The notes under the pieces were generated by a model. The model searched no databases and was not told where the DNA came from. It saw nothing but the letters and a program-made list of their open reading frames with translations. The translations under genes and the position numbers were made by a program. Below, one piece after another: positions 1 through 34,252 of a stretch of DNA of 34,252 bases. How positions within the stretch are numbered: the stretch's first letter is position 1; every line of letters starts with the position of its first letter. The stretch is from an uncultured Phycisphaerales bacterium. Lineage in GTDB: Bacteria > Planctomycetota > Phycisphaerae > Phycisphaerales > UBA1924. The DNA lies in assembly GCA_937858155.1 (NCBI GenBank), contig CALLYM010000272.1, positions 1 through 34,252 of the forward strand. Direction: 5' to 3'.

Positions 1-48
1 GGCGGCGGCCGTGGCGGCGGCGGTGGTGGCGGCAGCGGCGGCTGGTAA
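1..48 (+). CDS. C-terminal end of a Gly-rich protein (5' truncated)
   Basis: The first 48 bases read in frame 1 as 15 residues followed by TAA. All are Gly except one Arg, one Ser and a terminal Trp. A Gly/Arg-rich tail of this sort is seen on RNA-binding proteins and on some secreted proteins, but 15 residues cannot identify the protein. A strong plus-strand terminator follows about 50 bases later, which supports a real gene ending here. Confidence 0.6.
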   Translation, partial: GGGRGGGGGGGSGGW

Positions 49-94
49 TCAGCCCTGCTCAAGCACCCTCGCTTGACAACTCAATCATGAACAC

Positions 95-128
95 AACCGG
101 GACCCTCGTGGGTCCCGGTTGTTGTTTT
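95..128 (+). terminator. Intrinsic terminator of the Gly-rich gene
   Basis: A perfect 11-bp stem (AACCGGGACCC / GGGTCCCGGTT) with a TCGT loop is followed by the T-rich stretch GTTGTTTT. Confidence 0.85.
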
Positions 129-149
129 GGCGCTGTTGCCTGCGCAATG

Positions 150-177
150 AAAAACCCACCGCGCGGGCGGTGGGTTT
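150..177 (-). terminator. Intrinsic terminator of the FKBP gene
   Basis: Read on the minus strand, an 11-bp stem (AAACCCACCGC / GCGGTGGGTTT on plus) with a 4-base loop ends in five T. It lies about 20 bases past the stop of the prolyl isomerase gene. Confidence 0.85.
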
Positions 178-198
178 CGGTTGAACCGGCGTTCCGCG

Positions 199-1080
199 TC
201 AGCGTCCGCGCGAGGGCAGGTTGCGCAGCGCGACCAGCGTGAGCTCGATGTTGAGGTCGATGTTCCCAGGACGGGTCGATGAGAGCCCCGGGTTCGGCTG
301 GTTCAGGCCCGCGGGCAGGTGCACCTTGCGTGTGCCGCCGATCTTCATGCCCTTCATGGCGATCGCCATCAGGTCGAAGCGACGCTGCACCATGTACTCG
401 TTGGGGATCCAGACGCACGGGTTCGCGGCGTCCGCCTTCTCCACTTCCTTGCCGTCCTTGTCGGTGGTGGTGTGCGTGGTCACGGCGACGAACGAGTCCC
501 CCACTTCTGCGCCCGTTCCCGGGTGCACGTCTTCAACGTGGAGCGCGTCCACGATCTGGATCACAAACACCAGGTCTGTGTTCGCCGGGATGTCGGGCCC
601 GCTTCCGGTGGCGCCGTAGCCCAGCGCGGACGGGATGGTGAGGCGCCGGATGCCGCCGACCTTCATGCCGGGCACGCCCTTGGACCAGCCCTGGATAACG
701 CCGTTGAGCGAGAAGCCCAGGGGCTCGCCGCGGTTGAAGGCGGAGTCAAAGACGTGGCCATCGCTCTTGCGGGTGCCGTGGTAGAACGCGACGACGGCGT
801 CGCCAGCCTTGATCTCATAGCCGTCGCCGATCTTCAGGTCTTCGACGATGAGGCCGCCCTCAAGGGTCTCGGTCTTGACGACGGGCATATCGGGCACGGG
901 GATTCCTTTCGAGGCGGGTTCCGCCGGGGGCGTGGTGGTCGCCTCGGTCGTCTGCTTGGGCGCGGTCTGGCCCTGCTGGGCGTTCGCCGACGGCAGCGAG
1001 AAGGCCGCGCCAGCGATCACGAGGGTCGCGGCGATACCGGCGAGGAGAGAGCGGGCGGAGAATCGGTCAGCGGTTTTCAT
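199..1080 (-). CDS. Secreted FKBP-type peptidyl-prolyl cis-trans isomerase, two FKBP-like domains
   Basis: This is a 293-aa exported prolyl isomerase, expected to help proteins fold outside the cytoplasm. Residues 1-35 form a signal peptide ending near ANAQQ, then comes a Thr/Pro/Ala-rich linker. Residues 76-179 are a full FKBP domain with the usual core: VxFxY-like FYHGT, FDSAF, VIQGW, the GYG turn and IPANTDLVF. Residues 180-288 look like a second, degenerate FKBP-like unit that keeps the MKxGGxRKVxxP signature but lacks the VIxGW and GYG motifs, so it is probably non-catalytic. AAAGGA lies just upstream of the ATG. The gene faces the plus-strand gene at 1314 across about 230 bases and has its own terminator. 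The FKBP call is firm; the reading of the second domain is inference. Confidence 0.93.
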   Translation of the reverse strand: MKTADRFSARSLLAGIAATLVIAGAAFSLPSANAQQGQTAPKQTTEATTTPPAEPASKGIPVPDMPVVKTETLEGGLIVEDLKIGDGYEIKAGDAVVAFYHGTRKSDGHVFDSAFNRGEPLGFSLNGVIQGWSKGVPGMKVGGIRRLTIPSALGYGATGSGPDIPANTDLVFVIQIVDALHVEDVHPGTGAEVGDSFVAVTTHTTTDKDGKEVEKADAANPCVWIPNEYMVQRRFDLMAIAMKGMKIGGTRKVHLPAGLNQPNPGLSSTRPGNIDLNIELTLVALRNLPSRGR

Positions 1081-1182
1081 GGTGTCCTTTCAAGCTGGGA
1101 AAAGCTGAGGGCGAAGGGTAGGGGAGACCCTCCGGGGGTTATCCAATGGCCTGACCAGCGCACTTCTGTGGAAATCTGGCCC

Positions 1183-1219
1183 CGATCACCACGGTTTGTG
1201 CGACACTTTGTGGTGATCG
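1183..1219. promoter_or_regulatory. 10-bp perfect inverted repeat between divergent genes
   Basis: CGATCACCAC (1183-1192) is mirrored exactly by GTGGTGATCG (1210-1219) with 17 bases between. It lies between the divergent starts of the FKBP gene (1080) and the HExxE gene (1314), where an operator would be expected. There is no T-run on either side, so it is not a terminator. An operator role is inference. Confidence 0.45.
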
Positions 1220-1313
1220 ACGCGCGGCGCTTGCGGCGCAGGCCGGTCTTGATAGTCTATGGAACACGTCATGTCCTCGTTCCGTGCCCACAGAGACCGC
1301 AAAGGAGATTCGC

Positions 1314-2258
1314 ATGCGCTTTGTCCAGCAGGTCGCACTCGTCGCGGAAACCGAATCCATCAGTTTCTCCGAGCTTACACGCGTGTCCGCTGCGCTGCAG
1401 AAGCAGGCGTCGCGGGACCTTGAGCGGTACTGGGATATCACCGCGACGGTTGATCCCTTCGTCAGCCTGGACGATGTGCCGCCCGGCTACTGGCCCATCA
1501 TTGTGCGCGACGACATCCCCTACGAGGCCGCGGGGATCCACATCGACAAGGACGGGCAGCCGCTGTCGCTGGTGACGGCGTCGGACGAGTGGTCGCTCAC
1601 GGCGAGCCATGAGCTGCTGGAAATGCTGGTGGACCCCTTCGGCAACCGGCTGATCGCGGGTGTATCACCCATGCCGGGCCAGGGGCGCGTCGAGTTTCTC
1701 GTCGAGGTCTCTGACCCGAGCGAGGACGTGGCGTTCTCGTACCACGCGAACGGCGTGCGCGTGTCGGACTTCTACACGCCACGGTACTTTGATCCCGTCG
1801 CTGCGCAGGGCGTGCAGTACTCCTTCACCGGGGCGATCAAGCAGCCGCGCGAGGTGCTGAAAGGCGGGTACCTCTCCTGGCATGAGCCGGTCAGTGACCA
1901 CTGGTTCCAGATGACATGGTTCACGGGGAACAAGCCCACCTTCCGTGACCTTGGGCCGCTGACCGCACGGGGCGGGATTCGCGCGCAGATCGATGCGCTT
2001 ACCAGCAAGCACAAAATGAAGGTCATGGGGCTTGGGAAGAAGGAAGCACGCAAGGCGGAGAAGAGTGTCGCCATGGCCGGGGTGCTTGCGTCCGTCACCA
2101 CCGCTCCCGGCACTCGCTCTGGTTCCCGCGCGAGCCTGATGGAATCCCCCCGCGCCGCGTCGGGTCAGCGGTTCAGCGTGGACGTGTACCGCACGAGCGA
2201 GGCGAAAGCCTCGGCGCTGCGGAAACAGATCAAGGCGGTGCTAAGGAAGGCAAAGTAA
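1314..2258 (+). CDS. Uncharacterised protein with HExxE...EVSDP zincin-like motif
   Basis: I do not recognise an assigned function. The start at 1314 is chosen because AAAGGAG lies six bases before it; an in-frame ATG at 1284 lacks this. The protein is 314 aa with no signal peptide. The most telling stretch is SHELLEMLVDP near residues 100-110, a His-Glu pair followed by a third acidic residue, and then VEFLVEVSDPSED about 25 residues later. Together they look like the ligand set of a metal-dependent hydrolase, though not the classical HExxH. The middle part is rich in aromatic and Gly motifs (SDFYTPRYFDP, YSFTGAI, GGYLSWHEPVSDHW). The last 80 residues are basic and Ser/Ala-rich with a Lys/Arg end. 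Protease activity is a guess from the motif only. Confidence 0.75.
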   Translation: MRFVQQVALVAETESISFSELTRVSAALQKQASRDLERYWDITATVDPFVSLDDVPPGYWPIIVRDDIPYEAAGIHIDKDGQPLSLVTASDEWSLTASHELLEMLVDPFGNRLIAGVSPMPGQGRVEFLVEVSDPSEDVAFSYHANGVRVSDFYTPRYFDPVAAQGVQYSFTGAIKQPREVLKGGYLSWHEPVSDHWFQMTWFTGNKPTFRDLGPLTARGGIRAQIDALTSKHKMKVMGLGKKEARKAEKSVAMAGVLASVTTAPGTRSGSRASLMESPRAASGQRFSVDVYRTSEAKASALRKQIKAVLRKAK

Positions 2259-2274
2259 AGAGAGTCGGCCGGCC

Positions 2275-2529
2275 CTACTTCCTGGACTTCGCCGGTGCGC
2301 TCTTCTTTGCCGTGGCGCGAGAACCTGGCTTGGGCATGCCGCCCAGTTGAGCCATCCGCTTCTGGATGAACTCACGGGGAGAAGGCGAAGCACCTCCGCT
2401 GTCAGTTTGCCCACCCGGCGTGGCGGCTTGCTTGATCAAGTCCGATATTTCATCGTGCAACCGATCAGCACGGGCCTTGGAGGCCGCACGCATCTGCTCG
2501 TTTACCACTTTTCGAGGTCGCTTGGCCAT
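2275..2529 (-). CDS. Small basic hypothetical protein
   Basis: This 84-aa ORF lies in the gap between two plus-strand genes and reads against them. The first 35 residues look helical (MAKRPRKVVNEQMRAASKARADRL..., then DEISDLIKQ). A Gly/Ser-rich spacer follows, then SPREFIQKRMAQLGG and an Ala/Lys/Ser-rich basic tail. No family was recognised; the charge pattern would fit a nucleic-acid-binding or antitoxin-like small protein, but nothing shows this. No good ribosome binding site precedes the ATG, which lowers confidence. Confidence 0.55.
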   Translation of the reverse strand: MAKRPRKVVNEQMRAASKARADRLHDEISDLIKQAATPGGQTDSGGASPSPREFIQKRMAQLGGMPKPGSRATAKKSAPAKSRK

Positions 2530-2634
2530 ACCGGGAGTTTAGATGCCGGAATTCATGACAGTCTCTTCATAATCCGCACGCATGCTGCCCGGGCCGGTGT
2601 GTGGCACGAGGGCCCGCAGCACAGGAGCATGTCT

Positions 2635-3816
2635 ATGAAGCGTTCAGTCTTTGGCGCGTGTGTCGTGGCGGTGGTGGCGTTGTCGGGTCTACCCGCAACC
2701 TCGGTTCTTGCAGCAGAAGTTGTGCCCGGAACGACCCTGCCCGACTCCTCCACCCTAGTGGGGTTCGGCGCTGCGGAGTCGGTCGCGAAGGCGCGTTCGG
2801 CCCTCACCACGACCCGTATCAATCTGGAGCCCGACGAGGGGGCGTGGCGCTACCGCGTCGAGGGATTTGGCGTGCGTGGTCAGCGCATCCGCGTGGACGT
2901 GCTCGCCACCACCGGTGACGTGATCCGTGTCCGCAACGAAGGTGGCGGCGGGCGCCTGTCTCGCGAGGCGGCGGCGATCCGCGCTGCGGTCAATTCCTTC
3001 ACGGTTTCCTTTGCCCAGGCGGCGGACATTGCCGCCACCGCCAATGCCGGGTTCTTCGTGCATGATGTGCGGCTCGAACTCCGCAACGGCACGCTGGTGT
3101 ACAAGGTGCAACTGGTGAACGCAACCGCTTCTCGCGAGGTCCGCCTGAACCCGGTGGGCGGCGCGATCATCTCGACGCAGGCGGGTGACGACACCGGCGG
3201 CGGTACAGGCGATGCGCCTAACCACGATCAGAACGACGACCACGGAGGCGCCGCGGGGAATTCCGGGAATGCGGGCGGGTCGAATACTGGCGGCTCCAAC
3301 TCCGGAAACTCGGGTTCGAGCAACTCCGGAAACTCGGGTTCGGGCAACTCTGGGAATACACCCCAGACGGGCAACATCCCCAACCAGCCACGCGCGGTCG
3401 CCGCGGCGCTCGCGGCCGCGCTCGCAGGCGGCCCTTCGGGCACTCAGCTGGTGGAGTCACGCTACGTGCGGATCCGCAACCAGATGCAGTTTGAGGCGAT
3501 CACCCTCGCGCCCGGCAACATTGGGACGAGGACGCGGTTTGATCTCCGCACCGGGAACATTGCGGGTGTCTCGGGCGAGCAGGTAGGGTCGGACGATCTT
3601 GCCCGGCTTGCTGCATTCCAGGCGGCCCTGGGTGGCGCAGCGTCGATCACGCCGGACGCCGCTGTCACGTCGGCGTGGAACGCGAACCGCGGCGATGTGC
3701 TGCGTGTGGAGCCGAGCGTGCAGAGGACCACCCCGGTGTACGAAGTGCGCATGCTGCTGGGCAACCGCGAACGCACCATCAAGGTCCACGCCGTGACCGG
3801 CACGGTGGTGAACTGA
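2635..3816 (+). CDS. Secreted PepSY-like domain protein with Gly/Asn/Ser linker
   Basis: The start at 2635 (MKRSVFG) is preferred over the ATG at 2629 because AGGAG at 2623-2627 is seven bases from it. The protein is 393 aa with a signal peptide ending near VLAAE. Three segments follow the PepSY pattern, in which a helix is followed by strands of the type vYeVxl...vdaxtGxv: roughly residues 45-105, 115-180 (LVYKVQLVN...LNPVGGAI) and 325-393 (PVYEVRMLLG...VHAVTGTVVN). Between the second and third lies a low-complexity Gly/Asn/Ser linker encoded by tandem repeats. PepSY domains occur in secreted proteins, some of which inhibit proteases or bind the cell surface. The role here is unknown. Confidence 0.8.
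   Translation: MKRSVFGACVVAVVALSGLPATSVLAAEVVPGTTLPDSSTLVGFGAAESVAKARSALTTTRINLEPDEGAWRYRVEGFGVRGQRIRVDVLATTGDVIRVRNEGGGGRLSREAAAIRAAVNSFTVSFAQAADIAATANAGFFVHDVRLELRNGTLVYKVQLVNATASREVRLNPVGGAIISTQAGDDTGGGTGDAPNHDQNDDHGGAAGNSGNAGGSNTGGSNSGNSGSSNSGNSGSGNSGNTPQTGNIPNQPRAVAAALAAALAGGPSGTQLVESRYVRIRNQMQFEAITLAPGNIGTRTRFDLRTGNIAGVSGEQVGSDDLARLAAFQAALGGAASITPDAAVTSAWNANRGDVLRVEPSVQRTTPVYEVRMLLGNRERTIKVHAVTGTVVN
3297..3357 (+). repeat. 24-bp tandem repeat in the linker of the PepSY-like gene
   Basis: Two almost identical 24-base units (3297-3320 and 3321-3344, one base different) and a decayed third copy encode the Ser/Asn/Gly linker. In-frame unit length means that copy-number change would alter linker length without a frameshift. 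Confidence 0.85.
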
Positions 3817-3854
3817 GAAGCCGACCGAGGCAAGATTCGAACGGGACGCAAGGG

Positions 3855-3884
3855 GCGGCCGCGGCAAGCGGTCGCTCTTTGTTT
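3855..3884 (+). terminator. Likely terminator of the PepSY-like gene
   Basis: GCGGCCGC, loop GGCAA, then GCGGTCGC (one G-U pair) is followed by CTCTTTGTTT. It lies 39 bases after the stop codon. Confidence 0.65.
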
Positions 3885-3980
3885 ACTCGGGTACCCGACG
3901 TAGTCGGGGCGCTCGCCCGCAGTTTCGCGTGGTTCGCGGGGCGTCGTGCGAGCGGTGTGAAGAAGGCTCAAGTGCGGCGA

Positions 3981-4208
3981 TCAAGACAGCGCATCGCTGC
4001 GCGCCAGGAAGTACCACGCGCCCATGCACGCCGCGAAGAGCACCCACATGAGGATGAGCGACGAAACGAAGTAGGGGTACACGCACAGCGCGATGCCCGC
4101 GCCCAGGCACGGCATGTTCACGTCCTTCTTGCCGCGCATGAACAGGACCATGCCGACCATGCTGATGATGATGCCCGAGAGGAGCGACCAGGGGTTGCCG
4201 AAGTCCAT
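3981..4208 (-). CDS. Small integral membrane protein
   Basis: This 75-aa protein is nearly all membrane. Hydrophobic spans run about residues 8-24 (LLSGIIISMVGMVLFM), 34-50 (CLGAGIALCVYPYFVS) and 51-68 (SLILMWVLFAACMGAWYF), with a short RGKKD loop that should face the cytoplasm. Small proteins with this GxxF-RGKK-xxPxxxGxxLxxYPYFxS layout are widespread in bacteria and unassigned. There is no clear ribosome binding site. It converges with the PepSY-like gene and is followed upstream by another minus-strand membrane protein. Confidence 0.8.
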   Translation of the reverse strand: MDFGNPWSLLSGIIISMVGMVLFMRGKKDVNMPCLGAGIALCVYPYFVSSLILMWVLFAACMGAWYFLARSDALS

Positions 4209-4287
4209 GGAAGGAGGATCGGCTGGCGGCTGGCCGTGGTGGAGGCACGGGCGTGACGGCGGGATGATCGGGCCTGAGAGCGCCCGC

Positions 4288-4974
4288 TCAGGCTTGCGGC
4301 CCGGTCCCTATCGGACGCGACTTCCCGCACTCCGGGCAGGGTGCGTTGGACGGCAAGCCGCGGAGGTCATAACGACAGACGGAACACAAACCCGCCTTCG
4401 CGGCTCTCCGCTTTCGGAGGAACCCGGGAAACGCGGCGATCGCGTACAACGCTGAGCCGTAGGCGGCGGTGTTCCCGGCGAGCCCCAGCGCCAGTGGGTG
4501 TGCTGGGTAACGCGTTTCTCCGATGGACACGCTGTTGGCGGAGGCGATATCACTGCTGAAGCATCCGTGAAAAGAATGCCATTCGCGATGCTGAAGGCAT
4601 CGGAACGGCAAACCGAACGAACACACGCTGAGGTTATTCGATCCTATTTTGAAGGCGGCGTCGCCGTCTGGTTCGCCGGGCGAGAGCGAGACCTTCCACG
4701 GGAGTTGGCCATAGATGACAACGGTGCTCTCACCATCGGACTTTTCAAAGCCCTCGGTCGTCGAGTAGTACCGGTTCGTTTCACCCGGCTGCTTGAACAC
4801 GCGACGCGCGATGCACGTTTTCCCATCCGGTAATACCCATGCGGTTTCGTCGACCAAGTGCGACATCTTCCACGCGGGCCAGCGTGCGAGCGCCCAGGCG
4901 ACCGCAACGCTGACACACGGGCCCAGTGCGAGGCAGGCGATCGCGCGAAAGAGCTTGATACGGGGGCGTGGCAC
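4288..4974 (-). CDS. Membrane protein with C-terminal zinc ribbon
   Basis: A 228-aa protein that probably starts at a GTG with AGGAA just upstream. It has an N-terminal membrane span (about residues 9-31), an extracytoplasmic region of about 130 residues with several Cys, a second hydrophobic span (about 161-184), a basic RKRR stretch and then a zinc ribbon: C197, C200, C213 and C216 in CSVCRYDLRGL...CPECG. Planctomycetes carry many membrane proteins with a CxxCxYDLRG ribbon of this sort and no assigned function. The ribbon should be cytoplasmic if RKRR follows the positive-inside rule. GC content is lower than in the neighbours. Confidence 0.8.
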   Translation of the reverse strand: MPRPRIKLFRAIACLALGPCVSVAVAWALARWPAWKMSHLVDETAWVLPDGKTCIARRVFKQPGETNRYYSTTEGFEKSDGESTVVIYGQLPWKVSLSPGEPDGDAAFKIGSNNLSVCSFGLPFRCLQHREWHSFHGCFSSDIASANSVSIGETRYPAHPLALGLAGNTAAYGSALYAIAAFPGFLRKRRAAKAGLCSVCRYDLRGLPSNAPCPECGKSRPIGTGPQA

Positions 4975-5011
4975 GAGTTCCTGTACGCTTGATCAAGGGC
5001 ATGGGTGCGAG

Positions 5012-5038
5012 AAAAACCCCGGCGAGGTGCCGGGGTTT
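5012..5038 (-). terminator. Intrinsic terminator of the deoxyhypusine synthase-like gene
   Basis: On the minus strand a 10-bp stem (AAACCCCGGC / GCCGGGGTTT on plus) with a 5-base loop ends in a run of five T. It lies about 50 bases past the stop codon. Confidence 0.85.
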
Positions 5039-5089
5039 GGGATGGTGTTTGGGTGTGGGAGCCCCGCGTTAGCACTTGGGGTTCGTGCG

Positions 5090-6256
5090 TTACCGTGCCG
5101 CCATCTTCTTCTTGCCCTTCGCCACAGGCTTCACTTCCTTCGTCACGCGCTCGCTCGCCGCCTTCTCGAACAGGTCGGCGAACTTGCGGGCCTTGCGGTT
5201 CTTCCACTGGCGGCGGTGGTAGGCGTCGCTCGCGAGGAGCGGGAACAGGGCCGAGTACTCGCCGAAGACCATCTGCTCGTGCACGACATCCACCTTGCCC
5301 CAGGAGCAGGCCTCGCGGAGGGTGCTGCCGCTCAGCGCGCCGTCGCGGCTGTCGGCGACGGTGAACTGGATGGCGTACTTGTGCATGCCCACGTCGCCGC
5401 GGGCCTTACCGCCGCGCTTCTCGACGAGCAGTTCCGCCGCCACGACGATGTCCTGAGCGAAGTTCTTAGGCACGCCGCCGCCCATCATGAGCAGGCCGGT
5501 GTCGGGGTTGGCGAACTTGATCTCGGTCAGCTCGCGGAAGTCGGCGCCGCTGTCAAAGGCCATCATCTGCTGGCGGCTCTTGCCCTGCTCGATCATGTCC
5601 ACCTGGTGCATGACGATGCCAAAGCCCGCGGAGCAGTCGCTGAACGCCGGGCAGAAGATCGGCACACGCTTGCGGTGGGCCGTCAGCACGAGGCTCTCGT
5701 TTTTAGGGTGGTGCTTGGCGAGGTACGCGCCCATCGCGTCGATCAGTTCCCGGCTGGAGTACGCGCCCGGGCCGTTGTCCTTCAGGAACTGGTCGAACAC
5801 CTTCTTGGTCGCGTCGTCGCAGGCGCGGAGCTCGTCCTCGTCGATGTAGGTGTCGTAGATGCGGTCGATCATCATGTCGCGGAGCGTGGGGTCGTCCACC
5901 GGGGGCGCCTCGGGGCTGCCGGGGGCGATGTAGTGGCGGAACCCCAGCCCCTCGAAGAAGTCCTGGTCCACGATGTTCGCGCCGGTGGAGACGATGGCGT
6001 CCACCATGTTGTTCTCGAGCATCGTGATGATGGCCTTCTTGAGGCCGGCGGAGATCATGCTGCCGGCGAGGCACAGGATGACCGCGCAGTCGTTGTCCGC
6101 GAGCATCATCGAGTAGATGTCGCTGGCCTTGGCCAGCGTGCGGCTGGTGTACGCCATGTCGCGGTACGCGTCGATGACGGGGCGGGCGTCGAACGCCGTG
6201 ATGTCAATGTGCTGAACGGGGCGGGCGAGGAGGTCCTTCTTTGTCCACTTGGCCAT
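5090..6256 (-). CDS. Deoxyhypusine synthase-like protein (DHS family, possible homospermidine synthase)
   Basis: The 388-aa protein starts at 6256 (MAKWTKKDLL), with GGAAGG seven bases before; a longer frame upstream has no such site. DHS-family enzymes move an aminobutyl group from spermidine using NAD and a Lys nucleophile. Here the family core is clear: LAGSMISAGL near 63-72, STGANIVDQD near 90-99, CPAFSDCSAG near 202-211, FDSGADF, LMMGGGVPKNF near 256-266, and SWGK with K321 at the nucleophile position. Bacteria lack eIF5A, the eukaryotic substrate, and some bacterial DHS relatives make homospermidine or take part in other polyamine steps, so the substrate is uncertain. A Lys-rich tail (KKKMAAR) ends the protein. 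The gene is alone, divergent from the chemoreceptor. Confidence 0.9.
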   Translation of the reverse strand: MAKWTKKDLLARPVQHIDITAFDARPVIDAYRDMAYTSRTLAKASDIYSMMLADNDCAVILCLAGSMISAGLKKAIITMLENNMVDAIVSTGANIVDQDFFEGLGFRHYIAPGSPEAPPVDDPTLRDMMIDRIYDTYIDEDELRACDDATKKVFDQFLKDNGPGAYSSRELIDAMGAYLAKHHPKNESLVLTAHRKRVPIFCPAFSDCSAGFGIVMHQVDMIEQGKSRQQMMAFDSGADFRELTEIKFANPDTGLLMMGGGVPKNFAQDIVVAAELLVEKRGGKARGDVGMHKYAIQFTVADSRDGALSGSTLREACSWGKVDVVHEQMVFGEYSALFPLLASDAYHRRQWKNRKARKFADLFEKAASERVTKEVKPVAKGKKKMAAR

Positions 6257-6571
6257 GTCAGTGCCTTCCAATCTGGTCCCGCGCAAGGGCGCGGGACCGG
6301 TCTGGCCAACCCCCCTGGCCCGGGTCTTTTCACATCCGCGGGGGTGACGCGGCGAACAGCGAATTCTAGGACGATTCTTGGGAATTCGGGGCCCTTGTTC
6401 GCGGCTTTGCGCAAGTTTCGCGGCGCGACTTACGGCAAGCGGCACAGGCGTCACCGCCGGAGAGGGGATTGCACTCCGCGCGGTTCCTAAGGCTCAATTC
6501 GCCCGTCAATGTCGCCAATAGCAGGCGGAGTGAAGCCGCGCGTTCCATCCACGCGCCGGTTGGGAGTACTC
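6257..6571. other. Divergent intergenic region, about 315 bases
   Basis: This holds the leaders of the DHS-like gene (-) and the chemoreceptor (+). It contains the 10-bp hairpin at 6275-6298, a CGAATTC...GAATTCG inverted repeat near 6359-6387, and the ribosome binding site GGGAG (6562-6566) for the chemoreceptor. A TAGAAT near 6363-6368 on the minus strand could be a -10 box, but no matching -35 box was found. No ORF here looks real. Confidence 0.5.
6275..6298 (-). promoter_or_regulatory. Leader hairpin directly before the ribosome binding site of the DHS-like gene
   Basis: GGTCCCGCGC / GCGCGGGACC is a perfect 10-bp stem with a 4-base loop. On the minus strand it ends five bases before GGAAGG, the ribosome binding site for the start at 6256. 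No T-run follows, so a terminator is unlikely. A role in translation or mRNA stability is inferred from position. Confidence 0.5.
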
Positions 6572-8221
6572 ATGCTTCTCAAGAACCTGCGCCTGACCTG
6601 GAAACTTGCCCTGCTCTGCGGCCTGCCGATTACGGGGCTGGCTGTCTTCGCAACAGTTGCTTTCCAGACTGTGCGCGAGGTGCGCGTGCAGGGGCCGGCG
6701 TACAACCAGATCATCCTCGGCAAGGACCTGATCGCCGACATCCTGCCGCCTCCGGCGTACGTCATCGAGACCGATCAGGTGGTCCTGCAGATGCTCAGCG
6801 CGGCGGACCAGCAGACGCTGGAATCGCTCATCAAGCGCACGCAGCAGCAGCGGAAAGACTATGACTCGCGCATCACCTACTGGCAGGACAATCTCCCCGC
6901 GAGCCCGATGAAGGACAAGCTGCTCGGCAGCAGCCAGCAGACCGCCCGCACGTACTTCGATCTGCTCGAGAACCAGTTCCTGCCCGCCGTCCGTCGGCAT
7001 GATCTTGAGACCGCCACGGCGGTCGCGACCGGCCCGATGCACGAGGCGTTCGAACAGCACCGCGCGGCGATCAACGAGGTGGTGACGCTCGCAACGGACT
7101 TCGCGTCGCACAACGAGTCGGAGGCTGCCGGCGTGCTGGCGGCGCGGAATCGGCTGCTGTGGACGGTTGCGGGCTGCGCGGGCGTCTTCTCCGTCCTCCT
7201 GGGGTGGCTGCTGGCCAAGAACATCAGCGGGCCGCTGTCGCAGATGCTTGTCACGGTCGACGGCATCGCCAGCGGGCGCCTGGACCTCTCGAGCCGCGTG
7301 GACGAGAAACGGAAGGACGAGCTCGGCCTTCTGGGCGCGGGCGTCAACCGGTTCGTGGGCAAGCTGGAAGAACTGATGTCGTCGACGTCGCAGGCGGCGG
7401 ACGACTTGACGCAGTCTTCGGGGGCCCTCAACGAACTGGCGGCGTCCATGAACGAACGCATGGAGAGGCAGACCAGCCGCGTGCGTGAGATCGCGGCCGC
7501 CGTGACGGAGATGTCCGCGTCGGCGTCGGAGGTCGCGAGGCAGGCGGCGGACGCGTCCGCGGCGGCGGCGGACTCGGGCCGGGTGGCGGGTGAGGGCGGG
7601 GAGTCGATGCGGACAAGCATCGCGGGGATGGACGACATCCGCAGCGCGGTGCAGAACAGCACCCAGCGCGTGCACGCGTTGGGTGCACGGACCGAGTCGA
7701 TCGGCGAGATGATCAAGGTCATCAACGACATCGCCGAGCAGACCAACCTTCTCGCGCTGAACGCGGCGATCGAGGCCGCGCGGGCCGGCGAGCACGGGCG
7801 CGGCTTTGCGGTCGTGGCCGACGAGGTCCGAAAGCTTGCGGACCGCACGACCAAGGCGACGGAGGAGATCAGCCAGTCCATCCGGCAGATCCAGGCCGAG
7901 ACCAAGCAGGTGGTGCTGAGCATGGATACGGGTGTCGCCAAGGTGGAAGAGGGCTCCCACCTTTCCGTGCAGGCGGGCGAGAGCCTGGAGAAGATCGTGG
8001 GTGGGTCTTCGAGCGTGAGCCGCATGATCAGCTCGATCGCGACCGCGGCGCACCAGCAGTCCAGCACGACCGAGGAGCTCAGCCGCTCGCTCGAGGAGAT
8101 CGTCAGCATCAACCACGCCGCGCACAACGAGCAGGAGACTCTCGCCGCGGTCTCTGCGAAGGCGGCTATGCTGCGCGGAGTGGTGGAACAGAGCGGGCTG
8201 CGGCTCGCCAAGCGTGGCTGA
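6572..8221 (+). CDS. Methyl-accepting chemotaxis protein
   Basis: A 549-aa membrane chemoreceptor. The start at 6572 ([10 protein letters not shown]) has GGGAG five bases upstream. Order: membrane span 1 about residues 10-32, periplasmic four-helix-type sensor about 33-190, span 2 about 194-214 ([20 protein letters not shown]), a HAMP linker about 215-268, then a long coiled-coil signalling domain. The hairpin tip that contacts CheA/CheW is unmistakable ([19 protein letters not shown], then [16 protein letters not shown]). Family knowledge says it relays a ligand signal to the CheA kinase. No che gene lies in the window. The ligand is unknown; the sensor region has a 4HB-like helical look but no named motif. 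Confidence 0.95.
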
Positions 8222-8258
8222 CGGGGCCGCCCGCTCGACAGCATGACCGGCCCGCGGT

Positions 8259-10178
8259 ATGCTGTCCGCCCGCATGCTGCGTACATACGAACCGTCCGGG
8301 CGTGTCAGCCCCCTCGCGGCCCTCACTTTCCCCCTGGCGATCTCGCTGCTCGTAGGGTTGGCGTATCCATACCAATGGGTCCTGTTCCATATCAGCCTGA
8401 GGAAGCTGCTCATCTTCTGGGTGATCGGCGGGATGGTGTGTGTCGGCTTGGCGGTGCTGCTGGCGGCGCGGTTCGGGAAGGTGCGGGGCATCGGCTGGGG
8501 GATTCTGCTGGGCACGCTCGCCGGCGCTGCGTACGAGGGCGCGACGTTCTGGACGTTGTTTGTGATGGATCCGGACGGTCAGCGCGCGGGCCGGGGCCTG
8601 ATGGAGTACCTCTCCTTCCGGCGGACCCAGGGTTACCACTGGAACCAGAGCGGGTCGTCGGTCATCAGTGGTGCGCTGCTCCTCGCGTGCTGGGCGGTTG
8701 AGTCGGTCCTCATGCTGCTCGCGGGGCTGATCGGCGGCGCGATGGGCGGGGCAGGTCCGTTCTGCGAGTCGTGCGGGCGTTGGGCGAACAAGGACCTCTG
8801 GCGGTTTGACGTGCGCGGGCTCGCGGACGCCGTGGGCACAAGCATCAAGAACGCGCAGTCGTTTGATGCGCTCATGAACGTCCCCGCCGCCGGCGGGGGC
8901 GGCGCGATGGGGCTCCGCTACGCGGTGCAGGGGTGCCCGTGCGGGCAGACCGCGACCGTGACGGTCTCCAGCGTGACACCGGGTGATGACGACAACGACA
9001 CGACCCAGCTGGTCTCGGACGTCCTGGTCGGGGCCAAGGACCTGGCCAAGCTCTTCACCTGGGCAGAGCGCCGCGACCCGGCGATGGTGGAGAAGAGGCC
9101 CAGGCTGGACATGCAGCCGGTGTCGCTTGCCGATGCGCCGGACGTGGAATCCGCGGCCGCCACCAGCGTGCCAACGCCGCTCGTGCGCGACCTCGAGAAG
9201 CTGCCGACGGGTGACCCCCGGTCGTTCGACCGGCTGGGCGGCGATCACGGATCGTCGAGCTCGATGAACGAGGACAATTCGTTTACGCGGCAGCTGCGGG
9301 ATCGCCTGCGCGCGGGCGACTTCACCGCGGCCAAGGAAGCACTGCGCGGGCACCGCGACGCGAACGACCTGGCGTTCGTCGCGGAAGCCTGCGCCAGCTG
9401 GAGTGGCGAGCCACCAAGGTTCCTCGCTGCGTGGGAAAGGGCCGAGCCGGACTCCGCGGCCCTGCACCTCATCCAAGGGCTGCACGGCATCAAGTGGGCG
9501 TGGAAAGCGCGGGGCGCGTCATGGAAACCCAAGGACTACCCCGAGTTTCAACGCCGGCTCGAGGCCGCGGAGGCCCAACTGTCGCGGGCGGCTGCGAAGG
9601 TTTCGAGAGACCCGACGGCGTGGTCGGGCCTGATCCACGTCGCACGCGGGCGGTCACGCCCATCCGACGGGCACCGCGCGTTCGAGCGTGTGCTGGAGCG
9701 GACGCCCGACCACTACCCCGCCCACGAGGCGATGCTCTTCCTTCTTATGAGCAAGTGGCACGGGTCCACCGAGAAGATGTTCGACTTTGCACGCAGGACC
9801 GCGGCCGGTGCCCGCCCCGGGTCGGTGCTCCCTGCCCTTCTTGTGGACGCTCATCTTGAGCAATCGCACGAGGTCTGGCGGGAGAAGGGCAAGTCCGCCG
9901 GCAAAGGGTACTGGAAGGAGCCCTCGGTACGCGACGAGGTGCATTCCGCGTGCCTCAAGGTCTTTGCCCCTGGCGCCCACAAGGTGGCGATGCTCACACC
10001 CATGGCCCGCGCGAAGTTCGCGTGGGCTCTCTGGATGTGCGGCGATCATCGGGCGGCCGCAGAACAGATGCAGATCATCGGGCCTGAAACTCCGTGGGGT
10101 CCTTTCACGCCCGCGCTGCTCCCCTGGGGGCTGATGCCCGGCTCCTACAAGGCGGCGAGGCGCCAGTGCGGCGCGTGA
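8259..10178 (+). CDS. Multi-pass membrane protein with zinc ribbon and helical-repeat C-terminal domain
   Basis: Function not recognised. The 639-aa frame starts at 8259; the ATG at 8274 is equally possible and neither has a clear ribosome binding site. Four membrane spans lie in the first 165 residues (about 18-40, 48-70, 78-103, 137-164). A zinc-ribbon pair follows, CESC at 169-172 and CPCG at 226-229. Then comes an acidic Asp-rich linker, and from about residue 280 to the end a soluble alpha-helical region with paired helices of TPR type (RLRAGDFTAAKEAL, HRAFERVLERTPDHYPAHEAML, MCGDHRAAAEQM). Such a layout suggests a membrane-anchored scaffold. It sits 37 bases after the chemoreceptor in the same direction, so co-transcription is possible. 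Confidence 0.8.
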   Translation: MLSARMLRTYEPSGRVSPLAALTFPLAISLLVGLAYPYQWVLFHISLRKLLIFWVIGGMVCVGLAVLLAARFGKVRGIGWGILLGTLAGAAYEGATFWTLFVMDPDGQRAGRGLMEYLSFRRTQGYHWNQSGSSVISGALLLACWAVESVLMLLAGLIGGAMGGAGPFCESCGRWANKDLWRFDVRGLADAVGTSIKNAQSFDALMNVPAAGGGGAMGLRYAVQGCPCGQTATVTVSSVTPGDDDNDTTQLVSDVLVGAKDLAKLFTWAERRDPAMVEKRPRLDMQPVSLADAPDVESAAATSVPTPLVRDLEKLPTGDPRSFDRLGGDHGSSSSMNEDNSFTRQLRDRLRAGDFTAAKEALRGHRDANDLAFVAEACASWSGEPPRFLAAWERAEPDSAALHLIQGLHGIKWAWKARGASWKPKDYPEFQRRLEAAEAQLSRAAAKVSRDPTAWSGLIHVARGRSRPSDGHRAFERVLERTPDHYPAHEAMLFLLMSKWHGSTEKMFDFARRTAAGARPGSVLPALLVDAHLEQSHEVWREKGKSAGKGYWKEPSVRDEVHSACLKVFAPGAHKVAMLTPMARAKFAWALWMCGDHRAAAEQMQIIGPETPWGPFTPALLPWGLMPGSYKAARRQCGA

Positions 10179-10190
10179 ACGGGCACGACA

Positions 10191-10215
10191 AAAAACCCGG
10201 CGCGCGGGCGCCGGG
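10191..10215 (-). terminator. Intrinsic terminator of rpmH
   Basis: On the minus strand, CCCGGCGC / GCGCCGGG (8 bp) with a 4-base loop runs straight into TTTTT. It lies about 40 bases past the rpmH stop codon. Confidence 0.8.
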
Positions 10216-10257
10216 GCATAGTCATGCAAGGCTCGGATTTGGGGGGATGCGACCCGG

Positions 10258-10413
10258 CTAGGCCCGGCGCTTGTCGGCAACGTTCAGGCTGCGGCCCGCG
10301 CGACGCTTGCGGTTCAGCAGCTTGCGGCCGTTGGTGGTCTTCATGCGGGCGCGGAAACCGATGGCCCGCTTGCGCTTGATGCGGCTGACGCGCTTGGGAT
10401 AGTGCGTGGACAT
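10258..10413 (-). CDS. rpmH: 50S ribosomal protein bL34
   Basis: This 51-codon gene is easily missed. The minus strand reads MSTHYPKRVSRIKRKRAIGF, then RARMKTTNGRKLLNRKRRAG and RSLNVADKRRA. The GFRxRMxTxNGRxxLxRRRxKGR core is diagnostic of bL34, a small very basic protein of the large ribosomal subunit. Length is close to the usual 44-50 residues; the first seven residues differ from the common MKRTxQPS start but keep the Tyr-Pro-Lys-Arg pattern. GAGG lies eight bases before the ATG. In many bacteria rpmH sits next to rnpA and dnaA; here it is divergent from rnc and followed at once by a terminator, so it is a single-gene unit. Confidence 0.95.
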   Translation of the reverse strand: MSTHYPKRVSRIKRKRAIGFRARMKTTNGRKLLNRKRRAGRSLNVADKRRA

Positions 10414-10588
10414 GGAAAGAACCTCGGAAAGCGGTGCGGACAGGAACCAGGGAAGCCACCTGAACAGGTCATGTGGCGTGCCGGGCCTTGATCCTAGGCG
10501 ATCAGGTCAGCCGCGGCCAGTGCCGCCGCCCTGGAGTGACCGCGTGCTGTGTGCGCAGACGCTGCGCCGGTGGTTACACTTTCCTGTT

Positions 10589-10643
10589 GCGCGGGGCCCT
10601 TTGGGCCGCGCGGGAGGGTTCCATGGGTGTCCGGCGTTTCTGA
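10589..10643 (+). promoter_or_regulatory. Structured leader with a short upstream ORF before rnc
   Basis: A GC-rich hairpin (10589-10613; a 5-bp inner and a 4-bp outer stem around one mismatch, TTT loop) is followed by GGGAGGG (10612-10618), then an ATG at 10623 that opens a six-codon ORF (MGVRRF, stop TGA 10641-10643). The same GGGAGGG is also eight bases before an in-frame GTG (10627) for rnc. Whether the site serves the mini-ORF or rnc cannot be told by eye. Confidence 0.4.
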
Positions 10644-10686
10644 CGGACGAACCCAGGCAGGGAAACGACCGATAGTGCCGCTGTCC

Positions 10687-11427
10687 ATGCTCGATTCTGT
10701 CACACAAACCACGGTGGAGGGCGTGCTGGGCTACGCATTCACCAACGGTGCGCTGCTCGGGCAGGCCCTGACGCACTCCTCGATGATGGAGGCGGGGGGC
10801 GAGCACAACGAGCGGCTGGAGTTCCTGGGCGACGCCGTGCTGGGGCTGATCGTGTGCGACCTCCTGTACCGCAACTACCCGCAGCTGCGCGAAGGGGAGA
10901 TGACCAAGATCAAGAGCCACGTGGTTTCGCGCGAGACGTGCGCGGCGATCGCGAAGAAGATCGGGCTGGACAAGCACCTCATCCTGGGCAAGGGGATGCT
11001 CAATTCGCGGAGCCTGCCTCCTTCGCTCGCCGCGTGCGCACTTGAGAGCGTCATCGCGGCGGTGTTCATGGACGGTGGGTATGCGGCGGCGGAACGGTTT
11101 GTGGTGCCGCTCGTGCTCCCGGTGATCGGGAGCGCGGCGGACAGCGGTCACCAGCAGAACTTCAAGAGCGTTCTCCAGCAGTGGGCGCAGCAGCACCACA
11201 CGGGGAAGGCGGCGGCGCCGGTGTACCGCATCCTGGACGAGCAGGGCCCCGACCACGCGAAGTGCTTCAAGATCAGCGTGGAGATCGCGGGGCGGAGGTT
11301 CGAGCCGTGCTGGGGGGCGACCAAGAAGAAGGCCGAGCAGGACGCGGCGCTGACAGCGCTGCGGGAATTGGGTCTGGTGCAGGGGACGGGGGAAGAGTTG
11401 CGGGTGGTGGCGGAGGGAGCGAAGTAA
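10687..11427 (+). CDS. rnc: Ribonuclease III
   Basis: A 246-aa double-stranded-RNA endonuclease that processes rRNA precursors and structured mRNAs. The N-terminal RNase III domain carries the signature ERLEFLGDAVLGL, and the C-terminal dsRNA-binding domain ends in FEPCWGATKKKAEQDAALTAL. Of the catalytic acidic set (E38, E41, D45, D114, E117 in E. coli), four are present, but the position of D114 is Cys (AACALESV instead of ADxxEAL). Start choice is uncertain. ATG 10687 gives the usual length; GTG 10675 (AGGGA 11 bases upstream) and GTG 10627 (GGGAGGG eight bases upstream) are alternatives, but the 10627-10687 codons (ATA, CGA, AAA, GCA) do not look like those of this genome. PolX follows after 38 bases. 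Confidence 0.93.
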   Translation: MLDSVTQTTVEGVLGYAFTNGALLGQALTHSSMMEAGGEHNERLEFLGDAVLGLIVCDLLYRNYPQLREGEMTKIKSHVVSRETCAAIAKKIGLDKHLILGKGMLNSRSLPPSLAACALESVIAAVFMDGGYAAAERFVVPLVLPVIGSAADSGHQQNFKSVLQQWAQQHHTGKAAAPVYRILDEQGPDHAKCFKISVEIAGRRFEPCWGATKKKAEQDAALTALRELGLVQGTGEELRVVAEGAK

Positions 11428-11465
11428 CACGTGTGGTGGTCGTTCAGCGCGCTGTACCATCACCC

Positions 11466-13289
11466 ATGGCACGCACGGATATCACAAACGAGGCGGTGGC
11501 GGCGCGGCTCGAGGAGATCGCCCGCCTGCTGGACCTCCTAGGGGAGGACGGGTTCAAGGTGAACGCGCACGCTCGGGCGGCCCGTGCCATAGAGGCATTG
11601 CCGGGCAGCGTCGCCGCCCTCGCCGGCGACAAAAAGGCCCTCCTCGCCATTGAGGGCATCGGTCCCAAGATTGCGGACAAAATCATCGAACTGTGCGAGC
11701 ACGGCAAGATCACCGAGCACGAGGAACTGAAGGCCAAGGTGCCCAACGGACTCCTGGACGTCATGCAGGTGCCTGGCCTGGGCCCCAAGACCGTGCGGGC
11801 GATGTGGCAGACGCTCAAGATCACGGACGTCGCGTCGCTCAAGCGAGCGATCGACGACGGCTCGCTCCTCACCCTGCCCCGCATGGGCGAGAAGGCAGTG
11901 GAGAAAATCAAGGCCTCGCTCGCGCTCGCGGAGCAGGGGAACGAGCGTCTGCACCTGGGGCGTGCGTGGCCCATCGCCGAGGCACTGGCGGCCCACCTGA
12001 GGGCTGTCCCGGGCGTCGCGCAGGTCCAACCGGCGGGGTCGCTCCGGCGGGGCAAGGAGACCGTGGGGGACCTTGACTTCGTGGTGTCGATGAAGAAGGG
12101 ACGCGAGGACGACGCCGCCACGGTGATGGAGGCATTCCGCACCGCGCCGGGTGTGCAGGCGGTCATGGTGACAGGGGAGACAAAGACGAGCGTGCGCGTG
12201 GGTGTGGGGGACGGCAAGCGCAGCATCCAGGCGGATGTGCGCGTTGTCCCCGCCGGCAGTTTCGGCAGTGCGCTCCAGTACTTCACGGGCAGCAAGGAGC
12301 ACAATGTTCGGCTGAGGGGTTTGGCGCAGAGCAAGGGCCTGACGCTGAACGAATGGGGGCTGTTCAAGGACGCCGAATGGCGGGCGTACCACGAGTCGAC
12401 GCAGAGCAAGGCAAAGGGGCACAAGCCGCTACCCATGCCGAAGGCGGTGGCGGGGGCGACGGAGGAATCGATCTATGGGGCGCTGGGCGTTGCGTTGCCG
12501 CCCGCGGAGGCCCGCGAAGACCGCGGCGAGTTTGATGCTCAGAGCCCGCTGGAATTGATCAGCGTCGAGCAGGTACGAGCGGAACTGCACGCGCATACCA
12601 CGGCCAGCGATGGTGTGCTCTCCATCGAGCAGCTGGTGCGGGCGGCCCACGCCCGCGGGTTTCACACGATCGCCGTGACCGACCACTCCCAGTCGTCCAC
12701 CATCGCCCGGGGCCTCAAGCCCGACCGCATGCGCGAGCACATCAAGGCCGTAAGGGCGGTGAACGAGTCGCTCGGGAAGGAGTTGGGCATCCGGGTGCTG
12801 ATAGGGAGCGAAGTGGACATCCTTGCCGATGGCTCGCTGGATTACAAGGACGAGCTGCTTGAGCAGCTGGACATCGTCGTCGCCAGCCCCCATGCATCGC
12901 TCTCGCAGGACCCCCCCACCGCCACCAAGCGCCTGCTGAAGGCGATCGCTCACCCACGCGTCCACATCCTGGGACACCCCACCGGCAGGCTCATCCTTCA
13001 GCGGAAGGGTCTGGAGCCCGCGATGGACGAGATCATGAGCGCGGCGAGGGAGCATGACGTCGCTCTCGAGATTAACGCGCACTGGCTCCGGCTGGACCTT
13101 CGCGATACCCACGTGCGCATGGCGACGGACAACGGCTGCCTCATCGCCATCAACTGCGACGTCCACCAGCCCGACGACTTCGACAACCTGCGCTTCGGCG
13201 TTGCCACCGCCCGTCGGGGCTGGGTGACGCCAGCACGATGCATCAACACGTGGGACGCAAAGAAGTTGCATACCTGGCTGGGGCTGTGA
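11466..13289 (+). CDS. polX: Family X DNA polymerase with C-terminal PHP domain
   Basis: A 607-aa repair polymerase. Residues 1-150 hold helix-hairpin-helix units that bind DNA (GIGPKIADKI, VPGLGPKTVRAM, LPRMGEKAVEKI). The nucleotidyltransferase core has GSLRRGKETVGDLDFVV with D202 and D204, and a third Asp in IQADVRV (D257). GSKEHNVRLR is the family thumb motif. From about 372 a full PHP domain follows with the metal ligands in place: H375/H377 (ELHAHT), D406/H407 (VTDHS), E449 (GSEVDI), H476 (ASPHAS), H504 (LGHPTG), E535 and D565/H567 (NCDVH). Bacterial PolX uses this domain as a 3'-5' exonuclease and AP endonuclease in base-excision repair, so both activities are likely here. It probably shares a transcript with rnc. 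Confidence 0.96.
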   Translation: MARTDITNEAVAARLEEIARLLDLLGEDGFKVNAHARAARAIEALPGSVAALAGDKKALLAIEGIGPKIADKIIELCEHGKITEHEELKAKVPNGLLDVMQVPGLGPKTVRAMWQTLKITDVASLKRAIDDGSLLTLPRMGEKAVEKIKASLALAEQGNERLHLGRAWPIAEALAAHLRAVPGVAQVQPAGSLRRGKETVGDLDFVVSMKKGREDDAATVMEAFRTAPGVQAVMVTGETKTSVRVGVGDGKRSIQADVRVVPAGSFGSALQYFTGSKEHNVRLRGLAQSKGLTLNEWGLFKDAEWRAYHESTQSKAKGHKPLPMPKAVAGATEESIYGALGVALPPAEAREDRGEFDAQSPLELISVEQVRAELHAHTTASDGVLSIEQLVRAAHARGFHTIAVTDHSQSSTIARGLKPDRMREHIKAVRAVNESLGKELGIRVLIGSEVDILADGSLDYKDELLEQLDIVVASPHASLSQDPPTATKRLLKAIAHPRVHILGHPTGRLILQRKGLEPAMDEIMSAAREHDVALEINAHWLRLDLRDTHVRMATDNGCLIAINCDVHQPDDFDNLRFGVATARRGWVTPARCINTWDAKKLHTWLGL

Positions 13290-13459
13290 GCACGTAAGCG
13301 GCTGCAGTAACAAGGTCTTGCAGCAAAATCCCCTGTTTGAGGTGTGCCGCAACCCATATCTATCTATGGAACCGCGCACGCGCCCACCGCGTCATAGTTA
13401 GTGGCGGTTTACTTGAAGAACCTCAGACCTTCAAGATGACCGCCACAAAGGAGAACGCC

Positions 13460-13798
13460 GTGAAGAACCTGATCCAGCGTGGTGCGTTGATGAGCGTGGT
13501 GCTTGCGGGGCTGGGCTTTTCCAGCGCGGCGAGCGCGGCGGATGGAAGAGGCGGTGAAGGGTACCACGGGAACCGCGTTGCCCAGGTCAAGGTCGAAGTG
13601 TCCCAGCTCGGACATGGTGGTCGGGGCCGGGGCGAGGGCCGCGGTGACCGCCGCGACTACGACCGCGGCTGCGAGAAGCCTTCGATGCGGCGTGGGCACG
13701 CGCGGGGCAACTTCATCTACGTCCGCCCGGGGCGCAAGGTGATCATCATCCGCGGCGGCGACTCGTGCAACGAGCGCCGGCGCGACAACTGCCACTGA
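13460..13798 (+). CDS. Small secreted Gly/Arg-rich protein
   Basis: The start is placed at GTG 13460 because AAAGGAG lies six bases upstream and the protein then begins as a standard signal peptide (MKNLIQRGALMSVVLAGLGF, cleavage near AASA-AD). The in-frame ATG at 13436 would add eight residues with no such site. The mature part, about 85 aa, is Gly/Arg-rich (GHGGRGRGEGRGDRRDYDRG), then has a strand-forming NFIYVRPGRKVIIIRGGD and ends with two Cys (SCNERRRDNCH). Very basic for a secreted protein, so it may bind nucleic acid, anionic polysaccharide or the cell wall. No family recognised. A good terminator follows. Confidence 0.75.
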   Translation: MKNLIQRGALMSVVLAGLGFSSAASAADGRGGEGYHGNRVAQVKVEVSQLGHGGRGRGEGRGDRRDYDRGCEKPSMRRGHARGNFIYVRPGRKVIIIRGGDSCNERRRDNCH

Positions 13799-13868
13799 AG
13801 ACAGAATTCACAGAGTCCTCTACCCGCCGCGCCCCGCAAGGGGAACGGTCGGGCACCTGAGGGAGGAA

Positions 13869-13899
13869 GGGCCGGCGCGTGTCGCGTCGGCCTTTTTTT
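13869..13899 (+). terminator. Intrinsic terminator of the Gly/Arg-rich secreted protein gene
   Basis: GGCCGGCGC, a short loop, then GCGTCGGCC (one G-U pair) followed by seven T. Confidence 0.85.
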
Positions 13900-13985
13900 A
13901 TCGCGGAGGGACGCGGAGCACAACACGCCGCGTAGCAGGGCTTTCCCTGCATCACATGGCCCATCCCGCGCACCCTCCGAGGTAC

Positions 13986-14022
13986 AAAAACGATCGCGGG
14001 GCCGACGATTGCCAGCCCCGCG
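13986..14022 (-). terminator. Minus-strand terminator closing the Lys-rich peptide unit
   Basis: CGCGGGGC (13995-14002) pairs perfectly with GCCCCGCG (14015-14022) across 12 bases. On the minus strand the stem is followed by ATCG and five T. It is oriented for transcription coming from the Lys-rich mini-gene at 14178. Confidence 0.65.
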
Positions 14023-14136
14023 TTCGCTGCGTTGTCCTGTGAGTTCTTCCGCGTCTCCTGACGCGGGAGGGCCGGGCCTCACAGCCCGGGTGAAGATGGG
14101 AACGACTCGCGCTCCCTCTTCAGGCTGCGAGCAGCC

Positions 14137-14178
14137 TTACTTCTTCTTTTTGCCCTTCTTCTTGGTCTTCTTCGCCAT
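14137..14178 (-). CDS. 13-residue Lys-rich peptide (candidate microprotein)
   Basis: The minus strand reads MAKKTKKKGKKKK then TAA: nine Lys in 13 residues. AAGGAG lies seven bases before the ATG, as strong a site as any in the window. A TATACT -10 box lies about 80 bases upstream and a terminator 115 bases downstream, so the ORF sits in its own small transcription unit. It is too short for standard gene finding and I recognise no family. It could be a ribosome- or nucleic-acid-binding peptide, a leader peptide sensitive to lysyl-tRNA supply (though no gene follows in the same direction), or a chance ORF in a small RNA. Codons are mostly AAG. Confidence 0.55.
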   Translation of the reverse strand: MAKKTKKKGKKKK

Positions 14179-14254
14179 TGATCATCTCCTTGGCAACATG
14201 GGAAGCGCCTTCGACGCAACGAAGCGCCGCAGCGCTCACCCTAAGACACGGTTC

Positions 14255-14260
14255 AGTATA
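14255..14260 (-). promoter_or_regulatory. -10 box for the Lys-rich peptide unit
   Basis: TATACT on the minus strand matches the sigma-70 -10 consensus at five of six bases, in otherwise GC-rich DNA, about 77 bases before the mini-gene ATG. No good -35 hexamer lies at the usual distance, so an activator might be needed. Confidence 0.45.
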
Positions 14261-14290
14261 TCGGAGGATGTGCACTCTGTGCTTGACCTT

Positions 14291-14309
14291 TGTGGAAAAA
14301 TGTGGACAA
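14291..14309. promoter_or_regulatory. Two DnaA-box-like sites at 10-base spacing
   Basis: TGTGGAAAA and TGTGGACAA each differ by one base from TGTGGATAA, the reverse complement of the DnaA box. They lie in direct repeat one helical turn apart, about 30 bases upstream of the -10 box on the minus strand. Confidence 0.35.
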
Positions 14310-14558
14310 CTTGGCGCGGGCACCTCCATCGCGCGCACTTCTGCGCGCGGGAAGTCAGATCGCGGAGGCGTCGAGAGGAAGCGGGGAGAGCGCAGAATGC
14401 GTGGAAGAGTTCAAAGGCGCGGGCGGTCGAATCGCAGGTGACCCATTCGATGTTGATCACCATCCTTGACGACCGTTCCGCGCACGCCGACCGCTCCGCC
14501 GACACACCGCGATTCCGCTTTTCGCCTCTGATATCCTCGAACGACGCGCCCGCACACC

Positions 14559-15806
14559 ATGGAGCTCCCCTTGTCCACCATCCAGACCCGAGTCCTCGCC
14601 TGCGGAATGCCGCTCTTTGTCGAGGTAATGCCCTCCGTCCGGTCCGCGGCGGTCTACTGGATGCTCCCCGCCGGGTGCGCGACAGACCCCGACGACCGCG
14701 AGGGCGTCAGCACCATGATGGAGGAGCTTTTACTGCGCGGGGCGGGTGCCCGCAACAGCAAGGAACACGCAGACGCGGCCGATCGCCTGGGCGCCACGCG
14801 GGGCACGACCACGGGCACTTTCACCATGGGAATTTCCTCGACCATGTTGGGGGAGCGGGTGTGCGATGTGCTGCCGCTGCTTGTGGACATGGTGCGCAGC
14901 CCCCGGGTGGAGGACGACGCCATAGAGGCGACACGCGACCTGTGCCTGCAGGCCATTGAGTCCTTGAAAGATGACCCTCAGGAACGGGCCATGCTCGCGA
15001 CCAGGGCACGCCACAACCCCTACCCGATCAACCGTTCGGGTATGGGAACCGTGGATGGGCTGACCAGGACCACCCGCGACGACCTCGTGCGCTTCTGGGA
15101 TCGGCTTGCACGACCGGGCGGGAGCGCAATCGCGGTCGCGGGCGCGGTGAACGCGGACCGTGTCGAGCGCGTGCTCAACGACCTGCTGTCGGGGTGGTCG
15201 GGCGTGGCGAAGGCGCCCGCCGTCGGCCCCATGCCCCCGCGCGGGTACGCGCACGAAGACGACGATTCGTCTCAGGTGCAAATCGTGGTGGGGTATGACG
15301 CGCCGCCCGAACCGAGCCCGGACGCTGTGCTCGAGAAACTGGCGATCAGCGTGCTGTCGGGCGGCATGTCGGGCAGGTTGTTCACGGAAGTCCGTGAGAA
15401 GCGCGGCCTGTGCTACACCGTGTCTGCCGGCTACCGGGGCGACAAGGAGTTTGGCACGGTGATCGCGTACGTCGGCACCGCGCCGGAGCGAGCTCAGCAG
15501 TCGCTCGACGTTCTGCTGGAACAACTCCGCCACATCACGACACCCGAGGGAAAAGTCACCGAAGAGGAATTCCGGCGGGCGAAGGTGGGTATGAAGAGCG
15601 GCCTGGTCTTCAGCGGCGAGTCCACCAGCGCCCGGGCGGGGGCACTCGTCACCGACTGGCGCCGCCTGGGCACGCCCCGGACGCTGGAAGCTGTGGCGGC
15701 GGAGATCGAGGCCGTCACCCTGGACCAGCTCAACGCGTACTTGTCCAAGCGGAAGTTGGGGCGGATGACGATCCAGACGCTGGGGCCGGCGGGGTTGAAG
15801 GTGTGA
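14559..15806 (+). CDS. M16 (insulinase/processing peptidase) family protein lacking the zinc-binding motif
   Basis: A 415-aa M16B-type protein of normal length. M16 peptidases bind zinc through HxxEH near residue 50. Here the aligned stretch is GVSTMMEELLLRGAG (TMMEE at 52-56), so both His are gone and it cannot be a canonical zinc protease. The C-terminal half keeps the substrate-binding pattern (GGMSGRLFTEVREKRGLCY, then a later Tyr/Gly). In M16B systems an inactive subunit usually pairs with an active one, as in mitochondrial processing peptidase; no partner is in this window. No signal peptide is seen. ATG 14559 has no clear ribosome binding site; a TTG at 14571 with GGAG before it is an alternative start. 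Confidence 0.88.
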   Translation: MELPLSTIQTRVLACGMPLFVEVMPSVRSAAVYWMLPAGCATDPDDREGVSTMMEELLLRGAGARNSKEHADAADRLGATRGTTTGTFTMGISSTMLGERVCDVLPLLVDMVRSPRVEDDAIEATRDLCLQAIESLKDDPQERAMLATRARHNPYPINRSGMGTVDGLTRTTRDDLVRFWDRLARPGGSAIAVAGAVNADRVERVLNDLLSGWSGVAKAPAVGPMPPRGYAHEDDDSSQVQIVVGYDAPPEPSPDAVLEKLAISVLSGGMSGRLFTEVREKRGLCYTVSAGYRGDKEFGTVIAYVGTAPERAQQSLDVLLEQLRHITTPEGKVTEEEFRRAKVGMKSGLVFSGESTSARAGALVTDWRRLGTPRTLEAVAAEIEAVTLDQLNAYLSKRKLGRMTIQTLGPAGLKV

Positions 15807-15813
15807 GGTCGCA

Positions 15814-15831
15814 CCTCCCCCTTGGGGGAGG
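15814..15831. repeat. Short palindrome CCTCCCCC-TT-GGGGGAGG, copy 1
   Basis: Perfect 8-bp arms with a 2-base loop, eight bases after the stop of the M16-like gene. There is no T-run, so it is not a classical terminator. A similar element follows the next gene (16974) and another ends the HIT gene (33095). Confidence 0.6.
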
Positions 15832-15894
15832 ATCGGGCTACCCTTCAACACCTCGTGGGCAGTCGCCCAGCTTTCGTCCCAGCGGAGGTTTGAT

Positions 15895-16971
15895 ATGCAA
15901 GCTTGCGTTGGTGTCGGAGCGTGGATCGCCGCCGCGGGGTTGGCGTGCGCGCAGACCACGACCGAGCCCCCGGGTTCGGCGGTGCTGAAGTTCATGGTGT
16001 TTGACCCGAGCGCCAACGCCGGCCAAGGGGCGTGGGTGCAGTCGATGACGGCCCAGCCGGGCCAGCGGGTGGAGTGGCGGATGGATGTGGTGTACGCGGG
16101 GACGAGGACGGACTTGTTCGCGCTGGGAGAGGCGATCTATCAACCGACCATCGCGAACGCGGACAACATCGATGGCGGCGACGGCGTGGACATGCTGGGG
16201 CCTTGGTGCGAGACCCAGTTCCCATGCGACTTTCCTCCGGAAGTCTGCTATCCCTTGAACCGCACCAACGCCGCGGAAGGCACGCCGCTTTCCTGCTACG
16301 GCAAGGTGGACTTCGGCCGCAACCCCTCTGGAGGTACGGGAAGCAACACGTTGACCGTCTTCCGCCACAGCAGTGGAGGCAACACGGCCCCGCCGGGCGA
16401 GTGGATCCGCATTGCGGGATCGTCTTCGACGCGGTGGGCTGGCCCGCTCGACTTCTGCCCGGTCCCAGCGCCTGATCTGAATCTCATCCTTCGGGGCGTG
16501 TCGAGTCAGCAGCAAAGCCAGGCGTTGAATTCCACGTACCACATCGCTGGAACGTCGCCCATCGTGTTCCGTCAGGCGCTGCTGCTCAGTCAGCGGGCCG
16601 AGGGCCGTGTCGTCGAGATCGGCACATTTCCAGAATCGCAGCGTCGCATGGGTTCGACATCTTCGTGCGACGACCGCCGCTATATCTCCTGGCAAACAAG
16701 CAGTTCAGACAGTGGCTCACACCGCACCCTGTACCCCACCATCTCCCCCGCATTCATCTTCGTCACCGGCTCCGCCTGCGACTCCATCGACTTCAACCGC
16801 GACACCCTCTTCCCCGACGTCCAGGACATCGCCGACTTCCTGACCGTCTTCAGCGGCGGGGCATGCCCCACAACGGCCTGCGGCGATGTCGACTTCAACA
16901 ACGACGGGCTGTTCCCGGACACAGGGGACGTGGAATCCATACTGAGCGTCTTCTCTGGCGGCCCGTGCTGA
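15895..16971 (+). CDS. Secreted protein with C-terminal GC-type dockerin module
   Basis: A 358-aa exported protein. GGAGG lies six bases before the ATG, and a signal peptide runs to about AQTTT (residue 20). The central 270 residues are Ser/Thr/Gly/Asn-rich and appear to be beta-structure (VLKFMVFDPS...GQRVEWRMDVVYAG), with six or more Cys that may form disulfides (WCETQFPCDF, EVCYPL). This resembles extracellular beta-sandwich domains, but no family is recognised. The last 64 residues are the double Asp/Asn-rich module shared with two other genes here. The gene is bracketed on both sides by the CCTCCCC palindromes. Function unknown; a surface or matrix protein is most likely. Confidence 0.85.
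   Translation: MQACVGVGAWIAAAGLACAQTTTEPPGSAVLKFMVFDPSANAGQGAWVQSMTAQPGQRVEWRMDVVYAGTRTDLFALGEAIYQPTIANADNIDGGDGVDMLGPWCETQFPCDFPPEVCYPLNRTNAAEGTPLSCYGKVDFGRNPSGGTGSNTLTVFRHSSGGNTAPPGEWIRIAGSSSTRWAGPLDFCPVPAPDLNLILRGVSSQQQSQALNSTYHIAGTSPIVFRQALLLSQRAEGRVVEIGTFPESQRRMGSTSSCDDRRYISWQTSSSDSGSHRTLYPTISPAFIFVTGSACDSIDFNRDTLFPDVQDIADFLTVFSGGACPTTACGDVDFNNDGLFPDTGDVESILSVFSGGPC
16777..16968 (+). other. GC-type dockerin module (copy in the 15.9-kb gene)
   Basis: Two repeats, CDSIDFNRDTLFPD...VFSGGAC and CGDVDFNNDGLFPD...VFSGGPC. Each has an Asp/Asn-rich loop like a calcium-binding dockerin or EF loop and is framed by Cys. NCBI names this module GC-type dockerin in Phycisphaerae-type proteins. Confidence 0.85.
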
Positions 16972-16973
16972 CC

Positions 16974-16997
16974 GAACCTCCCCGACGGGGGAGGTTC
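16974..16997. repeat. Short palindrome GAACCTCCCC-GACG-GGGGAGGTTC, copy 2
   Basis: A 10-bp perfect stem with a 4-base loop, directly after the stop of the dockerin gene. Its right arm contains GGGGAGG, five bases before the GTG (17000) that opens the ABC permease frame, so the element may also supply a ribosome binding site. Confidence 0.65.
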
Positions 16998-16999
16998 TG

Positions 17000-18757
17000 G
17001 TGTACCCTCGCCCCATGCTGCCGGACATGGGGCCCATGCGACACCTCCGACGCGCCAGCCACTCGCTGCTCCTGTGGGGCTGCGTCGCCGTGCTCGCCGC
17101 CCTCCTGGTGTACCCCATCCTCCTCACCGTCCGCGGCGGCTTCTACGCCGACCCCGGCAAGCGTGAGGGCTGGACGGCCCAGCACCTGCTCATGATCTTC
17201 CAGGACCCGCGCACACTGCACGGGCTGCTGAACTCGCTCAAGATCGCTCTCCTCACGACCACCGCCGCCATCACTGTCGCCCTGCCGCTGGCCATCCTCG
17301 GAGCCCGGTACAAGTTCCCGGGCAAGTCGTTCTTCAGCGCGATGGTGCTGGTGCCGCTCATCCTGCCGCCATTCGTGGGCGCCATCGGCATGCGGGCCCT
17401 GCTGGGGCGGGAGGGTGCGCTCAATGCCCTGCTGGGCTCGCACATGGACATTCTCGCCAACGCGAAGCTGCTGGGCGTGGTCTTCGTGCAGGCGTTCTCC
17501 CTCTACCCGATCATCTACCTCAACGCGACGGCGGCCCTCGCGAACCTCGACCCCGCCCTGGAAGAGTCGGCCCAGAACCTGGGCGCGGGGTTCTGGAAGC
17601 GCCTCTTCCGCATCACCCTGCCCCTGGTGAGGCCGGGCGTGTTCGCCGGGGCCACCATCGTCTTTATCTGGAGCTTCACCGAGCTGGGCACACCCTTGAT
17701 GTTCGAGTACCCGGAGGTGACCAGCGTCCAGGTCTTCAACGGCCTCAAGGAAGTCGAGAATTCCAGCAAGCCCTACGCCCTGACCTGCGTCATGCTCGCG
17801 ACCGCCGTCGGGCTGTACCTCCTGGGCAAGTTCTTCTTCGGGCGCAAGGGCTACGCCATGTACAGCAAGGCGGCCCGCGCGGGGAGTGAAGAGGTGCTCT
17901 CGGGCGGCAAGGGCGTGCTCGCGGCGGCCGCGTTTACCGTGGTGTGCTGCCTCGCCCTGCTGCCCCACATCGGCGTCGTGCTGACGAGCATCACCGTGCC
18001 CGGGCAGTGGTACCAGACGGTGCTGCCCACACACCTCACCGGACGGCATTACCGCGAAGCGCTGACGGCCGCGGATTCCTTCCAGGCGATCACGAACAGC
18101 CTCATGCTCGCCGCGAGCGCGATGGGCGTGGACATCGTGCTGGGCATCCTCATCGCGTACCTGCTTGTGCGGACGCGCGCCGCGGGACGGCAGGTACTGG
18201 ACGCGCTGTGCATGCTGCCGCTGGCGGTGCCGGGGCTGGTGATGGCGTTCGGCTACGTCGCGATGAGCCTGCGGTGGCCCTTCGGCAAGGACAACCCGCT
18301 GGAGCACTTCGCGGGCGTGCTCACCAGCGACCCCAACCCCGTGCCGTTCCTCATCGCGGCGTACAGCGTGCGGAGGCTGCCGTACATCGTGCGGTCCACC
18401 GTCGCGGGGCTGGAGCAGACCAGCGGCGAACTGGAAGAGGCGGCGGTGAACCTGGGCGCGTCGCGTTTCACGGCGGTGCGGCGCGTGATCCTGCCGCTGA
18501 TTGTCGCAAACCTCATCGCGGGCGGGCTCTTGGTGTTTAGTTTCTCGATGCTGGAGGTGAGCGACTCGCTGATATTGGCGCAGCGTCAGGAGGACTTCCC
18601 GATCACGAAGGCGATCCTGGCCTTTGGCGACAGACTGGGGGACGGGCCGTATGTGGCGAGTGCGCTGGGCGTGTGGGGGATGGCGCTGTTGACGGTGACG
18701 ATTTTTGCGGCGAGCAGTTTGCTTGGGAAGAAGTTGGGGAGCATTTTCAGGGTGTGA
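17000..18757 (+). CDS. ABC transporter permease, iron(III)/FbpB type with two fused permease domains
   Basis: A 585-aa inner-membrane permease with about 12 spans. Two BPD-type domains are fused, each with the EAA loop that docks the ATPase: EESAQNLGAGFWKRLFRITL (about residues 191-210) and EEAAVNLGASRFTAVRRVIL (about 477-496). This layout is typical of Fe3+ and related (FbpB/AfuB, some thiamine or phosphonate) importers. No ATPase or binding-protein gene lies nearby, so it is an orphan here. The start is uncertain: GTG 17000 has GGGGAGG five bases before it, but that lies in a palindrome; ATG 17015, 17027 and 17036 (MRHLRRASHS, a natural start before the first span) are alternatives. Its last 11 bases overlap the opposing gene. 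Confidence 0.9.
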   Translation: MYPRPMLPDMGPMRHLRRASHSLLLWGCVAVLAALLVYPILLTVRGGFYADPGKREGWTAQHLLMIFQDPRTLHGLLNSLKIALLTTTAAITVALPLAILGARYKFPGKSFFSAMVLVPLILPPFVGAIGMRALLGREGALNALLGSHMDILANAKLLGVVFVQAFSLYPIIYLNATAALANLDPALEESAQNLGAGFWKRLFRITLPLVRPGVFAGATIVFIWSFTELGTPLMFEYPEVTSVQVFNGLKEVENSSKPYALTCVMLATAVGLYLLGKFFFGRKGYAMYSKAARAGSEEVLSGGKGVLAAAAFTVVCCLALLPHIGVVLTSITVPGQWYQTVLPTHLTGRHYREALTAADSFQAITNSLMLAASAMGVDIVLGILIAYLLVRTRAAGRQVLDALCMLPLAVPGLVMAFGYVAMSLRWPFGKDNPLEHFAGVLTSDPNPVPFLIAAYSVRRLPYIVRSTVAGLEQTSGELEEAAVNLGASRFTAVRRVILPLIVANLIAGGLLVFSFSMLEVSDSLILAQRQEDFPITKAILAFGDRLGDGPYVASALGVWGMALLTVTIFAASSLLGKKLGSIFRV

Positions 18758-19388
18758 GCCCGTTCGCCCTTGCCATGTAGTAGAAGGCATATGCGATCCG
18801 GAGCGTGATCCCGCTCACCATGACTGTCGAGAACAGCGCGATGAAGCCTGTAACACATTCTGACCCCACGTGTGGCGACTCGTAATTCGCAGCACGAGTC
18901 TTTGATGCGTACCGCGCAGCACACAGAAACACCGCTGCTGCACTCAATACATACCCCGCGAGCAGAAACAGATCGACCCACCTTGGAATGACCGTGATCC
19001 AGCTGCCCACTGCAACGGTGTACCTCCGTGGGTACATCTTGAGGAACTCGTGGACGAACGAGAAGACCGCGGCGGCCGCGCAAGCAAGGAGCCCTGAGGT
19101 CACGGCTCGCCGCATCCAGCGGGATGCGACAGCGTGCAACTCAGCAGACCGCAGCGCGAGAGAGCCTTCGGAGTTGTCTAGCCCGCACTCCGGACACACA
19201 CGCGCTGCATTGTTCGAAGCGTCCAACGGGTAGGAGCACCGCACGCATTCGCTTGGCTGAGGATGGATGGGCGTCGCTGCTCTCACGGACCGTCCATTCT
19301 CGCAGAGAAATGCCCCCTTGTCACACCGCGCGGCTAAGCGGCTTGCTCCGACGGCGCCGAACAGGCACCCGTCCCAAAGAACCTCCAA
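18747..19388 (-). CDS. Membrane protein with N-terminal zinc ribbon
   Basis: A frame of 213 aa on the minus strand, tail-to-tail with the ABC permease (11-base overlap). A zinc ribbon is formed by C48, C51, C65 and C68 (CVRCSYPLDAS...CPECG). Three membrane spans follow at about 92-113, 137-160 and 182-205. The ribbon is the same type as in the 4288-4974 gene but placed at the other end. The first 40 residues look unlike a coding start, and the true start may be a later GTG (19283), though no ribosome binding site is evident. GC content is lower than in flanking genes. Function unknown. Confidence 0.72.
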   Translation of the reverse strand: MEVLWDGCLFGAVGASRLAARCDKGAFLCENGRSVRAATPIHPQPSECVRCSYPLDASNNAARVCPECGLDNSEGSLALRSAELHAVASRWMRRAVTSGLLACAAAAVFSFVHEFLKMYPRRYTVAVGSWITVIPRWVDLFLLAGYVLSAAAVFLCAARYASKTRAANYESPHVGSECVTGFIALFSTVMVSGITLRIAYAFYYMARANGLTP

Positions 19389-19450
19389 GGCGATGTCACG
19401 AAGTTGGGCAGCGTCATTCTAAACCATGTCTGACAAGCACTTACGACATG

Positions 19451-19470
19451 TGTTAGTGTTTACTGTAACA
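19451..19470. promoter_or_regulatory. AT-rich island with TGTTA...TAACA inverted repeat
   Basis: TGTTAGTGTTTACTGTAACA sits in a patch (about 19430-19490) far richer in AT than its surroundings, about 100 bases upstream of the lipoprotein gene and 60 bases upstream of the opposing zinc-ribbon gene. A promoter or operator is likely from composition; no exact boxes can be assigned. Confidence 0.35.
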
Positions 19471-19572
19471 AACAATCCCGCTTTCCCAAGAAAGGACCAG
19501 CCACGCCCCGTTCCGCGGAGAACTTGGCGGGCCAGCGGCATCCAACCCGCACCGAGGAAAGTGAAGATCGCC

Positions 19573-20061
19573 ATGAGCACGCCCACGACCGAACGCACCG
19601 CCCGCATCCATAGGCTGATGTCACGCACCGCGCTGGGCACCGTCGCCCTCGCCGCAGCGCTCGCGCTGCCGGCGTGCATCGTCGCCATCGGCAACGAGAG
19701 CGACGGCACGTCCATCGATGCCGCCCCGCGGCGCGTGCGGCTGACGGACACCGAGCGGCGCGACCTGCCCATGGTCACCAGCGTGGCCGACCTGCCCACG
19801 GTGCGCAGCAGGTACGCGGCGCAGATCGGCACGCTCTCCCCCTACACCACCGTCGAGGACCTGCGCAGGGCGATGCCCGACGCCCGCTTTGTCGAGCGCA
19901 AGCAGGACGCCCTGGGCACCACCGACGCGTACAGCGTGAACCTGCAGGAGCGATTCCGCTACCGCGGGGAGTCCTACGGCCTCGAGGCCCGTGACGAGAT
20001 GTGGTTCTACTTCCACAACGGCTCGCTCGTGAAGCAGGGCGCGCCGCACAACTGGCCGTGA
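19573..20061 (+). CDS. Hypothetical lipoprotein
   Basis: The start at 19573 (MSTPTTERTARIHRLM) gives 162 aa; GAGGAAAG lies about 12 bases upstream. A lipoprotein signal peptide ends in LALPAC, the Cys being about residue 35, so the protein should be lipid-anchored. The mature part has a helix (TVEDLRRAMPDARFV) and ends with three strands of the type YSVNLQERFRYRG, EMWFYFHNGSLVKQGAPHNW. A short helix plus strands with a final G-x-P-x-x-W is reminiscent of BamE/SmpA-like folds in small lipoproteins, but this is only a resemblance. It is followed by a strong terminator. Confidence 0.78.
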   Translation: MSTPTTERTARIHRLMSRTALGTVALAAALALPACIVAIGNESDGTSIDAAPRRVRLTDTERRDLPMVTSVADLPTVRSRYAAQIGTLSPYTTVEDLRRAMPDARFVERKQDALGTTDAYSVNLQERFRYRGESYGLEARDEMWFYFHNGSLVKQGAPHNWP

Positions 20062-20065
20062 AAAC

Positions 20066-20193
20066 GTCACCACAGAGGGCACGAAGAGCACAGAGGAAGA
20101 CATCGGAAGGAAGAAAGTGGCCCCCAAGCCCGGCGCTCGCGCCGGGCTTTTTTACTCTTCTTTGCTCTCTGTGTTCTCCGTGGTCTCCGTGAT
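20066..20193. repeat. Opposed CACAGAG-type arrays flanking a terminator
   Basis: The left arm (20069-20095) reads CACCACAGAGGGCACGAAGA then GCACAGA. The right arm (20157-20192), read on the minus strand, is CACGGAGACCACGGAGAACA then CAGAGAGC. The arms share a 9-10-base rhythm of (C)ACxGAG and could pair imperfectly into a long hairpin around the terminator. Confidence 0.55.
20126..20153 (+). terminator. Intrinsic terminator of the lipoprotein gene
   Basis: AAGCCCGGCGC / GCGCCGGGCTT, an 11-bp perfect inverted repeat with two central bases, followed by six T in all. Confidence 0.88.
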
Positions 20194-20278
20194 GAATCGC
20201 CCTTCCTTGATGCCCCCGGGTGCGATAACCCCAGGTCGGTCTGTAACGACCGGTGCAGGGTTTTTCTCCACACCCCGG

Positions 20279-20307
20279 TTGACGCGCCCCCGCCTGTTTT
20301 GCATCTT
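20279..20307 (+). promoter_or_regulatory. Candidate sigma-70 promoter of the fibro-slime gene
   Basis: TTGACG (five of six matches to the -35 consensus), a 17-base spacer, then CATCTT (three of six to the -10). It lies about 80 bases before the ATG at 20385. Confidence 0.4.
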
Positions 20308-20384
20308 GTTGGCTGGAACACATCACCCGCGTCGGCAGCCGGGCGTCCCGGCACCGCGGGCGGACAAGCCTTCGGAGGATTGCC

Positions 20385-21320
20385 ATGAAGTACCCCAAGT
20401 TGTTTGCCGGCGCGGTGTTGATCGCGGCGGGCGCAGCGGCGACGATCTCGGTGGGCAGCACGGGCTCCAGCTCGGGCAGCGGCCAGCCGGTGGTCGACGA
20501 GTACGCCGGTCTCCCCATGACCCTGTCCCTGACCGGCACCGTGCGCGACTTCCACGAACGCACGTACCCCAACTCCGGCCACCCGGACTTTGAGTGGCAG
20601 CCCACCGGCGGCTATGCCCAGTATTACAACATGGTCGGCGACACCCTGGACGCCGACAAGAAGCCCGTCTTCCTGAGCACGGGCAACAAGGTCAACAGCA
20701 TGGCCCGCGACGCCCAGGGCCGCAACATCTTCCGCAAGGACTACATCGCCAGCCGCACGGGCGACACCACGGCCAGCGTCGCCACCACCGCGGGCGGCTC
20801 GAGCTCCACGGCGGCGAACTTCGCCAAGTGGTTCCGTGACGTGTCGGGCACAAACGTGTCCATGCCCGTCGCCATCACGCTCAAGCGTGAGGCGAACTCC
20901 AACGTCTACGTCTTTGACGACAAGACCGACGCGTCCTTCACGGCGCTGGGCGGGTTCTTCCCGATCAACGGCCAGTTGTTCGGCAACCCCTCCGGCCAGA
21001 GCAAGAACTTCGGGTTCACGTACGAGCTCGCCACGCAGTTCCAGTACACCCGCAACTCGGGCATGGTCTTCACCTTCACCGGTGACGACGACGTGTGGGT
21101 GTACATCGACAACAAGCTCGTGATCGACCTTGGCGGCGTGCACGGTGCGACGTCCCAGAGCATCGACCTGGACCGCCTGTCCTGGCTCCAGGACGGACAC
21201 ACGTATGACCTGCGGTTCTTCTTCGCCGAGCGTCACACGACGCAGAGCAACTTCCGGATCTCGACGACCCTGCGCCTGCAGAACATCGACCGCCCGCAGG
21301 TCACCGGCATCTTCGACTGA
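20385..21320 (+). CDS. Secreted fibro-slime domain protein
   Basis: A 311-aa exported protein. GGAGG lies six bases before the ATG, and a signal peptide runs to about residue 25. From about residue 45 the protein matches the fibro-slime (PA14-like) pattern: [20 protein letters not shown] at the start, a middle with [21 protein letters not shown], and the signature [20 protein letters not shown], then [20 protein letters not shown]. The Asp cluster and the HG loop are typical of calcium-dependent carbohydrate-binding PA14-type folds. Such proteins are known from slime-mould matrix proteins and from secreted bacterial proteins of fibre-digesting species. It likely sits in the extracellular matrix or binds glycans. 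Single-gene unit with its own terminator. Confidence 0.9.
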
Positions 21321-21362
21321 TCCCACCAGCCCAAGGCAGTCCGCCCGCGAGGGGAGAGAGCG

Positions 21363-21390
21363 CAGCGCCCGGATCCGTATCCGGGCGCTG
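21363..21390 (+). terminator. Terminator-type hairpin after the fibro-slime gene
   Basis: CAGCGCCCGGAT / ATCCGGGCGCTG, a perfect 12-bp stem with a 4-base loop. The following T-run is weak (CCCATTTCG). Confidence 0.75.
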
Positions 21391-21438
21391 CCCATTTCGT
21401 CACCCCCCAAACCCCCGCTCCACCTACGCTTGCCGCCC

Positions 21439-21780
21439 ATGGCCCGCTCGAAGCGCCGACAATTCGTGCTGCTGGGGCCGCCGCCCGCCGGCGGCTCGCC
21501 CCAGGCCCCGGAAGCCACTCCCCTTGGTTCGCTGCGCTCCGTGCGCGAGACGCTGGCCGCGTTCAACACAAGCAGCGACGGCTCGCCCAGCGAGGGCGCC
21601 ACCGAGCGGCTGTATGGCCCCGGCATGTCGGTGGAACTCTCCCTGGGTACGGACCCGGTCATGCAGGCCATCGCCTCGGTGAACGACGAGCCCACCGCGT
21701 GGCCCGTGCTCTCCCGCCTCTGCCAGACCCACCACTGGCGCCTCATGGACATCGAGAGCGGCCGCATCATGTCGTGGTGA
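21439..21780 (+). CDS. Conserved-looking hypothetical protein
   Basis: A 113-aa cytoplasmic protein starting MARSKRRQFVLLGPPP; an upstream extension of the frame is only the shadow of the fibro-slime gene. No ribosome binding site is obvious. The first half is Pro/Gly/Ser-rich; the second half is compact (ERLYGPGMSVELSLGTDPVM, then NDEPTAWPVLSRLCQTHHWR and LMDIESGR) and ends at MSW. The Trp/Arg-rich end looks folded and conserved, but I recognise no family. The gene lies between a terminator and the MscS gene (48 bases), so it may be co-transcribed with the channel. Confidence 0.7.
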   Translation: MARSKRRQFVLLGPPPAGGSPQAPEATPLGSLRSVRETLAAFNTSSDGSPSEGATERLYGPGMSVELSLGTDPVMQAIASVNDEPTAWPVLSRLCQTHHWRLMDIESGRIMSW

Positions 21781-21828
21781 CCAGTTCGGGCGGGCTCTTT
21801 TGCCCTTGGCCAATCCGTAGAATGGCGC

Positions 21829-23040
21829 ATGCAAGGCACGACACCAGACTCGCAGCCGCCGGGACCCGAACAATCGGCAACGCCAGATTCACAGGCGACG
21901 CCGGACTCGCAGGCAACCCAGGCCCCGGCAAAGCCCACGGCAAGCACTGTGCAAACGCGCGTCGAGACCGTACTCGAGCGCAAGGTGCTGGGAAACCCTG
22001 TGCAGGACTGGATCTACGCCGGCGGCACCGCGTGCGCCATCCTGCTGGCGTTCTACATCCTCCGCCCGATCGTCTTCCGCATCGTAAAGCGCTTGTCCAA
22101 GAAGACCAAGACCCGCGCCGACGACATGGTTGCCGACCTCATCAAGGAGGTCCGGTGGTGGTGGATATTCGTGGTGGCCCTCGCTGTCGGCGCCCTGTTC
22201 TTGAAGGTCCCACCCAGCCCCAGCGCCGGGAGCCTGCCGCACTGGGCGCGGGTCATCGTCGTTATCGCGACCGCCCTGCAGTTCCTGCGGCTGATGCGGA
22301 TCTTGGTCAACTACGCGTTGGACCACGTTCTGCGCGCCAACCGCCAGCCCGATGGCTCGCCAGACCCCGCCGTGCAAAACAGCATGGGCGTGATGCGGTT
22401 CCTCATCATGCTGGGCATGGCCATCGCGATCATCCTGGTTGCGCTGGAAAACCTGGACATCAAGGTCACACCCCTCCTCACCGGCCTGGGCATCGGCGGC
22501 ATCGCCGTGGCCCTTGCCGTGCAGAACATCCTGGGTGACGTCTTCGCCAGCCTCACCATCGTGCTCGACAAGCCCTTCCAGGTGGGCGACGCCATCACCG
22601 TGGGCGACAAGTCGGGCACCGTTGAACGCATCGGCATCAAGACCACCCGCGTCCGTGCCAGCTCGGGGGAGGAACTGGTCTTCGGCAACAACGATCTTCT
22701 CTCCAGCCGTGTGCAGAACTTCAAGCGGATGCAGGAACGCAGGGTCGTCTTCACCCTCGGGCTCATCTACGAGCTCACGCCCGAGCAGCTGCAGCGCGTG
22801 CCGGCCCTTGTGAAAGAAGCCGTCCAGGCCGCGCCCCGCACGCGCTTTGACCGCTGCCACTTCAAGACCATGGGCGCATACTCCCTGGACTTTGAGTGCG
22901 TCTACTACGTGACCACGGGCGACTACCTCGCGTACATGGACGCCCAACAGGCGATCAACCTGGCTATCTTCGCTCGCTTCGCGAAGGAGGGCATCGAGTT
23001 CGCCTACCCCACGCAGGCGCAGGTGCAGCGCAAGGCCTGA
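21829..23040 (+). CDS. MscS-family mechanosensitive channel
   Basis: A 403-aa small-conductance channel that opens under membrane tension to release solutes. An N-terminal tail of about 35 residues has three TPDSQ copies and is probably disordered. Membrane spans lie at about 63-85, 110-127, 140-160 and 187-207. The pore helix and start of the cytoplasmic domain are unmistakable: TGLGIGGIAVALAVQNILGD, then VFASLTIVLDKPFQVGDAI. The beta domain (GTVERIGIKTTRVRA, FGNNDLLSSRVQNF) and the C-terminal alpha/beta domain follow. No good ribosome binding site is seen before the ATG. It converges with the FMN reductase gene over 30 bases. Confidence 0.94.
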   Translation: MQGTTPDSQPPGPEQSATPDSQATPDSQATQAPAKPTASTVQTRVETVLERKVLGNPVQDWIYAGGTACAILLAFYILRPIVFRIVKRLSKKTKTRADDMVADLIKEVRWWWIFVVALAVGALFLKVPPSPSAGSLPHWARVIVVIATALQFLRLMRILVNYALDHVLRANRQPDGSPDPAVQNSMGVMRFLIMLGMAIAIILVALENLDIKVTPLLTGLGIGGIAVALAVQNILGDVFASLTIVLDKPFQVGDAITVGDKSGTVERIGIKTTRVRASSGEELVFGNNDLLSSRVQNFKRMQERRVVFTLGLIYELTPEQLQRVPALVKEAVQAAPRTRFDRCHFKTMGAYSLDFECVYYVTTGDYLAYMDAQQAINLAIFARFAKEGIEFAYPTQAQVQRKA

Positions 23041-23070
23041 TATTGCCTCGATCCTGTGCGCAGCCCGGCA

Positions 23071-23649
23071 CTACGCCCGCAGCTTCGAGATCGTGCTGGC
23101 CACCTTCGCGCCGATCCCTTCCACCGTCGCCTTCGCCTTGGCGTCGCTCAGCGTCGCGCCCTCGCCGAACGCCTCGTGCGCTTTGCTGAGCGCGAACTGC
23201 TCGGGCAGCACCAGCACGCTGATGTTGGAGAGGATCGCCCGCAGATGCACAAGGCCGCGCAGGCCGCCCAGCGCGCCGGGCGACGCCGCCATCAGCCCCG
23301 CCACCTTGTCCGTGAAGCACGACAATGGCGGCTGCCCCTGCTCCGGGCGGCTCACCCAGTCGATGGCGTTCTTGAGCGCCGCCGTGACGGAGCTGTTGTA
23401 CTCGGGCGAAGAGATGAGCAGCCCCTGGTGGGCCCGGAAGATGTCCTTGAGCCGCTTGACGCTGTCGGGCGTGCCCTTTGCCTCCAGGTCCTCGTCAAAC
23501 ACCGGCAGCGCGAACTCGCTGAGCCTGAGCACCGTCACCTCCGCGCCGGCAGCACGTGCACCGCCCGCCGCGACTTCCACCAGGCGGTGGTTGTACGACC
23601 CTTTGCGCAGACTGCCGGAAAACGCGAGGACCTTGGGCGTGAAAGCCAT
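23071..23649 (-). CDS. NAD(P)H-dependent FMN reductase (flavodoxin-like)
   Basis: A 192-aa flavodoxin-fold oxidoreductase that should reduce FMN or quinone/azo-type substrates with NAD(P)H. The start at 23649 (MAFTPKVLAF) has GGAG eight bases upstream. The phosphate-binding loop is SGSLRKGSYNHRL (about 11-23), then LPVFDEDLE, the flavin-contact motif SSPEYNSSVTAALKNAIDWV (about 80-99) and the KVAGLMAASPGALGG loop. Length is typical of the family. A single gene, no operon partner. Confidence 0.93.
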   Translation of the reverse strand: MAFTPKVLAFSGSLRKGSYNHRLVEVAAGGARAAGAEVTVLRLSEFALPVFDEDLEAKGTPDSVKRLKDIFRAHQGLLISSPEYNSSVTAALKNAIDWVSRPEQGQPPLSCFTDKVAGLMAASPGALGGLRGLVHLRAILSNISVLVLPEQFALSKAHEAFGEGATLSDAKAKATVEGIGAKVASTISKLRA

Positions 23650-23773
23650 GGGAAGCTCCAGTCGAAACCCGGCCCCATTCGGTGCCGAAGAGCGCACAAG
23701 GTTTCAGCAGGAAACGTAGCCACACCCTGCCGCTTACACCTGCGCGGTCGGTCCGAAGGGACGCTCGTTGTTC

Positions 23774-24616
23774 TTACGCGGCCTTCTTCTGGTCCGGCGC
23801 GTCCTTCTGCTCGCGTTCCTCGATTTCCGCGAGGCGTGCGAATATCCCCGCGCCACGCCGATCATCCTCGTCCAGCTGCACCTTGCCCTTGCCGGCCTTG
23901 CGGTCGCCAGACGGGGCTCTCGCGGTGCCCGCCCCGCCGCCCGCCGGTGCGCCGCGGGACAGCGGACCACCCACAAGCCCTTCGGCGTTCGCAGGCCGCT
24001 GCTGCGCTGCCTCCCGCGCCGATTCGCTGTTGTGGCAGCCCGTGCGGTACGCGCCCGCCACCGCCACCCCGATGTACAAAAGGTCCAGCCAGCGGAAGCT
24101 CCGCAAGAACATCGTCCAACCCGTGCCGAACTGGTTGGCCTGCGCCTCCCGCAGAAGGTCGTGGGAAACCGCCTGCATGTACTCCGCGCGCTCGCTGCCG
24201 GGAGTCTCGCTCCAGAGCCGCCTGGCCTCCCGCATCACTTCTGCGGGCCACCCTGAACCGTCCGGGGCCCCCATGTACCGGCCCGTCGCGGCGAACGCGT
24301 TGTACACCTCGCCCGCGTAATGATCGATCGCGACCTGCTCGCTGACGTTCCCCGAACGCTCCACCTGCCTGCTCGCAAGCGCCTGGCCCACGATCGCTTT
24401 CGCACCAACTATGCTCACGATCGCGGCAACCGCGGCAACCATGCCGGTCCCCACGCTGCCCTGGCGGTTCACTCCAAGCAGCATCGCGGCGCCCACGACC
24501 GCGCCGAGCGCGATCGCGAAAAACCCCAGGGCATACCCCGTGCAGTACGCCACCGCGCACCACCCGAGCGCACCCGCGAACCCGCCGAGAACAGCCATGA
24601 AAAGGCCGCGCCCCAT
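23774..24616 (-). CDS. Membrane protein of unknown function
   Basis: The start at 24616 (MGRGLFMAVLGG) has GGAGG about eight bases upstream, giving 280 aa; the longer frame to 24733 lacks a site. Three Gly/Ala-rich spans lie within the first 75 residues (about 4-22, 23-45, 54-75) and another at about 172-190 (WLDLLYIGVAVAGAY). Between them is a soluble domain of about 95 residues (VAIDHYAGEVYNAFAATGRY...WSETPGSERAEYMQAVSHDL). The C-terminal 85 residues are low-complexity, charged and probably disordered, ending in EIEEREQKDAPDQKKAA. No family recognised. Confidence 0.78.
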   Translation of the reverse strand: MGRGLFMAVLGGFAGALGWCAVAYCTGYALGFFAIALGAVVGAAMLLGVNRQGSVGTGMVAAVAAIVSIVGAKAIVGQALASRQVERSGNVSEQVAIDHYAGEVYNAFAATGRYMGAPDGSGWPAEVMREARRLWSETPGSERAEYMQAVSHDLLREAQANQFGTGWTMFLRSFRWLDLLYIGVAVAGAYRTGCHNSESAREAAQQRPANAEGLVGGPLSRGAPAGGGAGTARAPSGDRKAGKGKVQLDEDDRRGAGIFARLAEIEEREQKDAPDQKKAA

Positions 24617-24776
24617 CAATACGCCTCCGCCCGGATGCCGGGCACGCACACCACTGTGCCCCCTCACTATCGGCCCCCCCCGTGCGACGCTACGTCCGAA
24701 TTTGACGGATTGCTCCGCTACGAAGACGCTCACTGGCGACGAACCCTAAACCAACGTCTGATATCTCCGCATGCGC

Positions 24777-24806
24777 AAAGAACCACCCCGGGGAGGCCCG
24801 GGGTGG
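24777..24806 (-). terminator. Intrinsic terminator of the cytochrome c peroxidase gene
   Basis: CCACCCCGGG / CCCGGGGTGG, a 10-bp perfect stem with a GAGG loop. On the minus strand it runs into TTCTTT. It lies 32 bases past the stop codon. Confidence 0.75.
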
Positions 24807-24837
24807 CATGGATTCCGCTGTGCAGGTGAGAACGCCC

Positions 24838-26685
24838 TTACGAACACGCCCCACCACTGAACACGTACAGCATTAGCTCCAGGTCGTCCGAATCAGGGAA
24901 GAGGCCGTCGTTGTTGAAGTCCGTGTCGCCGCACAGGCCCGTGCTGCAGGGCCCGCCGCTGAACACACTGACGAAGTCATCGATGTCCGCGGTGTCGGGG
25001 AAGAGCCCGTCGCGGTTGAAGTCGATGCTGTCACACAGGCCCGGGCATCCAGCCGACCCGCAGAAGACCGGCACGCGGCCGACCGTGGACAACGCCTGCC
25101 CGCCCACCGCGGTGGGGTCTGTGATGAACCACTGGTAGAAGAGCACGGTGCCCGGCGCGTAGTCGCGGATCGAGATGAACGTGTGGGCCGTGCCGATGCC
25201 GTTCGCCGACGTTGTCGCGCTGTCCACGATGGACTCCGGCGTGATGCGTCCGCCCACAGGAGGCGTGCGCGACACGCCCAGCTGCGCCACGGCGTTGGTC
25301 CTCGCGCCCGACAGCCCCACACGGAACGTGAGCGAGTGCAGCTGGCCCGGGGCCTGCACAATCACCTGCGGGATCCCCCCGCCCGTGCCCGCTACGCCCG
25401 TGGCCGCGACAACGCTGGGCCTGTCCGCGGCACGGTCCGCAGCAAGAGTTGGCCGGTCAAACGGGAATGTCTGGTCCCGCACGCGCGGGTCGGTCAGCGC
25501 GTTGGTGATGAAGTCGTCGATGGGCCCGCCGACCGGGGGCGGGACGTTGATGTTCGCCGCCGCCGGGTCCAGGTTCTGGGGGAACATCGCCGGAGCGCCG
25601 GGCCCCTGGTCGTAGAACCCCAGCACCTGCGGGATGGTGGTGAACACGCCCGTGTGCATGAACCGTGTGCGCAGGCCCACGTTCCGCAGGCTGGGCACCT
25701 TGAACCGCCCAGCGTCTGCCGCCAGGCCCGTCACCGCCTGTCGTCCGTTGTCCTCGGCGATGGGGCGCAGCCCGATGTTGCGGAAGCCCTCGCCCGTGAA
25801 CAGCGGCGGCACGTGGCAGGCGTTGCAGTGCGCCCCGGCCGACTGGAAGTTGTTCCAGCCCTGGATCTGGTTGGGCGTCATTGCCGTTGTGTTCCCCGCG
25901 ATGAACGCGTCCCACGGTGTCTGGTCGGAGATCAGTGTGCGTTCGTACGTCGCGATCGCGAAGGCGATGCGCTGCGCGGTGATGTCGGTCGTCCCGAACG
26001 CGCGACGGAACAGCTCCTGGTACGACGCGCGGACGCCGCCCGGTGTGTTCAGGAAGGTGGTCAGGTCGGGCGGGATGTTGGTCGCGAGGTCCAGCGGACG
26101 CAGTGTGCGGAGTTTCTCGCTGACCATCGCCCAGTCCGTGCCCTGGTGGGCCATCTCGACGCTGCTCACGGGCGGGCCCACAACCTGGCTCTCCAGGCCG
26201 CCCCCGCTGGCGATCGCGACAAGCCCGGTTTGCGGATCGATGAACTGCGACCTCGCCCGCCCATCCCAGAAGTTGTCGTCGGCGTACGCAGCGTTCGCGA
26301 CCGTCATCGAGAACCGCCCGGTCACCTGTGTCGCGGTCCCGAAGACCGCGGACTGTATGTAGTCGTTGTTCACGTCCGACAGGCTGACGCCCGGGGAACC
26401 GAAGGTGTCGTCCGCCGTGCCCGCGCCACCAGGATCGATCCCGGCGTTGCGGGGCTCGGACCCTCCGCGTGCGGGGCTGTGGCATGTGCCGCACGAGACC
26501 GTATTGCTGTTGGAAAGCTGCTCATCCCAGAAGAGAATCTTGCCCAGGGCACGCTTCTGCTCGGTGATGGGGTTCTCGGGCGGCACGGGCACGGGGGGCA
26601 ACGCCGCGCCCGCCTTCCCCACGAGAAAAAGAACTCCCAGAACCGCTGCATGAGGAACAATTCGCGTGCGCGCACTTTGAGCCAT
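24838..26685 (-). CDS. Dihaem cytochrome c peroxidase/MauG-family protein with C-terminal GC-type dockerin
   Basis: The start at 26685 (MAQSARTRIV) has GGAG eight bases before it; the protein is 615 aa. A signal peptide ends near AGAALPP. Two c-type haem sites are present, CGTCH (65-69) and CNACH (287-291), with family marks KRALGKILFWDEQLS, DGRA and VEMAHQ. Bacterial cytochrome c peroxidases reduce hydrogen peroxide with electrons from small cytochromes; MauG relatives instead oxidise proteins. A beta-type spacer of about 110 residues follows the enzyme domain, then the 65-residue GC-dockerin. The dockerin fusion suggests fixation at the cell surface rather than a free periplasmic enzyme. 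A monohaem lipoprotein gene lies just upstream and could be the electron partner. Confidence 0.93.
   Translation of the reverse strand: MAQSARTRIVPHAAVLGVLFLVGKAGAALPPVPVPPENPITEQKRALGKILFWDEQLSNSNTVSCGTCHSPARGGSEPRNAGIDPGGAGTADDTFGSPGVSLSDVNNDYIQSAVFGTATQVTGRFSMTVANAAYADDNFWDGRARSQFIDPQTGLVAIASGGGLESQVVGPPVSSVEMAHQGTDWAMVSEKLRTLRPLDLATNIPPDLTTFLNTPGGVRASYQELFRRAFGTTDITAQRIAFAIATYERTLISDQTPWDAFIAGNTTAMTPNQIQGWNNFQSAGAHCNACHVPPLFTGEGFRNIGLRPIAEDNGRQAVTGLAADAGRFKVPSLRNVGLRTRFMHTGVFTTIPQVLGFYDQGPGAPAMFPQNLDPAAANINVPPPVGGPIDDFITNALTDPRVRDQTFPFDRPTLAADRAADRPSVVAATGVAGTGGGIPQVIVQAPGQLHSLTFRVGLSGARTNAVAQLGVSRTPPVGGRITPESIVDSATTSANGIGTAHTFISIRDYAPGTVLFYQWFITDPTAVGGQALSTVGRVPVFCGSAGCPGLCDSIDFNRDGLFPDTADIDDFVSVFSGGPCSTGLCGDTDFNNDGLFPDSDDLELMLYVFSGGACS
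24841..25035 (-). other. GC-type dockerin module (copy in the peroxidase gene)
   Basis: CDSIDFNRDGLFPD...VFSGGPC and CGDTDFNNDGLFPD...VFSGGAC, followed by one Ser and the stop. The two Asp/Asn-rich loops and Cys framing match the other two copies almost residue for residue. Confidence 0.87.
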
Positions 26686-26747
26686 AAACCACACTCCGCA
26701 TCTATCACCCAGTCGGGTCTGTAGGCCGCCTCGTCCTCCCCGTCACG

Positions 26748-26798
26748 CCTGTCGTGGGGGAAACGGCCGTCGGTGGACGCACAACGCCCCACGACAGG
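26748..26798. promoter_or_regulatory. 12-bp perfect inverted repeat upstream of the peroxidase gene
   Basis: CCTGTCGTGGGG (26748-26759) is matched exactly by CCCCACGACAGG (26787-26798) over a 27-base gap. It lies between the stop of the monohaem gene (26839) and the start of the peroxidase gene (26685), 60 bases before that start. No T-run follows on either strand, so an operator or mRNA structure is more likely than a terminator. Confidence 0.5.
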
Positions 26799-26838
26799 GG
26801 TCTATTGCCGGGCTTGTAACTTTTGTTGGGCCAGGATT

Positions 26839-27189
26839 TCAGCGGGAATTCGTTCCGCTTGAACTCCGGGCAACCGCCCAGATGTACGCACGAAGCTCCG
26901 CCGCATCCTCCGTAGTGAGGGCTGCTTTTCGGTTCATGCGGGGCAGGACCTCGCTCCACTCCTCGAGCGAGCGAGACGCCGGCTCTCTCAAGCCATGGCA
27001 CCGTGTGCAATCGCTCATGAGTGTGACGCGCCCGCGCGTCAGCGCGGCCTCCGTCACGCCGGGGTCCGCTGAAACCAGAACCCGGGGAGTCACTCTGGGC
27101 GGTTCGGCGCGAGGTGCGGAGCACGCCGTCGCAAGCGCGCACGCCATGACCGGCATGACGAGGCGAAGAATGTCGTGGTGGAGGCTCAT
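26839..27189 (-). CDS. Small monohaem c-type cytochrome lipoprotein
   Basis: A 116-aa exported protein. A lipoprotein signal ends in ALATAC (Cys about residue 23), then a Pro/Arg/Val-rich linker. One haem site, CTRCH, lies near residues 61-65, followed by a helix and AALTTEDAAELRAYIWAVA, the usual C-terminal helix of small class I cytochromes. A Met that could be the second haem ligand is in LPRMNRK. Its start shares bases with the upstream stop (TGATG), so it is translated by coupling from the barrel gene. It likely carries electrons at the membrane, perhaps to the dihaem enzyme encoded next. Confidence 0.87.
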   Translation of the reverse strand: MSLHHDILRLVMPVMACALATACSAPRAEPPRVTPRVLVSADPGVTEAALTRGRVTLMSDCTRCHGLREPASRSLEEWSEVLPRMNRKAALTTEDAAELRAYIWAVARSSSGTNSR

Positions 27190-27986
27190 CAGAACTCGAT
27201 CTCGAAGACAAACCGCAGTTGCAGACGCGGTTCCTCGTCGCCGCCCGTCACGAGAAAGAGCGGAGCAACCGTCACCGCCCAGTTGTCGCCCTTCTCGGAG
27301 AATGGCGAGCCGTGGTAAGACAGGTTGGGGCCCACAAAGAGATTCTGGTCCTCGCCGCTGTCCCAACTGGGCAGGGGCACCTCGTGCAGCAGTTCCGCGC
27401 CGACAAACAGGCGTTCCTGCGCCTCGTACGACACGCCCAGCGACTGCCCGACCTCGCCGTTGGCCTCCTCGTACCGCCCCTCGTCCGTCGTCTCCCATGC
27501 GGCTTCGGCGAATGCGTTGTACACCAATTCGGTTTTATCCCAATTCTTCTGGAGGATGAGTTTTCCCTCCACGAACACCTCTTCTTCGCTCGCCCCCACC
27601 TCCACCTTTGCGCCCACGCCCAGATCCTCGCTCACTGGGTCGAGGAAGATGTGACGCACGTCCACAGCGACGTGATCGAAACGCGGTCCGTCCTTCTCGT
27701 CGTCCGGGCCGGTCGTGATGTGCCAGGCGGGCACTTCTACGCCGATCTGAGTGGACTTGTTAATACCAAACTCGAGTTCCTCGCGGAAGTTGAACTGGTT
27801 GAAGTCGCTCTCGTCCTTGGTGTGCGTCTGCCACGTGGTCCAGTGCTCAAACTCGACCAGCCCGGGGGGCGTCACACGCGCTTCATCACTGAAGACCAAG
27901 CGTCGGTCATCCGCCCGGGCAGACGATGCACCATACCCGACGCCAAGGCCGCAAACGATGAACAGGCAAACACGATCGCGTTGCAT
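27189..27986 (-). CDS. Putative outer-membrane beta-barrel protein
   Basis: A 265-aa exported protein. The start at 27986 (MQRDRVCLFIV) is preferred over 27995 because AAGGG is nine bases before it. The signal peptide ends near SSARADD. The mature part has alternating amphipathic strands rich in Glu, Phe, Tyr and Gly (GLVEFEHWTTWQTH, FNFREELEFGINKSTQIGVE, LGVGAKVEVGA) and ends in LQLRFVFEIEF, a terminal aromatic as in many outer-membrane barrels. The opening resembles a family of transporter-like barrels of unknown function (DUF6662-like), which would need a profile search. It is translationally coupled to the monohaem lipoprotein and may anchor or expose it. Confidence 0.8.
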   Translation of the reverse strand: MQRDRVCLFIVCGLGVGYGASSARADDRRLVFSDEARVTPPGLVEFEHWTTWQTHTKDESDFNQFNFREELEFGINKSTQIGVEVPAWHITTGPDDEKDGPRFDHVAVDVRHIFLDPVSEDLGVGAKVEVGASEEEVFVEGKLILQKNWDKTELVYNAFAEAAWETTDEGRYEEANGEVGQSLGVSYEAQERLFVGAELLHEVPLPSWDSGEDQNLFVGPNLSYHGSPFSEKGDNWAVTVAPLFLVTGGDEEPRLQLRFVFEIEF

Positions 27987-28064
27987 GGCAAGCATCCCTT
28001 CAGCAAAAACAGGGGCTCATTTTCCGTGGAAGACGAACACGTGTGGTCAATGCTAGTCGAGGTG

Positions 28065-30638
28065 CTACAGGCACGCCCCACCACTAAACACGCTCAGCAG
28101 GCTGTCGATGTCCGCCGTGTCCGGGTACAGGCCATCGTTATTGAAGTCGATGTCCCCGCACGTGCCCGTGGAGCACGGGCCGCCGCTGAACACGCTCAGG
28201 AAGTCGTCGATGTCGGCCGAATCCGGGAAGAGGCCGTCGCCGTTGAAGTCAATGCTGTCGCAGACGCTGACGCCCACACAGTCGGTGCCCGTCACGACAA
28301 AGTCGTCGATGCCCGCCTCGATCACGCTGCCGACATCGGCGTCCTCGGCGATGAAACGCACACGCAGCTGCGAAGTGGGCGAGAGCGACAGGCTCGCGAG
28401 CGTCCACGTCGCCGCGCGCCAACCCGTCTGGACGTTGGGGTCGTCGACAGGCCCCGGGCCCGTGGTCTGCGCCGCCGTCCATGTCGAACCGCCGTTCGTC
28501 GATACTTCCGCCCGGAAGACGTCCGCGCCCGGCCCGCCGCCGCCGACATTCGTGTACCAGCGGTTGTACGACACACGGACGTTGCTGTACCCCGCCGCAT
28601 TGATGATCGGGCTCGTGAGAGTGACCGTGCCCCCGTCAAGGTCGGTCGTGCCGACGGACTCACCCACCGCACCATTACCCGTCACGTAGCACTGCGTGCC
28701 CGCCGGCGTCGTGTCATCCTCGGGCGCGGCCGCGGTGCCATTGGGGTCCACCCGCTGCCAGAACCCGCTCGTGGCCCCCGCCGAAGTCGCGGTCCATCCG
28801 CGGTCGATCTCAAAGTCGTCCGCGAAGATGGTGCGGCCAACACCGATGGACGTGGAGGGAGGCGACCCCGCCGGCGCAACCACCGTCACGGTCGTCGTCG
28901 CGGTCGCCCGGACGGAATACGTCACCGTCGATCCGCAAGGCTGACCGGGGATTCCGGCCACGTACGTGCCCGGGTCGCCCATGGGTGTCATGGCGATCAG
29001 GTTCAGGGGACCACCGTTCACGCTGTAACGCACCACCGGGGACGTGGGCACCAGGACCTTCGTCCCGTTCTTGATCCGGGCCTGCACCGGCATGACCGTG
29101 TTGGGCGGGCTCACCTCGCCTGGGCCGGACAGGATGTCCACGACCAGCGGCGTCGTGGAGGACGCAAGGGTGAGCGTGTACAACTGCGGCGCGTTGGAGA
29201 TGGACGAGGACGAGACGCGGAGGGCGTAGGTCCCGGTCGCCATGATCGACCCACGGAAGTTGATGGGCGCGCCCGTATTCGCGAACGTGCGGGACTCGAG
29301 GGTGGTACCCGAGCTGTTGAGCAGCGAGATCGTGAAGTCCGCCGCGCCGTTGGAGTTGCCGAATACCCCGTAACAGCACGAGCCGCTCTGGCCAGCGCAG
29401 GCCTGACCCGCGTCGTCGTACACAAACCCCAGCGGTGTCAGCGTCGCGTCCACCACCGTTGATGTGCCGGTCGGGAACGTGAAGGAGTAATAGTCCACGT
29501 CCCCGACCGCGTCGAGCGAAATGGTGGATGCCGTGGAGACGGCCGGCGCGGGTACCGCGCCGAGCGTGACGCCGCCAGGGGTGAGAGGCCCGACAACCGT
29601 CGCCGTCGCCTGCGTATCGTTGGGCTCGAACGCGTCACCGTAGTTGAGGTGCGCGAAACGGATGTCGTCCTGCCGCGGCCCGTCATACGCGGTCTGGGCG
29701 AACGGCTCCATCAACTTGTTGGTCTGCACCGGGCACACGTGCGCCGCGCCGAGCCCATGCCCCGCCTCGTGCGCCACCACGTTCCGGAACCGCAGCGAAT
29801 TGCTCGCCGTCGTCGCGAAGAACGAGTCGAATGAATTGATCACCATGTCCCCGTACGCCGACTCGCCTGCGGTGGGGTTGGGGTAGTAGTTGTACGCCAG
29901 AATGCCCGAGTTCCCGTCGATGTTCTTGGCGCTGATGCGCACATCGCCCCGCACCCCAGCGACGCCGTCCGCCGTCGGAAACGCCGCGCCATCGTCGCTG
30001 GCCTCGTAGACATAATTGATGCCCGACAGCTCCGACCAGCGGTTGAAGATCGACGTGAAAAGCGGCTGCCAGGTGGCCTGATTCCCGTACAAACTGTTGA
30101 GCCACGCGAACAGCTCGCTGGGCAGGTCGCCCTCGCCGTACTCATTGGGCAGGATTGTGCCGTCGGGCACGAACGAGTACGTGATCGTGATCGGGTCCCC
30201 CTGGCTGCCCGCGACGGGAGTGAGCGCCGTCGCGCCCCACCGCGAGCCCAACTGGAACCGCGGCGTGAAAATGCCGGGGACGCCGTACCGGAACGCCTGC
30301 ATCACCTGGTCGGGAGTGTCCGGCGCAAAGCACACCGCCACCCTCCCGTCCGTCGCCCGCTGCCCGCAGCCGCGCAGCAGCATCTGCTTGTGCTCCTCCG
30401 GCAGTGACGCAAAAATGCTCGCCTCAAGCCTCCGCTCGATCTCCGCCCGGTCCGACAGGGCGCACAGGTGCCCGCCGTCATCGCTCGCCGCAAGCACCGC
30501 CGCACCCGCCCAAGGGCGATCATTTGTCGTGACGACCAGCCCCCCGGGGCGGCACGCGCCGACGACGGCAACGCCGGCAAGCACACACAGGACCATTGCG
30601 CTGCGCGCGACCGACGCGGATGACAAAGCGTTCTTCAT
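28065..30638 (-). CDS. Secreted matrixin-like metalloprotease with C-terminal GC-type dockerin
   Basis: An 857-aa exported protein with AGGAG seven bases before the ATG. The signal peptide ends in VVGAC (Cys29), possibly a lipoprotein site. The catalytic domain, about 130-330, contains HEAGHGLGAAH (290-300), the HExxHxxGxxH zinc site of metzincins, followed by NKLMEP with the Met-turn Met, which fits the matrixin (M10) group. After it come a bacterial pre-peptidase-like beta domain (about 335-500, with DVDYYSFTF), Ig-like and jelly-roll-like beta regions, and the 65-residue GC-dockerin. It should cleave proteins outside the cell or at its surface. It opens the run of four minus-strand envelope genes; 78 bases separate it from the barrel gene. 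Confidence 0.92.
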   Translation of the reverse strand: MKNALSSASVARSAMVLCVLAGVAVVGACRPGGLVVTTNDRPWAGAAVLAASDDGGHLCALSDRAEIERRLEASIFASLPEEHKQMLLRGCGQRATDGRVAVCFAPDTPDQVMQAFRYGVPGIFTPRFQLGSRWGATALTPVAGSQGDPITITYSFVPDGTILPNEYGEGDLPSELFAWLNSLYGNQATWQPLFTSIFNRWSELSGINYVYEASDDGAAFPTADGVAGVRGDVRISAKNIDGNSGILAYNYYPNPTAGESAYGDMVINSFDSFFATTASNSLRFRNVVAHEAGHGLGAAHVCPVQTNKLMEPFAQTAYDGPRQDDIRFAHLNYGDAFEPNDTQATATVVGPLTPGGVTLGAVPAPAVSTASTISLDAVGDVDYYSFTFPTGTSTVVDATLTPLGFVYDDAGQACAGQSGSCCYGVFGNSNGAADFTISLLNSSGTTLESRTFANTGAPINFRGSIMATGTYALRVSSSSISNAPQLYTLTLASSTTPLVVDILSGPGEVSPPNTVMPVQARIKNGTKVLVPTSPVVRYSVNGGPLNLIAMTPMGDPGTYVAGIPGQPCGSTVTYSVRATATTTVTVVAPAGSPPSTSIGVGRTIFADDFEIDRGWTATSAGATSGFWQRVDPNGTAAAPEDDTTPAGTQCYVTGNGAVGESVGTTDLDGGTVTLTSPIINAAGYSNVRVSYNRWYTNVGGGGPGADVFRAEVSTNGGSTWTAAQTTGPGPVDDPNVQTGWRAATWTLASLSLSPTSQLRVRFIAEDADVGSVIEAGIDDFVVTGTDCVGVSVCDSIDFNGDGLFPDSADIDDFLSVFSGGPCSTGTCGDIDFNNDGLYPDTADIDSLLSVFSGGACL
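28068..28262 (-). other. GC-type dockerin module (copy in the protease gene)
   Basis: CDSIDFNGDGLFPD...VFSGGPC and CGDIDFNNDGLYPD...VFSGGAC, followed by one Leu and the stop. It is closest to the peroxidase copy. Confidence 0.87.
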
Positions 30639-30805
30639 ATCGGACTCCTCAGAGGGCGCGCGGGGACTCTGCGCAAGACCCCAGATCGTTCGAGTCTACC
30701 GCTCAGGGAGTTGCATTGCAAGGCCAAATAGCCACGCCGCACCGCCGTGACACGTTACGGATGTGCCCGGATGTCGCCGAAACTGAGATACGGACCTGGA
30801 ATGTG

Positions 30806-32326
30806 CTACTGATCCAGCAGGTAACTGAGGATCCTCACGCCCCACCCCGTCGGCCCCTCCACGAACATCCCCGCGTTCTTCTCCACCGCGTGCACGCCCG
30901 CGATGTCCAGGTGGCACCACGGCACCTCGTCCTTCACGAAGTAGCTCAAGAACGCCGCGCCCTGGATCGGGTGCGCCTTGCGATTCGGGTTGCTGTTCAA
31001 AATATCCGCGATCGGGCTCTTCATCATGTCGCGGTACTCATCATGCATGGGCAACCGCCACACGCGCTCGCCGCTCCCCGCGCTCGCCTCCTCGATCCGC
31101 TTCCGCAGCCCGTCGTCCTCGCAGAACATGCCGCAGTACGTGCTCCCCAGCGCCACCACCACGCCGCCCGTCAGCGTGGCCATGTCCACCACGCACGCGG
31201 GCCGATCCTTCTCGCACGCATACACCAGCGCGTCCGCCAGCACCAGCCGCCCCTCCGCGTCCGTGTTCGTCACCTCCACCGTCACGCCGTTGCGGTACGT
31301 CAGCACATCATCCGGGCGGTACGCCTCGTCGCTCACGGAGTTCTCCGCCGCCGCCAGGTACGCAACCACGCGCTTCTTCGGCTTGATCACCGTCGCGATC
31401 GCGTGCATCGCCCCCAGCACCGCGCACCCGCCGTCCTTGTCCCGCTTCATCCCCACCATGCCGTTGCTGATCTTGAGCGACAGCCCGCCCGTGTCGTACG
31501 TCATCGTCTTCCCGATGAGCACCACCGGCTTCCCGCCGCGCCCACCCTTGGGCACATACTCCAGCCGGATCATGCACGGCTTGTTCTCGCTCGCCTTGCC
31601 GACGTTGATCAGCCCCTCGAACCGCTCGCGCACCAGGTCGTTCCCCTTGAAGACCTTGCACAAGAGGCCCGCCTTCCGCGCCACCTTCTGCGCCTGCTCG
31701 GCCATGTAGAAAGGCGTCGCAATATTCGGCGGCGTCTGCGACAGCGTCCGCGCGATGTTCACCGACTGCGCCAGTGCCAGCCCACGGTCCACGCCGCCCC
31801 GGAAGTCCTCATCGCCGCTGCTCACGGCCAGCGCGCTGCGCTTGGGCAGCGTCGTCGCCTTCCCACGGAACTGGTCGCAGACCCAGCCCAGAATCCCCAG
31901 CCCCTCGCCGAACGCCTGGCCCGCCACAGACGCGTCAAACTTCCTCGCTGCCAAGGGCCCTGCGAGCTCCACCCGCACGCTCCCGGCCTTCACCGCCACC
32001 GCCCGCCGACCCACCGCCGCCGCCACGCTACGCAGCGTGTTCGAGTCGAGTTTCTCTTTTTTGCCCAGGCTCACGACCATCACCCGCGGCGCCGCACTCC
32101 CCTTCTTCGCCGCGCCAAAGGCCTCCACGATCGAGCACGCTTCGCCCGTCGCCTCCGGCCGCGCCACCGCCCCCTGCGCCGCTTCCCACAGGCCCGCTGC
32201 ACTCAGCACACCCTTCGTCGCCTCATCAAACTTGGCGAGCGACCCATCACCCGCGAACGCGCCGACGATGAGTGCATCAGGCTGTGTGCGGGCAGAAGCG
32301 CGGAACGTCTTGATCGAAGAAAACAT
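30806..32326 (-). CDS. pepA: Leucyl aminopeptidase (M17 family)
   Basis: A 506-aa cytosolic aminopeptidase that removes N-terminal residues using two metal ions. The start at 32326 (MFSSIKTFRA) has AGGAG seven bases before it. The N-terminal half is the variable macro-like domain; the catalytic half has all the expected residues: K273 and D278 in IGKTMTYDTGGLSLK, K285, D296 in MKRDKDGG, and NTDAEGRL (354-361) with D356, E358 and R360. The usual GKGITFDSGG reads GKTMTYDTGG here, a conservative variant. Length matches the family. It is divergent from the HIT gene and stands alone. Confidence 0.95.
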   Translation of the reverse strand: MFSSIKTFRASARTQPDALIVGAFAGDGSLAKFDEATKGVLSAAGLWEAAQGAVARPEATGEACSIVEAFGAAKKGSAAPRVMVVSLGKKEKLDSNTLRSVAAAVGRRAVAVKAGSVRVELAGPLAARKFDASVAGQAFGEGLGILGWVCDQFRGKATTLPKRSALAVSSGDEDFRGGVDRGLALAQSVNIARTLSQTPPNIATPFYMAEQAQKVARKAGLLCKVFKGNDLVRERFEGLINVGKASENKPCMIRLEYVPKGGRGGKPVVLIGKTMTYDTGGLSLKISNGMVGMKRDKDGGCAVLGAMHAIATVIKPKKRVVAYLAAAENSVSDEAYRPDDVLTYRNGVTVEVTNTDAEGRLVLADALVYACEKDRPACVVDMATLTGGVVVALGSTYCGMFCEDDGLRKRIEEASAGSGERVWRLPMHDEYRDMMKSPIADILNSNPNRKAHPIQGAAFLSYFVKDEVPWCHLDIAGVHAVEKNAGMFVEGPTGWGVRILSYLLDQ

Positions 32327-32447
32327 CTCAAACTCCTGAAGAGGCGGGTGGGACGGGGGCGCAAGCCCCCTCACAACTGTGCGGGCCGCGACTGTAGCGG
32401 CCACCCACTCCACCACCGCCCAACTGTCCCCCTCTCCCCCCATCTCC

Positions 32448-32478
32448 TTGACCACTTGACCACCTCCCACTTTGACCA
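32448..32478. promoter_or_regulatory. Three TTGACCA direct repeats between divergent genes
   Basis: TTGACCA occurs at 32448-32454, 32456-32462 and 32472-32478, with start-to-start spacing of 8 and 16 bases. They lie 31-61 bases upstream of the HIT start (32509) and 122 bases upstream of the aminopeptidase start. A regulator-binding array is inferred from the regular spacing; no factor can be named. Confidence 0.4.
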
Positions 32479-32508
32479 TTGGCTTACTCCCCGCTTCTAC
32501 CCTCTCGC

Positions 32509-33105
32509 ATGGCCCCGCCCCCTTCACCCAGCGGCCCCAACCCTCCCCACACCCAGCCTAGCGCAACCCCCGCCATCCACGCGCCCTGGCGCCTCACCTA
32601 CCTCGAAGCCCTCACCGCCTCCGAAGGCGGCACGGCCCCGCCCGGCACTGCTCCGCTGACGCCACCCACCAACTCCTTCCTCCTCGACTACTTCCTCACA
32701 CCCCAGCACGACAAGCAAAACCACGTCATCCTCCGCACCGCAGCCGGCCTCGTCCTGCTCAATAAGTACCCCTACGCCAACGGCCACCTCCTGGTCGCCC
32801 TGGGTGAACCGCGCCCCACGCTCCTGGACTACACGCCAGAGCAACGCTCTCAACTCTGGATGCTCACCGAACTCGCGACCGACCTCATGCAGCGCACGCT
32901 GACGCCCCAGGGCATCAACATCGGCGTCAACCAAGGCCGCGCCGCCGGCGCAGGCGTCCCCAACCACCTCCACGTCCACCTCGTCCCAAGATGGGGCGGC
33001 GACGTGAACTTCATGCACACCGTGGGCGCGGTCCGCGTGATACCGGGGAGCTTGGAGGAAATGTGGGGGAGGTACGTGGCCGTGACCCACGGTACCTCCC
33101 CTTGA
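32509..33105 (+). CDS. HIT-family protein, Ap4A phosphorylase-like
   Basis: A 198-aa nucleotide hydrolase/transferase of the histidine-triad superfamily. The start is ATG 32509. Residues 1-55 are Pro/Ala/Thr-rich. The HIT domain then shows NKYPYANGHLLV (about 85-96), INIGVNQGRAAGAGVPNHLH (about 136-155) and the triad HLHVHLVPRW (153-162), followed by GDVNFMHTVGAVRVIP. The GRAAGAGVPxHLHxHxVPRWxGDxNFM pattern is that of the actinobacterial Ap4A phosphorylase-like branch, which cleaves diadenosine tetraphosphate. The zinc-binding Cys seen in some relatives are absent. The last codons, including the TGA, lie inside a palindromic repeat, so the C-terminal tail may be repeat-derived. Confidence 0.9.
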   Translation: MAPPPSPSGPNPPHTQPSATPAIHAPWRLTYLEALTASEGGTAPPGTAPLTPPTNSFLLDYFLTPQHDKQNHVILRTAAGLVLLNKYPYANGHLLVALGEPRPTLLDYTPEQRSQLWMLTELATDLMQRTLTPQGINIGVNQGRAAGAGVPNHLHVHLVPRWGGDVNFMHTVGAVRVIPGSLEEMWGRYVAVTHGTSP

Positions 33106-33113
33106 GGGGAAGG
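33095..33113. repeat. Short palindrome CCTCCCC-TTGA-GGGGAAGG, copy 3
   Basis: It is related to the elements at 15814 and 16974. The right arm has one extra base. The stop codon of the HIT gene (TGA 33103-33105) lies in the loop. Confidence 0.5.
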
Positions 33114-33229
33114 CTGGGGAGGGGTTGGGAGCGGCCAACACACTCTGCTTGCGTGCCGTACCGGTGCAATTCACCAGCTTTTGAGGCCAATACTGGCCAT
33201 TGACTATTCGAGTATCATGCACCCATTCG

Positions 33230-34252
33230 ATGTTGACCAGCGACTCTCTACGAATGCAAGCGATGCGGCCGTATCCAAGAAAGAAAAGCAGCCTCTCAAA
33301 GTTCACGAGCGTCTGCGTGTCGATCGTGCTAGCTAGTATCACCCGCGAGGCACACGCGCAAGCTCTCGTTGGACTTGGCTTTCTGCCGGGTCGAACTTCT
33401 TCGACAGCAGCGGCAATCAGCAGCGACGGGCACGTTGTCGTAGGCAACAGCACGTCCCCGAGTGGCACGCACGCATACCGCTGGACGGCCGCAGGTGGCA
33501 TGGAAGACCTGCTCTCATACAACAGCAGTGATACGTGGGCCTATGGGGTGAGTGGCGATGGCGCAGTCGTCGCTGGTAAGAGTTCGGTGCAAGGCGATCT
33601 ACGTTGGGGAAGCAGATGGACCTCGACAACTGGGTGGGTGCGGCTTCCGGTGCCGGGCAGCGGCAGCGGATTTGGAATTGCATCGAGCGGCGATGGAGCG
33701 TCTATTGCTGGTGATTGGTCAATATGTTGCTGTCACCATTATGAATCATTTTGGAACCTTGATCCAATCTCGTCAACCTCCACTTGGTTGCAGAATTCGA
33801 GTTCTCCTGGATGTATTAACTGCGACACGACCGTCCGCGCCGTCAGCAGCGATGGCCAGTACGCCGTTGGAGCCATGGGCTACGGCAATTGCGAGAACTA
33901 TTCCCAGTGCTTTGTCGTTCGATGGAACCGATCCGGCATCAAGGAGATTCTGGGCGATCCCGGCGGCACAGGAGCCGCATTGTCCGTTGGTTGGAACTCC
34001 TTTGCAACCGGCGTGAACCAGGACGGCACCGTTATTGCCGCGACGAGCCGATTGCCATCGGGCACGTACCACGCGTTTCGCTGGAATCAGACCAACGGCT
34101 GGCGAGACCTGGGCGCATTGAGCGGAGGCGATTCACGTTCGGCGGCAGTCAACGCAGATGGGTCGGTCATCGTTGGCAAGAGCAATCTAGTTGCTGGCGG
34201 TGACTACCGAGCAACTATCTGGACAAACACTGACTCGATGCTGGACCTCAAT
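33230..34252 (+). CDS. Secreted HAF-repeat protein, 3' truncated by the window end
   Basis: The frame from 33230 stays open to the last base, 341 codons. The start is uncertain: ATG 33230, 33254 and 33263 are all in frame without clear ribosome binding sites; 33263 (MRPYPRKKSSLSKF) gives the neatest signal peptide, ending near EAHAQA. The mature part has repeated blades of about 45-60 residues built as AxxxSxDGxxVVG...HAYRWTxxxGMxDL: AISSDGHVVVGNSTSPSGTH, GVSGDGAVVAGKSS, AVSSDGQYAVGAMG, GVNQDGTVIAATS, AVNADGSVIVGKS. These match the HAF-type extracellular repeat, thought to form a beta-propeller-like secreted protein. GC content is lower than in neighbouring genes, which could mean relaxed selection or transfer. 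Confidence 0.88.
   Translation, partial: MLTSDSLRMQAMRPYPRKKSSLSKFTSVCVSIVLASITREAHAQALVGLGFLPGRTSSTAAAISSDGHVVVGNSTSPSGTHAYRWTAAGGMEDLLSYNSSDTWAYGVSGDGAVVAGKSSVQGDLRWGSRWTSTTGWVRLPVPGSGSGFGIASSGDGASIAGDWSICCCHHYESFWNLDPISSTSTWLQNSSSPGCINCDTTVRAVSSDGQYAVGAMGYGNCENYSQCFVVRWNRSGIKEILGDPGGTGAALSVGWNSFATGVNQDGTVIAATSRLPSGTYHAFRWNQTNGWRDLGALSGGDSRSAAVNADGSVIVGKSNLVAGGDYRATIWTNTDSMLDLN

Follow-up and report, generated by a model that had tools for sequence, protein, structure and literature searches.

A conserved Phycisphaerales gene for a 13-residue polylysine peptide, with a sigma28-like promoter and a structured leader

The window, the whole 34,252-nucleotide stretch of DNA analysed here, comes from an uncultured Phycisphaerales bacterium and contains a compact minus-strand unit. 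The ribosome-binding site, 13-codon open reading frame (ORF), hairpins and terminator of this unit are all present at the positions given in a sequence-only reading that preceded this work. The ribosome-binding site, AAGGAG (14186–14191), stands seven bases 5′ of the ATG. The ORF (14137–14178, 13 codons plus stop) encodes MAKKTKKKGKKKK, in which 9 of the 13 residues are lysine. A hairpin contacts the stop codon (14122–14137), as seen both in the fold and in an inverted-repeat listing that found it on the plus strand. The 3′ UTR (14023–14136) contains two perfect hairpins (14089–14072 and 14066–14049). The unit is closed by an intrinsic terminator (13986–14022), the stem of which (14022–13995), counted here as 12 pairs, is followed by T5. 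Beyond the other end of the unit, and not part of it, a divergent gene on the plus strand (14559–15806; Pfam PF05193 and PF00675) encodes an M16-type peptidase, which serves below as a synteny anchor. A convergent plus-strand ORF (13460–13798) encodes a small, secreted-looking, Gly/Arg-rich protein with a signal peptide and its own terminator, for which Pfam gave no match. No second copy of the 13-codon ORF was found in its own genome, where one weak second match is a chance purine-rich similarity.

The ORF is conserved. When 100 same-family genomes were searched at the DNA level, many genera gave matches to the ORF and its ribosome-binding site, the matched loci encoding MAKK(A/T/K)KKK... peptides of 13–25 residues with identical GGAG spacing; GGAG is found at the equivalent position in most relatives. 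All four genomes of the window's own genus encode polycations of 13–21 residues. Upstream of the orthologous ORFs in same-family genomes lies a shared motif, TCAAG-N17-CCGATA, which in the window comprises a −35-like element, TCAAG (14282–14286, minus strand), and a −10 element, CCGATA (14259–14264, minus strand), the latter conserved in the compared promoters. The TATACT previously proposed as the −10 box overlaps the 3′ end of CCGATA and is itself not conserved; no sigma70-type promoter was found in the region, and no consensus site at TATACT. Among 19 short ORFs found by ORF similarity alone, 13 have TCAAG-N17-CCGATA within 160 nt and a 14th (L020) has it farther upstream; two of the five that lack the motif are second tandem copies. 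In one genus (g3; L004, L013 and L340) the short Lys-rich ORF is present as two tandem copies, both preceded by a ribosome-binding site of their own; the shortest is 12 residues long.

Of 163 same-family genomes, 87 contain exactly one match to a combined search pattern (promoter, 67–97 nt, then ATGGCNAARAAR), and the reversed-pattern control gave no match in these 163. The pattern is present in 34 of 397 genomes of the class, nine of which are outside the family. Scanning one genome per species across 84,980 species yielded 114 loci, nearly all from Phycisphaerae; the three outliers beyond Phycisphaerae that were examined (L203, L230 and L253) are unrelated proteins that merely begin MAKKK. 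Although the pattern allowed spacers of 16–18 nt, the spacer is 17 nt in all 96 distinct loci. This is a conserved single-copy gene of Phycisphaerales bacteria with an almost purely lysine-based predicted product, and we found no description of it in the literature. Gene finders usually skip ORFs of such length, so that genes of this kind are easily missed.

The ORFs behind this promoter differ widely in length: they span 13 to about 150 residues, and those at the upper end are built from KATRKKATRKK-type repeats. Taken together, the 118 orthologs contain 47% K, 22% A, 12.5% T and 11.5% R, and 2 of their 6,336 residues are acidic. Products of at most 30 residues are encoded at 62 of the 118 loci, spread over many genera, and products of more than 60 residues at 44. 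The divergent M16 peptidase gene adjoins 66 of the 118 loci with enough upstream sequence, beside both short and long ORFs; because of this common neighbour, we identify the window's 13-mer as an ortholog of the long histone H1-like proteins. Profile searches gave sub-threshold scores only. A 138-residue ortholog scored 20.2 bits (E = 7 × 10⁻⁴) against HC2 (PF07382), where the curated cut-off of 40 was not reached; three other orthologs gave no match to this profile, and the 13-mer is too short to be scored. Likewise, a long ortholog scored 28 bits (E = 2 × 10⁻⁶) against the histone H1-like model NF038053, below its cut-off of 80. As these scores are sub-cut-off and due to low-complexity repeats, we do not claim membership of the HC2 or H1-like families. 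The 118 orthologs nonetheless have HC2-like traits: they are Lys/Ala/Arg-rich, nearly free of acidic residues and variable in length through repeats. They also share KA-rich repeats and variable length with the histone H1-like proteins of Burkholderia and Bordetella, from which the 28-bit score against a cut-off of 80 sets them apart. Five loci of another genus (g59; L349–L353), which have neither the M16 neighbour nor TCAAG, were not counted as orthologs; they encode HU-family proteins (PF00216) with an N-terminal MAKKTKKKAARKPAKK-like (MAKKTKKK) tail, and have CCGATA and a GTGTGGGTGGAAGCCGCACAC hairpin upstream.

This range of lengths bears on two other explanations. Relatives with equal synteny reach about 150 residues and 12–13 is the shortest length seen, as would be expected if a longer H1-like protein were decaying in the window's lineage and the 13-mer were functionless. 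We regard such decay as improbable: short forms make up more than half of the family (62/118) in many genera, all four genomes of the window's genus encode 13–21-residue polycations, and the gene retains its promoter, ribosome-binding site, MAKK start and stop codon. The second explanation, a leader peptide acting as a lysine-codon sensor (attenuator), had been put forward in the sequence-only reading, and the run of Lys codons flanked by hairpins does resemble one. We reject it, because the unit is closed by a terminator with no downstream gene in it, the next gene being on the opposite strand, and because orthologs extend to about 150 residues.

Planctomycetes and Chlamydiae both belong to the PVC superphylum. 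Chlamydia Hc2 consists of lysine-rich low-complexity repeats, the number of which sets its length at 165–237 residues (PMC2848022), and after knock-down analysis the C. trachomatis sigma28 regulon comprises only hctB, the gene for histone Hc2, and tsp (PMC10597470). Judged by analogy, this sigma28–hctB pair is the best parallel for the window's gene, given the lysine-rich composition, the length variation through repeats and the sigma28-type link. Unlike Hc2, however, the family described here spans 13 to about 150 residues, most of its short forms are repeat-free and its HC2 Pfam score is sub-cut-off; in addition, sigma28 dependence would here be deduced from the promoter, and sequence of such low complexity does not allow common ancestry to be demonstrated.

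The sigma28 consensus is TAAAGTTT-N11-GCCGATAA (PMC2859248). CCGATA is the core of the −10 consensus GCCGATAA and is often followed by A, whereas the −35 differs: TCAAG lies 17 nt from CCGATA, versus TAAA at the consensus distance. In a dedicated test, 19 of 30 genomes had TCAAG-N17-CCGATA upstream of the flagellar motor gene fliM, with a spacer of 17 every time (loci L158, L144, L165, L166 and L309–L338; 14 matches, plus five in loci stored in reverse orientation). No motif was present at spacers of 10–16 or 18–24 nt, nor elsewhere in those loci. Across 24 genomes, further sites of this promoter lie before fliM, before a gene for a PD40 beta-propeller lipoprotein and in a few other places. 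The PD40 lipoproteins with the promoter upstream (L141, L143, L160 and L161) are about 370–440 residues long and come from four genera. A variant with a shorter spacer, TCAAG-N16-CCGATA, precedes PilZ-domain orthologs in two genomes of the window's genus (L034 and L044).

FliA is nearly universal in the family, scoring above the cut-off in 79 of 81 same-family genomes. The two in which it was not found above cut-off are the window's own assembly, which is 83% complete, and one other; FliA is present in two genomes of the window's genus. The −10 sequence, the fixed spacing, the occurrence before fliM and the prevalence of FliA agree with sigma28 flagellar promoters, and FliA is a candidate factor. 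The −35 element and its distance are not, and flagellin genes of the same genomes, examined as a sigma28 control, have no CCGATA promoter. This last result weakens a simple FliA reading and, together with the departure of TCAAG from the sigma28 TAAA, leaves room for another sigma factor or an activator. Two flagellin loci (L172 and L182) have sigma54-like sites, TGGCAC-N5-TTGC, close upstream; this suggests that fliM and flagellin may use different sigma factors. Whichever factor recognizes it, TCAAG-N17-CCGATA offers a clean motif with which to define a planctomycete sigma factor or flagellar regulon that includes fliM.

The promoter also bears on what the peptide might bind. Polylysine binds any nucleic acid, and some very small basic ribosomal proteins resemble the peptide in size and charge, so that a ribosome- or RNA-binding microprotein, targeting rRNA or another RNA instead of DNA, comes to mind. 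We think this doubtful, as lengths from 13 to about 150 residues with no conserved fold-forming motif do not fit such a protein and flagellar-type promoters are, to our knowledge, not normal for ribosomal proteins.

The transcript predicted from below the promoter to the terminator, 273 nt, has a folding energy of −133 kcal/mol (z = −6.1), and none of 200 dinucleotide shuffles was as stable. For the window's leader alone z = −2.0, and for its 3′ UTR without the terminator z = −3.3. The minimum free energy fold of the leader is a single long two-tier hairpin (14200–14241, minus strand), with an outer stem of about 10 bp and an inner stem of 6 bp. Each of the two leader hairpins proposed earlier (14236–14223 and 14227–14205) can form, but neither occurs in this predicted fold. 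Significant structure is also seen across the family: mean z is −1.17 for 92 non-redundant leaders (t = −8.9) and −1.69 for the 3′ UTR before the terminator (t = −11.5, n = 71), against −0.04 for control DNA upstream of the promoters. Of 81 relatives, 72 have an intrinsic terminator no more than 300 nt away, at a median of 142 nt past the stop. The earlier proposal of a self-contained transcription unit is borne out, and the conserved Lys-rich ORF that it named as supporting evidence was found. Homologous regions keep the promoter, ribosome-binding site, Lys-rich ORF, structured leader, structured 3′ UTR and, for the most part, the terminator.

RNAalifold gave no consensus on a global alignment of all leaders, because leader sequences are too divergent, and was replaced by half-swap energetics and genus-level alignments. 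When halves were swapped among 79 leaders, the chimeras lost about 3.6 kcal/mol on average and none of 5,000 permutations was as good as the native combination; evolution has therefore preserved the leader stem despite changes in its sequence. The leader structure is under selection, and the hairpin has undergone compensatory evolution. The other three members of the window's genus have equivalent two-tier leader hairpins of different sequence, with mean energies in the genus of −26.2 kcal/mol for natives and −21.2 kcal/mol for chimeras, although these means come from four sequences only and two of the 12 chimeras beat the natives that were joined. None of the window's individual 3′ hairpins turned up as such in relatives. 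In one eight-genome genus, the 3′ UTR downstream of a 17-residue ORF (L078–L085, alignment A1) contains crossing helices that may form a pseudoknot, and two of these helices show compensatory changes; from eight related sequences, this fold is suggestive. Leader and 3′ UTR also show excess complementarity (t = 3.6; duplex P = 0.0012), carried by a minority of loci and exemplified in several genera by GTGGCGCT and its partner AGCGCCAC. A test for direct repeats shared by the two regions gave no significant result (t = 1.5).

These results bring in the main rival explanation, a dual-function RNA, in which the structured transcript would itself be regulatory, whether by long-range leader/3′ UTR pairing or by pairing to other mRNAs, with the peptide as one of two products. 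The unit has what such RNAs have, a conserved short ORF within a structured, separate RNA of about 270 nt, the independent transcription of which is deduced from promoter and terminator. Significant structure in leader and 3′ UTR relative to upstream control DNA, the half-swap loss, the excess complementarity and the crossing-helix fold of one genus all speak for it. However, hairpin sequences vary between genera, the complementarity comes from a minority of the loci, and the structure may serve only translation control and mRNA stability. No Rfam family matched the window above its gathering score, the sub-threshold matches being chance ones, and, unlike known dual-function small RNAs, the orthologous transcripts are ordinary mRNAs, encoding proteins that can reach about 150 residues. 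We consider a dual-function RNA unlikely, if less so than an RNA-binding microprotein or a vestigial gene.

The explanation that we favour, with somewhat better than even confidence, is that the unit forms a complete, monocistronic gene whose product is a polycationic H1-like protein shrunk to 13 residues, and that its sigma28-like promoter ties a nucleic-acid binder to flagellar expression. Beyond the sequence-only reading, the main point is that the 13-mer, by synteny, belongs at the short extreme of a histone H1-like family under a flagellar-type promoter. Transcription would start from TCAAG-N17-CCGATA, the class that also drives fliM, and give an RNA in which a structured leader is followed by a strong ribosome-binding site, the ORF, a 3′ UTR that is also structured and, finally, an intrinsic terminator. 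The leader would regulate translation. The peptide, if produced, would bind DNA or RNA by charge alone and could help to condense or shield nucleic acid while flagellar genes are on, for example in a motile swarmer stage. An H1-like polycation acting through charge only and made when flagellar genes are on would be the most economical account. A 13-mer may, on the other hand, be too short for stable DNA compaction, and a simple histone mRNA would not account for the structured UTRs.

Should this account hold, the peptide would rank among the smallest conserved bacterial proteins with orthology traceable to long histone H1-like proteins, and it poses the question of the minimum length at which a polycation can still do an H1-like job. 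The flagellar-type promoter parallels the Chlamydia sigma28–hctB link, which suggests that among PVC bacteria the coupling of motility or cell-stage control to condensation of the chromosome may be of greater age or generality. A more speculative version, which we rate slightly below the dual-function RNA and above an RNA-binding microprotein, would have one transcript serve as micro-histone mRNA and structured RNA at once, with leader and 3′ UTR folding together round the polylysine ORF under flagellar-type control. A histone substitute of 12–25 residues would then have an mRNA that is itself a conserved, possibly pseudoknotted ligand or regulator. Finally, a short motif, GCTCCGA, occurs in 22 leader sequences against 0.8 expected. 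The motif is also present in 3′ UTRs, and through its CTCC it could pair with GGAG in ribosome-binding sites.
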